Shown in pieces: positions 1-64,000 of a DNA stretch of 64,000 nucleotides. This DNA is from Devosia ureilytica (GTDB lineage Bacteria; Pseudomonadota; Alphaproteobacteria; Rhizobiales; Devosiaceae), in the NCBI RefSeq assembly GCF_024273195.1, contig NZ_JAMZCU010000001.1, positions 310,001 to 374,000 of the forward strand. The letters are read 5' to 3'. The notes beneath the pieces are model-generated. The model saw only the letters and a list, made by a program, of their open reading frames with translations, was not told the DNA's origin and searched no databases. Position 1 is the stretch's first letter, and the number at the start of each line of letters is the position of its first letter. Position numbers and translations under genes: made by a program.

Positions 1-525
1 GGCGTATAGGCCTGACCACACCGCGAGATGCTGGAGCCAGCGCTGCGGTGGCGCGGCTCCGCGCAGTGCCAGTGCCAGATCCTGGCCAGCGGTGTACAGC
101 GTGCCGGTGACAAATGTAGCGCCCAGGCGCACGGCGCCGCGCATGGGCAGGATGGCGTTTTGTGCACCGGCGCTCGCCGCCAAGACCAGCATGGTCTTGT
201 TGGGCGGGAAGCCGTTCATCGTCAGGGCAAGGGTGAGTGCCACGCCGGCTGATACGGCGGCGCTTACGGCGGCGGGGCCCCAGCGGGTGCTGGAAAAGGC
301 AGCGAGAGCGCCCAACACGCTGCCGATGAAGAAGAGCACGATGAGCGATGCTGTCAGCAGCACCACCGGCCAGGCACCATCGACAAGGGCGGCGCCACCC
401 TGAGTGGTATTGCCACTCATGAACGAGGTGAAATAGCCGCCCAGTTCGATAAAGCCGACCGCGTCGATCAGACCGGCCGAGGCCGTCAGGACCGTACCAA
501 GTGCGAGATGGCGAGTTGGGGTCAT
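1..525 (-). CDS. DUF1275 (YoaK-type) membrane protein, 3' end beyond window
   Basis: The reverse strand reads open from ATG at 525 to the window edge, giving 175 codons with no stop, so the C-terminus is missing. The N-terminal half has hydrophobic segments (about residues 7-25, 52-75, 83-100) and the glycine-rich stretch SFMSGNTTQGG, which matches the start of DUF1275/YoaK proteins, where a similar F-M-S-G-N-T/M-T motif follows the first helix. GAQNAILPMRG and a VTGTLYTAGQDLA stretch also fit the family. These are inner-membrane proteins of unknown function. The HIT gene ends head-to-tail 7 bases upstream, so the two may be co-transcribed. Family assignment is from motif memory; function is not known. 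Confidence 0.75.
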   Translation of the reverse strand, partial: MTPTRHLALGTVLTASAGLIDAVGFIELGGYFTSFMSGNTTQGGAALVDGAWPVVLLTASLIVLFFIGSVLGALAAFSSTRWGPAAVSAAVSAGVALTLALTMNGFPPNKTMLVLAASAGAQNAILPMRGAVRLGATFVTGTLYTAGQDLALALRGAAPPQRWLQHLAVWSGLYA

Positions 526-532
526 GGCGCGC

Positions 533-949
533 CTATAGTTCGGAGGCGATATCGCGAGCCAATGCCGCCAATTCGGCATCGTCGGCCTTGCCGCCCGAAT
601 GGGCGCCCAGTGCGACCCCTTCATAAATGGGGATGATGTGGAAATGGAGGTGGAACACCGTCTGTCCCGCCGGCGCTTCGTTGAACTGCATGACCCGTAA
701 GCCATCGGCCCTTGTGGCAGCCTTGACCGCCTGCGCCACCCGCTGCACCAGCGGCATCACCGCTGACAGGTCGGCAGGATTGGCATCCAGAAGGTTGCGG
801 GACGCAGCCTTGGGCACGACGAGCGTATGGCCTTTTGATTGGGGGAAGATGTCCATCATCACCAATGCAATGTCATCCTCGTGCACCTTGTGGCAGGGCA
901 GGTCGCCGTTGAGGATTTTCGCGAAGATATTGGTGGGATCGTAGGTCAT
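533..949 (-). CDS. HIT family protein (histidine-triad nucleotide hydrolase)
   Basis: A 138-residue protein with the histidine triad His100-Leu-His102-Phe-His104 followed by IIP, the nucleotide-binding and catalytic signature of Hint/HIT phosphoramidases and dinucleoside polyphosphate hydrolases. The N-terminal part (NIFAKILNGDLPCHKVHEDD, then a PQSKGHTLVVPK strand) is the usual HIT fold beginning. An open frame continues 32 codons upstream, but the ATG at 949 gives the family's standard start and length. Substrate is not predictable from sequence. The cysteine-based zinc site of some HIT proteins is not evident. It lies just downstream of the FemAB-like gene on the same strand. Confidence 0.9.
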   Translation of the reverse strand: MTYDPTNIFAKILNGDLPCHKVHEDDIALVMMDIFPQSKGHTLVVPKAASRNLLDANPADLSAVMPLVQRVAQAVKAATRADGLRVMQFNEAPAGQTVFHLHFHIIPIYEGVALGAHSGGKADDAELAALARDIASEL

Positions 950-1104
950 GCGGGCCTCGTGCATTTTCGGCCACCGTAGCCGAGCAATTTCAGGCCCGGA
1001 AGTCCCGCCGGGCGTTGTGCGCCAGATTGTGCCGTTGGGAGGCACGCCGGTGGACGGTCGCTGCCCTCCCCGTTGCGGGAAAGGGTAATTGCCGGGGTGT
1101 TGGT

Positions 1105-2280
1105 CTAGCGCTCCTGCCGTTCGCCCTTGCGAAACGGGGTGAAACTTTCCAGCATCTCCTGCTGCTGTTCGACGGCAGGACGTTCGTCTTCGAGGTAATC
1201 GGCGACGGCGCGGCGAAGGCCGGGGTGCGCTATCCAGTGGACGGAGTGCGTCAGGACCGGCTCGTAGCCGCGTGCCAGCTTGTGTTCGCCCTGGGCGCCG
1301 GCTTCGACCACCGTCAGCTTGTGGGCAATGGCGTAGTCGATGGCCTGGTAGTAGCAGACTTCAAAGTGAAGGAAGGGCACATCGCGGGTGGCGCCCCAGT
1401 TGCGGCCGAAAAGGCGGTCTTTGCCGCGGAAATTGATGGCGCCCGCGATGGGCGTGTCGCCCTCATAGGCCAGCATCAGCACGACGCGGTCGGCCATATA
1501 TTGCCCGAGCAGGGAAAAGAACGTGCGATTGAGATAGGGGCGGCCCCATTTGCGGGCGCCGGTATCCTCGTAGAAATCGTAAAAGGCATCCCAGTGCTGT
1601 TCTTCGATTTCGGCGCCGGTGAGCCAGCGGATGGTGATGCCATCAGCCAGGGCGTCGCGACGTTCGCGGCGGATGGTCTTGCGCTTGCGCGAGGAGAGCG
1701 TGTCGAGAAATTCCTCAAAGCTGGAATAATCGTGGTTGTGCCAGTGAAACTGGGTATCGACCCGGCGGAGCCAGTCGAGTGAGCCGGCGAGGCTGGCTTC
1801 CGCCTCGGGCACAAAGGTCAGGTGGACGGATGAGGCGTCGTGCCGGCCAGCCAGTTGCTGCGCCGTGGAGAGCAGGGCGGACTGTGCTTCGAGGTTGCCT
1901 GATGGCACCAAAAGCTTTGGCGCGGTGGCTGGCGTGAAGGGCACGGAGCCCTGGAGCTTCGGATAGTAGTGGCCGCCGGCTCGTTCCAGCGCATTGGCCC
2001 AGCCATGGTCAAAGACATATTCGCCCATGGAATGGGACTTGAGGAACAGCGGGAGGAGGCCGATGGGTGTGTCGGTCTGGTCCTTGAGCAGGATGTGTTG
2101 CGCTTGCCAGCCAGTCTGGCCGGTGGCGCAGCCTGATTCTTCAAGAGCCAGGAAAAAGGCGTGGTCAAGGAAAGGGTTATCCGCGCGGCCGTCGGTGGAT
2201 GGCACGAGACTGTTCCACACCGCTGCCGGGATGGAGGCCGTGGTGGGGTGGATATTGGCGGTGTAATTGCTTGCAGACAC
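1105..2280 (-). CDS. FemAB/GNAT-like protein of the DUF482 family
   Basis: A 391-residue protein starting at GTG. It resembles the DUF482 (PF04339, FemAB-like) family: NPFLDHAFFLALEESGC near the N-terminus, a GYVFDHGWANALE-like segment (here EYVFDHGWANALERAGG), SSRKRKTIRRERRDA in the middle, and GAINFRGKDRLFGRNWG plus FEVCYYQAIDYAIAH towards the C-terminus. The family is annotated as peptidoglycan-related by distant similarity to FemAB aminoacyl transferases, with two GNAT-like folds, but no reaction is established. No signal peptide is visible, so it should be cytoplasmic. The downstream HIT gene is about 150 bases away on the same strand. Function remains an inference from fold similarity. 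Confidence 0.8.
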   Translation of the reverse strand: MSASNYTANIHPTTASIPAAVWNSLVPSTDGRADNPFLDHAFFLALEESGCATGQTGWQAQHILLKDQTDTPIGLLPLFLKSHSMGEYVFDHGWANALERAGGHYYPKLQGSVPFTPATAPKLLVPSGNLEAQSALLSTAQQLAGRHDASSVHLTFVPEAEASLAGSLDWLRRVDTQFHWHNHDYSSFEEFLDTLSSRKRKTIRRERRDALADGITIRWLTGAEIEEQHWDAFYDFYEDTGARKWGRPYLNRTFFSLLGQYMADRVVLMLAYEGDTPIAGAINFRGKDRLFGRNWGATRDVPFLHFEVCYYQAIDYAIAHKLTVVEAGAQGEHKLARGYEPVLTHSVHWIAHPGLRRAVADYLEDERPAVEQQQEMLESFTPFRKGERQER

Positions 2281-2356
2281 TGGGACGAAAATCCCTGAAC
2301 TTGGGTCTGGCCGATATGGGGATGTGCGGTCCCGGGTTCAACCGGGACCGGCAGTG

Positions 2357-2815
2357 CTACACTTCGACAACCGCTTCGATTTCGACCGCTGCGCCGAAGG
2401 GTAGTGCCGCGACACCGAAGGCTGCGCGGGCATGCTTGCCCTTGTCGCCCAAGACGCCGACCAACAGGTTGGAGGCGCCATTGGCGACCAGATGGTGCTC
2501 GAAGAATTCGGGGGTGGAGGCGACAAGCACCGTCAGTTTGACAATGCGCTTGACCTCATGCAGCGGCACGCCGGCCATGTGCACGACCTGGGCGAGGATG
2601 TTGACGGCGCACAGTTCGGCAGCGTTGCCGCCCTGCACGACGTTCATGTTATCGCCGAGCAGGCCCTGCACGACGCCCTGGTCGTTGCTGGAGAGCTGGC
2701 CGGAAATATAAAGGAGATTGCCGCTGCGGCTCACCGGCACATAGCTGGCCACGGGCGCCTTGGGCGCGGGCAATTCATAGCCATATTCGCGGAGCTTTTC
2801 GATCGGGTCGGTCAT
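2357..2815 (-). CDS. RidA family protein (YjgF/YER057c/UK114)
   Basis: A 152-residue RidA-like protein. It has the LYISGQLS strand near residues 35-42, a QGGNAAELCAVNILAQV helix, the VKRIVKLTVLVAST strand and the GVAALPFGAAVEIEAVVEV C-terminus. Classical RidA deaminates reactive enamine/imine intermediates using an Arg in a C-terminal R-x-A motif. Here that region reads ARAAFGVAALP, so the arginine and general layout are present, but the protein is longer than the 128-residue RidA archetype and belongs to the larger YjgF-related subgroup whose chemistry is less certain. Its ATG overlaps the dinB stop by four bases (ATGA), indicating translational coupling in a DUF3572-dinB-ridA operon. Confidence 0.85.
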   Translation of the reverse strand: MTDPIEKLREYGYELPAPKAPVASYVPVSRSGNLLYISGQLSSNDQGVVQGLLGDNMNVVQGGNAAELCAVNILAQVVHMAGVPLHEVKRIVKLTVLVASTPEFFEHHLVANGASNLLVGVLGDKGKHARAAFGVAALPFGAAVEIEAVVEV

Positions 2816-4146
2816 CTGGTCTTGCCTTCGAGGTCGTCTGCTTCTTCTTCGGATACCGGTGCCGACGGCGTGTCGGGCCGGGCGGTGTAGAGCTTGCCGC
2901 GCACCACAGCGGTGCGGCCAAAACGGGTGCGGACCTTGTCCATCGCTCGTTCAGCGGCCGCCTTGCGGGCGACCTGCGGCTCCAGCAGATCGCCTGGATC
3001 AGAGCCGTCAGCGGCATCGAGACCAGATACGCCAATGCCAATAAGGCGAAAAGGCGTGCCATCGATCTCGCGCTGCAAGAGGCTCAGACCCGCTTCGTAA
3101 AGCACATTGGCAAGCTGCGTCGGCATCATCAGGTGTCGGGCGCGTGTGCGCAACTTAAATCCGGCGGTCTTGAGCTTCAAAGTCACCGTGTCGCCGACAA
3201 GACCCTTGGCCTTGAGGCGCTCGGACAGGCGTTCGGAGCATTTGAGCAATTCGGTGGAGAGTTCGTCCAGCGATGCGAGATCGCGGAAGAATGTGGTCTC
3301 GGAAGAAACCGTCTTCATTTCACCGTCGATGGAGACCCGGCGGCTGTCCTGCCCTTGCGAGAGGCGGGCGAGGCGGGCGCCTGATTCGCCATAAAGCCGC
3401 ATGAGCCGGGTTGGGTCCTCCTGCTGGAGCTGGCCGATGGTGTGGTAGCCATCCTTCTTGAGAGTTTCGGAGAAGACCTTGCCCACGCCATAGATGAGGC
3501 TGATCGGCTTGGGGGCCAGAAATTCGAGGGTTTCGGCAACGCCGATGACGGCAAAGCCCCGCGGCTTGTCGAGGTCGGAGGCGACCTTGGCGAGAAACTT
3601 GTTGTGGCTGAGGCCCACGGAGATGGTGACGCCGATGTCCTGTTCGATGGTGCGGGCAAAGCGCGCAAGGCTAAGGGCGGGCGGGGCCTTGTGGACGCGC
3701 TCGGTGCCGGTCATGTCGAGGAAGGCCTCGTCGATGGATATAGGCTCCACCAAGGGGGTCAGCGCATCCATGTGGCGCCTGATCTGGCGGCTGACCTCGA
3801 CATATTTGGCCATGTTGGGCTTGATGATGACCGCCTCGGGGCAGAGTTCGCGGGCCTTGAACATGGGCATGGCCGAGCGGACACCCGACTGGCGGGCGAT
3901 GTAGCAGCAGGTGGAGACGACACCGCGCTGGCCGCCGCCGATGATCAGTGGCTTGCCCTGGAGGGATGGGTCATCGCGCTTTTCGACCGAGGCGTAGAAG
4001 GCATCGCAATCGACATGGGCGATGGAGAGCGAGAAGAGTTCGTCATGGCTCCTGAGGCGCGGCGAACCGCAGCTCGGGCAGCGGCCGGGCGGATGCTCGG
4101 CGGCCCCGCTGGTGAGGCAATCGCGGCAGAACCAATCGGTCGCCAT
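2812..4146 (-). CDS. dinB: DNA polymerase IV with N-terminal zinc ribbon
   Basis: A 444-residue Y-family translesion polymerase. The palm carries HVDCDAFYASVEK (first metal aspartate) around residues 44-56 and ISIDEAFLD (second acidic pair). The fingers have GGGQRGVVSTCCYIAR, and the helix-hairpin-helix region LIYGVGKVFSETL follows, then the little-finger domain. Residues 1-35 are an extra module with CxxC pairs at 7/10 and 23/26, a small zinc ribbon absent from E. coli DinB but usual in Rhizobiales Pol IV. No beta-clamp motif of the canonical C-terminal type is obvious. Its start lies one base after the DUF3572 stop, and its end overlaps ridA. SOS control cannot be judged; I see no clear LexA box upstream. 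Confidence 0.95.
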   Translation of the reverse strand: MATDWFCRDCLTSGAAEHPPGRCPSCGSPRLRSHDELFSLSIAHVDCDAFYASVEKRDDPSLQGKPLIIGGGQRGVVSTCCYIARQSGVRSAMPMFKARELCPEAVIIKPNMAKYVEVSRQIRRHMDALTPLVEPISIDEAFLDMTGTERVHKAPPALSLARFARTIEQDIGVTISVGLSHNKFLAKVASDLDKPRGFAVIGVAETLEFLAPKPISLIYGVGKVFSETLKKDGYHTIGQLQQEDPTRLMRLYGESGARLARLSQGQDSRRVSIDGEMKTVSSETTFFRDLASLDELSTELLKCSERLSERLKAKGLVGDTVTLKLKTAGFKLRTRARHLMMPTQLANVLYEAGLSLLQREIDGTPFRLIGIGVSGLDAADGSDPGDLLEPQVARKAAAERAMDKVRTRFGRTAVVRGKLYTARPDTPSAPVSEEEADDLEGKTR

Positions 4147-4147
4147 T

Positions 4148-4426
4148 TCACTCCACTCGGTTCAGCCGATGCCAGACCCGCATGAAGGTTTCCGGCGTCG
4201 TGCCGGCATTTGCGCAGAGAGCGAGTAGAATCGCTTCATTTGAGGCAAAATAGTCGATGAGGCCGTGCTGAAGACGCACCGTGCCGACCGAAGCGCGCAG
4301 AGATTGTGGGTCCATGCCTGCATGCTGCATGAAGGCCAGCAGTTCCTCAGGGTGTTCCGCAAGGTAGCCCAGGCAGGAATCGGCAAGGGCGGAAACGTCC
4401 GGCGCGGTGCGGTCGGAAGCGGGCAA
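4148..4426 (-). CDS. DUF3572 family protein
   Basis: A 92-residue protein matching the alphaproteobacterial DUF3572 family: ADSCLGYLAEHPEELLAFMQ, then DYFASNEAILLALCANAG. It is short and mostly helical, has no membrane segment or signal peptide and no known function. It is the first gene of the DUF3572-dinB-ridA operon and is divergent from divK; this arrangement (DUF3572 beside divK and pleD) recurs in Rhizobiales, which supports the call. Nothing in the sequence reveals a ligand or catalytic site. Confidence 0.8.
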   Translation of the reverse strand: MPASDRTAPDVSALADSCLGYLAEHPEELLAFMQHAGMDPQSLRASVGTVRLQHGLIDYFASNEAILLALCANAGTTPETFMRVWHRLNRVE

Positions 4427-4555
4427 GTGGCGGCCTCATTTGGTGTTTTGTTAGAGTTTCAATGCTAGCCCAGATGGAACGGAAAGCGAAGGTGCGCAGA
4501 CTGGCGCATCCCAGTTTTCGGGCAGGGCGCCCGCAAGGGGCCCAAGCGAGGTAGA

Positions 4556-4927
4556 ATGCCCAAGAGTGTAATGATCGTGGAAGACAACGAGCTCAACATG
4601 AAGCTCTTCAACGATCTGCTGGAATCGCGGGGATATAATGTCATCCAGACCCGTAGTGGAATGGAAGCGCTGGATCTGGCCAGGGCGCATATGCCCGACC
4701 TGATCCTGATGGACATTCAACTGCCCGAAGTGTCGGGGCTGGTGGTGACCAAGTGGCTCAAGGATGACGAGCAACTGGCGCATATTCCAGTTGTTGCTGT
4801 CACCGCTTTCGCCATGAAGGGGGACGAGGAGCGCATCCTGCAGGGTGGGTGCGAGGGTTATATTTCCAAGCCCATCTCGGTGTCTCACTTTCTGGAAACC
4901 ATTGCACAATACATTGGGCCTGCCTGA
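4556..4927 (+). CDS. divK: single-domain response regulator DivK
   Basis: A 123-residue receiver-only protein. The acidic pair is Glu9-Asp10, the phospho-acceptor is Asp53 in [10 protein letters not shown], and the switch residues are Thr (AVTAFAMKG) and Lys (YISKPIS). The segment [16 protein letters not shown] and the [20 protein letters not shown]-terminus are close to Caulobacter DivK as I remember it. DivK is phosphorylated by DivJ/PleC-type kinases and controls CtrA through DivL and CckA, setting polarity and cell-cycle progression. It is followed 136 bases later by pleD, as in Caulobacter and rhizobia. A short GAGG precedes the ATG. No effector domain is present, as expected. Confidence 0.95.
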
Positions 4928-5063
4928 GGGGCGGCGCGTGCGCGCGCCGCTACAGCAGGGCTGACACTGGCGCGTCGTTTGCCAGGAGCCGAAGAGTTTT
5001 GTTCGCGTGGTCCGCCGGGGGTGTCGTCCCTGCGCATTGCGCCTGAGTATCCGGGGTAGTGTT

Positions 5064-6434
5064 GTGACCGCTCGCGTTCTGATCGTCGATGACATTCCAA
5101 CCAATGTTCGCCTGCTCGAAGCGCGTTTGACCGCGGAATATTACGAGGTAGTGACGGCCAGCTCCGGGGCGCAGGCGCTGGAAATCTGCCAGACCCAGGA
5201 TGTCGATATCGTCCTGCTCGACGTGATGATGCCGGAAATGGACGGGTTCGAGGTTTGCCGGCGGCTCAAGGCCAATTCCAAGACCCATCATTTGCCCGTG
5301 CTGATGATCACGGCGCTGGACCAGACTTCGGACCGGGTGCAGGGACTGGATGCAGGCGCCGACGATTTCCTCAGCAAGCCGGTGGACGACACGCAGCTAA
5401 TGGCGCGCGTAAAGAGCCTGGTGCGCCTGAAGTCGCTGACCGATGAATTGCGGGCCCGGGCGCTGACGGGGCAGCAGATCGCCATCGAAGACGCGCTGCG
5501 GGCGATGGACAGCATTTCGGCCAGTGGCGGTTCAATCCTGATCATTGATACCGACCAACGCCATGCCGAGCGCATCAAGGGCTATTTGAGCGCGGAACAC
5601 CGGGTCGACATCCTCACCGAGCCGGCCGAGGCCGTGTTCCAGGTGACGGGGGCCAGCTATGAGCTGGCACTGGTGAGCATGGGGCTTGACGGATTCGATC
5701 CGCTCCGGGTGTGCTCGCAAATGAGGACCGTGGATCATTCGCGCAATCTGCCAATCATCCTGATGGCGGATGCCGCCGACAAGCCGCGCGTGGTGCGGGC
5801 GCTGGACCTTGGCGTCAATGACTTTATCAGCCGGCCGGTGGAGCGCAATGAACTGATGGCGCGGGTACGCACCCAGATTCGCCGACACCGCTATGCCATG
5901 GAACTGCGCGAAAGCGTCAACAACACCATGGCGCTGGCGGTTACGGACGAGCTCACCGGGCTCTACAATCGGCGCTATTTCGACCGGCACCTCAATGTGA
6001 TGCTGAGTAAGGCGCAGGAGCAGGATCGCGACATGGCGCTGATGATCATCGACATGGATCACTTCAAGGCGGTCAATGATAATCATGGCCACGATATCGG
6101 CGACGCGGTGCTGCGCGAGTTTTCGGCGCGGCTGAAGCGCAACATCCGGGGCGTGGACCTGGCCTGCCGGTTCGGCGGCGAGGAGTTCGTGGTGCTAATG
6201 CCCGACACAGACATCACCCAGGCCGAGGCGGTTGCAGAGCGGGTGCGCCAATCGATGGCCGAGAAGAGCTTTGAGGTTGGAGCCGCCCGACCGTTGTCGG
6301 TGACGGTCTCGGTAGGGGTGTCGATCCGGGAGGGTCAGGTCGATACGCCCGAGAGCATGATCAAGCGGGCCGATGTGGCGCTCTATCGGGCCAAGCGCGA
6401 AGGTCGGAATCGCGTCATCTTTGACGCCGCCTGA
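5064..6434 (+). CDS. pleD: response regulator / diguanylate cyclase PleD
   Basis: 456 residues from a GTG start: receiver 1 (residues 1-120, acceptor Asp53 in VLLDVMMPEMDG), receiver 2 (about 150-280) and GGDEF domain (about 300-456). Receiver 2 has Ser where the acceptor Asp would be (LALVSMGLDG), so it is a pseudo-receiver used for dimerisation, as in Caulobacter PleD. The GGDEF domain keeps the active site RFGGEEF and the allosteric inhibition site RxxD (RGVD) five residues before GGEEF. It should therefore make c-di-GMP when phosphorylated and be feedback-inhibited. An upstream in-frame ATG at 5007 would add 19 unrelated residues; the GTG start gives the normal V-T-A-R-V-L-I-V-D-D beginning. 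Probably co-transcribed with divK. Confidence 0.95.
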   Translation: MTARVLIVDDIPTNVRLLEARLTAEYYEVVTASSGAQALEICQTQDVDIVLLDVMMPEMDGFEVCRRLKANSKTHHLPVLMITALDQTSDRVQGLDAGADDFLSKPVDDTQLMARVKSLVRLKSLTDELRARALTGQQIAIEDALRAMDSISASGGSILIIDTDQRHAERIKGYLSAEHRVDILTEPAEAVFQVTGASYELALVSMGLDGFDPLRVCSQMRTVDHSRNLPIILMADAADKPRVVRALDLGVNDFISRPVERNELMARVRTQIRRHRYAMELRESVNNTMALAVTDELTGLYNRRYFDRHLNVMLSKAQEQDRDMALMIIDMDHFKAVNDNHGHDIGDAVLREFSARLKRNIRGVDLACRFGGEEFVVLMPDTDITQAEAVAERVRQSMAEKSFEVGAARPLSVTVSVGVSIREGQVDTPESMIKRADVALYRAKREGRNRVIFDAA

Positions 6435-6834
6435 GCGGTTTTGCGTAAAAACCCGGCTATTAGGGTTATTTGTTATAATTAACAAATGGTTGAGCGCGTC
6501 GAGTCGCTGGATTCACTTGGCCTTTTTACGGGTTGGGACTAGGGTCCTTTCAGACGGCCTTGGGATATATCCCAATGGTCATCGGGTCCCTACGGCCCAT
6601 CTCAGGTCCGCCGCAACTCCTGAGTTCCCGTAGGGCGGTTGGTCCGGACGCGGACAGAGTGGCCTCTTCGACATGCCGCTCCGGACCAGCCACTCTCCTC
6701 ACCTGGGATAGTTCTGCTTAGTCACCTGTGGACGCAGTGACGCCCCATTCCTTATGCATGGGCCTCGGGCCATGAATGAGGAGTGGGGACGGCGAACGTC
6801 CGTTCTGCATCTCTGCCTCAAGTGAACGTAAGCC
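6435..6834. other. gene-free, hairpin-rich intergenic region between pleD and rpmG
   Basis: No coding sequence that I can support. Inverted repeats seen: a perfect 16-base palindrome at 6560-6575; CCCTACGG/CCGTAGGG at 6588-6595 and 6628-6635 enclosing CTCAGG/CCTGAG at 6601-6606 and 6619-6624; a 13-pair stem (one bulge) at 6640-6653 with 6676-6688; AGAGTGGC/GCCACTCT at 6656-6663 and 6689-6696, which would form a pseudoknot with the previous stem; GTCAC/GTGAC at 6721-6725 and 6737-6741; and a long imperfect hairpin at 6743-6787. It lacks recognisable tmRNA, RNase P, SRP or 6S landmarks. It could be a structured RNA, a cluster of REP-like repeats, or the pleD 3' end. Confidence 0.6.
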
Positions 6835-6868
6835 AAAACAAAACCCCCACAATCGCTTGCGGGGGTTT
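6835..6868 (-). terminator. Rho-independent terminator of rpmG
   Basis: An AAACCCCC/GGGGGTTT stem of eight pairs (6841-6848 with 6861-6868) with a 12-base loop. On the reverse strand it is followed by TGTTTTGG, a T-rich tract. It lies about 27 bases after the rpmG stop codon in the direction of transcription. Confidence 0.85.
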
Positions 6869-6894
6869 GTTCATTTTAAACAGGAGCAGCCGGA

Positions 6895-7062
6895 TTACTT
6901 GATCTTGGCTTCCTTGAATTCAACATGCTTGCGCACGACGGGGTCGTACTTGCGGAAGGAGAGCTTCTCGGTCTGGGTGCGAGCGTTCTTCTTGGCAACG
7001 TAGAAAAAGCCGGTATCGGCCGTCGAGACGAGCTTGATCTTGATGGTGGCGGCCTTGGCCAT
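6895..7062 (-). CDS. rpmG: 50S ribosomal protein L33
   Basis: A 55-residue basic protein, [20 protein letters not shown] at the N-terminus and [17 protein letters not shown] at the end, which is the alphaproteobacterial L33 (bL33) form without the zinc-binding cysteines (C-minus type). It is part of the large ribosomal subunit near the E site. An in-frame ATG five codons upstream (7077) exists, but M-A-K-A is the standard start. It is monocistronic or last in the rnr-DUF983 direction, ending in the hairpin described downstream. The absence of zinc-ribbon cysteines means no zinc-responsive paralogue signature here. Confidence 0.97.
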
Positions 7063-7262
7063 TTCTGTGTCCTTCACAAAGCGAAAGGCGCCGCGAACAG
7101 GGCAGCGCCGGAATTTGGCCGCAACCTAAGGATTTGCCGCCGGATGTCAAGTCGATAACAACGCCTTGGCGGAATTGGGTGGTTGCCGCAATTGCGAGCA
7201 ATTTGGGGGCCAGTCCGCCTGATCCACCGGCCATTCGAGCACAGCTCTCATGGCCCTCGGTC
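7063..7262. other. intergenic region between rpmG and the DUF983 gene
   Basis: 200 bases without a gene. They hold the rpmG promoter region and, at 7230-7255, a dispersed palindromic repeat described separately. No tRNA or clear regulatory box is visible. Confidence 0.6.
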
Positions 7263-7284
7263 TCAGATCTGTCCACCAGACCGA
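7230..7284. repeat. composite palindromic repeat (REP-like), copy 1
   Basis: A 26-base imperfect palindrome at 7230-7255 (GCCATTCGAGC ... GCTCTCATGGC arms) is followed by a second inverted repeat, TCGGTCT/AGACCGA at 7257-7263 and 7278-7284, with GTCCACC in its loop. The 26-base unit recurs exactly at 60876-60901, and a related pair of palindromes lies at 60798-60853. The second half runs into the last codons of the DUF983 gene. Confidence 0.75.
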
Positions 7285-7679
7285 TCTGCCCGTTGGGACG
7301 GACCGAAGCCATACATGCGATTGGCCCATTGAAGGCCGACGATTGCGCCCTTGATGGAAGGCAACATGGCCAGAGGCAACACGATGGCCAGCGGAATCAT
7401 GGTGACCACGTGGGTCATGGGCTGGACGTGATACGCCATTTCCATATGCACCATCAGGAAGATGAGGATATGGCCAACGATGGTGATGGCGATGTAGGGC
7501 GGGAAGTCATCGGCGCGATGGTGGCTGAGTTCTTCGCCGCAGACGCCACACTGGTCGGCAGTCTTGAGATAGGCACGGAACATCTTGCCCTGGCCGCAGT
7601 GCGGGCAGCGACAGAGCGCGCCGCGCCACACAGCGCTGGCTTTGCTGCGGTCTTCGAGTGCCCGGGTCTGATTGGTCAT
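7263..7679 (-). CDS. DUF983 family membrane protein
   Basis: 138 residues. An N-terminal zinc-ribbon-like part has CPHCG (about residues 25-29) and CGVCGEE (about 44-50), followed by HHRADDFPPYIAI and two hydrophobic helices (about 66-84 and 92-110). This is the DUF983 layout: cytoplasmic zinc ribbon then two membrane helices. Function is unknown. It starts three bases after the rnr stop, so it is translationally linked to RNase R; the rnr-DUF983 pair is a common arrangement in Rhizobiales. The extreme C-terminus overlaps half of a dispersed palindrome, which may have extended the reading frame. Confidence 0.85.
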   Translation of the reverse strand: MTNQTRALEDRSKASAVWRGALCRCPHCGQGKMFRAYLKTADQCGVCGEELSHHRADDFPPYIAITIVGHILIFLMVHMEMAYHVQPMTHVVTMIPLAIVLPLAMLPSIKGAIVGLQWANRMYGFGPSQRADRSGGQI

Positions 7680-7682
7680 CAG

Positions 7683-9992
7683 TTACCTCTTTCTCCGGCC
7701 CGAACCTTTTGAAGTCCTGGGGCCGAAACTCTTAGGTGGACCCTTCCTCAGCCGTTTGCCAGATGGCGGATTGCCGCGCTTGCCCTCGGAGAGTAGTTCG
7801 AAGCGTAACGCGCCGGCAACGGGTGCGGCTTCGAGGAGGCGCACTTCCACGCGGTCGCCCAAAGTGAAGGTTTCACCGGTCCGCTCCCCAATCATGGCCT
7901 GGCGCTCTTCGACAAAGCGATAATAGTCCTGCCCCAGGGTCGAGGCCGGGATGAAGCCGTCAGCGCCGGTTTCAAGCAGTCGGATGAAGAGGCCCGAACG
8001 GGTGATGCCCGAAACGCGGCCCATGAAGCGAGCGCCGATGCGCTCGGCCAGGAATTGGGCCAACAGTCGATCAGAGGTCTCGCGTTCGGCCAGCATGGCG
8101 CGGCGCTCGGTGGCCGAAATGTGCTGAGCGATGCCGGGGAGCTTCAGGGCCTCCTGGTCGGACAGACCATCGTCGCCAAGGCCGAGCGCGCGAACAAGCG
8201 CCCGGTGGACAATGAGGTCGGCGTAGCGGCGGATGGGCGAGGTGAAATGGGCGTAGCGGTCAAGGTTGAGACCGAAGTGGCCATAGTTGTCGGCGGAATA
8301 TTCGGCCTGCGCCTGGCTGCGCAGCACCATTTCGCTGACTTGCTCGATATTGCCCGCCTTGCGCGCCTGGCCAAGAATGCCGTTGAAATCGGACGCGCGG
8401 ACGCTGTCAGATTTCTTTACGGCAATGTCGAGGCTGCCGAGGAATTCTCGCAAGGACTGGAGCTTTTCGGACGATGGTTCGTCGTGGACGCGGTAGAGTA
8501 GCTCGCTGCGCTTCTGCTCAAGGGTTTCGGCGGCCGCCACATTGGCGGCAATCATCATTTCCTCGATCAATCTGTGGGCGTCGAGGCGTTCAGGAATATG
8601 GATATCCCTGACCAGCCCGTTGTCGTCGAGGAGGATCTTGCGTTCGGGCAGGTCGAGATCGAGCGGGCCACGTTGATCGCGTGCACTGGCCATGGCTTCA
8701 TAGGCATCCCAGAGAGGCCTCAGGATGGGTTCGAGCAGCGGGCCGGTCTGGTCGTCGGGATTGCCGTCAATGGCGGCCTGAGCCTGCTGATAAGAGAGTT
8801 TGGCGGCGGAGCGCATGAGAATGCGGTGGAAGCTGTGGCTCTTTTTGCGGCCATCGGCACCCAGGACCATGCGCACGGCGAGGGCAGCGCGGGGCACGCC
8901 TTCTTTCAATGAGCACAATTCGTTGGAAATGCGCTCGGGCAGCATGGGAACCACGCGGTCGGGAAAATAGACTGAATTGCCCCGAATATAGGCCTCGCGG
9001 TCAAGCGCGGTACCTGGGCGCACGTAGGCGGCCACGTCGGCGATGGCGACGGTAACGACATGGCCGCCCTTGTTGGCCATGTCATCGTCGGGCGCGGCAT
9101 GGACAGCGTCGTCATGATCCTTGGCGTCGGCAGGGTCGATGGTGATAAGCGGCAGATCGCGCCAGTCCTCGCGACCCTTGAGCGTGGCTTCCTTGGCCTC
9201 TTCGGCTTCGCGAATGACACTGGCCGGGAAGACATGGGGGATTTCGAGATTGTGGATGGCGATCAGCGAGATCGCGCCTTCGGAGTGCGGATTGCCGATG
9301 ACCGCGGTGACGCGGGCCTGCGGGATCATCAGGCGGCCGGCGAACTTGACCTCAACTTCAACGAGGTCGCCGTCGTCGGCGGTGCCGAGATCGCCAAGGG
9401 CGATGCGCATTTCCTTCTGCTTGCGGTCGACAGGGATAAGCCGAGCGCCTTCCTCGTCGCGACGGACGATGCCGATCTGGGCGCGACGGGGCTTGTCGAG
9501 CACCTTCATGGGTCGCGCCGTGTAGTCGGGGATGACGTCTTCGCCGGCATCAATGCGCGCAAGGATGCGGTCGCCGGGGGCAGGAACGACACGAGCATGG
9601 GGGCCAGTCAGCACGCGAACGCGCGGGATTTCGCCTTCCTCCGGGTTCCACTGGGCCGGAAAGGCATGCAGGCTTTCGGGGTCGGCGTCGCTCGGAATAT
9701 CAAGCACGGTGACATGGGGCAGGGCGGCCGTGCGGCGCAGCGCCTTGCGGGTGCGGGTGATGACCCCGTCGCCTTCAAGCTGGGCCAGCATGGCCTTAAA
9801 CGGCCTCCGCAAATCGCCGCGGATGCCAAAGACCTTGGCCAGATCGCGCTTGCCCTTGATGTCATCCTGCTGGGCCAGGGCCTCAAGCAATTGCTCGCGC
9901 GAGGGGAGCCGGTCGGCGACCGGCTGGCGCGGACGCTTGGGACCCGAGGTGTTTTTCGGCTTTTGGGATTTGGGTGCTGGGGACTTGGCCAT
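7683..9992 (-). CDS. rnr: ribonuclease R
   Basis: 769 residues. An N-terminal helix-turn-helix and cold-shock region leads to the RNB catalytic domain, with ITIDPADAKDHDDAVHA carrying the metal-binding aspartates, then DRVVPMLPERISNELCSL and HFTSPIRRYADLIVHRAL, and a C-terminal S1 domain (about residues 650-730). A basic Gly/Lys/Arg tail of some 30 residues follows, as in E. coli RNase R. The enzyme is a processive 3'-5' exoribonuclease that degrades structured RNA. The ATG at 9992 gives MAKSPAPKSQ; a longer frame upstream adds 31 unlikely residues. It is divergent from plsY. The intergenic CCCCTA-TG-TAGGGG inverted repeat at 10015-10028 sits just before the start. Confidence 0.95.
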   Translation of the reverse strand: MAKSPAPKSQKPKNTSGPKRPRQPVADRLPSREQLLEALAQQDDIKGKRDLAKVFGIRGDLRRPFKAMLAQLEGDGVITRTRKALRRTAALPHVTVLDIPSDADPESLHAFPAQWNPEEGEIPRVRVLTGPHARVVPAPGDRILARIDAGEDVIPDYTARPMKVLDKPRRAQIGIVRRDEEGARLIPVDRKQKEMRIALGDLGTADDGDLVEVEVKFAGRLMIPQARVTAVIGNPHSEGAISLIAIHNLEIPHVFPASVIREAEEAKEATLKGREDWRDLPLITIDPADAKDHDDAVHAAPDDDMANKGGHVVTVAIADVAAYVRPGTALDREAYIRGNSVYFPDRVVPMLPERISNELCSLKEGVPRAALAVRMVLGADGRKKSHSFHRILMRSAAKLSYQQAQAAIDGNPDDQTGPLLEPILRPLWDAYEAMASARDQRGPLDLDLPERKILLDDNGLVRDIHIPERLDAHRLIEEMMIAANVAAAETLEQKRSELLYRVHDEPSSEKLQSLREFLGSLDIAVKKSDSVRASDFNGILGQARKAGNIEQVSEMVLRSQAQAEYSADNYGHFGLNLDRYAHFTSPIRRYADLIVHRALVRALGLGDDGLSDQEALKLPGIAQHISATERRAMLAERETSDRLLAQFLAERIGARFMGRVSGITRSGLFIRLLETGADGFIPASTLGQDYYRFVEERQAMIGERTGETFTLGDRVEVRLLEAAPVAGALRFELLSEGKRGNPPSGKRLRKGPPKSFGPRTSKGSGRRKR

Positions 9993-10014
9993 GAATATTC
10001 TATTCTGAAAACTG

Positions 10015-10028
10015 CCCCTATGTAGGGG
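10015..10028. promoter_or_regulatory. short inverted repeat in the rnr-plsY divergent region
   Basis: CCCCTA and TAGGGG separated by two bases, 23 bases upstream of the rnr start. It could be an operator or a leader hairpin. No known regulator site matches it in my memory. Confidence 0.3.
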
Positions 10029-10151
10029 ATTGGTCCGGTTTTGCCAAACGCGAGCGGCGATTGCGCGGTGCGGAAATCGGCGCACCCTCTTGTGACATCG
10101 CCCACCGAGGGGCTAGACCTTGGCGCAACGCCACAAGGAGGGGTTGCGTTC

Positions 10152-10760
10152 ATGCCTGCCGACATTTTGCCACTGATCTTTGCGCTGGTGCTGGGTTATC
10201 TCTCGGGCTCCATTCCCTTCGGGCTGATCCTGACCCGGGCGGCCGGGCTGGGTGATATCCGCACCATCGGCTCGGGCAATATCGGGGCGACCAATGTTTT
10301 GCGCACCGGCAACCGGCCTGTCGCAGCCGCAACGCTGGTGCTTGATGCGCTCAAGGCGGTGCTGCCGATTCTGGTTGCGCGGTACTTCTGGGGGGAAGAC
10401 GCCGCGCGGGTTGCAGCGCTTGGCGCGTTTCTGGGGCACTGCTTTCCGGTGTGGCTCGGCTTCAAGGGCGGCAAGGGCGTTGCAGTGATGATTGGTTCGA
10501 CCCTGGCGCTCAGCTGGCCGGTGGGCCTGATCTTTTGTGCCGTGTGGTTGCTGATCGCCTTTTCGCGCAAAATGTCTTCGCTGGCGGCGCTGACCGCTGC
10601 GGCCACGGCGCCAATTTTTGCCTATGTGTTCTCCGGGGAGCGGTTGGCGCTGGTGGTGGCAGGGCTTTCGCTCCTTCTGTTCTTCCAGCATCGCGAAAAT
10701 CTTGGGCGATTGCTCAAGGGCACCGAACCGACCATCGGCGGCAGCAAGAAAGAAAGCTGA
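10152..10760 (+). CDS. plsY: acyl-phosphate:glycerol-3-phosphate acyltransferase PlsY
   Basis: A 202-residue inner-membrane protein with five or so hydrophobic helices. PlsY signatures are [14 protein letters not shown] near residues 14-27, [12 protein letters not shown] (about 38-49, phosphate loop) and [13 protein letters not shown] (about 107-119). It transfers an acyl chain from acyl phosphate to glycerol-3-phosphate, the first step of phospholipid synthesis. The ATG at 10152 has an AAGGAGGGG Shine-Dalgarno at 10135-10143; a longer open frame upstream is not needed. Its stop overlaps the dprA start (TGATG), so the two genes are coupled. The plsY-dprA-topA order is typical of Rhizobiales, here interrupted by murB. 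Confidence 0.95.
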
Positions 10761-11887
10761 TGCAGAGGGCCGGGGTGACCAAGGTGCTCACGCCGGCCCA
10801 ACGCACTGCCTGGTTGCGGCTGATCCGCACCGAGAACGTCGGCCCTGTCACCTTTCGCCAGTTGCTCAATCGCTTCGGTTCGGCAGAAGCGGCCCTTGAG
10901 GCGCTGCCAGAGCTGAGCCGCAAGGCGGGGCGGGCGATGCTGCCGATCAGCCAATCGCGCGCCGAAGATGAAATTGCGGGCCTGGCGCGCTATGGGGCGC
11001 GGCTGGTGGCACAATGCGATCCCGACTATCCGCGGCATCTTCAGCATATCTCGGGCGCGCCGCCGCTGTTGACCATGGCCGGGGGTGAGCGTCTCGACTG
11101 GCAACGCACGGTTGGCATTGTGGGCGCCCGCAATGCCTCCTCGGCGGGGGTTAAGATGACCAGGCTGCTGGCGGCTGACCTTGGCGAGCGCGGTTATACG
11201 GTCGTATCGGGACTGGCGCGGGGCATCGATGCCGCGGCGCACCGGGCCAGTATCGACACAGGCACAATTGCCGTGCTGGCCGGGGGTTTTGACCGCATTT
11301 ATCCAGACGGAAACATTCCGCTGGCCCATGACATTCTCGACAATGGTGGAGCGCTGTTGACAGAAATGCCGCTTGGCTGGGAACCGCGAGCGCGGGATTT
11401 TCCGAGGCGTAACCGGCTGGTTTCGGGTTTGTCGCTGGGCATCGTGGTTGTCGAAGCGGCCAAGCGCAGCGGATCGCTGATCACGGCGCGACTGGCGCTG
11501 GAGCAGAACCGGGACGTCTTTGCCGTGCCCGGCTCGCCGCTCGATCCGCGAGCCGAGGGCGGCAATCTGCTTATCCAGCAGGGCGCGCGGTTGGTGACCA
11601 ATGCTGAGGACATTGTCGAGGTGCTGGGCAGTGCGGATCCGGCGCGGCAGGCTCTGTTCGACCCCGAATGGCAGCCTGGCGAGGTCGGGAGCGGCGATGC
11701 CGAGCCAGCAGCGGATGACCGCGGGCGGCTCACTGAAGCGCTCAGTTCGACGCCGGTGGAGGTGGACGAGTTGATTGCCCAAACCGGCATAGTGCCTGGT
11801 GTGATGCAGGTATTGTTGCTCGAACTCGATATTAGCGGGCAGATCGAATGGTCGAGCGGGCAATTGGTGGCACTGCGGCACCAATAG
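10760..11887 (+). CDS. dprA: DNA-processing protein DprA
   Basis: 375 residues: an N-terminal SAM-like part (TAWLRLIRTENVGPVTFRQL), then the Rossmann-like DprA core with GIVGARNASSAG (about 115-126), VVSGLARGIDAAAH, GGFDRIYP, FPRRNRLVSGLS and AKRSGSLITARLA, then a C-terminal winged-helix (DML1-like) segment. DprA loads RecA on incoming single-stranded DNA during natural transformation and protects it. The ATG overlaps the plsY stop by one base. The gene ends four bases before the convergent murB stop. No other competence genes are in the window, so active competence cannot be inferred. Confidence 0.95.
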   Translation: MQRAGVTKVLTPAQRTAWLRLIRTENVGPVTFRQLLNRFGSAEAALEALPELSRKAGRAMLPISQSRAEDEIAGLARYGARLVAQCDPDYPRHLQHISGAPPLLTMAGGERLDWQRTVGIVGARNASSAGVKMTRLLAADLGERGYTVVSGLARGIDAAAHRASIDTGTIAVLAGGFDRIYPDGNIPLAHDILDNGGALLTEMPLGWEPRARDFPRRNRLVSGLSLGIVVVEAAKRSGSLITARLALEQNRDVFAVPGSPLDPRAEGGNLLIQQGARLVTNAEDIVEVLGSADPARQALFDPEWQPGEVGSGDAEPAADDRGRLTEALSSTPVEVDELIAQTGIVPGVMQVLLLELDISGQIEWSSGQLVALRHQ

Positions 11888-11890
11888 GAA

Positions 11891-12910
11891 TTACAGAAAG
11901 ATGGGCTCTTCGTGGAGGTTCACGCCGAAGCGGTGGTGAACCGTGCGCTTGACGTGGGCGGCGAGCGCCGCGACATCTGCCTGAGTAGCGCCACCGTGGT
12001 TGACGACGACCAGGGCGTGGCGCTCAGACATTCCCACGGGCCCCATGCGGAAGCCCTTCAACCCGCTCTTTTCAATCAGCCAGCCGGCGGAGAGTTTGGT
12101 CAGACCTTCGGCCTGCGGATAATTGGGAGCTTGAGTGAACTCGTCCAGAACGGGCGCTGCGGCATCGAGTGAAACGATGGGATTTTGGAAGAACGAGCCG
12201 GCGTTGGGATGGACCCGCCAGTCCGGCAGCTTGCTTGTGCGCAGGGCGATAACGCGATCCATCACAAGGCGCGGCGAGAGGTCGGCGGCGTCCGATAGGT
12301 CGGTCAGACCGGCAAAGCGCAAGTTGGGTTGCCAGCGCCGGGGCAGGGCAAGGCGGATGGCCAGGACCACATAGCGGTTCGGCTCCCGCTTGAAGAGGCT
12401 GTCGCGATACGCAAAGGCGCAGGCGGCGCGGTCAAAGGTCAAAGTGTCGCCGGTTGTCCGGTCGTAGGCGGTCAGCGAATGGAAGAAATCGGCCAGTTCC
12501 GCGCCGTAAGCGCCGATGTTCTGTACGGGGGCCGCGCCGGCCGTGCCTGGAATGAGAGCCAGATTTTCGAGCCCGCCAAAACCCTGGTCAACTGACCAGG
12601 CGACGAAGTTGTGCCAGGGCTCGCCCGCGTCAGCTTCGATCAGGACGTGCTCGGCGGTTTCCTCGATCACGCGATGGCCGAACTGCGAGAGGATGGCGGT
12701 GATACCATCAAAATATTCGGCGAGCACCACATTGCTGCCGCCGCCGAGGATGCGAATGGGCAGGTTCTCCCGCGCCGCATGGTCGAACAATGCGGGCAAA
12801 AGGGCGGCATTATCGATCAGCAGGCCAAAGCGCGAGCGAGCCCGCAAGGCCAGCGTATTGCGGGCCGAAAGGTCAAAATCGGGAATCAGCAAGGTGGTGA
12901 AATCGGTCAT
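11891..12910 (-). CDS. murB: UDP-N-acetylenolpyruvoylglucosamine reductase, type I (E. coli-like)
   Basis: 339 residues. FAD-binding PCMH part: ILGGGSNVVLAE (about 53-64) and GLENLALIPGTAGAAPVQ with NIGAYGAEL. The substrate domain has FAYRDSLFK, NAGSFFQNPIVS (catalytic Ser region) and PNYPQAEGLTKLSAGWLIE, ending with VNLHEEPIFL. These match E. coli-type (type I) MurB rather than the type II enzyme, which has a GLEFLSGIPG-type loop and a GSTFKNP motif and is the form usually found in the alphaproteobacterial mur cluster. It performs NADPH reduction of the enolpyruvyl group in peptidoglycan precursor synthesis. It lies on the opposite strand between dprA and topA, far from any mur cluster, so it may be a second or acquired copy. 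Confidence 0.93.
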   Translation of the reverse strand: MTDFTTLLIPDFDLSARNTLALRARSRFGLLIDNAALLPALFDHAARENLPIRILGGGSNVVLAEYFDGITAILSQFGHRVIEETAEHVLIEADAGEPWHNFVAWSVDQGFGGLENLALIPGTAGAAPVQNIGAYGAELADFFHSLTAYDRTTGDTLTFDRAACAFAYRDSLFKREPNRYVVLAIRLALPRRWQPNLRFAGLTDLSDAADLSPRLVMDRVIALRTSKLPDWRVHPNAGSFFQNPIVSLDAAAPVLDEFTQAPNYPQAEGLTKLSAGWLIEKSGLKGFRMGPVGMSERHALVVVNHGGATQADVAALAAHVKRTVHHRFGVNLHEEPIFL

Positions 12911-13039
12911 GTTGACGCCTAGACATCATTGTTGGGGCGGGTTCGGCAAGTCCATGCTTCGCCTCCCCCCGTTGACACCGGCATTGCGCTTCACCATGTT
13001 GCGCGCTCTTTCAGGTACATTTGCGGAACGGAATCCGGC

Positions 13040-15688
13040 ATGAAGGTCGTCGTCGTTGAAAGTCCGGCTAAAGCCAAGACAATCAACAAATATCTGGGCA
13101 AGGACTATGAGGTCCTGGCCAGCTTCGGCCATATCCGCGACCTTCCGGCAAAGGATGGTTCGGTCCGTCCTGATGACGATTTTGCCATGTCCTGGGAAGT
13201 TGATACGGCAGCAAAAAAGCGCATTGCGGACATTGCTTCGGCCCTCAAGGGCGCTGACGGTCTGATCCTGGCCACCGACCCGGATCGCGAAGGTGAAGCG
13301 ATTTCCTGGCACATTCTGGATGTGTTGCGCACCAAGAAGGCGCTGAAAAAGGACGTGCCGGTTCAGCGTGTGGTGTTCAACGCCATCACCAAGGACGCGG
13401 TGACGACGGCGATGGCCAATCCGCGTGATATCGACATGCCGCTGGTCGATGCCTATCTGGCGCGCCGGGCCCTCGATTATCTCGTGGGCTTTACGCTCTC
13501 GCCCATTCTCTGGCGCAAATTGCCCGGTTCTCGGTCTGCCGGTCGCGTGCAGTCGGTGACGTTGCGGCTGGTTTCGGATCGCGAGAGCGAGATCGAAAAA
13601 TTCAAAGCGGACGAATACTGGTCAGTCGAGGCGCAACTGGCGCATGCCGGAAAGAGCTTCCTGGCGCGGCTCCTGGCCGTCGATGGCAAGAAGACCGACA
13701 AGCTCGATATCAAGACCGGCGAAAACGCTGCTGAACTGAAGAAGTTGATCGAGGCTGGTCAGTTCAACGTTTCCAACGTCGAAAAGAAGCCCACCAAGCG
13801 CAATCCTTATGCGCCGTTCACGACATCGAGCCTGCAGCAGGATGCGTCGTCGCGCCTTGGCCTGTCGCCCAACCGGACCATGCAGATCGCCCAGCGCCTC
13901 TATGAGGACGGGTTGATCACCTATATGCGAACCGACGCCGTGCAGATGGCGCCGGAGGGCATTTCCATGGCCCGCTCGGTGATCGGCAAATATTTCGGCG
14001 AGGAATTCCTGCCGGAAAAGGCGCGCATCTACCAGAGCAAGGCCAAGAACGCGCAGGAAGCGCACGAGGCGATCCGACCGACCGACATGTTCAAGCGGCC
14101 AGAGCAGTTGAGCCTGGATGCCGACCAGGCCAAACTTTATGGCCTGATCTGGCGCCGCACGCTGGCCAGCCAGATGAAATCGGCCGAGATTGATCGCACG
14201 AGTGTGGACATTGCCGTCAATGTGCCGGGTCGTGCCGTCACCTTGCGCGCGACGGGGTCGGTGGTGACATTCCCCGGGTTCCTCAAGCTTTACGGTGTCG
14301 AGGCCAAATCTGACGAGGACACCGAAGACGAGGACGAACGCGAGTTGCCACCGCTCAAGGTTGGCGACAAGCCGGACCTCAAAGCGGTTGAAATCGAGCA
14401 GCATTTCACCCAGCCGCCGGCGCGATATACCGAAGCCAGCCTGATCAAGAAGATGGAAGAAATCGGCATCGGCCGGCCTTCTACCTATGCTGCGACGCTG
14501 TCGACGCTCAAGGACCGCGACTATGTTCGGCTTGAGGGCAAAGCGCTGCATCCCGAAGATCGCGGGCGCATCGTGACTTCGTTCCTGCAGAGCTTTTTCA
14601 CGCGCTATGTGGAGTACGGTTTCACGGCGGGCCTGGAAGAACAGCTTGACCAAGTTTCCGCCGGTGAACTCGACTACAAGGTGCTGCTGCGCGATTTCTG
14701 GAAGGATTTCACCGCGGCCACCGATGAGATCAAGGATCTGCGTGTTTCCGAGGTTCTCGATGCGCTGAATGATCTGCTCGAGGATCACATTTTCCCTGTG
14801 AAGGAAGATGGTGGCGACCGTCGTCGATGCCCCACCTGCGGCACGGGTACGCTCTCGCTCAAACTGGGCAAGTTCGGCGCGTTTATTGGTTGTTCGAATT
14901 ATCCCGAATGCAAACATACGATGCAGCTCTCGGATGCGGCCTCTGGCCAGTCATCGGAAGCGGCGGCTGGCGACGGCGTGCTCGGCACCGACCCCGCCAG
15001 CGGCGAGGAAGTGCATCTGAAGACGGGCCGGTTCGGGCCTTATGTGCAGTTGGGTGACGGCAAGGAGCCCAAGCGCTCGTCGCTGCCCAAGGGATGGGAA
15101 GCTTCCAGCCTGACGCTGGAAAAGGCCCTGCAATTGCTTTCTTTGCCACGCGAAGTGGGATTGCACCCAGAGACCGGCGCGATGATTTCGGCGGGCCTTG
15201 GGCGCTATGGGCCATTCCTGCTGCATGACGGCAAATACGCCAATCTGCCCGATGTCGAAGAGGTCTTTACCGTTGGTCTTAACCGGGCCGTGGACCTGAT
15301 TGCCCAGAAAGCCGCCAATGGTGGCCGGGGCGGGCGGGGCGCTGCCGTTGCCGCGATCCAGACGTTCGAGCATGATGGCGGGCCGATTACCGTGCGCGCC
15401 GGCCGCTATGGGCCCTATGTCAATCAGGGCAAGATCAACGCAACGCTGCCCAAGGATTTGAAGCCTGAAGACGTAACGCTTGAGCAGGCGATTGCCTTGA
15501 TTGCTGCCCGTGCCGAGGCGACGGGTGGCAAGAAGAAGGCGCCGGCGAAAAAGGCCGCAGCAAAGAAGCCCGCTGCGAAGAAGGCACCCGCCAAGACGAC
15601 TGCAGCCAAGACGACTGCAGCCAAGGCGACTGCGGCCAAGAAGCCGGCGGCTAAGAAGGTGGCCAAGTCGGAAGACGTGCCGTTCTAG
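13040..15688 (+). CDS. topA: DNA topoisomerase I
   Basis: 882 residues of a type IA topoisomerase. The TOPRIM domain starts at MKVVVVESPAKAKTINKYLG and has LILATDPDREGEAISWH. The catalytic tyrosine is in GLITYMRTD, and GIGRPSTYAATLSTL is the domain II/IV hinge motif. One C4 zinc finger, CPTCG plus GCSNYPEC (about residues 595-622), is followed by three zinc-less topo C-terminal repeats (GRFGPYV, GRYGPF, GRYGPYV). The tail is Lys/Ala/Pro/Thr-rich and includes a perfect 15-base triplication in the DNA. ATG at 13040 is chosen because the family starts M-K-V-V-V-V-E-S; the open frame upstream is unrelated. It relaxes negative supercoils. Confidence 0.97.
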   Translation: MKVVVVESPAKAKTINKYLGKDYEVLASFGHIRDLPAKDGSVRPDDDFAMSWEVDTAAKKRIADIASALKGADGLILATDPDREGEAISWHILDVLRTKKALKKDVPVQRVVFNAITKDAVTTAMANPRDIDMPLVDAYLARRALDYLVGFTLSPILWRKLPGSRSAGRVQSVTLRLVSDRESEIEKFKADEYWSVEAQLAHAGKSFLARLLAVDGKKTDKLDIKTGENAAELKKLIEAGQFNVSNVEKKPTKRNPYAPFTTSSLQQDASSRLGLSPNRTMQIAQRLYEDGLITYMRTDAVQMAPEGISMARSVIGKYFGEEFLPEKARIYQSKAKNAQEAHEAIRPTDMFKRPEQLSLDADQAKLYGLIWRRTLASQMKSAEIDRTSVDIAVNVPGRAVTLRATGSVVTFPGFLKLYGVEAKSDEDTEDEDERELPPLKVGDKPDLKAVEIEQHFTQPPARYTEASLIKKMEEIGIGRPSTYAATLSTLKDRDYVRLEGKALHPEDRGRIVTSFLQSFFTRYVEYGFTAGLEEQLDQVSAGELDYKVLLRDFWKDFTAATDEIKDLRVSEVLDALNDLLEDHIFPVKEDGGDRRRCPTCGTGTLSLKLGKFGAFIGCSNYPECKHTMQLSDAASGQSSEAAAGDGVLGTDPASGEEVHLKTGRFGPYVQLGDGKEPKRSSLPKGWEASSLTLEKALQLLSLPREVGLHPETGAMISAGLGRYGPFLLHDGKYANLPDVEEVFTVGLNRAVDLIAQKAANGGRGGRGAAVAAIQTFEHDGGPITVRAGRYGPYVNQGKINATLPKDLKPEDVTLEQAIALIAARAEATGGKKKAPAKKAAAKKPAAKKAPAKTTAAKTTAAKATAAKKPAAKKVAKSEDVPF
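15591..15635 (+). repeat. three 15-base tandem repeats in the topA tail
   Basis: Three adjacent copies of CCAAGACGACTGCAG (the third differs at two bases), in frame and encoding repeated K-T-T-A-A / K-A-T-A-A units in the basic C-terminal tail of topoisomerase I. In-frame repeats like this can vary in number between strains. Confidence 0.9.
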
Positions 15689-15784
15689 GGGGATTCCCCC
15701 GCAATCCCTGTTTGAGGGGCACTCCCACCTGGCCTCCCCCTGATTGGGGGGAGGGACTGCATCGCGTTTGACGCGGTAGCGGTG
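15689..15784. terminator. probable bidirectional terminator between topA and the dipeptidase gene
   Basis: The convergent gap holds GGGGGATTCCCCC at 15688-15700, a CCTCCCCC/GGGGGAGG stem at 15733-15740 and 15747-15754, and CGCGT/ACGCG at 15763-15775. GC-rich stem-loops between two converging genes suggest termination, but a T-tract is missing on both strands; a repeat element is an alternative. Confidence 0.45.
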
Positions 15785-16828
15785 CTAGCCGATGGTGCGT
15801 TCCACGAGATCAAGCCAGTTCTCCAGGGCGATCTTGCGGACTAGGGGCTCGCCATAGCCCTTGTCGAGCATCGCCTGGAGCAATTTTGGGACGCCGGTAA
15901 CGTCGCCAATGTCGGCAGGCATCATGGCGCCGTCGAAATCGCTGCCCAGTGCGACGCCGTCTTCGCCCAAGGTTTCAAGCAGGGCGTCGACATGGCGGAT
16001 CATCAGATCGATGGGGGTGTTGGCGTCAAAACGTCCGTCGGGGCGGAGGAACCCCGTTGCGTAATTGAGCCCTACGACGCCGCCAGAGTCGCGGATTGCC
16101 GCCAGCTGCCAATCCACGAGGTTGCGTGCGTGCGGGCAGATGGCGTGGACATTGGAATGGGTGGCGACCAGAGGCTTGGTGGAAATCGCCGCCACGTCGC
16201 GGAAACCAGCGGCATTGAGATGGCTCAGGTCTATCATGACGCCGCGCTGGTCGCAGAGGCGCACGAGTTCCTTGCCAGCGTCGGAAAGGCCGGGGCCGAT
16301 ATCGGGATCAGCATTGTGCCTGAAGGGCACACCGGTGCCGAAGGCGTTGGCGCGGCTCCAGGTGATGCCGATGGAGCGCAGGCCCGCGGCGTAAAGCACT
16401 TCAAAAGAGTTGAAATCGGTATCGATGGCTTCGGCGCCTTCGATATGGAAAATGGCGGCGAGCCTGTCGCCGGCCATGGCCGCGCGGATGTCGCTACCCG
16501 AGCGGCAGATGGCGAGGGCATTTGCGCGTTCGAGCTGAAGCAGCAGGGCTGCCATGCCGTGCGTGGTGCGCAAAGCCTCGGCAATGTCGAGGTCCGGCGG
16601 CAGGTTGCCATCGCCCAAAGGGCTCGCGGCGACGGCAGCCAGCTTGGTCTTCACCGGGGGCGGGAACATGGCAAAGAAACCGCCAGCCATCCCGGACGAG
16701 CGGGCGCGAGGGAGGTCTATATGACCCTCCTGGGTGCCATCAATAAACATGGCAAGCTTGTCACGGCGGTCGTGGTCGAGGAGGCGCAGCAGGGTGTCGT
16801 TGTGACCATCGAAGAAGGGAATGGTCAC
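15785..16828 (-). CDS. membrane dipeptidase-like (M19, renal dipeptidase family) metallopeptidase
   Basis: 347 residues. Zinc-site motifs of the M19 family are present: FDGHND at the N-terminus (H-x-D), IEGAEAID (bridging Glu, about 130), ATHSNVHAICPHARNL (His ligands, about 215-231) and GSDFDGA near 298. These enzymes cleave dipeptides, sometimes D-configured ones, using two zinc ions. No signal peptide is visible, so the protein is probably cytoplasmic despite the family name. Its ATG overlaps the stop of the dihydroorotase homologue by four bases, so it is the third gene of a pyrB-led operon; this partner is not part of the pyrimidine pathway and its substrate is not inferable. Confidence 0.9.
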   Translation of the reverse strand: MTIPFFDGHNDTLLRLLDHDRRDKLAMFIDGTQEGHIDLPRARSSGMAGGFFAMFPPPVKTKLAAVAASPLGDGNLPPDLDIAEALRTTHGMAALLLQLERANALAICRSGSDIRAAMAGDRLAAIFHIEGAEAIDTDFNSFEVLYAAGLRSIGITWSRANAFGTGVPFRHNADPDIGPGLSDAGKELVRLCDQRGVMIDLSHLNAAGFRDVAAISTKPLVATHSNVHAICPHARNLVDWQLAAIRDSGGVVGLNYATGFLRPDGRFDANTPIDLMIRHVDALLETLGEDGVALGSDFDGAMMPADIGDVTGVPKLLQAMLDKGYGEPLVRKIALENWLDLVERTIG

Positions 16829-18123
16829 TCCTGAACCTCGTTCATGAATACGGTCTTGCCGCCTACGAGGGTGCGCATGACCTTGCCCTGCATGCGGGCG
16901 TTCTCGAAGCTGGTGTTGCGCGAGCGGGAGCGGAAATTCTTCTCGGTGACCTGCCAGGGGTAGTCGAGATCGACCAGGATCAGGTCGGCAGGCGCACCGC
17001 GCGCGATGCGACCCGTGTCGAGGCCGAGGATTTCGGCGGGTCGCGCGGTCATGGCGCGCAGAATGGTCATCACGTTCAGATCACCCGAATGGACCAGGCG
17101 CAAGGCGGCCGAAAGCAGCGTTTCAAGGCCGATGGCACCGTTGGAAGCCTCGGCAAAGGGCTGGCGCTTGACCTCCGAATCCTGCGGGTCATGGTCGGAA
17201 TGGATGGTGTCGATGGCGCCTGAGCGAAGGCCCTCGATCATCGCTTGCCGGTCATCCTCGCTGCGCAACGGTGGATTGAGCTTGAAGTAGGTGCGGTAGC
17301 GCCCGATGTCGTTTTCGTTGAGGCAGAGATTGTTGATCGAGAGGCCTGCGGTAACCTTGGTGTTACCTGACTTGGCCGCTTCGAGAAGAGTGACAGAGCC
17401 GGCGGTGGAGAGCTGTGCGGCGTGGTAGCGGACTTTGGTCAGTGCAGCCAATTGCAGGTCGCGGGCCAGCGGAATGGTTTCGGCCTCGCGGGGCATGCCT
17501 TTCAAGCCAAGAACGGTGGCAAAAAGGCCCTCGGTCATGACTCCATCGCCAACCAGCTCGGCGTCGAACACGTGATGAACGAAAGGCATATCGAAATTGG
17601 CGGCATAGCCCATGGCGCTACGGAGGAGGGCGCTCGACTGGATCGATTGGGCGCCATCGGTGAGGCAGACGGCCCCGGCTTCCTTGAGAAGGCCGAATTC
17701 GGTGATGTCCTTGCCGAGGAGGCCCTTGGTGATGGCGGCCGCAGGCAGGATGCGAGCCAGAGACTGTGCCTCCGCGCGGCGGATCAGGAAATCGACCAGG
17801 GCACCATCGTCCACTGTCGGGGTGGTGTCGGGCATCATGACGAAACTGGTGATGCCACCGGCCACGGCGGCTGCGCCAGCGGAGGCGAGGGTCTCGCGAT
17901 ATTCCTTGCCAGGTTCGCCGACAAAAACGCGCATGTCGATAAGGCCTGGGGCCAATAGCTGACCGCCGGCGTTGATGACTTCTGCCCCATCTGGGACGCC
18001 TGCCGGGCCACCAATGGCGAGATCGGTGATCAGGCCATTTTCAATAAGGACGGCGCCGAGCTGGTCGGTATTGGAGGCGGGGTCGACAATGCGGGCGTTA
18101 TCGATGATCAGAGGGCTGGTCAT
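16825..18123 (-). CDS. dihydroorotase homologue lacking zinc ligands (PyrX-like, probably non-catalytic)
   Basis: 432 residues with the dihydroorotase/allantoinase fold: [17 protein letters not shown] (about 55-71), [12 protein letters not shown], and [19 protein letters not shown] at the end. Active enzymes have D-x-H-x-H in the first motif; here it is D-M-R-V-F. The H-x-x-H-x-S-T motif reads HAAQLST and the later P-H-H motif reads LSINNLCL, so several metal-binding histidines are gone, although HSDHDP is kept. In Pseudomonas and relatives an inactive homologue (PyrX, PyrC') holds the aspartate transcarbamoylase complex together; the four-base overlap with pyrB supports the same role. An active dihydroorotase would then be encoded elsewhere. 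Usually annotated simply as pyrC. Confidence 0.85.
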
Positions 18124-19094
18124 GCTTGGTTCCTCGCCGGAAGCAGGGCATCGAGAACAGCCATGCGGACGGCCACGCCCATTTCCACCTGGTCGGTGAT
18201 GACGCTGCGTTCGCTGTCGGCAATAGCGGGGTCGATTTCGACGCCGCGGTTCATCGGGCCAGGGTGCATGACGATGGCGTCGGGCTTGGCCCAGCCGAGC
18301 TTTTGCGCGTCGAGGCCGTAGAAGCGATAATATTCGCGCACCGATGGGATCATCTTGCCGCTGGCGCGCTCGTGCTGAAGGCGCAGCATCATCACCACAT
18401 CGGCGCCCTTGAGGCCTTCTTCCATGTCGGTGAACACCTCGGTGGCGAGATTCTCGATGCCGGCGGGCAGCAGAGTGCGTGGGGCAATGACGCGCGTGCG
18501 GACATTGAGAGCGCCGAGGAGCAGCAAGTTGGAGCGGGCGACGCGGGAATTGGCAATGTCGCCGCAGATGGCGACGGTCAGCCCAGCAAGCATGCCCTTG
18601 TGGTTACGGATGGTCAGCGCATCGAGGAGGGCCTGGGTGGGGTGCTCATGGGCGCCGTCACCGGCATTGACCACCGAGCAGCCCACCTTCTGGCTGAGCA
18701 GTTCGACCGCACCTGCAGCACCGTGGCGGACCACCAGCACATCGGGGCGCATGGCGTTGAGCGTGGCGGCGGTATCGACCAGGGTTTCGCCCTTGGAGAC
18801 CGAGGAGGTCTTGACCGACATATTGACCACCAGCGCGCCGAGCCGCTTGCCCGCAATTTCGAAGGACGATTGCGTGCGGGTGGAAGGCTCGAAGAAGAGA
18901 TTGATCTGGGTCTTGCCGGCCAGGGTCGGGTGAGATTTCCGCTCCTGCCGGGAAATATCGATCATCCGTTCGGCGCGATCGAGCAGGTCGATGATTTCAT
19001 GCTGCTTGAGATCAGCAATGGAAATCAGGTGACGCTGTCGGAACGGGGGGAAGTCACCGGAAGACCCGGCGGCGCTGGAGCTGTGCTGCGGCAT
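18120..19094 (-). CDS. pyrB: aspartate carbamoyltransferase catalytic subunit
   Basis: 324 residues. The carbamoyl-phosphate loop is [13 protein letters not shown] (about 67-79), followed by [11 protein letters not shown] (the 80s-loop equivalent), [17 protein letters not shown] and the later LRLQHERA and [14 protein letters not shown] motifs. It makes N-carbamoyl-aspartate, the committed step of pyrimidine synthesis. It is the first gene of an operon with the PyrX-like gene and a dipeptidase. No pyrI regulatory gene follows, as expected for the class that uses a dihydroorotase-like partner. I saw no PyrR-type attenuator upstream. Confidence 0.96.
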
Positions 19095-19203
19095 GTCGCA
19101 TCCCTTGCGATTTGCTGCGGTCTAGCCGAGTGAAGTGGTCGGGGCAAGGTGCCCCGTCCGGTTTCGCGCATTTATCCGCGTCGAGGCAGGTCGCGTTTGA
19201 AGG

Positions 19204-19668
19204 CTAGCGATTGCGCAGGCGGTCGAGGGCGCCTTGCAAAATGTAGCTGGCGGCCAGCTTGTCGACGACCTCGGCACGCCGGTCGCGGCGCAGGTCGGCC
19301 TCGATCATCATCCGGGTAACCGCGGAGGTCGACAGGCGCTCGTCCCAGAAGGCGATGGGCAAGTTGACCTTGGGGGCGAGGCTGCGGGCGAAAGCGCGGG
19401 TGGACTGCACGCGCGGGCCTTCGGAGCCATCCATGTTGAGGGGCAGGCCGAGGAGTATTGCGACCACCTGGTTCTCGGCGATCAGCTGAATGATGCGCTC
19501 GGCATCCTGGGTGAATTTGGTACGCTTGATGGTTTCGAGCGGGCTGGCCGAATAGCGCATGCCATCGGATATGGCGATGCCAATGGTCTTGGTGCCCAGA
19601 TCCAGCCCGAGAATCTTGCCCCGGTCAGGGATGCTGGCAAGCGGGTCTTCGGGGAGGTCGGTTGGCAT
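19204..19668 (-). CDS. ruvX: RuvX/YqgF family protein (putative pre-16S rRNA nuclease)
   Basis: An RNase H-like fold protein with [19 protein letters not shown] (first acidic residue), [13 protein letters not shown] and [27 protein letters not shown] at the end. The E. coli homologue acts in 16S rRNA 5'-end maturation, while older annotation calls it a Holliday junction resolvase. I chose ATG 19668 (154 residues) because the frame's longer start at 19719 would place the divergent monooxygenase ribosome-binding site (19711-19715) inside this coding region and would give an unusual extra 17 residues. Neither start has a strong Shine-Dalgarno. Confidence 0.88.
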
Positions 19669-19721
19669 GGGCAGGTCCGGGGTGTAGCTGTTGCTCGTCT
19701 CAATAGGCGCAGGAGTCATCG

Positions 19722-20978
19722 ATGTCGAGCAAAGGGCAGCAGGCTGCGCATGTCGCGATCATCGGGGCCGGGCCGGCGGGGGCGCTGACGGCGTGGCTGC
19801 TGGTGCGCATGGGGATCAAGGTAACCCTCGTTGAGCGGCATAGCGATTTTGCTCGCGAATTCCGGGGTGAGGGCATGACGCCGGGCGGCATGGCGGCCAT
19901 TCGCGAGGCAGGGCTCTGGGATGCGTTTCTGGCTTTGCCGTCCGAGCCGATCCGCACCATGCAGCTTTTTGCCCGCGGACGGCGCTTTCTGCGCATCGAC
20001 ATGGAGACAATCCTGCCAGAGGGCGTCGATTTCATTCGCCTGTTGGCGCAACCGCATTTGCTTGAGATGCTTGCCGCGAAATGCGCGACCTTTTCCAATT
20101 TCACCTTGTTGCGCGGCACAGTCGTTCGCGACCTGGTGATCGGGGATGGACGGGTAGGCGGGCTGCACTTGGGTGGCGAGGGCGGCGAGCGCAGCCTGGC
20201 CTGCGACTATGTCATCGCTGCCGATGGGCGCTATTCGCTGGCCCGCAAGCGGCTGAGGATCGAGCTCGAGGGCAATCGGCAGGAGTTCGACGTGGTCTGG
20301 TGCCGCGTGCCGCGCAGCGATCCGGTCTTGCCGGGGGAAGCCTATGGGTTCCTGCTGGATGATTTCTTCGGGCTCGCCTTTCCGGCAGAGAATGACCATG
20401 TCCAGATTGGACGGATTATCGCCAAGGGCAGTTATCGAGCGTTCCGGGGTGACGACGCGGAGGACTGGAAGGACCATCTGGCAAGTGTATTGCCGCCGCC
20501 GCTCGCCAAGGCCTTCGCCACCGGGCGCGATGCGGCAAGCGATCCGACGCTACTCGATGTGGTCTGTGGAATGGCGCCGAAATGGTCGGTTCCGGGGCTG
20601 GTTTTGATGGGTGATGCGGCTCATGCGATGTCCCCGGTGGGGGCGCAGGGCATCAATATCGCGTTGCGCGACGCAGTCGTGCTGGCCAATCACCTCGGGC
20701 CGCTGCTTTTGGAGCATGCGGATGGTGCGGCACTCGATGCTGCTGCCGTGGACTTCGAGGCCGAGCGTCGCCGCGAAGTGGAAAAAATTCAGTCCGAGCA
20801 GAATCAGTCGGGCGCGCAACTGCTGCGGATGCAGCGCATGGCGCCGTTTATCCGTCTGGTCCCGAGCGGACTGATCGGCTTGGCGGGACGGTGGATGCTC
20901 AACCGGCCCTCGACGAGACGCTTCATAGAAGGGGCCAGCGAAATCCATCTGATGTTCAAGCCAAGAGATCCTGCATGA
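19722..20978 (+). CDS. FAD-dependent aromatic-type monooxygenase (PHBH fold)
   Basis: 418 residues. [17 protein letters not shown] (dinucleotide-binding GxGxxG, residues 11-27), the DG motif region ([16 protein letters not shown], about 163-178) and [19 protein letters not shown] (the GD motif binding FAD ribityl, about 293-311) are all in place, as in p-hydroxybenzoate hydroxylase and UbiH-type enzymes. The substrate is not predictable. A GGAG ribosome-binding site is at 19711-19715. The stop overlaps the start of the next gene (ATGA). It is divergent from ruvX. A salicylate or 4-hydroxybenzoate hydroxylase-type function is possible but not proven. Confidence 0.85.
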
Positions 20979-21499
20979 AGATGACCTGGTTCGAGAATAC
21001 AGCCCTGCGAGTTCACATCGGCGGGCAGATCTTGGTGATCGACGCCGACGCGGCTGCCGAGGGAGTGGATCGCAATGAATTGGTGAGTGGAGCGGACTAT
21101 GTCGTGTCCCTGGCTGGCAAACTCCCGCTTGCCGATGGCCGGACATGGCGCCCGCGATCTGCGCAACGGCTCCTCGATGCCGGCGACACGGGCAGGGCTG
21201 CCGATATCTGGTCACTGGGTGCGGGCGCGCTGTTGATTGATGCTGATGACGACATGCCGTTGCTGGTGCTCGGTGGTGCAGTGCCGGCTCTGGGCCGGTG
21301 GGTCGAGCGGGCCGTGGTGGTGCTGGCCGGGCCGGACCTGGCGGCGCGGGCCGAGGGGCTGGTCGGGGAGGCTTTGCCGCGGTTGATCGGCCTTGCGGGA
21401 AACGAGAGTGAGATCGACGCAGCGCTTGCGATTGTAAGGGATAAGCTCGATGGCACGGGGCTCGTCGCGCTGGAGCCGGGCCTGGCCGTGGAAGTCTGA
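20975..21499 (+). CDS. conserved protein of unknown function, translationally coupled to the monooxygenase
   Basis: 174 residues. I do not recognise a named family. The N-terminus (TWFENTALRVHIGGQILVID) faintly resembles the first strands of metallo-beta-lactamase-fold proteins of the UPF0173/UlaG type, but the H-x-H-x-D-H metal motif is absent. The remainder is alanine- and leucine-rich with no membrane segment or signal peptide. The ATG at 20975 overlaps the monooxygenase stop by four bases, so the proteins are probably made together. It could be a degenerate hydrolase-fold or a partner protein; I can only say that it is coding, by coupling and codon use. Confidence 0.6.
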   Translation: MKMTWFENTALRVHIGGQILVIDADAAAEGVDRNELVSGADYVVSLAGKLPLADGRTWRPRSAQRLLDAGDTGRAADIWSLGAGALLIDADDDMPLLVLGGAVPALGRWVERAVVVLAGPDLAARAEGLVGEALPRLIGLAGNESEIDAALAIVRDKLDGTGLVALEPGLAVEV

Positions 21500-21584
21500 T
21501 CCGCCGCATAAGGCATTTTCATTGTCATTTGCTGCGGGGCATTGCTAATAACGCGGCAACACGCCTTTGCTGCAGGAGTTTTGC

Positions 21585-21872
21585 ATGTCTGTCGACGCCG
21601 CCACCGTCAAGCGCATCGGGCGCCTCGCCCGTATTCGCATCGAAGAAGACGAAGTTGCTGGCTATCAGAACGAGCTCAATGCGATTCTGGGTTTTGTGGA
21701 GCAATTGGCCGAGATCAATGTTGACGGCGTCGAGGCGATGACCTCGGTGACGCCGATGACCTTGCGCCGCCGCGACGACGTGGTGAGCGATGGCGGTTAT
21801 GCCGAAAAGATCGTCAGCAATGCGCCGCTCACCGAAGACAATTTCTTCATGGTCCCCAAGGTGGTCGAATAG
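21585..21872 (+). CDS. gatC: Asp-tRNA(Asn)/Glu-tRNA(Gln) amidotransferase subunit C
   Basis: 95 residues, [19 protein letters not shown] at the start and [14 protein letters not shown] plus ITENA-type end ([16 protein letters not shown]), the standard GatC size and layout. GatC is the small subunit that wraps GatA and GatB together. A CAGGAG ribosome-binding site precedes the ATG at 21585, 6 codons inside a slightly longer open frame. The next gene, a GNAT protein, begins immediately after its stop; gatA follows. GatCAB converts mischarged Glu-tRNA(Gln) and Asp-tRNA(Asn). Confidence 0.95.
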
Positions 21873-22391
21873 ATGAGCGTTTCGATTGCTGTCGAAACGC
21901 CTCTTCAGGATGACGTGCGGGCGCTGGTTGTCCGGCTGAACGACCATCTGCTACCGCTGTCGCCGCTGGAATATCAGTTCAAGATGACGGTCGAGCAGAT
22001 GGCGGATAGTGCCACGACGCTGTTCGTGGCGCGTGATGCCGCCGGCCGGGCCATTGGCATGGGCGCACTCAAAATGCACGGCCCGGATCTTGGCGAGGTC
22101 AAGCGCATGTATACCGTGCCCGAGGTGCGGGGGCAGCGGGTTGGCCGGCAATTGCTGGAGCGCATCGTTGATCTGGCGCGGGAACGCGGTTTGCCGGTGG
22201 TGATGCTGGAAACCGGCACGGGTGACGGTATGGCCGAGGCGCATCGGCTCTATACCCGTTACGGGTTTGTGCCGCGCGGGCCGTTTCTCGACTATCCTGA
22301 CAGTGAATGGTCGGCCTTTTTTGAAATGGATTTGACGTCGCCTGCATTAGTTGCGACGGCTGACGTGACGAATGAAAGAGAATTGCTTTGA
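21873..22391 (+). CDS. GNAT family N-acetyltransferase between gatC and gatA
   Basis: 172 residues. The acetyl-CoA-binding motif A is [21 protein letters not shown] (R/Q-x-x-G-x-G/A type), preceded by [13 protein letters not shown] and followed by [23 protein letters not shown], a GNAT signature resembling the amino-acid or small-molecule acetyltransferases of the PaiA/YjgM type. Its ATG directly follows the gatC stop and its stop overlaps the TTG start of gatA by four bases, so the three genes form one translation unit. Substrate unknown; the position does not show a role in tRNA amidation. Confidence 0.85.
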
Positions 22392-23872
22392 CTGACCTGA
22401 CCAAGCTGAGCCTCGCCGACGCCCGCAAGGGCCTCAAGGACAAGAGCTTTACCGCGCTTGAGCTGACGGACGCCTATATCGGCGCCATCGAAAAGGCCAA
22501 TCCGAGCCTTAACGCCTATGTTGCGACGACGCCTGAACAGGCGCGCGATATGGCCAAGTCCAGCGACGCAAAGCTGGCGCAGGGGCAGGGCGGCACGCTC
22601 GAGGGCATACCGCTAGGCATCAAGGACCTGTTTGGCACCAAGGGTGTGCACACGCAGGCCGCCAGCCATATTCTGGATGGCTTCAAGCCAGAATACGAAT
22701 CGACCGTGACCAGCAATCTCTGGCGCGATGGCGCCGTGATGCTGGGCAAGCTCAACATGGACGAGTTCGCCATGGGGTCGTCCAACGAGACCAGCTATTA
22801 TGGTCCGGTCGTCAGCCCGTTCCGGGCCGAGGGCAGCAATGCCAATCTGGTGCCGGGTGGCTCTTCCGGTGGCTCGGCGGCGGCGGTTTCGGCCTGGCTC
22901 TGCGCCGCGGCGACGGCGACCGATACCGGTGGCTCGATCCGCCAGCCGGCAGCATTCACCGGCACGGTTGGCATCAAGCCGACCTATGGCCGCTGCTCGC
23001 GCTGGGGCGTGGTGGCGTTCGCCTCCTCGCTCGACCAGGCCGGGCCGATTGCCCGCACCGTGGAAGACGCGGCGATCATGATGACCTCGATGGCCGGGTT
23101 CGATCCAAAGGATTCGACCAGCGTTGATCTGCCAGTGCCGGATTTTGCTGCGGCGGTGGAACGCGGCGTCAAAGGGCTCACCATTGGCGTGCCCAAGGAA
23201 TACCGCATGGACGGTATGCCCGCCGAGATCGAAAAGCTGTGGTCGCAGGGTCTTGAGTGGCTCAAGGCCGAGGGCGCGACGGTCAAGGACATCTCGCTGC
23301 CACACACCAAATATGCCCTGCCGGCCTATTACATTGTGGCCCCCGCCGAGGCGTCCTCGAACCTGGCGCGCTATGACGGCGTGAAATACGGCCTGCGCAT
23401 TTCGGGCAAGGACATCACCGACCAGTATGAATTGACGCGCGCTGCCGGCTTTGGCCGCGAAGTGAAGCGCCGCATCATGATTGGCACTTATGTGCTGTCC
23501 GCAGGCTATTTCGACGCCTATTACGTCAAGGCGCAGAAAGTGCGGACGCTGATCAAGAAGGACTTCGAAGACGCGTTCCACGCCGGCGTTGACGCGATCC
23601 TGACGCCGGCCACGCCGTCGGCCGCGTTCGGTATCGGCGACGAGGCCTTGGCCAGCGATCCGGTTGCGATGTATCTCAATGACATCTTCACCGTGACCGT
23701 CAACATGGCCGGGCTGCCCGGCATCGCCGTGCCGGCCGGCAAGGATGGGAATGGGCTGCCGCTGGGGCTGCAGCTGATCGGCAAGCCATTCGATGAAGAG
23801 ACGCTTTTTGCGGCTGCTCGCGTCATTGAAAAAAGTGCCGGTGAGGACTTTGCACCCAGGCAATGGTGGTAA
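22388..23872 (+). CDS. gatA: Asp-tRNA(Asn)/Glu-tRNA(Gln) amidotransferase subunit A
   Basis: 494 residues of the amidase-signature family. The catalytic Ser-cisSer-Lys triad is visible: Lys in IPLGIKDLF (about 79), Ser in [12 protein letters not shown] (about 155) and the Ser of [13 protein letters not shown] (about 179). It hydrolyses glutamine to supply ammonia for tRNA amidation by GatB. The start is TTG, overlapping the stop of the GNAT gene (TTGA). It ends at TAA at 23870-23872, followed by a CGTAAC/GTTACG inverted repeat. gatB lies 2 kb downstream with four genes between. Confidence 0.96.
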
Positions 23873-23874
23873 GA

Positions 23875-23888
23875 CGTAACCTGTTACG
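23875..23888. promoter_or_regulatory. CGTAAC-CT-GTTACG inverted repeat after gatA
   Basis: A perfect six-base inverted repeat with two central bases, between gatA and the next start at 23937. It may be a repressor operator for the following gene or simply a short hairpin; it lacks the T-tract of a terminator. Confidence 0.3.
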
Positions 23889-23936
23889 CAACGGCAGGTG
23901 CTTGATTGCGCCGCCGTTCCGCACTATTTGCGGCCA

Positions 23937-24320
23937 ATGCAGAAGTTGAAACTGGTGGAGACGCGGCCCCTATCCGCGTCCGGGCCAACAGGAATAGTGC
24001 CGATGGCCGTTGATATCTTCACGACGCTCGACTGGTCCGAGCCACCCAAGGACATGAGCAAGCCGCTTCAGGCACTGTGGTGGCTGAAGAAGGGTGAATT
24101 GCGCATTGGCCCCGAGTGGGAGCGCGCCCACACCATCGTCCAGTCCATGGAGGGCGTGCAGGCTTTTGACTGGGTGCATGCGCTGATGCACTGGATTGAA
24201 GCCGACATGGGCAACGCCGATTACTGGTATCGCCGCGCCGGCAAGCGCCGCGCCACCGCCAGCGTATCCCAGGAGTGGGAACACATGGCGGCGGCCCTGA
24301 GTGAAGTGACGAAGCACTGA
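23937..24320 (+). CDS. conserved hypothetical protein
   Basis: 127 residues. No enzyme motif is visible. A central, strongly conserved-looking part (DIFTTLDWSEPPKDMSKPLQ, then LQALWWLKKGEL) and a C-terminal half with paired Trp and His residues (AFDWVHALMHWIEADMGNADYW, shortened here to its key Trp, His and Asp-rich positions) suggest a small soluble protein; I recall relatives annotated only as hypothetical in other Rhizobiales. ATG 23937 gives a short N-terminal leader; an internal ATG at 24003 would give a protein starting M-A-V-D-I-F. It is followed by an intergenic repeat. Confidence 0.6.
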   Translation: MQKLKLVETRPLSASGPTGIVPMAVDIFTTLDWSEPPKDMSKPLQALWWLKKGELRIGPEWERAHTIVQSMEGVQAFDWVHALMHWIEADMGNADYWYRRAGKRRATASVSQEWEHMAAALSEVTKH

Positions 24321-24456
24321 GATTGTTCACCTCTCCGTCGGGGGAGGGGTTGGCGGCGTAGCCGACGGTTGAGGGGACCTTGTTCTCCATCCGAACCAAA
24401 GGCTCCCTCACCCGACCCAAGAGGGTCGACCTCTCCCCCAAGGGAGAGGTGAAGGG
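24321..24456. repeat. inverted-repeat-bounded intergenic element (about 128 bases)
   Basis: An 11-base perfect inverted repeat, TTCACCTCTCC at 24326-24336 and GGAGAGGTGAA at 24443-24453, brackets the element. Inside, several GC-rich runs (CTCCC, GGGTCG) can pair. This kind of CCTCTCCC-rich intergenic element is widespread in Rhizobiales genomes, and often lies between converging genes, as here (unknown gene and yjhX). A terminator role is possible. No gene is visible. Confidence 0.7.
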
Positions 24457-24714
24457 CTATCGATTGTCGACCTGACTGCGGACCAGTTCCAGACCGCGCC
24501 TGGTGATCCGGTAGGGGTGACCGCCCTGGGAGCGGATGGCTTTCTTGGCCTTGAGCTTGTTGAAGACGAGCGGGGTAAGGCCACTCATCAACCAGCCGTC
24601 GCGGCTGAAGAACTCGAAATCGACAATGCGCCCGCGCTCGTCCTTGATGGCGGCAATACAGCCGCCCTGCGCGAGTGCGTGCAGCACCCGCTGTTCGTTC
24701 CGGGATATATCCAT
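24457..24714 (-). CDS. YjhX/UPF0386 family protein (toxin homologue)
   Basis: 85 residues, exactly the length of E. coli YjhX: MDISRNEQRVLHALAQGG at the start, DGWLMSGLTPLVFNKLK and GGHPYRITRRGLELVRSQ at the end. YjhX is reported as the toxin half of the YjhX-YjhQ system in E. coli, YjhQ being a GNAT acetyltransferase. The ATG at 24714 is chosen because it gives the family's start; an open frame continues 32 codons upstream. No YjhQ gene is adjacent: the nearest GNAT genes are at 21.9 and 25.3 kb on the other strand. Most alphaproteobacterial copies probably are solitary, and toxicity here is unproven. Confidence 0.85.
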   Translation of the reverse strand: MDISRNEQRVLHALAQGGCIAAIKDERGRIVDFEFFSRDGWLMSGLTPLVFNKLKAKKAIRSQGGHPYRITRRGLELVRSQVDNR

Positions 24715-24737
24715 GGAAATGTCTGAAGCCTGAATTG

Positions 24738-24756
24738 GCGGGTCAATTCGACCCGC
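24738..24756. promoter_or_regulatory. GCGGGTC/GACCCGC hairpin upstream of yjhX
   Basis: A perfect seven-base inverted repeat with a five-base loop, 23 bases upstream of the yjhX start. It may be an operator in the divergent region with the chorismate mutase gene. Overlapping GAATT/AATTC arms allow a second fold. Confidence 0.3.
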
Positions 24757-24978
24757 GAACAAACTTGGCCGCGCCGACCCACTCAGGGCGGCGACGTCCG
24801 GTTCATTCATGCCCCGCCGCTTTGGGACGGGGTCTCAGGCAATCTCAGACTGGCTAGACATGATTTCTGCATACGCCCCAGGCTCGGGATGTGCCAGATT
24901 GCACGTGCATGGCGGGTTGAAATCATCGCCCTGCCGGTGCAAACCAGCAACACCAACAGACCATGCCGGGGGCCAGAC

Positions 24979-25293
24979 GTGACCGCAGCCAAACTGCCAG
25001 CAGAATGCCAAAGCAAGGACGACGTGCGGGTCGAGATCGATCGGATCGACCAGGCGCTGCTGACTCTGTTTGCAGAGCGCCATGGCTATGTAACGCGGAT
25101 GGCTGAGATCAAGACGGACCCGCACGAGGCTTTCGACCCGGTGCGGATCGAGGCTGTCATCACGAAGGTGCGGAGGCTCAGTTTGGAGCTTGATCTGGAC
25201 GAGGATCAGGCCGAACTTATCTGGCGGACCCTGATCAGCTGGAACATCAACTACGAGAAGGGCATCATCGCAGCGCGCAAACGCGCAAGGTAG
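24979..25293 (+). CDS. chorismate mutase (AroQ type)
   Basis: 104 residues from GTG 24979. The AroQ signature is clear: VEIDRIDQALLTLFAERHGYV (first helix, with substrate-binding Arg in the family), then MAEIK, and DPVRIEAVITKVRRL near residue 55-70, with LIWRTLISWNINYE at the end. It converts chorismate to prephenate for phenylalanine and tyrosine synthesis. The conserved region starts a few residues after the GTG; the upstream frame to 24889 lacks a better ribosome-binding site, while GGGGG precedes the GTG. The next gene, a GNAT protein, starts nine bases after its stop. Confidence 0.88.
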   Translation: MTAAKLPAECQSKDDVRVEIDRIDQALLTLFAERHGYVTRMAEIKTDPHEAFDPVRIEAVITKVRRLSLELDLDEDQAELIWRTLISWNINYEKGIIAARKRAR

Positions 25294-25302
25294 GAGGCGC
25301 AT

Positions 25303-25812
25303 ATGCCCGGCATTCGGATACGCAAGGCGGAAATCACGGATGCCCCACGATTAGCAGATATTGCTTTTCGCGCGTGGGAAACCGGCATTTTGCCGATCCT
25401 GACCGACAAACCCGGACTGCGCGACGCCGAGCGCCGTCGGCTATCGCATGCGGTTGGCCATGGCTGGCGCAACACCATCGTGGCCGAAATTGACAGCGTA
25501 GTGGTCGGCTGGTGTTCGCGCGTGGCGGGGCGCAGCTACATTCCCTATCTTTTCGTCATTCCCGAAATGCAGGGACACCGGATCGGCTCCATGCTGCTCG
25601 ATCGGATGGAAACGATACTCGAGTTGCAGGGGGCCGAGCGGGTGCATCTGGAAACCCCGGCCGATCATGTGCGCGCGGTTCGGTTTTACGAACGGCAGGG
25701 CTATCGCATCCTCGCTTTGCGCCCAGATGGGCGGGATGGCCATGATCCATTTGTGAGCGTGCATCTGGAGAAGCGCCTGCGCCCCTATGATGGTGAAATC
25801 GACGACGATTGA
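25303..25812 (+). CDS. GNAT family N-acetyltransferase
   Basis: 169 residues. The N-terminus IRIRKAEITDAPRLADIAFRAW is a typical RimI/GNAT beginning, and motif A appears as VIPEMQGHRIGSMLLDRME, followed by LETPADHVRAVRFYERQGYRIL. A GGAGG ribosome-binding site precedes the ATG at 25303. It is downstream of, and probably co-transcribed with, chorismate mutase, but the substrate cannot be read from sequence. Alternatives include aminoglycoside or ribosomal-protein acetyltransferase-like roles, none supported. Confidence 0.85.
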   Translation: MPGIRIRKAEITDAPRLADIAFRAWETGILPILTDKPGLRDAERRRLSHAVGHGWRNTIVAEIDSVVVGWCSRVAGRSYIPYLFVIPEMQGHRIGSMLLDRMETILELQGAERVHLETPADHVRAVRFYERQGYRILALRPDGRDGHDPFVSVHLEKRLRPYDGEIDDD

Positions 25813-25892
25813 TGCGCGCTGAAGCTGTTGCAACACCGGGTCAACACGGCTAAGCAGAAGGCCATATTTGCCTTGGTTTTCAGGACTGCCCA

Positions 25893-27392
25893 GTGACCCT
25901 CGTTGATACCCGCACCCCCGACAAGAAGCGCCTGATTTCCGGTTCGACCGGCGATTGGGAAGTGATCATCGGCATGGAGGTTCATGCGCAGGTGACCAGC
26001 GAGAGCAAGCTGTTCTCCGGCTCGTCCACCGCCTTCGGCAACCCGCCCAATGCCAATGTGAGCTTTGTGGATGCGGCCATGCCCGGCATGTTGCCCACCA
26101 TCAACGAAGAATGCGTGCGCCAGGCCGTGCGCACCGGCCTGGGGCTCAAGGCGAAAATCAACAAGCGCTCGGTGTTCGACCGGAAGAACTACTTCTACCC
26201 CGACCTGCCGCAGGGCTATCAGATCAGCCAGTTCAAGGACCCCATCGTGGGCGAAGGCGTGGTGTTGCTCGATGTTGATGGGGAGCGAATCGAGATCGGC
26301 GTGGAGCGCCTGCATCTGGAGCAGGACGCCGGCAAGTCGATCCACGACCAGCACCCGAACATGAGCTATGTCGACCTCAACCGCTCCGGCGTGGCGCTGA
26401 TGGAAATTGTCTCCAAGCCAGACCTGCGCTCGTCGGAAGAGGCCAAGACTTATCTGAGCAAGCTGCGCACCATTCTGCGCTATCTGGGCACTTGCGACGG
26501 CAATATGGAGCAGGGCTCCATGCGCGCCGACGTCAATGTGTCGGTGCGTCGCCCGGGCGGTGAATTCGGCACGCGCTGCGAGATCAAAAACGTCAACTCC
26601 ATCCGGTTTGCCGGCCAGGCGATTGAATATGAAGCGCGGCGTCAGATCGATATTCTGGAAGATGGTGGCTCCATCGACCAGGAGACGCGGCTTTACGACC
26701 CCAAAACCGGCGAAACGCGGTCGATGCGCTCCAAGGAAGAAGCGCACGACTATCGCTATTTCCCTGACCCGGACCTGCTGCCGCTCGAATTTGATGACGC
26801 CTTCGTGGCGAAGTTGGCGGAAGGCCTGCCGGAACTGCCGGACGAAAAGCAGGCCCGCTTCATCAGCGACTACGGTGTGACCGCCTATGACGCCATGGTG
26901 CTGACGCTCGACCGCGAAACCGCTGATTATTATGAGGCTTGTGTTGCCCATGGCGGCACAAAGCGCGATGGCAAGGCCGTAGCCAATATTCTCAATGGTG
27001 ACGTGGCCGCCTTTGCCAATAGCCAGGGCCTGGCTGTCTGGGAAACCCATTTGAAGCCGGCGCAGATTGCCGGTCTGGTCGACCTGATCGCAGGTGGCAC
27101 GATTTCGTCCAAGGGTGGCAAGGACGTGCTGCAGATCATGATCGCCGAGGAGCCTGAGGGTGAACCGGCAGAGATCGTCGAGCGTCGCGGCCTCAAGCAG
27201 GTGACCGATCTGGGCGCCATCGAGAAGATCGTCGACGACATCATTGCCGCCAACCCGGATCAGGTGGAAAAGGTCAAAGCCAAGCCGACCATGATCGGCT
27301 GGTTCGTCGGCCAGGCGATGAAGGCTTCTGGCGGTAAGGCCAATCCGCAGGCCCTCAACGACCTGATGAAGAGCAAGCTCGGCATCGAATAG
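25893..27392 (+). CDS. gatB: Asp-tRNA(Asn)/Glu-tRNA(Gln) amidotransferase subunit B
   Basis: 499 residues. GatB signatures: [20 protein letters not shown] near the N-terminus, [59 protein letters not shown], and the C-terminal YqeY-like domain with [13 protein letters not shown]. It activates mischarged tRNA with ATP and uses ammonia from GatA. GTG start at 25893 with AGGA seven bases before. The gatCA pair is 2 kb upstream; the whole set supports tRNA-dependent Asn/Gln synthesis. It ends 18 bases before the convergent proline-rich gene. Confidence 0.97.
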
Positions 27393-27410
27393 GCCGCCAA
27401 TTCAGCTTGG

Positions 27411-27755
27411 TCACGGGTTCCAGTCGTTGAGGGGCTCCGGGGGCAGGCTGTAATCCAGCTCTTCTTCATCATCATTGCGCATCGGACTGGTGTGTGGATG
27501 CTCCGCATCCGATGTCGGCAGGCCGGCGGGCATGGGCGGTACCGGTTCTGGCCGGTGGCCGCGTGTCGGCTGGTAGCCTGGATCGTGCGGAAACTCTTCC
27601 GGGAACGACGGCGCTGGATCTTCGCCCGGCTGGTCGGGCGGGGTTTCCCGTGGTGGCTGCGGGACGGGGTCCGCGGGTTGCGGCTGGGCCGGCTCGGGCT
27701 GCGGCACGATCTCGTCGGGTGAGACGGGATCGATATCAGGTCTTGGATCGGGCAT
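27411..27755 (-). CDS. proline-rich low-complexity protein, unknown function
   Basis: 114 residues, mostly Pro, Glu, Asp, Gln and Arg, starting MPDPRPDIDPVSPDE. There is no signal peptide, membrane helix or recognisable domain, so it is presumably disordered. A CAGGAG-type ribosome-binding site precedes the ATG at 27755, which supports that it is translated. It is downstream of the EamA transporter gene. I do not recognise a family. In such GC-rich DNA a non-coding frame with this composition is possible, so confidence is modest. Confidence 0.5.
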   Translation of the reverse strand: MPDPRPDIDPVSPDEIVPQPEPAQPQPADPVPQPPRETPPDQPGEDPAPSFPEEFPHDPGYQPTRGHRPEPVPPMPAGLPTSDAEHPHTSPMRNDDEEELDYSLPPEPLNDWNP

Positions 27756-27808
27756 GGCAAATCTCCTGCGAACCAACGGGGGGCTCGCAGGAGAGTTCCA
27801 ATCCGCGT

Positions 27809-28699
27809 TCAGGCTGGGGCGCGCTGCCAGATCTGGCGGATGCGCCCATCGATGAACAGCAGGCCAAAAAAGATCACCAACATGCCGAGGACCTGAATGG
27901 GGAGGATGGTTTCACCCAGCACGGTCACGCCGATCAGCAGCGCCGAAATCGGCGCGATGAACGTGGTGGTGGCAAAGTTGGTGGCGCCGACGCGGGGCAG
28001 AATACGGTACATGACCTGGAAGGTGAAGGCGGTCGAGAGCAGGCCGATGGCGAGTGCCGCGCCCCAGGTTTCTGGACGGGTCATATGCGGCACGCCTTCG
28101 GTGAAAAAGGCGACTGGCACGGCGATGACGGCAGCGCCCGTCAGGGCAATCGAGGCGAAAGCGGTCGGCTCGATATGCTTGAAACTGCGTGTGATATTGA
28201 GCGTGAGCGCATAGCAGAGCGTGGCGCCGAGACAGGCGGCCACGGCCCAGATCTGGGAATTGCCGCCCTGGGAGAGCGCCGGAGACACGAGGATTGCCGC
28301 GCCGACAAAGCCAATGGCAACGCCGGTGAATTTGGTACGCGAACCTTTTTCGCCACCGATCCAGAAGTGGGAGATGACGGCGGTGACCATGGGGGTCAAC
28401 GCATTGATGATCGCGGCGATGCCGCTGGCCAGATGCGCCTGGGCCAGTGGGAAGAGGGCGAAGGGAATGGCGTAGGCAACAACGCCGAGCGCGGCCAGTT
28501 GCAGCCAGAGCATTGGATCACGCGGGACGGGTTTGCGCAGGGCAACCATCACCGCCCAACAGCCGAGGGCGCCGATGCCGACGCGCAGCGAGGTGACCCA
28601 GAGCGGGCCGATTTCGCGGATCAGTATGGCGTTGAAAACAAAGGAACATCCCCAGATGGCGCCCAGGAGAATGATCCAGAACCAGTCGCGCAGACTCAT
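27809..28699 (-). CDS. EamA/DMT family transporter
   Basis: 296 residues with about ten hydrophobic helices in two homologous halves (EamA repeats), beginning RDWFWIILLGAIWGCSFVFNAIL and with ALAIGLLSTAFTFQVMYRIL in the second half. The drug/metabolite transporter superfamily includes amino-acid exporters and metabolite permeases. Substrate is not predictable. It starts at ATG 28699, is the first gene towards the proline-rich frame, and shares strand with purM-purN upstream, from which it is separated by 95 bases containing no clear promoter. Confidence 0.9.
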   Translation of the reverse strand: MSLRDWFWIILLGAIWGCSFVFNAILIREIGPLWVTSLRVGIGALGCWAVMVALRKPVPRDPMLWLQLAALGVVAYAIPFALFPLAQAHLASGIAAIINALTPMVTAVISHFWIGGEKGSRTKFTGVAIGFVGAAILVSPALSQGGNSQIWAVAACLGATLCYALTLNITRSFKHIEPTAFASIALTGAAVIAVPVAFFTEGVPHMTRPETWGAALAIGLLSTAFTFQVMYRILPRVGATNFATTTFIAPISALLIGVTVLGETILPIQVLGMLVIFFGLLFIDGRIRQIWQRAPA

Positions 28700-28794
28700 T
28701 TTTGCATACCCGCTTAGAAGGCCGGCACGCTACGCCCCGCGTGAACAAAGGTCGAACCGATTTTGACGATAGGTCCATCAATTGTTGTGATGGA

Positions 28795-29379
28795 TCAGAG
28801 ACGTGCGGTGCCCGTGGCGAGGAGGCGCAGGGCCTCGGGGTAGATGCGGTGTTCTTCGACGAGAAGTCGGGTGGCGAGGGTCTCGGGGGTGTCGCCGGGC
28901 AGCACCGGGATGCGGGCCTGGAGAATGGCGGGGCCTTCATCGAGGCCAGGGGTCACGAAATGAACGGTGCAACCGTGTTCAGCAACGCCGTCGGCCAGGG
29001 CGCGCTCGTGGGTGTGCAAGCCCTTGTAGGCGGGCAGGAGAGAGGGGTGGATGTTGATCAATCGGCCCATCCAGCGGTTGACGAAATCCTCGCCCAGAAT
29101 GCGCATGAAGCCGGCCAGGCAGACGAAGTCGACCTCCCAGCCTTCGAGCAGCTGGGTCATGGTGTCTTCGAACATTTCGCGGCTAAGGAACTTGCTTTGG
29201 GCCAGCGAGGCCGTCGCAATGCCATTGGCTGCGGCGATCTCGAGACCCGGTGCCGCGGCACGATTTGACAGCACGCCAACAATCTCGGCGGGGAAATCAG
29301 GCGCCTTGGCAGCTTCGATCAGCGCGGACATGTTCGAGCCGCGGCCGGAAATCAGAATGGCAACGCGCTTGCGGTTCAC
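28795..29379 (-). CDS. purN: phosphoribosylglycinamide formyltransferase
   Basis: 194 residues from GTG 29379: [19 protein letters not shown] at the N-terminus, [34 protein letters not shown] (catalytic His and folate loop) and [18 protein letters not shown] with the catalytic Asp. It transfers formyl from 10-formyl-THF in purine synthesis. The GTG overlaps the purM stop by four bases (GTGA), so it follows purM in one operon. A longer upstream frame is an artefact of purM. Confidence 0.95.
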
Positions 29380-30452
29380 AGTGCGAGCTTGCCGCGGAAG
29401 GTGACGGGTTCGCCATCGCGGGCAACCAGCTGGCCGACAATGGCTGCCGTTTCGCCATCGGCGGTGAGCTTTGTCACCAGTGCTTCGGCATCCTCGGGGG
29501 CGACGGCGACAAGCATGCCGACGCCGCAATTGAAGGTGCGCAGCATTTCACGCTCGCTCATGCCGCCGACATGGCTGAGCCAGCCAAAGACGGGCGGGAC
29601 GCTGACTGCAGTGAGGTCGATGTCAGCCGCCAGGTCATCGGGCAGGACGCGCGGGATGTTGTCGATGAAACCACCGCCGGTAATGTGGGCCAGGGCCTTG
29701 ATGCCAAGGCCGGCGCGCAGGGCGGCGAGCAACGGCTTGACATAGATGCGGGTGGGTTCGAGCAGGGCTTCGGCCAGCGACTTGCCGTCGGCGAAAGGGG
29801 CCGGCGCGTCCCAGGCGAGGCCGGAAAGATCTACGATCTTGCGGACAAGTGAATAGCCATTGGAATGGACGCCTGACGAAGCCACAGCCACAAGGGTATC
29901 GCCAGCAGCAATATCCTTGCGGGGCAGGAGGGCGTTGCGCTCGGCAGCGCCGACGGCAAAGCCGGCGAGATCATAATCGTTGCCATGGTACATGCCCGGC
30001 ATTTCGGCGGTTTCGCCGCCGATCAGCGCGCAGCCCGCGAGGCGGCAGCCATGGGCGATGCCCTCGACAATAGCGGTCGCCTGGGCGACGTCGAGTTTGC
30101 CGGTGGCCAGGTAGTCAAGGAAGAACAGCGGCTCGGCGCCCTGGACTACCAAATCGTTGACGCACATAGCCACGAGGTCCTGGCCGATGGTTCCGTGCCG
30201 GCCGGTATCAATGGCAATCTTGAGCTTGGTGCCAACGCCATCATTGGCCGCAACCAGCACCGGATCTGTGAACCCGGCGGCTTTGAGATCGAACAGGCCA
30301 CCAAAGCCACCAATCTCGCCATCGGCGCCGGGCCGGCGCGTGGAGCGCACGGCTGGCTTGATAGCTTCCACCAGTGCATTGCCGGCGTCGATGTCGACGC
30401 CTGCCTGCTTGTACGAGAGACCGTTTGATGGCAGGTTTTGTGCGTCGGTCAT
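29376..30452 (-). CDS. purM: phosphoribosylformylglycinamidine cyclo-ligase
   Basis: 358 residues. Family motifs: [72 protein letters not shown] and [16 protein letters not shown]. It closes the imidazole ring of AIR. I selected ATG 30452 (MTDAQNL) over the upstream ATG 30467 because AAGAAGG lies a few bases before 30452. It is first of the purMN operon and divergent from the AI-2E transporter gene at 30587. Confidence 0.96.
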
Positions 30453-30586
30453 AAGCCTTCTTGCCATACTGGGGATTGCGGGCGCAAATGGCTGCGCGCG
30501 AACCGGGTTGGTTGAATTTTTCGGTGTTGGCCGTTAGACGGCCTGATAGCTTTTCGATTACCCAGACGCAAGGGCTGCCCGACTTC

Positions 30587-31678
30587 ATGGCACTCAGAAA
30601 TCAAGTGTTCATCTGGATTGGGTTGCTTCTCGCCCTGATCCTGACCCTTTGGATATTTCGTGGCATCCTGCTCCCCTTCGTGGTGGGTGCGGCCCTGGCC
30701 TATTTGCTGAACCCGCTGGTCAACCAGTTGCAGAAGTGGCGTTTCAGCCGCGTCTGGGCCACGGTGGTGGTGCTGCTGAGCGTGCTGACCATTGTGATCA
30801 GCCTGTTCTTCATGTTCGTGCCGCTGATCGGTCAACAGATTGTTGGCCTGATCCAGCGCCTGCCGCGCTATGTCGGCGATTTGCAGGAACTGGCGGTTAC
30901 CTGGTCGCCGGAGATCAACGAATGGCTGGGACCAGAGCGCGCCGCGCAATTGCAGACCAGCCTCAATGACCTTGCACGCCAGGCCCTGGGTTTCATCGCA
31001 ACATTGCCCGCGGAGCTGGTCAATATTGGTCTGACGGGTGCGGCGGTGGTTGGTTTCGCAGTGCTGGCGCCGGTTGTGGCCTTCTACCTACTGCTCGACT
31101 GGGAAGGCATGGTGCGCGGCATCGATGAACTTCTGCCCAAGGAACACAAGGGCGAGGTGAAGGGTATTCTGCGCGAAATCGACAAATCGATGGCCGGAGT
31201 GATCCGCGGGCAGGGCAGCGTGCTGTTGCTCGATGCGGCCTTTTATGCGACGGCGCTGAGCCTGATCGGGCTCAACTATGGTCTGGCGGTTGGTCTGATC
31301 GCAGGATTGCTGAGCTTCATACCGTTTGTGGGTTTCGCCGTGGGGCTGGGCCTTTCAGTGGGGATCGCGCTGGTCCAGTATGCGCCGAACTGGTGGATGA
31401 TCGCCCTTGTCGCTGGTGTCTATTTTTTCTGGCAGTTCATCGAGGGCAATATTCTTTACCCCAAGCTGGTCGGGTCCTCGATCAACATCAATCCGGTCTG
31501 GATGATGTTCGCCCTTTTGGGCCTGGGCGCCATCTTCGGCTTTGTCGGCCTGCTGCTGGCCGTGCCGATGGCGGCCATCGCCTCGGTGCTGGTGCGCTAT
31601 GGGGTGCGCAAATACAAGGAAAGCACGCTCTATCTCGGTCCCAAACGACGTGCTTCGCGTGACGATGCCATACCCTGA
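30587..31678 (+). CDS. AI-2E family transporter (PerM-like)
   Basis: 363 residues of the UPF0118/AI-2E exporter family: an N-terminal helix pair (IWIGLLLALILTLWIFRGIL and a second), a middle soluble part, then four or so C-terminal helices with GFAVLAPVVAFYLL, FIPFVGFAVGLGLSVG and FWQFIEGNILYPKLVG. The FIEGNIL-LVG motif is typical. Role in rhizobia is unknown; the family was named for AI-2 export but is broader. It lies immediately upstream of hdaA, overlapping it by 14 bases, as in other Rhizobiales. Confidence 0.92.
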   Translation: MALRNQVFIWIGLLLALILTLWIFRGILLPFVVGAALAYLLNPLVNQLQKWRFSRVWATVVVLLSVLTIVISLFFMFVPLIGQQIVGLIQRLPRYVGDLQELAVTWSPEINEWLGPERAAQLQTSLNDLARQALGFIATLPAELVNIGLTGAAVVGFAVLAPVVAFYLLLDWEGMVRGIDELLPKEHKGEVKGILREIDKSMAGVIRGQGSVLLLDAAFYATALSLIGLNYGLAVGLIAGLLSFIPFVGFAVGLGLSVGIALVQYAPNWWMIALVAGVYFFWQFIEGNILYPKLVGSSININPVWMMFALLGLGAIFGFVGLLLAVPMAAIASVLVRYGVRKYKESTLYLGPKRRASRDDAIP

Positions 31679-32393
31679 AACCGGACCGCGGCAATTGCCG
31701 CTCGATCTGGGCCATGAACCATCGCATGCCGAAGACGACTTTCTGGTCGGTGAAGGCAATGGATTGGCGCATGCGCGAATCCTTGCCTGGCCGCATTGGC
31801 CTGACGGGGTGACGCTGCTGATTGGGCCGGCAGCCTCGGGCAAATCGCATCTGGCCCGTATTTTTGCCGACCGCAGTGGCGCGCTGGTCGTGACCCCAGA
31901 GAGCATTGGCGCAGTGGCTGCCGTGCCGGGTCGGCAGGCCGTGGTGGTGGAGGATGTCGACCGCCTTGGCTATGACGAACACGATCTGTTCCATTTGTTG
32001 AACCAGGCGATGCGGGGCGAGCGCACGCTGCTGCTCAGTGCGCGGGAAGATGTTGCGCACTGGCCACTTCGGACCGATGATGTGCGCTCGCGGGTTCGCC
32101 GTGCGCCGGTTTTCCGGCTGGAAGTCAGCGACGACATCGAACTGTCACAGATGTTCGTGAAACTGTTCGGGGATCGGCAAATCAGGATCGATCCCAAGGT
32201 CATCGGCTATGTGGTGCCGCGCATGGAGCGCAGCCCCGAGGAGGCTGCTGCCCTTGTTGATCTCATGGACAGGCTGGCCCTTGCCAAGGGGTCGGCCATT
32301 ACCCGCACAATAGCGTCGGAAGCCCTTGCGCTGCGCCAGAATGCGCAGGGACTCGACCGGCAACAGGATTGGGACGCCGAAGCCGATGAATGA
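31665..32393 (+). CDS. hdaA: HdaA, regulator of DnaA (AAA+ domain)
   Basis: 242 residues. The N-terminal QLPLDLG (residues 10-16) matches the beta-clamp-binding motif of Hda proteins, and the DnaA-like AAA+ domain has the Walker A loop [12 protein letters not shown] and the Walker B-like VVVEDVDRL. It lacks the DnaA DNA-binding domain IV. HdaA bound to the clamp makes DnaA hydrolyse its ATP after initiation, which prevents over-replication. The start ATG 31665 overlaps the transporter end by 14 bases. The next gene, ppk, overlaps its end by eight bases. This transporter-hdaA-ppk-ppx run is typical of the order. Confidence 0.93.
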
Positions 32394-34551
32394 AATGAGC
32401 GAATTTGCCGAATCCGAGGGTTCGGCTCCCGACGTCGAGGCGCTGCGCGTTAGCCCGGCCCGCTTCGTCAATCGCGAAGTGAGCTGGTTGCAGTTCAACA
32501 TGCGGGTGCTCGAAGAAGCCGGCAACCAATCCCACCCGCTGCTGGAGCGGCTGCGGTTCGTATCAATCTCGGCGAATAATCTGGATGAATTCTACATGGT
32601 GCGCGTGGCCGGCCTCAAAGGCCAGATCCGCGCCGGCATGACCAAGCAGAGCGCCGATGGCCTTTCGCCCGCCGAGCAGTTGGACGAAATCGCCACCCTG
32701 GCGCAGCACCTGCAGCTTGAGCAGCAGGACCATTGGAAGGAACTGCGCGAAGAGCTGTTTGAGCAGAACGTCGTCATCCACGAGGCCGATGACCTGACCG
32801 CGGAGCAGATTGCTTATCTGCAGAAATTGTTCCGCGAGGAAATCTTCCCGATCCTCACGCCCATCGCGGTGGATCCGGCGCATCCGTTTCCGTTCATTCC
32901 CAATCTTGGACTGGCGCTGGCCTTTGAGCTGAAGCGCCCAAACAGTGACGAACACCTGACGGCGCTGGTGCGCATTCCGGGCAATCTCGACCGCTTTATC
33001 AATCTGCCGAGCGGACTGGTTTCCGAAGGACGCTCGGAAGTCGTGACCATCGATACGCTCATCAAGCTATTCTTTCACAAGATGTTTCCGGGCCATGAAG
33101 TGGTCGGTTCAGGGGCTTTCCGCATCATTCGGGACAGCGAAATCGAAATCGACGACGAGGCGGCGGACCTTGTGGTGGAGTTCGAAAGTGCGCTGCGCCA
33201 GCGGCGGCGCGGGCAGGTGATCCGGCTCGAAATCGAGCGGTCCATGCCCCGGGCCCTGAAGCGGCAAATCGGTGAACAACTGGGCGTCAAGGAAGCCGAG
33301 GTGTTCGAGGTGCAGGGGTTCCTGGGGTTGGCCGACGCGCGCAAGATTTGCGACATCGACCGGGCAGACCTCAAGTTCACGCCCTATCTAGCGCGCTTCC
33401 CCGAGCGCATCCGCGACTACAATGGCGACAGCTTTGCGGCCATTCGAGCCAAGGACATTCTGGTCCACCATCCGTTCGAGAGCTTCGATGTGGTGGCGCA
33501 GTTCCTGATGCAGGCGGCGCGCGACCCCGAGGTGGTGGCCATCAAGCAGACGCTTTATCGAACCTCGTCCGACAGCCCCATTGTCAAGGCGTTGGTCATG
33601 GCGGCTGAGGCCGGCAAGTCGGTGACGTGTCTGGTGGAACTCAAGGCGCGTTTTGACGAAGAGGCCAATATTCGCTGGGCGCGTGACCTGGAGCGGGCCG
33701 GGGCGCAGGTGGTGTTCGGGTTCATCGAACTTAAGACCCATGCCAAGCTGAGCCAAGTGGTAAGGCGCGAGAAGGGCAAGCTGGTCAGCTATTGCCATAT
33801 CGGCACGGGTAATTATCACCCGATTACCGCCAAGATTTATACGGACCTGAGCTATTTCACCATCGACCCGGCAATCACGCGGGACGTGGCGCGGGTGTTC
33901 AATTTCATCACGGGTTATGCGCGGCCGACCGAACTCGAAACCATCGCGGTTTCGCCGGTTAACCTGCGCCAGACCCTGGTGGACAATATCGCCCACGAGA
34001 TCGAACTGGCGCGCAGCGGACAGCCTGCGTCGATCCTGCTCAAGATGAATTCGCTAGTCGATCCGCAGGTGATCGATGCGCTTTATGATGCCAGCCAGGC
34101 GGGCGTAAAGATCGACCTCATCGTGCGCGGCATCTGCTGCCTGCGGCCCGGTATTCCAGGATTCTCGGACAATATTCGGGTGAAATCGGTGGTTGGCCGG
34201 TTCCTTGAACACAGCCGCATCTATTGCTTCGGCAATGGCGAGGCGATGCCGTCGCTGCGCGCCAAGGTCTATATCTCATCGGCCGACCTGATGGGCCGGA
34301 ACCTGGATGGCCGGGTGGAAACACTGGTGCCGATCCTGAATGAAACCGTGCACAAGCAGATCCTCGATCAAATTCTGGTTGCCTATCTCAAGGACAATCA
34401 GCAGAGCTGGGAAGTGCTTCCCGATGGCAGCTCGCATCGTGTAAAGGTCAATGAGGGCGAAGAGCCTTTCAATGCCCATGACTATTTCATGACCAATCCT
34501 TCCCTGTCCGGGCGCGGTAGCGCGGGCATGGTGGAGAGTGACGAGGCTTGA
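32386..34551 (+). CDS. ppk: polyphosphate kinase 1
   Basis: 721 residues. N-terminal region: [17 protein letters not shown]; middle: [12 protein letters not shown]-type [16 protein letters not shown]; catalytic core: [29 protein letters not shown] (phosphorylated His) and [12 protein letters not shown] (second His), with the family ending [10 protein letters not shown]. It makes polyphosphate reversibly from ATP. Start at ATG 32386, or the nearby 32395, is uncertain by three codons. It is followed with four-base overlap by the exopolyphosphatase gene, so synthesis and degradation are encoded together. Confidence 0.95.
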
Positions 34552-36089
34552 ATTTGACACAGTTCTGGGGCGTCGATGCCGATCCGACCGCGCAGGGACG
34601 CATCAAGGGCGCCCGTCCAGTGGCCGTTCTCGACATCGGTTCCAATTCGGTCCGCCTGGTGGTTTATGAGCGCCATGCGCGCGCGCTGACGCCGCTCTAC
34701 AATGAAAAATCCGCCTGCGCCCTGGGGCGCGGGATGGCCCAGAGCGGCCGGCTGGCAGACGCCAATATGGACAAGGCCATCGAAGCCATGAAGCGCTTTG
34801 CGCTGGTGGCGCGCATGATGCGGGTGGGCAAGACCTATATCCTGGCCACGTCTGCGGTGCGCGACGCTGCCAACCGGGCGGAATTCGTCGCCGCCGTCGA
34901 GGCGGTCATGGAGGCCCCTGTTCGGGTGCTCAGTGGCGAGGAAGAGGCCCATTACGCGGCGCTTGGTGTGGTGGCGGGTATTCCCGGCTTTGCCGGCGTG
35001 GTGGGCGATCTTGGCGGCGGAAGTCTCGAATTTTCCAATATTGCCAATGGCCATGACACCAATGGTGAAAGTTTTGAGCTGGGTGTCATTCGCCTGCAGG
35101 ACGATGCCAATGGCTCGCCCAAGGCCGCTGCGGCGCTGGCCGAGGAGCGGTTGGAGGGGTCAATCCTCAAAGGCGCCGAGGCCGGGACGCAATTTGCCGC
35201 GATCGGGGGCACCTGGCGTTCGTTGGCCAAGCTGCATCAAGCCCAGCGGGATTATCCGTTGCACATGGTGCAGGACTATGTGGTAGCGGCCGAGGAGATG
35301 ATCAGCTTTTGCCAGGAGATCGTCGCGGCGGATTCGCTTAAATCCTATGAGGGCTCGGGGAAAGTCAGCAGTTCCCGCCGGGAACTGGTGCCGATCGGCG
35401 CGGCCGTGTTGGCCGAAATTCTCAAGGCGGGTCGATTTTCCAGCGTTGTGTTTTCGGCGCTTGGGGTGCGTGAAGGCTATTTGCACGGCATGCTGGACGA
35501 GCGGGAGCGCGGTATCGATCCCCTGATCCAGGGCGCCGAAGAGCTTTCGGTGTTGCGTTCGCGTTCGCCAGCCCACGCCAATGACCTGATCGAGTTCACC
35601 AGCCAGTATTTTGATTGTGCCGGGATCGGCGAAACGCCGGCGGAGATGCGCCTGCGCATTGTCGCTTGCCTTTTGGCCGACATCGGCTGGCGCTCGCACC
35701 CCGACTATCGCGGGCCGCAAAGCGTTGACGCAGTCGCCTATGGATCGCTGACAGGGGTCGATCACCCTGGACGAAGCTTTCTCGCCCAGACCATGGCCGT
35801 GCGCTACGATGGGCTCAAGAGCAAGGCTGCGCAGGTGTTGGCGCCGCTTGGATCAGCGGAGTTGACGGCGCGGGCGCGGCTGATCGGGTCGCTGATGCGC
35901 GTTGCCTATCCGATGACTGCCGCCATGCCCGGCATTCTGCCGCGCACCCATTTCAGCCGAAATGCCGACGCTCTGGTGCTCAACCTGCCAGCCGACTTTG
36001 CGTTTCTCAACGGCGACCATCTACGCAACCGCCTCCGCCAATTCGCCGAGGGTGCGGGTCATGCGGAATCGCGGGTTGTGGTCGGGTAG
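34548..36089 (+). CDS. ppx: exopolyphosphatase / guanosine pentaphosphate phosphohydrolase
   Basis: 513 residues. The ASKHA-fold Ppx/GppA motifs are [17 protein letters not shown] (phosphate 1), [24 protein letters not shown] and, later, a C-terminal HD-like helical domain. It releases phosphate from polyphosphate, possibly also pppGpp. The TTG start overlaps the ppk stop (TTGA). A second TTG two codons later is possible. It ends at 36089, four bases before the broken hepT of the opposite strand. Confidence 0.93.
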
Positions 36090-36092
36090 GTT

Positions 36093-36399
36093 CTAGTCGC
36101 CGTCTTGGACAGCATCGATCATCGAAGAAATTGCCCGATCCAGTGCGTCCAGTTCGGTCGTGTAGATGTCCCACAAAGTTCGCGCGTCCGACCTGTGATA
36201 AGTGTGTCTCAGAACATTCCCCAGATCTGCAACATTGCGCCACGGCACATCGGGGCCATAATCATCCTTTAGCTCCTGCGGAACGTGCCGCGATGCTTCG
36301 CTTGCAGCTTCTAGATACCGCTCGAACGCCGCTCTCACGACGTATTTTGGCGATCAAGTCTCTTATGTCGTTGAGCCGATAGACAATTCGCCTGGTCAT
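36093..36399 (-). pseudogene. HepT-like (DUF86) protein, disrupted by internal deletion and frameshift
   Basis: The intact start is ATG 36399, overlapping the mntA stop by one base, and begins M-T-R-R-I-V-Y-R-L-N-D-I-R-D-L-I-A-K-I as in HepT-like proteins. This frame runs to TGA after 45 codons. The rest of the family, from RAAFERYLEAASEASRHVP to the end, is in another frame that starts at about 36338. Compared with relatives that have roughly 20 residues between the first helix and the LEIISEAS-type helix, that segment is missing, so a deletion not divisible by three is likely. The HEPN-type motif is also reduced (GNVLRHTYH lacks the first Arg). The cognate nucleotidyltransferase upstream is intact. 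Confidence 0.75.
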
Positions 36400-36704
36400 T
36401 AAAATACTTGTACGAGATCTGTTCTCGTCGCCCTGACAAAGCTCTCGTCGAGACTTCTTCTCATGAATATGTTTGCGGGTAGTCCTGTGTGGTCTTCCAC
36501 GATGTGCCCGATGCCCACCATTTTCAACATTGAAAACGGCTTCGTATCGTCAACCTCGATCATCAGGTCTATGTCACTATCGGGGCCGTGGTCACCCCTT
36601 GCACGTGAGCCGAATAGAGTGAGGTGCGTTACGCCACCACGCTCGAACTGAGGTCTCAGTTCACGGAGTTCTTTCAGAAGCTGTTCTCGGGCCAGTTCGC
36701 GCAT
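36399..36704 (-). CDS. MntA-like minimal nucleotidyltransferase
   Basis: 101 residues with the GS-x10-D-x-D signature: GSRARGDHGPDSDIDLMIE, the metal-binding motif of minimal nucleotidyltransferases. In MntA/HepT toxin-antitoxin pairs this protein adenylylates and inactivates the HepT ribonuclease. Here HepT is broken, so the antitoxin appears to be left alone. Hand-counted GC is low in this locus: 24 of 60 bases at 36361-36420 and 31 of 60 at 36481-36540, against 39 of 60 at 36781-36840 in rnd. Low GC points to acquisition. Confidence 0.88.
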   Translation of the reverse strand: MRELAREQLLKELRELRPQFERGGVTHLTLFGSRARGDHGPDSDIDLMIEVDDTKPFSMLKMVGIGHIVEDHTGLPANIFMRRSLDESFVRATRTDLVQVF

Positions 36705-36744
36705 GTATCAAGAATAGCACGCGAAATTGGTCGTTCCAAGAATG

Positions 36745-37914
36745 CTACTCGGCCGCCTCAGTCTGGCTGACCGGGAATTCCACGATGCCTTTGCGGGTGG
36801 CGATGAGGCCGATGCGGCCGTGCTTGATGGCCAGGGCTTTTTCGCCGAAGAGCTTGCGGCGCCAACCCTTGAGAGCGGGAACATCGGCATCGTCGTCGAG
36901 CACGAGAGCGTCGATTTCATCGGAAGTGGCGATGATGCGGGCGGCGACGCCATTCTGCTCGGCCACGGCCTTGAGGAGGACGCGAACCAGATCGCCGACA
37001 GCGCCTTTGGGCGAGGGACCGCGGTAGCGCTCGGGCATAGGCGGCAGCTCGGATTTAGGCAGAGCCTCGACGTCCTTGAGCAGAGCCATGATTTCAGCTG
37101 CGGCGCTGCTGCGGCCAAAGCCGCGCGGTACGGCGCGGAGCTTTTCAAAGGCATCGGGCGTCAGCGGGCGCTGGGTTGCCAGCTCGCCCAGCACATCGTC
37201 CTTGAGGATGCGGCTGCGGGGCTGGTCGGTGTCCTGCGCCCGCTGTTCGCGCCATTTGGCCAGAACCTTGAGCGCGGCCAGATCGCGGGAGCGATTGAAC
37301 TTCATCTTCAACCGTTCCCAGGCCTGCTCGGGCTGGACCACGTAGGTGTCGATGCTGCGCAGGGTGGTCATTTCGTCTTCGACCCAATCCCAGCGCCGCG
37401 TGGCCTCAACCTGCTTGCGCAATTCCCGATAGATGTCGCGCAGCCAGGTAACGTCGGCGACGGCGTAAGTGCGTTGCTTTTCGGTGAGCGGGCGGGCCGA
37501 CCAGTCGGTGAAGCGCGAGGACTTGTCGAGTTCGACTGAGCAAATTGCGCGCACGAGGCTATCGTAGGACGCGCTGTCACCGAAGCCGCAGACGCTGGCA
37601 GCGACCTGGGTGTCGAAGATGTTGTGCGGGACCGCCCCGGTCAGCTTGACGAAGATTTCGACGTCCTGCCGGGCGGCATGGAAGACCTTGGTGACATTGG
37701 GATTGGCGAGAAGGTCAAAGAAGGGCGCGAGCTTGATGTCGGGCGCGAGCGGATCGATAAGCACCGCTTCGTCGTCCGTTGCCACCTGAATCAGGCACAG
37801 CCGCGGCCAGTAGGTCGTTTCGCGGAGGAATTCGGTATCGACCGTCACAAATTCGAACTTGGCGGCGCGCTCGCAGAATGCCGCGAGCACGTCTGTGGAA
37901 ATAATGAGGTCCAT
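36745..37914 (-). CDS. rnd: ribonuclease D
   Basis: 389 residues. The DEDDy exonuclease motifs are FVTVDTEFLRETTYWPRL (motif I), HAARQDVEIFVKLTG and the final YAVADVTWLRDIYREL with the Y-x3-D. An HRDC domain follows (ALKVLAKWREQRAQ). It trims the 3' ends of tRNA precursors. ATG 37914 gives MDLIISTDVLAAF; 44 more codons upstream are an open but unlikely extension into the region shared with the aspS promoter. It is divergent from aspS. Confidence 0.93.
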   Translation of the reverse strand: MDLIISTDVLAAFCERAAKFEFVTVDTEFLRETTYWPRLCLIQVATDDEAVLIDPLAPDIKLAPFFDLLANPNVTKVFHAARQDVEIFVKLTGAVPHNIFDTQVAASVCGFGDSASYDSLVRAICSVELDKSSRFTDWSARPLTEKQRTYAVADVTWLRDIYRELRKQVEATRRWDWVEDEMTTLRSIDTYVVQPEQAWERLKMKFNRSRDLAALKVLAKWREQRAQDTDQPRSRILKDDVLGELATQRPLTPDAFEKLRAVPRGFGRSSAAAEIMALLKDVEALPKSELPPMPERYRGPSPKGAVGDLVRVLLKAVAEQNGVAARIIATSDEIDALVLDDDADVPALKGWRRKLFGEKALAIKHGRIGLIATRKGIVEFPVSQTEAAE

Positions 37915-38199
37915 ACCCAATACCGTCTCAAAATCGTCAACATTCTTCCTAGCAGGTGCAACACGATTGCTCCACCTTCGATTTCCCTTGCGGTAAAGGC
38001 GCCAAAACCGATATGCCCCCGTTGCTTGACAAGCGAGGGCCGCCATGCGCTTTTCCCGCGCGTGTGCGCCGGACGTCCCGAAGGAATCGGTTCGTGCGCG
38101 CTCACGCTTCGTTGAGCATCGGATTCGTCCGAAAACTGCGTCGCACCTTTTGGTCCGATGCTCCTACCCGGCCTTTTTCCAGCATTTCCGAGACCTGAC
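37915..38199. promoter_or_regulatory. divergent rnd-aspS intergenic region
   Basis: 285 bases without a gene. Near aspS a perfect 10-base inverted repeat, GAGCATCGGA at 38114-38123 and TCCGATGCTC at 38154-38163, could form a leader hairpin. The arm at 38114 contains CGGATTCGTCCG, a small alternative hairpin, and GCTCA/TGAGC at 38100-38104 and 38113-38117 overlaps it too. A TTGACA at 38026-38031 may be a -35 element, but a matching -10 is not clear. See the findings. Confidence 0.4.
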
Positions 38200-39990
38200 A
38201 TGACCCTTCATCGCTACCGTTCCCACACCTGTGGCGCCCTCACGGCGGGTGATGCCGGCAATAATGTCCGCCTCAGTGGCTGGGTGCATCGCGTCCGTGA
38301 CCACGGCGGCCTGCTGTTCATCGATCTGCGCGATCATTACGGCATCACCCAATGCGTGATCGACCCTGATTCCGCGGCGTTCAGCACCGCAGAAAAGGTG
38401 CGCTCCGAATGGGTTCTAAAGATCGATGGCGAAGTGAAGTTGCGCGACGCCTCAGTGGTGAACCCGAACATCCCCACGGGCACCATCGAGATTTTCATTC
38501 GCGACATTGAAGTGCTGTCGGCGGCCAAGGAATTGCCGCTGCCGGTGTTCGGCGATGCCGAATACCCGGAGGATATCCGGCTGCGCTATCGCTTCATCGA
38601 CCTGCGCCGTGAAAAGCTGCATGCCAATATCGTCAAGCGCACAAAGATCATTTCGGCGATGCGCTCCGGCATGGGCGGCGCCGGATTTACCGAATTTTCG
38701 ACCCCGATCCTGACGGCCTCGTCGCCGGAAGGCGCGCGCGACTTTCTGGTGCCGAGCCGCATCCACCCGGGCAAGTTCTTCGCCCTGCCGCAGGCGCCGC
38801 AGCAGTACAAGCAGCTGTTGATGGTGGCCGGGTTTGACCGCTATTTCCAGGTGGCACCATGTTTCCGCGACGAAGACCCGCGCGCCGACCGCCTGCCGGG
38901 CGAATTCTACCAGCTCGACCTGGAAATGAGCTTTGTGACCCAGGAAGACATCTGGAACACGGTCGAGCCAGTGATGACCGAGGTGTTCGAGCAGTTTGCC
39001 GATGGCAAGCGCGTCACCAAGGGCTGGCCCCGCATTCCCTATGACACCGCGATCCGCAAATATGGTTCGGACAAGCCCGACCTGCGCAACCCGATCGAAA
39101 TTCAGAGCGTGACCGAGCATTTTGCCGGCTCGGGCTTCAAGGTGTTCGCCAACCAGATCGAGGCCGACCCGAAGGTGGAAGTCTGGGCGGTTCCGGCCAA
39201 GAACAAGGCAGGCGCCGAGCCGATCGGCCGGGCTTTCTGCGACCGTATGAATGCCTGGGCGCAGGGCGAAGGCCAGCCGGGCCTTGGCTATATCTTCTTC
39301 AAGGAAGGGCAGGGGTCCGGCCCCATTGCCAAGAACATCGGCGAGGAGCGCACGGCAGCGCTCAAGGCCCAGCTGGGTCTGGAAGACGGCGACGCCGTGT
39401 TCTTCGTGGCCGGTCGTCCCGACAAGTTCTACAAGTTTGCCGGCGAAGCCCGCACCAAGGTGGGGACCGACCTCGATCTGATCGACACCGAGCAGTTTGC
39501 CCTGTGCTGGATCGTTGATTTCCCATTCTACGAATGGGACGAGGAAGAAAAGCGCGTCGATTTCGCTCACAACCCCTTCTCGATGCCGCAGGGCGGGCTG
39601 GAAGCGCTGAACTCGGCCGATCCTCTCTCGCTCAAGGCCTATCAGTATGATGCGGTCTGCAATGGCTTCGAGATCGCCTCCGGGTCGATCCGAAACCAGG
39701 AACCGGAGACCATGATCAAGGCCTTCGAGTTGACGGGCAAGTCGCGCGAGGAGGTTGAGGAGCAGTTCGGTGGCCTTTATCGGGCCTTCCAGTATGGCGC
39801 TCCGCCGCATGGTGGCGCTGCCTTTGGTATCGACCGCGTGGTGATGCTGCTGTGTGGCGTGCAGAACCTGCGCGAGATCACAGCGTTCCCGATGAACCAA
39901 CAAGCCGAAGACCTGTTGATGGGCGCGCCAAGCCCAGCCAGCGCCAAGCAGTTGCGTGAACTCAGCGTCCGGCTCAACGTGCAAAGCTGA
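38200..39990 (+). CDS. aspS: aspartate--tRNA ligase
   Basis: 596 residues of a class IIb synthetase. The N-terminal OB-fold anticodon-binding domain spans about residues 1-110. Motif 2 is [19 protein letters not shown]. The bacterial insertion (GAD) domain lies in the middle, and motif 3 is [17 protein letters not shown] 38200 ([11 protein letters not shown]) is preceded by no strong Shine-Dalgarno; a frame extending 14 codons upstream is unlikely. With gatCAB encoded in the same window, this AspRS is probably non-discriminating and also makes Asp-tRNA(Asn), but sequence alone does not prove it. A terminator hairpin follows. Confidence 0.96.
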
Positions 39991-40015
39991 CCAAGGCGGT
40001 GTAGCCTGGATACGG

Positions 40016-40042
40016 AAGGGCGGCCTTTGGGTCGCCCTTTTT
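40016..40042 (+). terminator. Rho-independent terminator after aspS
   Basis: AAGGGCG at 40016-40022 pairs with CGCCCTT at 40033-40039 around a ten-base loop, followed by a run of T to 40042. It lies 26 bases after the aspS stop. Confidence 0.9.
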
Positions 40043-40074
40043 GCTGAGCCATGGTTAGCGCTGGTTAATCAGCA

Positions 40075-40089
40075 TTAACGACCCGTTAA
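40075..40089. promoter_or_regulatory. CtrA-type box TTAA-N7-TTAA upstream of the EAL gene
   Basis: TTAA at 40075-40078, seven bases, TTAA at 40086-40089. This is the consensus for CtrA, the master cell-cycle regulator of alphaproteobacteria. A TTAA also lies at 40065-40068 (six-base spacing) and another at 40093-40096. It sits about 53 bases before the GTG start of the EAL gene, right for control of its promoter. Confidence 0.6.
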
Positions 40090-40141
40090 AACTTAACTTG
40101 CTAGTCAGGTAGGCAAGATTTTCCGGGTTCGGATTCGCAGT

Positions 40142-41740
40142 GTGAAGTCCAAGTTCTCCAATATCCTGATGCTGCTGGGCGCCGTTATGGCGTTTGTGCC
40201 CATTATTGCGGTGGACTACCTGCTCGACGCCTATGTTCAATATCGTGAAAAAGACTATGCGCAGTCGTATGTTGAGTCCGTAAGCTCACATATCAATGCA
40301 AGCGCGATGGATGGCGTTGCAGCCCTTCGCAAGGTGATTGCAGAGAGCCCTTCGCTTTGCACACCGACCTTCGTGACCAACGCCCAGACGGCGATAGAGT
40401 CCAGTCTCAATTTGAAGCAGTTTCTCGTCGAGAACCTCGACGGCGTGCAATATTGCGATGCCTATGGACGCATGGTGACCCATTCGCCGCTGTCGCAGCC
40501 ACTGCCGGTGCCCGGCCTGACCGAAACCATGGCAGCGGTAAAGCTGGGCGAGATGGCCATGCCAGCGCTCAAGATTTCCCAGACGTTCGGCGAGACCCGC
40601 CGGGTTTCTGCCTTCGTGCCGCTTCTTGGTCAGTCTGAGGACGCGCTGTCGGAAACTATGTTTGACGCGGCCATGATGCGGGTGACGCTCACCAATGGTC
40701 TGGCCATTGTGGCTATAGGGGATCCTTCGGGGTTTGACCGGCGGACATCGAGCGCTGACTACATCAGTGCGCAGGGTTATGCAGGTCAATTTCCGATCAA
40801 GGTCGAATACGCGGTGCCCTTTGCCATGGTTCGGGCCGGCTATGCCGACCTCGATGTCATTTTCACCGTCATTGCCTGCCTGGCCAGCGCGGTGTTCCTG
40901 CTACTGAACCTGAGCTATGTTCGCCGCTCGCGTGTTCCAGCGTTCGACCTCGAACGCGCCATCGAGCGCAATGAGATCAAACCGTACTATCAGCCGGTGA
41001 TCAATCTGCGCACTGGTGAACTCGTGGGCTGCGAAGTGCTGTGTCGCTGGGAAAAGCGCAATGGGCAGGTGATCCCTCCTGGCGCCTTCATCGATTACGC
41101 CGAGGTTACCGGGCTTGCCATTCCCATGACCGTGTCGCTGATGCAGCAGGTGCGCAACGATCTCGGCGATCTGTCCAAGCTGATGCCGGACATGAAGATC
41201 TCGATCAATCTGTTCGAGGGGCATTTCCGCGATGTGGGCATCGTTGAGGACGTGCAGGCGATATTTGGGCAGTCGCCCATCAGCTTCCGCCAATTGGTGT
41301 TTGAAATTACCGAGCGCCGGCCGCTGAACAATTCCATGACCACAACAAGCGTGATTTCGGGCCTGCATGCGCTGGGTTCACGCCTGGCCATGGACGATGC
41401 GGGGACGGGCCACTCGAACCTGGCCTACCTCGCCACGCTGGGCGTTGACGTGATCAAGATCGACCGGATTTTCGTCGATATGATCAAACCCGGCACCACG
41501 CAGGTACCCGTGCTGGACGGGTTGATTGCCATGGCCAAGGACCTTGATTGCGAGATCGTTGCCGAGGGCGTGGAGACGGAGGAGCAGGCGCTATACCTGC
41601 GTTCTCGTGGCGTGCTGCATGCCCAGGGCTATATCTTTGCGCCGGCCCTCAAAATCGCGGCGTACAAGGAGCTGGCGATGGCCCTGCACCAGGCCGGCAA
41701 TCCACGACCGCAGTTGGAAGTGGTCGCCTCGGCGGCCTGA
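40142..41740 (+). CDS. CSS-motif-like sensor / EAL-domain c-di-GMP phosphodiesterase
   Basis: 532 residues. A signal-anchor helix (about 8-25) precedes a periplasmic region (about 30-240) resembling the CSS sensor of PdeB/C-type proteins, with cysteines near 78 (SLCTPTF) and 101 (VQYCDAYG), though the C-S-S triplet is not kept. A second helix (about 240-262) leads to the EAL domain. Key catalytic residues are present: E-V-L in CEVLCRW, N in ISINLFE, FEITER, AMDDAGTGHSN, KIDR and AEGVETEEQ, HAQGY. The EAL motif is E-V-L and DDFGTG is DDAGTG, so activity is likely but untested. GTG start is uncertain; ATG 40169 is possible. A CtrA-type box lies upstream. Confidence 0.88.
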   Translation: MKSKFSNILMLLGAVMAFVPIIAVDYLLDAYVQYREKDYAQSYVESVSSHINASAMDGVAALRKVIAESPSLCTPTFVTNAQTAIESSLNLKQFLVENLDGVQYCDAYGRMVTHSPLSQPLPVPGLTETMAAVKLGEMAMPALKISQTFGETRRVSAFVPLLGQSEDALSETMFDAAMMRVTLTNGLAIVAIGDPSGFDRRTSSADYISAQGYAGQFPIKVEYAVPFAMVRAGYADLDVIFTVIACLASAVFLLLNLSYVRRSRVPAFDLERAIERNEIKPYYQPVINLRTGELVGCEVLCRWEKRNGQVIPPGAFIDYAEVTGLAIPMTVSLMQQVRNDLGDLSKLMPDMKISINLFEGHFRDVGIVEDVQAIFGQSPISFRQLVFEITERRPLNNSMTTTSVISGLHALGSRLAMDDAGTGHSNLAYLATLGVDVIKIDRIFVDMIKPGTTQVPVLDGLIAMAKDLDCEIVAEGVETEEQALYLRSRGVLHAQGYIFAPALKIAAYKELAMALHQAGNPRPQLEVVASAA

Positions 41741-41916
41741 GTCGGAACCTGTCGCCAAGCTGGCGGGAACGCGCCCAATTTTGATGGTTCACCGCGCCTC
41801 AGTCTGCTGACGTCGCAATTTTGCCCTGGACTCGACGCCTTGAGCGTATCCGGCCTTTTCAATCCTTTGGATTGATGGCACCAACGCGGCCAAATGGCCT
41901 GCCGGGAGAGAGTTTC

Positions 41917-44202
41917 GTGTCCACAGATATCAATGAACAGCGCCGGGCCTTGCGTGAAGCGGCGCTGCATTTCCATGAATTCCCCAAACCCGGCAAGCTG
42001 GAAATCCAGCCCCTGAAGCCGCTGGGCAACCAGCGCGACCTGGCGCTTGCCTATTCGCCCGGGGTGGCCGCGCCCTGCGAAGAAATTGCCCAGAACCCGG
42101 AATCCGTGGCGCGATATACCTCGCGACAGAACCTGGTGGCGGTGATTTCCAACGGCACCGCTGTGCTGGGTTTGGGCAATATCGGCGCGCTGGCCAGCAA
42201 GCCGGTGATGGAAGGCAAGGCAGTGCTGTTCAAGAAGTTTGCCGGCATCGATGTGTTCGATCTGGAGATCGACGAGATCAATCCGACAAAGTTCATCGAT
42301 GCGGTGGCGCCGTTGTGGCCGACTTTTGGCGGCATCAACCTTGAGGACATCCGTGCGCCAGACTGTTTTGAAATCGAGGAGGCGCTGCGCGAGCGCATGC
42401 CGATCCCCGTATTCCATGACGACCAGCACGGCACGGCGATCATTGTGGGCGCGGCAGTGCTCAACGGACTGGAGCTGGCAGGCAAGAAGATCGAGGACGT
42501 GAAAATTTGCACGTCGGGGGCAGGGGCCGCGGCCATTGCTTGTCTCAATGTGCTAGTGGCGCTGGGCGCCAAGCACGAAAACATCTGGGTGGCCGACAAG
42601 GATGGCCTGGTGACCCACAAGCGCAATGACGTCAACGACAAGTGGCGCGGGCAATTCCGGCGCACCAGCGAGGCGACCAGCCTTGCCGAGGTGATCGAGG
42701 GGGCCGACGTGTTCCTGGGGCTTTCAGCGGCTGGGGCGCTGAAGCCCGAAATGCTGGCGAAAATGGCGCCGAAGCCGCTGATCCTGGCGTTGGCCAATCC
42801 GAACCCGGAAATCATGCCGGAACTGGCAAAGGAAACGCGGCCGGACGCCATGGTTTGCACGGGCCGGAGCGACTATCCGAACCAGGTCAATAATGTCCTC
42901 TGCTTCCCATTCATCTTCCGTGGGGCACTCGACGTGCATGCGACCACGATCAACGAGGAAATGAAGCTGGCGGCGGTGCGTGCCATTGCCAAGTTGGCGC
43001 ATGAGCCGGGGCTGGAAGTGTCGCCCTCCGGCGCGCCGGCGGTTTTTGGCCCGGAGCACATCATTCCCAATCCGTTCGACCAGCGGCTGATGCTGCGCAT
43101 TGCACCGGCGGTGGCGCGGGCGGCGATGGATTCTGGCGTGGCCAAGAAGCCGATTGCCGACTGGGACGCTTACTTCGACACGCTAAACCGCTTCGTGTTC
43201 CGCTCGGGCCTGGTGATGAAGCCGATCATCGATCGGGCGCAGGGTCAGGGCAAGCGCATCGCCTTTGCCGATGGTGAGGACGAGCGTGTGCTGCGGGCCG
43301 CGCAGGTGCTGCTCGAAGAGGGTATTGCCCGTCCGGTGCTGATCGGCCGTCCCGCGGTGCTTGAAGCGCGCATCGAACGTTTCGGTCTCTCCATCAAGGC
43401 GGGCAGGGACTTTGAAATCATCAATCCCGAGGACGATCCGCGTTACCGCGACTATGTGAGCCTGTTCCATTCGCTGGTGGGCCGCAATGGCGTGACGCCG
43501 GACACGGCCCGTACCATCGTTCGCACCAATACCACGGTGATTGGTGCCCTGGCGCTGAAGCGCGGCGATGTGGATGCGATGCTGTGCGGATTGCAGGGGC
43601 GCTATATCAAGCATGTGCGCGACATCGGATCGGTGCTGGGGCTGCAGGACGGCGTTACCGAGGCTTCGGCGCTGTCGATGCTGATCATGCCGCGCGGCGC
43701 GTTCTTCCTCACCGATACCTATGTGAGCCAGAACCCCAGCGCCGACGAAATCGTGTCAATCACGCTCCAGGCGCGCGATCACCTCAAGCGCTTCAATATT
43801 GAGGCCAAGGCGGCGCTGCTGAGCTATTCGAACTTCGGGTCGCGCGATGGCGACAGCGCCTACAAAATGCGCGAGGCCTATGCCAAGCTCAAATCCATTG
43901 CGCCGGACATGATCGTGGAAGGCGAGATGCAGGGTGACCTGGCGCTCAGCGAGGCGCTGCGCGAGCGCTACATTCCAGACACAGTGCTCAAGGGCGAAGC
44001 CAATCTGCTGGTGTTCCCGGACCTCGATGCGGCCAATCTCTCCATGACGCTGCTCAAGGAAATGAACAATGCCCTGGCTGTTGGGCCGATCCTGATGGGG
44101 ATGAAGGCGCCGGCGCACATTCTGGCGCCCTCAGTGACCAGTCGCGGCATCGTCAATATGGCGGCCATCGCGGCCAATGAAGCTATCGGAGCGGGCAAAT
44201 GA
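41917..44202 (+). CDS. maeB: NADP-dependent malic enzyme with C-terminal phosphotransacetylase-like domain
   Basis: 761 residues, the rhizobial two-domain malic enzyme. The malic part has [32 protein letters not shown] and the NAD(P)-loop [16 protein letters not shown]; the phosphotransacetylase-like part (from about residue 430) is typically regulatory and not catalytic. It decarboxylates malate to pyruvate. I chose GTG 41917 because GGGAGAGAG (41904-41912) is an excellent ribosome-binding site and the following S-T-D-I-N-E-Q-R matches the family N-terminus; upstream ATGs would add 14 or 33 residues. The stop overlaps the Dabb start. Confidence 0.93.
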
Positions 44203-44489
44203 TCCGACACAGTGTGGTGTTCTCGCTGCGGCACGCGGGAGGATCGACGGAGGAGCGAGACTTTCTGGAGGCGGCGATGGTGCTGTCCACTATTCCCGGC
44301 GTCGAAAAGTTCGAGCGTTTGAGGCAGGTTAGCCCCAAGGCGGATTTCGACTTCGGCTTTGCCATGGAATTTGCAGATCAGGCTGCCTATGACGCCTACA
44401 ATGTCCACCCTGATCATGTGGCGTTCGTGCGTGACAGATGGATACCGGAGGTGGAGCGGTTCCAAGAGATCGACACGGTGGCGCTCTAG
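44199..44489 (+). CDS. Dabb (stress-responsive alpha-beta barrel) domain protein
   Basis: 96 residues, [11 protein letters not shown] at the start and FGFAMEFADQAAYDAYNVHP before the end. The pattern fits the Dabb fold, a ferredoxin-like dimer found in small stress-related proteins of uncertain function. The ATG overlaps the maeB stop by four bases, so expression is coupled to malic enzyme. No active site is recognised. Confidence 0.8.
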   Translation: MIRHSVVFSLRHAGGSTEERDFLEAAMVLSTIPGVEKFERLRQVSPKADFDFGFAMEFADQAAYDAYNVHPDHVAFVRDRWIPEVERFQEIDTVAL

Positions 44490-44630
44490 GACTTCGTCCG
44501 GTCGCGGTCTCCCATCGCAAAACCGTCGCCCCCTGGCCTGAGGGCTCTGGTCACAAGGTGATCGCTTGCTTGCGGGTGATGGTGCCTTGCGCTATTGACG
44601 GGCACCGTCGCCAGAAGCCGAGGATGCGCC

Positions 44631-45602
44631 ATGAACCCGATTGCCGTGTTCGCAGGGAGTTCGCATCCGCAGCTTGCGCAGGAGATCTGCATCCAGCTTG
44701 GCGTGCCGCTACAACCAACGTCGGTCAAACGCTTCTCCAATGACTGTCTCGAAGTGCAATTGCAGGCCAATTGCCGCGAGCAGGACGTGTTTTTGATCCA
44801 AACACTGAGCGGGCCGGTGCAGGATCATCTGGTAGAACTTCTGCTGATGCTGGACGCAGCTCGGGGCGCCTCGGCGGCGCGCATTACCGCCGTCATTCCG
44901 CACTATGCCTATGCGCGATCCGACAAGAAGGACGCGCCGCGCATTTCCATCGGCGGAAGACTGGTGGCGGACCTGCTAGCGACCGCTGGCGCCAATCGCG
45001 TGGTGACAATGACGCTGCACTCGCCGCAGGTGCATGGGTTTTTCAGCGTCCCAGTAGATCACCTGCATGCGCTCGGCGAGCTTGCTGCCTATTTCCAGCG
45101 CTATGATTTGAGCAATGCGGTGGTGGTTTCGCCGGACTTGGGCAATGCCAAGGCGGCTGCTGCCTTTGCGCGACGCCTGGGTACGCCGGTGGCGGCGGGC
45201 GCCAAGGAGCGGATCAGCGATACCAAAGTGCATATTTCCGCAATCATCGGCGACGTTCGCGGGCGGGACGTGATCGTGCTGGACGATGAAATCGCCAGCG
45301 GCGGCTCGATGATCGAGCTGCTGGCGCATCTAAGGAGCAATGGTGTGCGCTCGATCCGCATTGCCTGCACCCATGGTATTTTCGCTGGCTCGGCGCTGGA
45401 GCGGCTGTCGGCCGAGGCTGATTTGAGCGAGATCGTCTGCACCAATACGCTGCCCATTGCCGGGCATCAGCTGAGCGACAAGGTGACTGTGCTTTCTGTC
45501 GCGCCGGCCCTGGCCGAAGCTATGCGGCGGATCAACAATGGCGAGTCGGTGAGCGCGCTGTTCCACGATGTCCCAAAGGGCGACCGGGCCGCTGCAGAAT
45601 AG
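44631..45602 (+). CDS. ribose-phosphate pyrophosphokinase-like protein (divergent PRPP synthetase)
   Basis: 323 residues with the two tandem phosphoribosyltransferase folds of PRPP synthetase. Conserved parts are FAGSSHPQLAQEICIQLGVP, YAYARSDKKDAPR, VVSPDLGNAKAA and the PRPP loop VIVLDDEIASGGSM. The canonical loop reads D-D-I/M-x-D-T/S-G-G-T; here it is D-D-E-I-A-S-G-G-S, and the flexible catalytic loop is K-E-R-I instead of K-R-R. So this is a second, divergent member; a canonical prs gene is expected elsewhere. It may synthesise PRPP less efficiently or use a different nucleotide. GAGGATG precedes the ATG at 44631. Confidence 0.8.
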   Translation: MNPIAVFAGSSHPQLAQEICIQLGVPLQPTSVKRFSNDCLEVQLQANCREQDVFLIQTLSGPVQDHLVELLLMLDAARGASAARITAVIPHYAYARSDKKDAPRISIGGRLVADLLATAGANRVVTMTLHSPQVHGFFSVPVDHLHALGELAAYFQRYDLSNAVVVSPDLGNAKAAAAFARRLGTPVAAGAKERISDTKVHISAIIGDVRGRDVIVLDDEIASGGSMIELLAHLRSNGVRSIRIACTHGIFAGSALERLSAEADLSEIVCTNTLPIAGHQLSDKVTVLSVAPALAEAMRRINNGESVSALFHDVPKGDRAAAE

Positions 45603-45659
45603 GAAACCGGGCATTAATCCCTTGTACGGCATTGTCGGGTGTCTCGAATTGGTTCGCCC

Positions 45660-46058
45660 ATGCCCACCCGTCTCAAACGTCCCCCATTCTGGCGTCCACT
45701 GGCCCTCACGGTGACCCTGCTCGGGTTCCAGGGCTATCTTGGATATTCGGCTATTTCGGGCCAGTTCGGCATCGAGAGCCGAGAAGAAATTCTGTCCGAT
45801 ATCGAGATTCTGCAGGATCGCAGTGCGGCTCTGCAGGCCGAGATCGATGCTTACAGGCACCGGGTTTCGCTGCTCAATCCTCGCCACCTCGATCCTGACA
45901 TTGTCACCGAACGCGCCCGGGCGTTGCTCAACATGGCACATGCCGACGATATTCTCGTGATGGTGAATCCTCAAAGCGGTAAACCGATTTCCGGTAAATT
46001 CGAAGAATTAATCGATAATCAGTTAATCTCGATTATCGAAGCGGATTCAACGCTTTAA
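45660..46058 (+). CDS. ftsB: septum formation initiator family protein (FtsB/DivIC-like)
   Basis: 132 residues: a short basic N-terminus, one membrane helix (ALTVTLLGFQGYLGYSAISG, about 12-32) and a coiled-coil region (REEILSDIEILQDRSAALQA, about 39-75) typical of FtsB/DivIC. The start at ATG 45660 is preferred to ATG 45639. FtsB forms a complex with FtsL and FtsQ at the division site. Position directly before pdhA is a conserved arrangement in Rhizobiales (eno-ftsB-pdhA). Confidence 0.85.
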   Translation: MPTRLKRPPFWRPLALTVTLLGFQGYLGYSAISGQFGIESREEILSDIEILQDRSAALQAEIDAYRHRVSLLNPRHLDPDIVTERARALLNMAHADDILVMVNPQSGKPISGKFEELIDNQLISIIEADSTL

Positions 46059-46173
46059 TTCTGGTTTTGTTTAGCGATCCGGGCAATGTTATTGCTCATG
46101 CGCTTGCAGTATCATGCGCGAAGTGGCCTGATTGGCCAAAGCGGCAAATTCCCCGACCCAAGCGGAGTGTAGA

Positions 46174-47193
46174 ATGGCGCGCAAGGCGACGGCCACCAAG
46201 GCCAAGACGCAGCCCAATATCCCCCAGTTCACTCAGGAGCAGGATCTCGAAGCGTTTCGCGAGATGTTGTTGATCCGGCGGTTCGAGGAAAAGGCCGGCC
46301 AGATGTATGGCATGGGTCTGATCGGCGGGTTCTGCCACCTTTATATTGGCCAGGAAGCGGTGGTCACAGGGATCACCATGGCCAGCGAGAAGGGCAAAGA
46401 TGCCCAGATCACCGGCTATCGCGACCACGGACACATGCTGGTCATGGGCCTGGATCCCAAAGGTGTGATGGCCGAGTTGACCGGCCGCCAGGGCGGCCTG
46501 TCGAAAGGCAAGGGCGGCTCGATGCACATGTTCTCCAATGAGCATCGCTTCTATGGCGGCAACGGCATCGTTGGTGCGCAGGCTTCGCTCGGAACCGGCC
46601 TTGCCTTTGCCAGCAAGTACAAGGGCGATGGCGCCGTGAGCATTGCCTATTTTGGCGATGGCGCAGCCAACCAGGGCCAGGTCTACGAGAGCTTCAACAT
46701 GGCCAAGCTCTGGAAATTGCCGGTCGTCTACATCATCGAGAACAACAAATATGCCATGGGCACCTCGATTGAGCGTGCGGCTGCCACCACCGATTTCTCG
46801 ATGCGCGGCGCATCGTTCGACATTCCGGGCGAGCAAGTCGATGGCATGGATGTGCGCATGGTCTATGACGCGGCCCAGCGCGCCATTGAATATGCCCGTT
46901 CGGGAAATGGCCCCTATATTCTGGAAATGCTGACGTATCGCTATCGCGGCCATTCCATGTCCGACCCGGCGAAATATCGCACCAAGGACGAGGTGACCAA
47001 ATACCGGCAAGAGCGCGACCCCATCGAGCAGGTGCGGGCGCGACTTATTGAAGGTGGCTCGGTCAGCGAGGAAGATCTCAAAAAGATCGAGACCGACATT
47101 CGCGCCATTGTCACCGAGGCCGCAGATTTTGCCACCAATGATCCCGAGCCGGCACCTGCCGAGCTCTGGACCGACATCACCATCGAAGCCTGA
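46174..47193 (+). CDS. pdhA: pyruvate dehydrogenase E1 component subunit alpha
   Basis: 339 residues. The thiamine diphosphate motif is YFGDGAANQGQVYESFNMA (G-D-G to N-N, ending IIENNKYAMGTS); FREMLLIRRFEEKAGQMYG and GFCHLYIGQEAV are E1-alpha signatures, and RYRGHSMSDPAKYR is the phosphorylation-loop-like end. It decarboxylates pyruvate together with PdhB. ATG 46174 is preceded by GGAG. An unannotated 130-residue membrane protein separates it from pdhB. The whole operon is pdhA to coq10. Confidence 0.97.
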   Translation: MARKATATKAKTQPNIPQFTQEQDLEAFREMLLIRRFEEKAGQMYGMGLIGGFCHLYIGQEAVVTGITMASEKGKDAQITGYRDHGHMLVMGLDPKGVMAELTGRQGGLSKGKGGSMHMFSNEHRFYGGNGIVGAQASLGTGLAFASKYKGDGAVSIAYFGDGAANQGQVYESFNMAKLWKLPVVYIIENNKYAMGTSIERAAATTDFSMRGASFDIPGEQVDGMDVRMVYDAAQRAIEYARSGNGPYILEMLTYRYRGHSMSDPAKYRTKDEVTKYRQERDPIEQVRARLIEGGSVSEEDLKKIETDIRAIVTEAADFATNDPEPAPAELWTDITIEA

Positions 47194-47199
47194 GGCGCG

Positions 47200-47592
47200 A
47201 TGTCCATTCTGCTTGGCGTAGTCCTGCTGTTTGCGGCCCTGTCGGTGGCTCTCGCCGCCGGTCAGGCCATGGCCATCAGCCGGCTGGCGCCGCAGGTCGA
47301 ATGGCGCGGATGGCTATTTGGCTGGTGGCGCTTTGGCGAGATCAGCCAGCGGGCGGGTCTTTCTGGTGAAGTGCAGGCGGCTGTTTATAAGCGCGCAGTG
47401 ATTGCTGCAGTCGCCTTTGTCATTCTGGGCTTGGTGCTCAGTGGCTGGGTGGTCAATCAGCGCCCGAATGGCGCGGCCGAGACGACCTCAAAAAAATTGA
47501 CGGGATGGCGGATCGATGCCGCTGTCTTGAACCTAAATTCCTCTATCCGCCCTGTGGCCTCCATGCCCGGCGCGATCCTCGTGGAGAGCTGA
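47200..47592 (+). CDS. small membrane protein between pdhA and pdhB, unknown function
   Basis: 130 residues with two hydrophobic helices (about 3-24 and 66-85) and a central [15 protein letters not shown] segment. It begins seven bases after the pdhA stop and ends two bases before the pdhB start, so it is translated within the pyruvate dehydrogenase operon. I recognise no family. The second half reads less like the usual composition but has no frameshift sign. It may be a lineage-specific membrane protein; nothing shows a link with the enzyme complex. In most other Rhizobiales pdhB follows pdhA directly. Confidence 0.65.
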
Positions 47593-47593
47593 T

Positions 47594-48985
47594 ATGCCCC
47601 AAATCCTCATGCCCGCTTTGTCGCCGACCATGGAAGAAGGCAAGCTTGCCAAGTGGGTCGTCAAGGTTGGCGATACGGTGAAGTCAGGCGACGTTCTGGC
47701 CGAAATCGAAACCGACAAGGCGACGATGGAAGTCGAAGCCGTGGATGAAGGCACGGTCACCGAAATTCTGGTGGCCGAAGGCACGGAAGGCGTGAAGGTC
47801 AATACGCCCATCGCCATGGTGCTGGCCGAAGGCGAAAGCGCTGGTTCGGCAGCTGCGCCAGTTGCCGAGACGGCTCCCGAACCTTCCGAGGCGCCCGTCG
47901 TTGCCGCTGAAAAGGGTGCAGATGCCGTTGAGGCTGCTGCTGTTCCGGCTGCCCCCAAGTTTGAACCACAGGCCGATCCTGATCTGCCCGAGGGCGTCGA
48001 AATGGTCGAAATGACTGTTCGACAGGCGCTGAACGAGGCGATGGCCGAGGAAATGCGCCTCGACAAGGACGTCTTCATCATGGGTGAGGAGGTTGCCGAA
48101 TATCAGGGCGCCTACAAGATTACCCAGAACCTGCTGCAGGAGTTCGGCAAGGATCGCGTCATCGATACGCCGATTACCGAGCATGGTTTTGCTGGCCTTG
48201 CGGTTGGTGCAGCCTTTGCGGGCCTCAAGCCGATTGTCGAATTCATGACCTGGAATTTTGCGATGCAGGCCATCGACCAGATCATCAATTCGGCGGCCAA
48301 GCAGCTGTACATGTCCGGCGGTCAGGTCAAGGCGCCCATGGTGTTCCGCGGTCCAAACGGCGTCGCTTCGCGCGTGGGTGCACAGCACAGTCAGGATTAT
48401 TCGGCATGGTATAGCCATGTGCCGGGCCTGACCGTGATCGCGCCCTATAGCGCGGCAGACGCCAAGGGCCTGCTCAAGGCCGCCATCCGCTCGCCCAATC
48501 CGGTGGTGTTCCTCGAAAACGAAATTCTTTATGGCTCGACAGGGCTGGTCCCCAAGGTCGACGATTTCGTGCTGCCCATCGGCAAGGCGCGCATTGCGCG
48601 CAAGGGCGCGGATGTCACCATTGTGTCGTTCTCGATGGGCATGCGCTACGCGACCCAGGCTACCGAGAAACTGGTTGCAGCGGGTGTCGACGTGGAATTG
48701 ATCGACCTGCGCACACTGCGTCCTATGGACAGCGATACGGTCATCGAGTCGGTAAAAAAGACCGGCCGTATGGTGACTGTGGAAGAGGGCTGGCCGCAAA
48801 GCGGCATCGGAGCCGAACTCTCGGCCCGCGTCATGGAAGCGGCGTTCGACTATCTCGATGCGCCCGTTATCCGAGTCACCGGCAAGGACGTCCCCATGCC
48901 CTATGCTGCCAATCTTGAAAAGCTGGCGCTGCCCAACGTTGATGAAGTGATCGCGGCAGTGAACGCTGTCACATACCGCTCGTAA
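47594..48985 (+). CDS. pdhB: pyruvate dehydrogenase E1 component subunit beta with N-terminal lipoyl domain
   Basis: 463 residues. Residues 1-80 are a lipoyl domain, with the lipoylated Lys in [17 protein letters not shown], followed by an Ala/Pro-rich linker and the E1-beta domain with [15 protein letters not shown] and [18 protein letters not shown] lipoyl domain fused to E1-beta is the usual form in Rhizobiales. With PdhA it forms the thiamine-dependent E1 heterotetramer. The linker is Ala/Pro/Glu rich. It follows the small membrane protein gene with two bases between. Confidence 0.97.
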
Positions 48986-48997
48986 GGGAGAACCGGG

Positions 48998-50335
48998 ATG
49001 CCAATCAATATCACCATGCCGGCGCTCTCTCCCACGATGGAAGAGGGCAAGCTTGCCAAGTGGCACGTCAAGGAAGGCGACAGCGTTTCCTCCGGTGACG
49101 TGATCGCCGAGATCGAAACCGACAAGGCGACCATGGAAGTGGAAGCCGTAGATGAAGGCAAGATCGGCAAGATTCTCGTGGCCGAGGGCACGGAGAATGT
49201 GAAGGTCAACGCCGTTATCGCGGTGTTGCTTCAGGACGGCGAGGACGCCGGGGCCATTGGCTCAGCGCCCGCACCCAAGGCTGAAGCGCCGAAGGCCGAG
49301 GCGCCAAAGGCTGCTGGGCCTGCGGCCGCCGCCCCGGCGCCTGCTGCCAAGGCCGAAGCCCCCAAGCCCGCGGCTGCTCCGGCCAAAGCCGATGGCGGCA
49401 AGGTGTTTGCCTCGCCTCTGGCCCGCCGCCTTGCCAAGGAAGCCGGGATCGACGTTGCCGCCATTTCCGGCACCGGCCCCAAAGGCCGCGTGGTCAAGTC
49501 GGATGTTGTGGCCGCCAAGTCGGGCAAGACGCCTCTCAAGGCTGCCGCCGCCCCGGCCGCAGCTGCATCGGGTGGTACTGCGATGGCCGGTGGCCTTAGC
49601 AAGGCCCAGGTCCTGTCCCTCTACGAAGAGGGCAGCTATGAGCTGGTTCCCGCCGATGGCATGCGCAAGACCATTGCGGCGCGCCTCACCGAGAGCAAAC
49701 AGACCGTTCCGCATTTCTACCTGACGGTAGACTGCCGGATCGACGCACTGCTTGCTGCCCGCGAGCAGATCAATGCGTCCGCGCCCAAGTCCAAGGACGG
49801 CAAGCCCGAGTACAAGCTTTCGGTCAATGACTTTGTCATGAAGGCCTGGGCTGTCGCGTTGCAGCGGGTGCCCCTGGCCAACGCCACCTGGGCAGGGGAT
49901 GCGATCCTCTACCACAAGCGCAGCGATGTGGCCGTGGCGGTGGCTATTCCGGGCGGTCTCTTCACACCGGTTGTGAAGAGCTGCGACACCAAGAGCTTGC
50001 GGGAAATTTCCGAGGCCGTGAAGGACCTTGCCACCCGCGCGCGCAACAAGAAGTTGATGCCGCATGAGTATCAGGGCGGTGCTTCGTCGGTTTCCAATCT
50101 GGGCATGTTCGGGATCAAGGACTTCGCTGCCGTCATCAACCCGCCGCATGGCACGATCCTGGCGGTCGGCGTGGGCGAGGAGCGCGTGTATCCCGATAAG
50201 GGCGAGATCAAGATTGGTCAGTTCATGACCTGCACGCTCTCCTGCGATCACCGCTCCGTTGATGGCGCCCTAGGCGCCGAAGTGCTCGGCGTGTTCAAGG
50301 GCCTCATCGAAAACCCCGTGATGATGCTGGCGTAA
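48998..50335 (+). CDS. pdhC: dihydrolipoamide acetyltransferase (E2) of pyruvate dehydrogenase
   Basis: 445 residues. Domain order: lipoyl domain (1-80, Lys in [15 protein letters not shown]), Ala/Pro-rich linker, E3-binding domain ([20 protein letters not shown] and [14 protein letters not shown], about 133-170), second linker, and the acetyltransferase domain ending [13 protein letters not shown], where His and Asp of H-R-x-x-D-G are catalytic. It forms the complex core. The DNA of the linkers is low complexity. The SGNH hydrolase gene follows at 12 bases. Confidence 0.97.
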
Positions 50336-50347
50336 GGAGCCTTGGCG

Positions 50348-50995
50348 ATGAAGACCATTCTCGCCTATGGCGACAGCCTGACCTATGGCGCGGACCCCGG
50401 CGGCGGGCCTCGCCACGCCTTCGAGGATCGCTGGCCAACGGTGTTGGAGCAGGGGCTTGGTGGCAAGGCCCGGGTGATTGCAGAGGGCCTTGGCGGTCGC
50501 GCCACCGCCTATGACGACTGGACGGCGGCGGCAGACCGTAATGGCGCGCGCATTCTGCCGACGCTATTGGCCAGCCATGCGCCGCTCGATCTGGTCATCA
50601 TCTTTCTCGGCACCAATGATCTCAAGCCGTTTGTCGCCGGATCTGCCGCCTATGCCGCGCGCGGTGCCCGTCGGCTGATCGAAATGACGCGCGCGCATTT
50701 TGCCGGTGTGGGCGAAGCTGTGCCGCAAATTCTCCTCGTGTCGCCGCCGCATGTGGTCGAGACGAGCAATGAGAATATGCTGAGCAATTTTGGCGGGCTC
50801 GATCACCTCATCCGCGAGTCGCAGGACTTTGCCCGGCACTATCGCCGCCATGCCGAGGAAACCGGGGTCGCCTTTTTCGATGCCGCCACGGTCGCCAAAG
50901 CCGATGCGCGCGACGGTGTGCATCTCGACCCGGCCAATACACGTGCTATCGGCGAGGGGCTGGTGCCGCTCGTCTCGAAAATCCTGGGTCTCTGA
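50348..50995 (+). CDS. SGNH/GDSL hydrolase
   Basis: 215 residues. Block I is GDSLTYG (nucleophile Ser10), block III is GTND (about 93-96) and the final D-x-x-H is DGVHLD. It resembles arylesterase/lysophospholipase-like SGNH esterases without signal peptide. ATG 50348 is chosen over TTG 50342 because GGAG lies eight bases before the ATG. Located between pdhC and lpd; a similar hydrolase at this place is recurrent in the order, but its substrate is unknown. Confidence 0.9.
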   Translation: MKTILAYGDSLTYGADPGGGPRHAFEDRWPTVLEQGLGGKARVIAEGLGGRATAYDDWTAAADRNGARILPTLLASHAPLDLVIIFLGTNDLKPFVAGSAAYAARGARRLIEMTRAHFAGVGEAVPQILLVSPPHVVETSNENMLSNFGGLDHLIRESQDFARHYRRHAEETGVAFFDAATVAKADARDGVHLDPANTRAIGEGLVPLVSKILGL

Positions 50996-51019
50996 CCCCG
51001 CATAATTCTGGAGGCCCTC

Positions 51020-52459
51020 ATGGCTGACCAATACGATCTTCTCGTCATCGGCGCCGGCCCAGGCGGCTATGTTGCTGCCATCCGTGGCGCGCAACTGGGC
51101 ATGAAGGTGGCCATTGTCGAGCGCGAACATATGGCCGGCATCTGTTCCAACTGGGGCTGTATCCCGACCAAGGCGCTGCTGCGTTCGGCCGAAATCTATG
51201 GCCACATGGGCCATGCCAAGGACTATGGGCTGACCGCAGAAAAATTCGGCTTCGATCTCGACGGCATCGTCAAGCGTTCGCGCGCCATTGCGGCGCAGAT
51301 GAATAATGGCGTGCAGTTCCTGATGAAGAAGAACAAGGTCGACATCATCTGGGGCGAGGCCACCATCACCAAGCCGGGCGAAGTCAAGGTCGCGCCCAGC
51401 AAGAAGCCGATTGTCCAGCCGCAGGGGCCCGTGCCCAAGAATGCGCTGGGTGAGGGGACCTACAGGGCCAAGAACATCATCATCGCCACTGGCGCCCGGC
51501 CGCGCGTGCTGCCGGGCATCGAGCCGGATGGCGATAAGATCTGGACCTATTTCGAGGCGTTGAAGCCGGCCGAAATGCCCAAGTCGCTGGTGGTCATGGG
51601 TTCGGGCGCCATCGGCGTCGAATTCGCCTCCTTCTATCGCTCGATGGGTGCTGAAGTGACCGTCATCGAGCTGCTGCCGCAGATCCTGCCGGTCGAGGAC
51701 GCAGAGATTTCGGGGCTGGCTCGCAAGCGGCTGGAGAAGCGCGGCATCAAGTTCCTCACCGAGGCCAAGGTCGCCAAGGTTGAAAAGACCAAGGACGGCG
51801 TGATCGCGCATGTTGAGACCAAAGACGGCAAGAGCCAGCAGATTGCCGGCGACAAGCTGATCTCGGCGGTCGGCGTGCAGTGCAATATCGAAGGGCTGGG
51901 GCTCGAGACGGTCGGTGTGAAGACCGAGCGCGGCGCGATTGTCATCGATGGTTACGGCAAGACCAATATTGAGGGCATCTGGGCCATTGGCGATGTGGCG
52001 GGCCCGCCAATGCTGGCGCACAAGGCCGAGCATGAGGCGGTCATCACCGTTGAAAAGATCGCTGGTCTCAAGGTCCATGGTCTCGACAAGACCAAAGTTC
52101 CGGGCTGCACCTATTGCGAGCCGCAGGTGGCCAGTGTTGGTCTGACCGAAGCCAAGGCCAAGGAAGCCGGGCGCGAGATCAAGGTCGGGCGTTTCCCCTT
52201 CGTGGGCAATGGCAAGGCGATTGCGCTGGGCGAACCCGATGGCCTGGTGAAGACGATTTTTGACGCCAAGACCGGTGAGTTGCTCGGGGCGCATATGGTC
52301 GGTGCGGAAGTGACCGAACTGATCCAGGGCTTTGTGGTGGCGATGAACCTTGAAACCACCGAGGAAGAGCTGATCCACACGATATTCCCGCATCCGACGC
52401 TGAGCGAGACGATGAAGGAAAGCGTGCTCGATGCTTATGGGCGCGCGCTGAATATTTGA
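51020..52459 (+). CDS. lpd: dihydrolipoyl dehydrogenase (E3)
   Basis: 479 residues. FAD-binding GAGPGGYVAAIRGAQLG (11-27), the redox disulfide Cys42-x4-Cys47 in AGICSNWGCIPTKALL, NAD-binding GSGAIGVEFASF (about 200) and the His-Glu dyad HPTLSETM at the end. It reoxidises dihydrolipoamide of the pyruvate dehydrogenase complex. The variant SNWGCIPTKAL redox motif is the rhizobial type. Start is ATG 51020 with GGAGG upstream. The Gfo/Idh/MocA gene starts 55 bases after its end. Confidence 0.97.
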   Translation: MADQYDLLVIGAGPGGYVAAIRGAQLGMKVAIVEREHMAGICSNWGCIPTKALLRSAEIYGHMGHAKDYGLTAEKFGFDLDGIVKRSRAIAAQMNNGVQFLMKKNKVDIIWGEATITKPGEVKVAPSKKPIVQPQGPVPKNALGEGTYRAKNIIIATGARPRVLPGIEPDGDKIWTYFEALKPAEMPKSLVVMGSGAIGVEFASFYRSMGAEVTVIELLPQILPVEDAEISGLARKRLEKRGIKFLTEAKVAKVEKTKDGVIAHVETKDGKSQQIAGDKLISAVGVQCNIEGLGLETVGVKTERGAIVIDGYGKTNIEGIWAIGDVAGPPMLAHKAEHEAVITVEKIAGLKVHGLDKTKVPGCTYCEPQVASVGLTEAKAKEAGREIKVGRFPFVGNGKAIALGEPDGLVKTIFDAKTGELLGAHMVGAEVTELIQGFVVAMNLETTEEELIHTIFPHPTLSETMKESVLDAYGRALNI

Positions 52460-52514
52460 TGATCAGGCGGTGCTCGGCGCCGACGCGGAGCGTACAACCA
52501 AAGGAGTTATCCAC

Positions 52515-53555
52515 ATGGTCAAGGCAATCCAGATCGGGCTGGGACACTGGGGCTTCAGCTGGTCCAAGGATGTTATCCCCAAAGTTCCCACTGTCGAGAT
52601 GGTGGGCTATGTGGATACCAATCCAGATGCCAGCCAGCGGGTCCAAACCGAGCTCGGGATTGATCCGAAGCTTTGTTTCGCCAGCCTTGAAGACGCGGCG
52701 AACCACACCGATGCGACGCTGGCGCTCTGCACCCTGCGGACAGAGGCGCATTATCCAGTGGTCAAGCGTTGCCTTGAACTGGGGTACAATGTGCTGGTGG
52801 AGAAGCCCTTCACCACCACGATTGCCCAGGGCAAGGAACTGGTGGAACTCGCCCAGGCGCAGGGCAGGGTGCTCATGGTCAGCCAGAACTATCGCCATCA
52901 GCCCGCGCCAATCGCGGCGGCGCAACTGATTGCCGATGGCAAGTTCGGCGCGCTCAACATGGTTTCCATCGATTTTCGCCGTCATGGCCCAAGCCAGGGC
53001 TATCGCTATTGGGATATGCCGGATCCGCTGCTGGCGGATATGTCGATCCATCATTTCGACCTGATGCGTTTTGTGCTCGGGGATGAGCCGGTCCGGCTTT
53101 CCTGCCGCACCTGGAACCCACCAGGCAGCCCGTTCCGCTTTGATCCGAGTGGAGTGGCGACCATCGAATTCTCCAAGGGTACCGTCGTCTCCTACCGCGC
53201 CAGCTGGATGAATTCGGGTCCAGTGACGCCTTGGGCCGGCGAATGGGTGATGGATGGGGCCGAAGGGCAGATCGCCTGGAGTTCGCGCGACCATTTCCGC
53301 GACAAGGCGGGCCCCGATGTGATGACGCTGCAGCCGCTCGACGGCAAGCGGGAGAAGGTCAAGCTCGACAAGGTGAAATTCCCCGACCGGACCGGCACGC
53401 TCAACGCCATTGCCGAGGTGTTGACGGGGGGGCAAGTGCCTCGTGGTTTCAGTTCGGGCCAAGATAATCTTGGCTCGCTTGCGCTGGTGCAAGCAACGAT
53501 CCTTTCCGCCTCGCGCAACGGCGATTGGGTGGATATGAAGGAAGTGCTGGGCTGA
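52515..53555 (+). CDS. Gfo/Idh/MocA family oxidoreductase
   Basis: 346 residues. The N-terminal Rossmann domain is IQIGLGHWGFSWSKDVIP and the C-terminal alpha/beta domain has the EKP motif in VLVEKPFTTTIAQGKEL, with SQNYRHQP. GGAG eight bases before ATG 52515. These NAD(P)-dependent enzymes act on sugars, inositols or related hydroxyls. Its position between lpd and lipA suggests nothing about substrate; it is probably a passenger in the operon. No inositol or sugar genes are near. Confidence 0.9.
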   Translation: MVKAIQIGLGHWGFSWSKDVIPKVPTVEMVGYVDTNPDASQRVQTELGIDPKLCFASLEDAANHTDATLALCTLRTEAHYPVVKRCLELGYNVLVEKPFTTTIAQGKELVELAQAQGRVLMVSQNYRHQPAPIAAAQLIADGKFGALNMVSIDFRRHGPSQGYRYWDMPDPLLADMSIHHFDLMRFVLGDEPVRLSCRTWNPPGSPFRFDPSGVATIEFSKGTVVSYRASWMNSGPVTPWAGEWVMDGAEGQIAWSSRDHFRDKAGPDVMTLQPLDGKREKVKLDKVKFPDRTGTLNAIAEVLTGGQVPRGFSSGQDNLGSLALVQATILSASRNGDWVDMKEVLG

Positions 53556-53705
53556 GACGCCGCCGCATGGCGGCCCAGCACCAAGGTCGGCTTGAACCGG
53601 CCTCCCAGGGAGGCGATATAGGGGCAATCTATATGTGGACGTGTTTCCAGACGGCGAAACGATCCCCACTTCGCCGGGAAACACTGGTTCCCAGTCAGGA
53701 CTGAC

Positions 53706-54656
53706 ATGGTCACGCTCATCGATAATGCGGCCAAGCCGCGCCACCCGGAAAAGGCCAACCGGCCCGACAGCACTGTGCTGCGTAAGCCCGACTGGATCCG
53801 CGTCAAGGCGCCGGGGTCTCCGGTTTACAATGAAACGCAAAAGATCGTGCGCGAGAACAATCTCGTCACCGTCTGCGAGGAAGCGGGCTGCCCCAATATC
53901 GGCGAGTGCTGGAGCAAGAAGCACGCGACCATGATGATCATGGGCGAGATCTGCACCCGCGCCTGCGCCTTCTGCAACGTGCGCACGGGTCTGCCAACGG
54001 CCCTCGATCCGAACGAGCCTGAGAACGTCGCGATCGGGGTCGAAAAACTCGGCCTAGAACATGTCGTCATCACCTCGGTGGACCGCGACGACCTTGCCGA
54101 TGGTGGCGCGCAGCACTTCGCCGACGTGATCCTGGCCATCCGTGCCCGCAACCCCAGGACGACCATCGAAATCCTCACGCCGGACTTCCTGCGCAAGGAC
54201 GGTGCCCTTGAAATCGTCGTGGCGGCCAAGCCGGACGTGTTCAACCACAACCTCGAAACGGTGCCATCGAAATATTTGAAGGTGCGTCCCGGCGCGCGCT
54301 ATTTCCACTCGATCCGGCTTTTGCAGCGGGTCAAGGAGCTTGACCCCTCCATATTCACCAAGTCCGGTATCATGGTGGGCCTGGGGGAAGAGCGCAATGA
54401 AGTGCTTCAGCTCATGGACGACCTGCGGTCGGCCGAGGTCGATTTCCTGACCATCGGGCAATATCTGCAGCCTACCAAGAAGCACTATCCGCTGCAGCGT
54501 TTTGTGACGCCCGAAGAGTTCAAGTCCTTCGCGACGGTGGCGACCGCCAAGGGCTTCCTGCTCGTCTCTTCGAGCCCGCTCACCCGTTCATCGCATCATG
54601 CCGGTGAGGATTTCGCGCGCCTCAGGGCCAACCGCATGGCCAAGCTCGGGCACTGA
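53706..54656 (+). CDS. lipA: lipoyl synthase
   Basis: 316 residues of a radical-SAM enzyme with two iron-sulfur clusters: the auxiliary cluster cysteines Cys57, Cys62 and Cys68 ([12 protein letters not shown]) and the radical-SAM CxxxCxxC at 83, 87 and 90 (CTRACAFC). It inserts two sulfurs into octanoyl groups, making lipoyl for the E1-beta and E2 lipoyl domains encoded just upstream. The gene is separated from the Gfo/Idh gene by 150 bases that hold CCTCCC/GGGAGG. Confidence 0.97.
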
Positions 54657-54662
54657 TCCAGG

Positions 54663-55106
54663 ATGAAGCGTTTTTACGAACGACATGTGCCGCACCTACC
54701 GGAGCGGATGTACGAGATTGTCTCCGATCTCAACGACTATCCGCGCTTTGTGCCCAATTGTCAGGCCATGCAGGTTCGCCCTGATCCTGCTTCGGGCAGC
54801 AAGGATGTGCGGCTTGCACGCATGACCATTTCCTTCGGCCCGATTACTCAAGCGTATACCAGCCGTGTGACGCTTGATCCTGTAGCGCGCACCATCCGCG
54901 CCAAGGCCGTGGACGGTCCCTTTGCCTATCTCGACTCGGTCTGGAGTTTCGAACCCGAAGGGCAGGGCACGCGCGTACGCTTCGAGATCGACTTCAAAAT
55001 TTCCAATCTGCTGATCGCGGCCGTGGCCGAACCGGCCTTTGCCGCCAAGCAGGAGGAAATCATGCGTGCCTTCTGCGACGAAGCGGACCGGCGGTTTGGG
55101 GACTGA
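54663..55106 (+). CDS. Coq10/RatA-type START-fold protein
   Basis: 147 residues, RMYEIVSDLNDYPRFVPNC at the N-terminus and RFEIDFKISNLLIAAVAEP near the end. It belongs to the polyketide cyclase/START family containing yeast Coq10 (ubiquinone carrier) and RatA (proposed ribosome association toxin). In alphaproteobacteria the Coq10-like role is more plausible. It is six bases after lipA, in the same operon, as in other Rhizobiales. Ubiquinone binding is an inference. Confidence 0.88.
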   Translation: MKRFYERHVPHLPERMYEIVSDLNDYPRFVPNCQAMQVRPDPASGSKDVRLARMTISFGPITQAYTSRVTLDPVARTIRAKAVDGPFAYLDSVWSFEPEGQGTRVRFEIDFKISNLLIAAVAEPAFAAKQEEIMRAFCDEADRRFGD

Positions 55107-55279
55107 TTTCAAAAATCTTTCCGCACTATGCCATGCCGAAACGCCGGTAGACCAAGCGGCCGCCCCAAAGGATAGGTAAGAGACGAAACGCAAACCGTCT
55201 CTGGGTGCTGGCCATACGCGCGTAGCGCGTGTGGCCTTCTCGCCTCAGATCTCTCCACTGGAGAGAATTGCCCTCCCGC
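55107..55279. repeat. cluster of three perfect or near-perfect hairpins between coq10 and cinA
   Basis: GAGACG/CGTCTC at 55180-55185 and 55196-55201; GGCCATACGCGC/GCGCGTGTGGCC at 55210-55221 and 55225-55236 (11 of 12 pairs); TCTCTCCA/TGGAGAGA at 55250-55257 and 55259-55266. The last has the core CTCCACTGGAG also found at 60917-60927. The genes converge here, so the hairpins may act as terminators, or they are REP-like repeats. No gene seen. Confidence 0.65.
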
Positions 55280-55786
55280 TCAGGGGCCAGGCGGATTGCT
55301 CGAAAGCACCTGCAGCACCAGGTCCAGCGCCGCATCAACGGTGGCCTTACGGATGCCGTCGCGGCCGATATCGCCAAAGTTGTGTTCAATGACGACAGTG
55401 GCCAGTTCTGACGAAACCGCCACATAGACGAGCCCAACCGGCTTTTTTTCCGTGCCGCCATCGGGCCCGGCAATGCCGGTTGCCGCCACGGCGAAATCGA
55501 CGCGGGCGGTGTTGCGAGCGCCATCGGCCATGGCACGGGCGACTTGGTTACTGACGGCGCCATAGTCGCCGATGAGGCGAGGCTGCACCTGAATCATGCG
55601 GGATTTTGCCGAATTGGCATAGGTGATGTAGCCGCCATAAATAGCCGCCGAGGCACCGGGGATGTCGGTGAGGGCCGATGCGATCATGCCGCCCGTGCAG
55701 CTCTCGGCGGTCACCAGGGTCTGGCCACGCTCAGCCAGGATGTCGATGATCTGCTTGCCCGCAGAGGGTTTTGCCTTGCTTGCCAT
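55280..55786 (-). CDS. pncC: CinA-type amidohydrolase (nicotinamide-nucleotide amidase, PncC)
   Basis: 168 residues: LAERGQTLVTAESCTGGMIAS near residue 14-34 (catalytic Ser and Lys region of CinA C-terminal domain), IYGGYITYANSAKSRMI and FAVAATGIAGPDGGTEKKPVG. PncC deamidates nicotinamide mononucleotide. It begins at ATG 55786, directly after the ispDF stop, so the two genes form one unit. Confidence 0.9.
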   Translation of the reverse strand: MASKAKPSAGKQIIDILAERGQTLVTAESCTGGMIASALTDIPGASAAIYGGYITYANSAKSRMIQVQPRLIGDYGAVSNQVARAMADGARNTARVDFAVAATGIAGPDGGTEKKPVGLVYVAVSSELATVVIEHNFGDIGRDGIRKATVDAALDLVLQVLSSNPPGP

Positions 55787-56977
55787 TCAATCGACCCTCG
55801 GAAGTTCCACGCTTGCACTCGCCATAGCCACGATGCCTTCCTCCCGCCCGATGAACCCGAGCTTTTCATTGGTTGTTGCCTTGACCGCCACGCGGCTGGC
55901 CGAAATGCCGAGAGTCTCGGCAATGACAGCGCACATGGCAGGGGCGTGCGTGGCAATCCTGGGAGCTTCCGCAACGATTGTCACGTCGAGATTGACAATA
56001 CGCCCGCCACGGGCGGCCACAAGGGTGCCTGCGTGACGCAGGAAGATGGTGGAAGCTGCGCCCTTCCACTGATTGTCGCTGGGCGGAAAATGCACGCCGA
56101 TATCGCCTTCGCCGATGGCGCCCAGGATGGCGTCGGTGAGGGCATGAAGCGCCACATCGGCATCCGAGTGGCCATGCAATTTGGCGCTGTGCGGGATTTT
56201 GACGCCGCAGAGCCAGACAGCATCACCCGGAGCAAAGGGGTGGACATCATAGCCAGTGCCAATGCGGGTCTCGAACCCCGTGTCTGCCATGACGATGCGC
56301 TCCGCTCGGATGAAATCTTCGGGGTGGGTGATCTTGATGTTGTTGCGCTCGCCCTCGACCATGGCGACGCGAAGTCCGGCCCATTCGGCAATCTCGGCGT
56401 CATCGGTGAATTCGCGCCGAACGGTGCCGGCGCGCATATGGGCCGAGAAAATCTGGCCGAAGCGAAATCCCTGAGGGGTTTGCGCGGCAAAGAGCTGGCG
56501 CCGGTCTTCTGTGGTGGCAACCAGATCACCGTCGAGCGAGCGCTTGATAGTGTCGGTCACCGGCAAGGTGGGCAGGGCGCCATCGTGCTGGTCAAGGGCC
56601 GTGGTGACGCGCGTGATCAACTCGAGCGAGGCAAAGGGCCGCGCCGCATCGTGGATCAGGACCCGGTCAGGACGGAGGGGGCCCAGGGCCTTCAGGCCTT
56701 CCAGGACCGAGCTTTGGCGCGTGGCGCCGCCATGAACCGCGGGCATGAGCCGCGCGTCCGCCAGACCGAGAGCCGAATAGCGCTCGGCGTGATCGGCATG
56801 GATGACCGGAACCACATGAGTGATCGCCGGGAGGGACAGGAAGGCAGCAATGGTGCGGGATAGCACTGGCTGTCCGGCAACCAGGCGATATTGCTTGGGA
56901 TCAGTGGCGCCTCCAGCCCCGGCGCGCTCGCCTTTGCCGGCGGCGACAATGATGACAGCTATGGATTTTGAACGCAT
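55787..56977 (-). CDS. ispDF: bifunctional IspD/IspF (methylerythritol phosphate pathway)
   Basis: 396 residues. The IspD cytidylyltransferase half (1-230) has IVAAGKGERAGAGGATDPKQY and VLIHDAARPF, and the IspF half (from about 237) has RIGTGYDVHPF with the zinc Asp and His, then KLHGHSDADVALHALTDAILGA and DIGVHFPPSD. The fusion is the standard alphaproteobacterial form and makes two isoprenoid-pathway steps. ATG 56977 is the only good start. It is divergent from dusB. Confidence 0.96.
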   Translation of the reverse strand: MRSKSIAVIIVAAGKGERAGAGGATDPKQYRLVAGQPVLSRTIAAFLSLPAITHVVPVIHADHAERYSALGLADARLMPAVHGGATRQSSVLEGLKALGPLRPDRVLIHDAARPFASLELITRVTTALDQHDGALPTLPVTDTIKRSLDGDLVATTEDRRQLFAAQTPQGFRFGQIFSAHMRAGTVRREFTDDAEIAEWAGLRVAMVEGERNNIKITHPEDFIRAERIVMADTGFETRIGTGYDVHPFAPGDAVWLCGVKIPHSAKLHGHSDADVALHALTDAILGAIGEGDIGVHFPPSDNQWKGAASTIFLRHAGTLVAARGGRIVNLDVTIVAEAPRIATHAPAMCAVIAETLGISASRVAVKATTNEKLGFIGREEGIVAMASASVELPRVD

Positions 56978-57158
56978 GGCGATATAGGCACTTCGATCCG
57001 AAACTGTCGTCGTCGCTTACGGTCTAGCCGCCGCCCCGCCATGCGGCAAGAGCGGGGCTGATATCCGGCGCTGCGACAGTGCGAAGCGGTTGCGCGCCCA
57101 ATGAAAATGATTATTGTGCGGGCACCATTGCCAAATTGAACATTTCTGGGGCAACTCT

Positions 57159-58160
57159 TTGGAAGACAGTGCCTGTGCATTGAGCATCGGAGGGCATGCC
57201 ATTCGCAATCGTGCCTTTCTGGCGCCGATGGCGGGCATAACCGATCGACCGTTTCGCGATATTGCCGAACGCTTTGGCGCCGGCATGGTCGTATCCGAAA
57301 TGGTTGCCAGCTCCGCCCTGACCACCGGTCATGAAGGCATGGTGCGCAAGCTGACGCGCGCCGGACATCTGCCGCATATGGTGCAGCTCGCCGGTTGCGA
57401 GCCACAGTGGATGGCCGAGGGCGCGCGGATCGCCGAGGCGGCGGGCGCCGATATCATCGACATCAATTTCGGTTGCCCCGCCAAGCGGGTGACCAATGGC
57501 TATGCTGGCTCGGCGCTGATGCGGGTGCCGGACCAGGCACTAAGCATTGTCGAAGCCGTCGCGGGAGCCACCAACAAGCCCGTAACGGTCAAGATGCGGC
57601 TCGGTTGGGACGACGACAGCCTCAATGCGGCGCAGATTGCGCAATTGGCGGTCAGTGCCGGGGCGCAGATGATCACCGTTCATGGTCGCACCCGGCAGCA
57701 ATTCTACAAGGGTACGGCTCGCTGGTCACTGGTGCGCGGCGTGGTCGATGCCGTCGATGTACCGGTGGTGGTCAATGGCGACATTGTCGATCTCGCCAGT
57801 GCTCGACAAGCACTGAAAGAATCGGGGGCCGCAGCCGTCATGCTGGGGCGTGGCGCGCAGGGGCAGCCCTGGCGCGTTGGACAGATTGGTGCGGCATTGG
57901 CCGGCGAAGAGGTTGAGCCCGCGCCCTTGGGCGCAGAACTGATCGAACTGGTGCAGCTTCACTATGAAGAGATGCTGCTGGACTATGGCCGCGAAGTCGG
58001 TTCACGCGCGGCGCGCAAGCATCTGGACTGGTATGCCGAGGCCGCCGGGCTGGCACTCGACAAGCCGACGCGCAAGACGCTGCTCGACAATGACAACACA
58101 AAAGAGGTGCTGGCTTTGATCGGCACCCTGTTTTCCGGTGAGTGGAGGACTGCGGCGTGA
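57159..58160 (+). CDS. dusB: tRNA-dihydrouridine synthase DusB
   Basis: 333 residues. FLAPMAGITDRPFR at the N-terminus, VSEMVASSAL, FGCPAKRVTNGYAGSALM with the catalytic Cys, and VHGRTRQQFYKG. It reduces uridine in tRNA with FMN. The first conserved residues require a start near 57159; I chose TTG 57159 with GGGG seven bases before. The frame is open upstream to 57114 (another TTG). It overlaps ntrB by four bases (GTGA). dusB-ntrB is a conserved rhizobial pair. Confidence 0.93.
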   Translation: MEDSACALSIGGHAIRNRAFLAPMAGITDRPFRDIAERFGAGMVVSEMVASSALTTGHEGMVRKLTRAGHLPHMVQLAGCEPQWMAEGARIAEAAGADIIDINFGCPAKRVTNGYAGSALMRVPDQALSIVEAVAGATNKPVTVKMRLGWDDDSLNAAQIAQLAVSAGAQMITVHGRTRQQFYKGTARWSLVRGVVDAVDVPVVVNGDIVDLASARQALKESGAAAVMLGRGAQGQPWRVGQIGAALAGEEVEPAPLGAELIELVQLHYEEMLLDYGREVGSRAARKHLDWYAEAAGLALDKPTRKTLLDNDNTKEVLALIGTLFSGEWRTAA

Positions 58161-59293
58161 GCAGTGCAGTGCTGATGGACTTGGACTCGGTGCCAGCGCG
58201 GGCGGTTTTGCAGGCTTTGCCGCAACCCATTCTCGTGCTCGACGAGGCGCGGCGCATCCAGTTCGTCAATTACGCCGCCGAGGCGTTCTTTGGCGCGTCG
58301 TTGAGCGTGCTGACGCGGCAGTCACTGGACGATCTCATCGCCTTTGGGTCTCCCATCATTTCGCTGGTGGAAACCGTGGTGCAACGGCGGGCGCCGATGA
58401 CCGAGTACCGAGTGCGGGTCGGCTCATCGCGGTTCGGCGACGAACGCATTGCCGACGTCTTTGCCAGCCCGATTTCCGACACCGACGGGCGGGTGGCGAT
58501 GTTGATCCAGGAGCGCACCATGGCCGACAAGATCGACCGGCAGATGGTGTCGCGCGGGGCAGCACGCTCGGTGACAGGCCTGGCCTCGATGCTGGCCCAT
58601 GAAATCAAGAACCCGCTGTCCGGCATTCGCGGTGCCGCGCAATTGCTTGAGCAATCGGTTCCGTCCGAAGAAGTGCCGCTGGCGCGGCTGATCCGCGAGG
58701 AAACCGACCGGATCGTGGGGCTGATCGACCGGGTGGAAGTGTTTGGCGACGAGCGTCCACTGGAGCGCGAGCCGATCAATATTCACATTGTTCTCGACCG
58801 AGTGAAGCTGCTGGCGCGCAATGGCGTGGCACGGGGCATTACGTTCAGTGAGGAATATGATCCATCGCTGCCTCCGGTGTTTGGCAATCGCGACCAGCTT
58901 ATTCAAATTTTCCTAAATCTGATCAAGAACGCCTCGGAAGCGCTTGAAAGGACACAGAAACCCGAAATTAAGCTGACGACGGCATTCCGTCCGGGCATTC
59001 GCATCAGCGTCGCCGGCGTGGCCGAGCGTATCTCGCTGCCGCTCGAAATTGTCATCGAGGACAATGGACCGGGTGTGCCGGCCGATATTCTGCCGTTCCT
59101 GTTCGATCCGTTTGTGACCACCAAGACCAACGGCTCGGGCCTGGGACTGGCGTTGGTGGCAAAGATCGTGGGTGACCATGGCGGCGTGATCGACTGCGAC
59201 AGCCGACCCGGGCGCACCCGTTTCCGTATCCTGCTGCCTGTGGCCAGCGGTGTATTCCAAACTCCTGCCGACGAAGAGGGTTCGTCCATATGA
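58157..59293 (+). CDS. ntrB: nitrogen regulation sensor histidine kinase NtrB
   Basis: 378 residues: PAS domain (about 16-125), HisKA with [21 protein letters not shown] (phospho-His148), and the HATPase_c domain with [10 protein letters not shown] (N box), [10 protein letters not shown] (G1) and [14 protein letters not shown] (G2). Cytosolic: no membrane helix. It phosphorylates NtrC under nitrogen limitation. GTG 58157 is chosen with GGAGG eight bases upstream and overlaps dusB. ntrC starts within its last codons (ATGA). Confidence 0.95.
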
Positions 59294-60738
59294 GCCATGT
59301 CGTTCTGCTTGCCGATGACGATGCCGCAATCCGCATGGTGCTTAACCAGGCCCTGACGCGGGCGGGATATGAGGTGCGGCCGACAGGCAATATCTCGACA
59401 ATGTGGAACTGGGTCAGCCGCGGGGAAGGAGACATCCTGATCACCGACGTCGCCATGCCCGATGGCAATGCCTTCGAGGTGATGCCCAAGATCAAGAAGC
59501 TTCGCCCCGAGCTGCCGATGATCGTGATGAGCGCCCAGAACACGTTCATGACGGCCATCCGAGCCTCGGAAGTGGGCGCCTATGAATATCTGCCCAAGCC
59601 GTTCGACATCACCGAAGTGCTCTCGGTGGTGGCGCGCGCTCTGGCTGACGCCAAGAAGCCGACCAATGCCGAACGCAAGGCGGAGGAGCCGGGCGAAACC
59701 ATGCCGCTGGTGGGCCGCTCCACCGCCATGCAGGACATCTATCGCGCACTGGCGCGGCTGATGCAGACCGACCTGACAGTGATGATCACCGGCGAAAGCG
59801 GCACCGGCAAGGAGCTTGTCGCCCGAGCGCTGCATGACTTCGGCAAGCGCCGCAATGGCCCGTTCGTGGCCATCAATATGGCCGCGATCCCGCGCGACCT
59901 GATCGAAGCGGAACTGTTCGGGCACGAGAAGGGGGCCTTTACCGGCGCCAATACGCGCTCGTCAGGCCGGTTCGAGCAGGCCGAAGGCGGTACGCTGTTC
60001 CTCGACGAAATCGGTGATATGCCGATGGACGCCCAGACGCGTCTGCTGCGCGTGCTGCAGGAAGGCGAATACACGATGGTGGGTGGCCGAAGCGCCATCA
60101 AGACCAATGTGCGTATCGTCGCCGCCACACACCGTGACCTCAGCCAGATGATCCGGCAGGGTCTGTTCCGCGAGGATCTTTACTACCGCCTCAATGTGGT
60201 GCCAATCCGCCTGCCGCCGCTGCGCGAGCGCATCGACGACATTACCGATCTGGTGCAGCACTTCCTGCGCCTGGCGCAGCGCGAGGGCGAGCCGTCGAAG
60301 ACGATATCGCCTGACGCCATCCGCCTTATGCAGAATTACAATTGGCCGGGCAATATCCGAGAACTGGAAAACCTGGTGCGTCGGCTGTCGGCGCTTTATG
60401 CCGACGAGCAAATCTCCGCGGAAATCGTTCAGAACGAACTCAACATTGTCGATCGGCCATCTGCGAACGCAGCCTCGGGGCCGATGGACATTTCCATGGC
60501 GGTGGAAACCCATGTGGGCCAGCTGCTGCGCGAATTTGAACCCAACCTGCCGCCAGCGGGGATGTATCAGCGGGTGATCGACAAGGTCGAGGCGCCGTTG
60601 ATTGCCATGGCGCTGAACGCCTGCGGTGGCAACCAGATCAAAGCCGCCGACCTCCTGGGGCTCAATCGCAATACGCTGCGCAAGAAAATCCGGACGCATA
60701 GCATTGAGATCGTCAAGCATAGCCGTCGGGGCGCGTAG
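59290..60738 (+). CDS. ntrC: nitrogen regulation response regulator NtrC (sigma-54 activator)
   Basis: 482 residues: receiver domain (Asp53 in [12 protein letters not shown]), AAA+ domain with [12 protein letters not shown] (Walker A), the sigma-54 contact loop GAFTGA in [13 protein letters not shown], and [13 protein letters not shown] (Walker B), and a C-terminal Fis-type helix-turn-helix [21 protein letters not shown]. It activates sigma-54 promoters of nitrogen assimilation genes. It overlaps ntrB by four bases. Confidence 0.97.
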
Positions 60739-60797
60739 GGGCGGGCTGCTTGGCTGATTTCACCCAATGTTCCTGAGGAACTGGGTCGGAGCCTTCA

Positions 60798-60853
60798 CGC
60801 CATTCGAGCATAGGCCTGATCGCCTCCATGGCGGAAATCGGTCCACCGGACCG
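60798..60853. repeat. composite palindromic repeat (REP-like), copy 2
   Basis: CGCCAT/ATGGCG arms at 60798-60803 and 60828-60833 enclose GCCATTCGAGCA-like sequence, and CGGTCC/GGACCG at 60839-60844 and 60848-60853 follow with ACC in the loop. The order, palindrome with CATTCGAGC then a second palindrome containing GTCCACC, is the same as at 7230-7284. Confidence 0.65.
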
Positions 60854-60875
60854 CTTTCTCCTCGCCCCCCCAGGT

Positions 60876-60901
60876 GCCATTCGAGCACAGCTCTCATGGC
60901 C
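60876..60901. repeat. 26-base palindrome identical to 7230-7255
   Basis: All 26 bases from GCCATTCGAG to CTCATGGCC match the copy beside the DUF983 gene, more than 53 kb away. This shows a dispersed element. Confidence 0.9.
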
Positions 60902-60960
60902 TCAGCCCCTAAAAACGCTCCACTGGAGCGTTTTTAGGGGCGTAGCCGGCCGGGGCTGAG
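60901..60960. terminator. nested inverted repeat, possible ntrBC terminator
   Basis: A perfect 17-base stem, 60906-60922 with 60924-60940, one central base, and an outer nine-base repeat CTCAGCCCC at 60901-60909 with GGGGCTGAG at 60952-60960. The inner stem contains a run of five A and five T. It lies 170 bases after the ntrC stop; no free T-tract follows, so a DNA-level repeat is also possible. Confidence 0.5.
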
Positions 60961-61108
60961 TGTCACATTTTGGCAACAATTGTCTTGAAGGGTCGGCTGA
61001 ATTGGGTCAGGCTTCGCATTCACGTTGGCATTGCACCTAGATGAGGGCGACCGGCAGTCCGAAATGGCGCCGGGTCAAGTCAACGAAGCGAAGGAAACTG
61101 GGCGGTAT

Positions 61109-63442
61109 ATGGCCGATTTGGTCTCAGCCAGCGATGTGCAACGGGACGATGCTGTGGCCGAATCCCGGTCCGGTGGTCGGGCTCTTTCGCGCATCCGGCA
61201 GAACCAGTCGCTGCGCGTCCTGGGTTTCCTGATCGTCTCGGCCTCAGTGCTGATGTCGTCGGTGTCGTTCCTGATCCTATCGGGCATTACGACGATAGAG
61301 CCTTCGCCCGCCATCTGGACGGTGATCTGGGTTGTCACCGGGCTGCTGGTTCTGCTGGTGATCGCGCTGGTGGTGACTGAGGCGGTGTTGCTGTTTCAGG
61401 CGCGCCTGCGCGGCGTGCCCGGCGCAGGCCTGCAGGTGCGTATGGTGGCGATGTTTGCCTTCGTGGCCGCCGTGCCCGCCGTGCTGGTTGCCATCGTTGC
61501 GACCATCTCGCTTAACCAGGGACTGGATCAGTGGTTCTCGGAACGCACCCGGGCCATGGTGGAGAGTTCGCGCCTTGTTGCGCGCTCCTACATGCTCGAG
61601 CATGCACAGGTGTTGCGCGACGATATTATCTGGGTGGCGTCCGAGCTAGAGCAGGCGCGCGCCACCTATGAGAATGAGCCGGAGCGCTTCGAGCGCATCC
61701 TGACGGCCCTGGCGGTAACGCGCTCGCTGCCCTTTACCTCTCTGATCGATCCGGCTGGCGAAACGCTAATGCGGGCCCAGATCAATGTCGCGGGGTCGTT
61801 CCCGAAGCTGCCGGCAGGGGTGACCGACGGGGTGGTGGAGGGCATACCGACTCCCATTGCGCCTGGCGCGACGCAGTTCGTCGGCTCGGTGATCAAGCTG
61901 CGCGGTTATGACGACACCTTCTTATTCGTGGCGCGGCCAGTCGATGCCGAAGTGCTCGAATATATGCGGCTAACCGACGAAAATATAACGGAATATCGTG
62001 AATATGCGTCGAGCCGCCTGGTGTTCCAGATCACCTTCACCATCATGTATGTCGGACTTGCAGTGGTGCTGTTGCTGGCAGCCCTATGGGTCGGCATTGC
62101 CCTCGCCAACCGCTTCGTTGACCCGATCCGAAACCTTATGATTGCCTCGCGCCGAGTGAGTGCCGGCGATCTCGATGTTCAAGTGCCGGTGCAGGAGGGA
62201 CGCGGGGACCTGCGCGATCTGTCGAACGGGTTCAACAGTATGACCCAACAGCTCAAGACGCAGAGACTTGACCTGCTGAAAGCCAATGAGGTCAACGAGA
62301 AGCGCCGGCAGTTTACGGAAGCGGTGGTGGAGGGTGTTTCGGCCGGGATTATCGGCCTTGATCCCTTTGGCGCGGTGACACTGGTGAATGCTCGGGCCTG
62401 CGAAATGCTGGGGCGGACTGAAATTGAACTCATGGGCGAGCAGCTCGACAAGATCATGCCCGAAGTCGGGGCGACGCTTGAAAAGGCAAAGTCAGCGCGG
62501 CGCGGCCAGGTGCGCGACCAGATCCAGCTCGGCAATGAAACCGACCGCCGCATCTATCAGGTGCAACTGACACGCGAGGGTTCGATTACTGAATCAAAGG
62601 GCTATGTGCTGACCTTCGATGACATTACCGACCTCGAATCAGCGCAGCGCACAAGCGCTTGGGCGGACGTGGCGCGGCGCATTGCCCATGAAATCAAGAA
62701 TCCGCTGACGCCAATCCAGCTATCGGCCGAGCGGCTACGTCGGCGCTATGGCGGCAAGCTCGAGGACGACCGCGAGGTCTTTGACAAGTGTATCAATACC
62801 ATTGTGCGGCAGGTCGGCGATATCGGGCGCATGGTCGATGAGTTTTCGGCGTTTGCCCGCATGCCGGAATCCGCGCCCGAGACCGGCGACCTGAGCGACA
62901 CGATCAGGCAGGCCGTTTTCCTTGAAAGCGTGCGGTTGCCCGAGGTCAATATCGTGACCCTGCTGCCCGAAGAGGCGATTGTGGCTTGGTTTGATGGGCG
63001 CTTGGTTTCGCAGTCCCTGACCAATCTGATCAAGAATGCGGTCGAGGCGTTTGAGGGACTTCCTCTTTCGGCGGAATGGCAGCCCACGATCACCGTGGAG
63101 GCCCATATCGAGGGCAATCACGCCCGGGTATCGGTGTCCGACAATGGGAAAGGCTGGCCCCCGGATAATCGGCAAAGACTGCTTGAGCCCTATATGACGA
63201 CGCGCGAAAAGGGCACGGGCTTGGGGCTGGCCATTGTCGCCCGCATTATCGAGCAACACGGGGGCATCGTCGAGTTGATCGATGCCGAACCCGATCCACA
63301 GGGCAGGGTGGGGGCGTGCGTGACCTTCACGCTTCCTTTGCATTCGCCTGCAATGAGCACCATCGAGACAGAAGCCGCCCCGGCGGATGAAGACCCTGTC
63401 CAAGAGGAGGAGCCGCAGTTGTCTGCGGTTGTTCAGAAATAA
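61109..63442 (+). CDS. ntrY: sensor histidine kinase NtrY
   Basis: 777 residues from ATG 61109. Transmembrane helices lie in VLGFLIVSASVLMSSVSF, a second pair near 80-110, and a last pair near 325-350 before HAMP. The PAS domain follows (about 400-500), then HisKA with [19 protein letters not shown] and the HATPase with NLIKNAVEAF and GLGLAIVARII. An extracytoplasmic region separates the helices. ATG 61109 gives a family-like length; ATG 61064 and TTG 61025 remain possible and no start has a strong ribosome-binding site. It controls NtrX. Confidence 0.9.
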   Translation: MADLVSASDVQRDDAVAESRSGGRALSRIRQNQSLRVLGFLIVSASVLMSSVSFLILSGITTIEPSPAIWTVIWVVTGLLVLLVIALVVTEAVLLFQARLRGVPGAGLQVRMVAMFAFVAAVPAVLVAIVATISLNQGLDQWFSERTRAMVESSRLVARSYMLEHAQVLRDDIIWVASELEQARATYENEPERFERILTALAVTRSLPFTSLIDPAGETLMRAQINVAGSFPKLPAGVTDGVVEGIPTPIAPGATQFVGSVIKLRGYDDTFLFVARPVDAEVLEYMRLTDENITEYREYASSRLVFQITFTIMYVGLAVVLLLAALWVGIALANRFVDPIRNLMIASRRVSAGDLDVQVPVQEGRGDLRDLSNGFNSMTQQLKTQRLDLLKANEVNEKRRQFTEAVVEGVSAGIIGLDPFGAVTLVNARACEMLGRTEIELMGEQLDKIMPEVGATLEKAKSARRGQVRDQIQLGNETDRRIYQVQLTREGSITESKGYVLTFDDITDLESAQRTSAWADVARRIAHEIKNPLTPIQLSAERLRRRYGGKLEDDREVFDKCINTIVRQVGDIGRMVDEFSAFARMPESAPETGDLSDTIRQAVFLESVRLPEVNIVTLLPEEAIVAWFDGRLVSQSLTNLIKNAVEAFEGLPLSAEWQPTITVEAHIEGNHARVSVSDNGKGWPPDNRQRLLEPYMTTREKGTGLGLAIVARIIEQHGGIVELIDAEPDPQGRVGACVTFTLPLHSPAMSTIETEAAPADEDPVQEEEPQLSAVVQK

Positions 63443-64000
63443 ATGGCTTTAGACATTTTGATTATTGATGACGAGGATGACATCCGCGACCTGATCGCGG
63501 GGATTCTCGAAGACGAAGGCTACGAGGCCCGACAGGCTCATGACGCCGATAGCGGGCTTAATGAAATAGCCCGGCGGCGACCGAGCCTGGTGTTTCTCGA
63601 CATCTGGATGCAGGGTTCGCGTCTTGACGGGCTGCAATTGCTCGATGTGTTCCAGAACCAACACCCGGACATGCCAGTGGTGATGATCTCGGGGCATGGC
63701 AATGTTGAGACGGCGGTGTCGGCCATCCGGCGTGGCGCCTATGACTATATCGAGAAGCCCTTCAAGATCGACCGGCTGTTGCATGTGACGCAGCGCGCTA
63801 TGGAAGCGACGCGCCTGCGCAACGAGGTTGCCGAACTCAAGGAACGTTCGCCCAGCAAGAGCGCCGAGATGGTCGGCACATCGCCAGCGCTTCAGCAAAT
63901 CCGCGCGGTTATCGAGAAGTCCGCGCCGACTAATTCGCGCATATTTGTGTCCGGGCCGTCGGGCGCCGGCAAGGGTTTGGTGGCACGGCAAATCCATCAG
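63443..64000 (+). CDS. ntrX: response regulator NtrX, 3' end beyond window
   Basis: 186 codons from ATG 63443, directly after the ntrY stop, then cut by the window edge. Receiver domain: Asp9, Asp10 and Asp11-12 acidic group, acceptor Asp53 in LVFLDIWMQGSRLDG, and Lys in YIEKPFKI. The AAA+ domain begins with the Walker A loop SGPSGAGKGLVARQIH. The rest of the AAA+ and DNA-binding domain is outside. It is the partner of NtrY. Confidence 0.95.
   Translation, partial: MALDILIIDDEDDIRDLIAGILEDEGYEARQAHDADSGLNEIARRRPSLVFLDIWMQGSRLDGLQLLDVFQNQHPDMPVVMISGHGNVETAVSAIRRGAYDYIEKPFKIDRLLHVTQRAMEATRLRNEVAELKERSPSKSAEMVGTSPALQQIRAVIEKSAPTNSRIFVSGPSGAGKGLVARQIHQ

Follow-up and report, generated by a model that had tools for sequence, protein, structure and literature searches.

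Between the convergent genes pleD and rpmG of Devosia ureilytica lies a gap dense in inverted repeats, which raises the question of whether these hairpins belong to a structured RNA, new or already known, or to repetitive DNA. We analysed this gap within a window of 64,000 nucleotides, the whole stretch of DNA considered here (Table 1). The preliminary description of the locus had named an undescribed structured RNA and a stack of REP-like repeats as its two candidates, had added a pseudoknot, and had proposed an Rfam search and a search for covarying pairs. Its inverted repeats were present where it had placed them, among them 6588-6595/6628-6635, 6632-6648/6680-6696, 6656-6663/6689-6696 and 6560-6567/6568-6575. 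Pfam likewise bore out the convergent flanks, with GGDEF and Response_reg domains on one side and Ribosomal_L33 on the other; the true start of pleD may lie downstream of 5007. We take the open reading frame ahead of pleD to be divK-like from its own sequence and its position.

Table 1. Features of the ecpR1 locus in the coordinates of the window.
Feature	Position	Strand	Basis or remarks
divK-like response regulator	4556..4927	+	ORF; context
pleD	5007..6434	+	PF00990 6.1e-50, PF00072 4.7e-48 (two receiver stretches and GGDEF)
Conserved block ATTAGGGTTATTTGTTATAATTAAC upstream of the ecpR1 promoter	6459..6483	+	37/37 Devosia, up to 3 substitutions
Likely sigma-70-type promoter	6516..6545	+	-35 CTTGGC 6516-6521, -10 TAGGGT 6540-6545
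Predicted 5' leader	6552..6587	+	distance from -10 box; small hairpin 6560-6575
EcpR1 sRNA core	6586..6696	+	RF02500 match and covariation
SL1	6588..6635	+	outer stem 6588-6595/6628-6635, inner stem 6601-6606/6619-6624
SL1 target-binding loop UCCGCCGCAACU	6607-6618	+	alignment, folding
SL2	6637..6691	+	variable covarying stem 6637-6648/6680-6691
SL2 conserved loop element GAGUGGCCUCUUCG	6657-6670	+	alignment
Proposed pseudoknot complementarity	6656-6663/6689-6696	+	exact in window; relatives commonly share GUGG/CCAC core only
Hairpin downstream of EcpR1	6743..6788	+	folding
Terminator of rpmG	6841..6868	.	terminator scan reports minus strand only
rpmG, ribosomal protein L33	6895..7077	-	PF00471 6.6e-16

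Identity and distribution of the RNA

An Rfam scan of the whole window at curated thresholds returned a sole match, RF02500 (Atu_C6/EcpR1), which the gap matched over the full length of the model (positions 1-113 of 113; 6586-6696 on the plus strand) with 79.8 bits, where the gathering score is 60. Two other families, rnk_pseudo and mir-4716, matched weakly, far under their own gathering scores, and were dismissed. Folding of 6540-6830 on the plus strand was better than in shuffled sequences (z = -4.50; 0/200 shuffles equally good), with a weaker result for the minus strand of the same stretch (z = -2.08; 5/200), and the core at 6586-6696 gave z = -5.88 on the plus strand and -3.21 on the minus strand. 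Two open reading frames cross the gap (6373-6633, 86 codons; 6533-6721, 62 codons), in the face of which the covarying stems described below argue for an RNA.

We conclude, with a probability of about 0.88, that the gap is the ecpR1 gene of this Devosia sp., orthologous to EcpR1 of Sinorhizobium meliloti and including the proposed expression and control of gcrA. The suggestion of a structured RNA was thus upheld, by the strong covariation of SL1 and SL2, and the word "undescribed" was not: the RNA is that of RF02500/EcpR1, characterised in S. meliloti in 2015 as the small RNA with which the order restrains cell-cycle genes under stress (PMC4414408), and named earlier sra33 (PMC2245857) and SmelC291 (PMC3927594), names repeated in the review PMC7143759. 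The gene is an unexceptional orthologue of an RNA already on record and strikes one candidate "new RNA" from the list; the modest new comparative evidence concerns the target of EcpR1, its occurrence beyond the order and its conserved SL2 loop.

EcpR1 has been described as a stress- and ppGpp-induced transcript with a dominant form of 101 nt. The gap sits downstream of divK-pleD and adjoins rpmG, which is the published place of ecpR1 (PMC4414408), and the Devosia gene resembles its S. meliloti counterpart (also SmelC291, sra33 and smrC10) in this location, in its SL1/SL2 architecture, in the GC-rich SL1 loop UCCGCCGCA and in the complement of that loop in the gcrA leader. It differs from it in the loop letters AACU for AUCU. 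EcpR1 of Methylosinus sporium 5, found by Rfam, also adjoins rpmG and has two stem-loops (PMC12403871); its transcription unit was mapped by sequencing, whereas that of Devosia ecpR1 is predicted from the DNA. A literature search, outside the scope of which most subscription papers fell, found no paper on EcpR1 in connection with Devosia, a pseudoknot or Parvibaculum.

REP elements are intergenic palindromes between convergent genes, and several hairpins within 290 bases would suit an array of such elements. The region was not found a second time in its own genome, where searches with its two flanks returned only 14-19-base matches at E above 1 and the palindrome's own reverse match. Because no second copy of the searched parts was found, the gap is not REP-like; Devosia ecpR1 differs from REP elements as a single-copy, conserved orthologue that occupies the same locus across genera, and we give the repeat reading of the preliminary description practically no credence.

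At E<=0.001, RF02500 was detected in 51/61 relatives, 48 of which passed the cut-off, and in 203/297 genomes of the order, of which 165 did so; in both surveys the control genomes gave 0/14. The exact 62-base SL2 stretch occurred in nine public genome stretches, all of them Devosia and one a metagenome-assembled genome. Simple motifs detected both the upstream pleD and the convergent rpmG in 43 of 55 long stretches. A loosened rpmG motif was found in 46/55 long and 40/56 short stretches, and a stricter one matched just 7/54.

Among 241 genomes sampled from the class, a model built from 95 EcpR1 sequences had matches in 8, two of these in the order. Five clear homologues with the SL1 loop (stretches L207-L210 and L212) were seen outside the order as the survey draws it, G337, G451 and G532 from one family and G404 and G497 from another. 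In L207, from G404, pleD-like and rpmG motifs flank EcpR1 in the usual arrangement, while the match in G529 was weak (E = 8e-4) and had no SL1 loop. We regard the homologues in these five genomes as minor news.

Covariation of the stem-loops and the proposed pseudoknot

In a plain MAFFT alignment of 95 sequences, SL1 and SL2 formed standard pairs in 93.9% of 2464 cells; slid versions of the same pairing gave 33-54%. Both sides had changed at 17/26 pairs (228 cells), a result matched by 0/500 shuffles. When compared with columns simulated independently along the tree, 20/26 pairs were associated at p<=0.01 in a 99-row alignment, which leans towards SL1 and SL2 because it was fitted to them by construction. 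The share paired, a measure with little power for conserved pairs, exceeded the tree-aware null at p<=0.05 for 9/26. The search for covarying pairs proposed at the outset thus found that the stems of SL1 and SL2 covary.

Of 119 initial stretches, seven were dropped for want of the SL1 motif even with 3 substitutions allowed, and L001 was skipped because it duplicates the window. The 95-sequence alignment (A1) comprises 95 of the 98 distinct cores, omitting L054, L059 and L075, and since the seven stretches are absent from it, its invariant columns are partly a product of selection. The 99-row set includes the seven and omits L053, L058 and L071. GCCGCA at 6610-6615 of the SL1 loop was identical in 99/99 aligned sequences, and the GC-rich letters at 6607-6615 are predicted to be unpaired. 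Two Devosia sequences, L044 and L045, have an SL1 loop altered to GGGAAUGCCGCA in an otherwise typical-looking EcpR1, and these are omitted from the set of 37 Devosia sequences used for the flanking regions.

The preliminary description had also noted that AGAGTGGC at 6656-6663 is complementary to 6689-6696, and had read this as an H-type pseudoknot. The complement of eight bases is indeed exact in the window; its conservation as a fold of eight pairs is poorly supported. In the 95-sequence alignment, which was not fitted to the pseudoknot, the core pairs GUGG/CCAC form in 81, 81, 88 and 95 of 95 sequences (uncorrected for relatedness), but 42, 29 and 47 of the 95, respectively, cannot form the three outer pairs. 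With any register allowed, the loop and the 3' end share a run of at least 5 pairs in 82/99 sequences, against 34% with shuffled loop letters, and the mean run is 6.2 against 4.3 (both uncorrected for relatedness). Raw column shuffles, equally uncorrected, were exceeded in cells paired, double-change cells and covariation score. Under the tree-aware null, two of the eight pairs showed association (p=0.003 and p=0.021), yet none formed more often than expected (lowest p 0.228; 0/8 at p<=0.05).

Substitutions at 6689 bear on the same point. An A stands there in 18/99 sequences, and its SL2 partner is U in 18/18, restoring the pair; 14 of the 18 keep the loop C, which breaks the pseudoknot pair, so that the loop partner follows in at most four. 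Both CC of the 3'-arm core are also held by SL2. A clade of four (L003, L060, L069 and L074) has changed both the loop and the 3' arm, and a shifted register would restore its pairing with U opposite A. The geometry of a pseudoknot would be strained, as no linker would separate the 13-pair stem from the second strand. The word "pseudoknot" is absent from the main text of PMC4414408. We therefore rejected the eight-pair pseudoknot as a conserved element on pair counts, tree-aware simulation and joint letters. Most likely the complement is an accidental match between the loop and the 3' arm of SL2, each of them conserved. Pairing of the loop with the 3' end is improbable, be it in an H-type pseudoknot or in another fold that competes with the base of SL2, although the widespread shorter complement raises its odds somewhat.

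The SL2 loop is nonetheless highly conserved within an otherwise variable stem-loop (G6662 and U6665 in 99/99, C6666 in 98/99). Its letters at 6657-6670 read GAGUGGCCUC(C/U)UCG, and the common form contains CCUCCU, complementary to AGGAGG. A second binding site at GGCCUC(C/U)UCG, for the ribosome-binding sites of mRNAs or for a protein, might explain this conservation. The near-invariance of the three positions, the complementarity read from the sequence and the loop's general failure to track its pseudoknot partner would all suit such a site, but the Devosia form is CCUCUU, and in PMC4414408 the SL2 motif is called less conserved and the SL1 loop was found essential. We hold this second site as a tentative explanation, somewhat less probable than its absence.

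gcrA and dnaA as candidate targets of the SL1 loop

In S. meliloti, gcrA is a proven target of EcpR1, its pairing with SL1 having been tested by experiment, and repression of dnaA is proven too (PMC4414408). We searched 31 Devosia genomes for each gene, fetched 30 stretches for each and anchored 29 for each; the anchors of L140 (dnaA), L187 (gcrA) and, in other genera, L225 and L240 were not located. The loop used was that of the window for every Devosia genome and a consensus loop for other genera.

An 11-nt complement of the SL1 loop, TG(C/T)GGCGGACC, was present in the gcrA leader of 29/29 anchored Devosia, exact in 27, including the window's own genome (L163), and with one mismatch in 2. 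The site lies 107-113 bases before the GWTDERVE codon, which would put it about 66 bases before the likely start codon. The predicted duplex between the loop and gcrA had a mean z of -2.4 over the 29 Devosia. The best duplex fell on the leader site in 15/29, at the start of the coding region in 13/29 and further in in 1/29; with 14/29 thus away from the leader site, the mean scores more than that site. Nor is the 11-mer rare, as the genome has 11 occurrences, ecpR1 itself included, and 7 of the reversed control. Conservation extends to the leader sequence on either side, so that the site could have other causes.

A possible second gcrA site was seen at the start of the coding region in those 13 (L162, L165-L169, L172, L174, L177, L181 and L183-L185). 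In the genomes of L044 and L045, with the loop GGGAAUGCCGCA, the gcrA sites (L183 and L184) retain the usual letters, and the pairing there is therefore shorter.

Beyond Devosia, and with G-U pairs counted, 8/17 EcpR1-bearing genomes of other genera had a gcrA complement of 10 nt or longer, 7 of the 8 lying 115-142 nt before the anchor codon. Among genomes without detected EcpR1 the figure was 2/11 (p=0.042, with no correction for relatedness), and one of these two matches sits at the usual position, -130.

For dnaA, the mean duplex z was -0.09 over 29 Devosia, and 0/29 carried the 11-mer even when one mismatch was allowed. As the 11-mer test is modelled on gcrA it is unfair to dnaA, for which the duplex energies are the fairer test. 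The dnaA stretch ran from 300 bases before to 90 after the anchor codon, and with the leader extent and start codon uncertain a site could lie outside it. Devosia thus differs from S. meliloti in having no evident dnaA site, and repression of dnaA is not evident from these sequences.

We propose that ecpR1 would be transcribed from about 6552, from a sigma-70-type promoter, under stress or starvation, and that the transcript would be trimmed or terminated downstream of SL2. SL1 would then pair with the 11-nt complement in the gcrA mRNA leader, which would lower GcrA and slow the cell cycle. The comparative evidence that the EcpR1-gcrA link is kept in Devosia adds to the S. meliloti experiments (PMC4414408). 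Should this link prove true, regulating GcrA through a stress RNA would be an old feature of the order, and the dnaA branch may be lineage-specific.

Sequences upstream and downstream of ecpR1

A loose -35/-10 pattern preceded EcpR1 in 35/37 Devosia, with a spacing of 17 in 25 and of 18 in 10, and the same pattern arose in 9.9% of letter-shuffled upstream regions. A generic promoter scan reported none, and the promoter letters differ from those of S. meliloti. Judged from these boxes, transcription would start near 6552. The extent of 6540-6830 first given for the structured region needs two corrections: its 5' edge, 6540-6545, belongs to the probable promoter as the -10 box, and the hairpin at 6743-6788 stands apart. 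The leader stretch with the hairpin at 6560-6575 folded barely above chance (z = -1.59).

Between pleD and the promoter, the partly dyad-symmetric block at 6459-6483 reads (A/G)TTAGGGTTANNNGTTATAATTAAC and is a possible regulator site. With up to 3 mismatches allowed it has one copy in its own genome, and for this reason no regulon was found for it as a regulon site.

A GATTC at 6510-6514, a GANTC methylation site, stands beside the -35 box in 7/37 Devosia, the window's subclade. GANTC methylation is linked with GcrA. By its position, the site could possibly let GcrA feed back on ecpR1, though confinement to one clade means that it could be chance. More speculatively, EcpR1 may be older than the order and carry two loop sites: SL1, which in Devosia would serve gcrA but not dnaA, and an SL2 element, in many sequences the anti-Shine-Dalgarno CCUCCU, serving as an unrecognised second seed or protein site and perhaps switched by pairing with the 3' arm, with the GANTC of the subclade allowing GcrA to act back on its own repressor; we think this combination rather unlikely as a whole.

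Downstream, the gap in the window's subclade is longer than in S. meliloti and has one additional hairpin ahead of the terminator. This hairpin, at 6743-6788 within the stretch 6697-6834, seems confined to close relatives, and a marker sequence neighbouring it was found in 6/37 Devosia. The terminator-like hairpin at 6841-6868 has a comparable GC hairpin, flanked by runs of A and T, in 27/37, and this terminator is probably also the last one for ecpR1.

A dyad, GCTAACAGACTGTTAGC, was seen 3' of EcpR1 in 7/37 Devosia with up to 2 substitutions (L010, L011, L018, L020, L022, L033 and L046). With up to 1 mismatch it was not found in the window's own genome, and it was dispersed in 17/31 Devosia genomes, at up to 24 strand hits per genome, in which a palindromic site can count twice, against 0-1 for the control.
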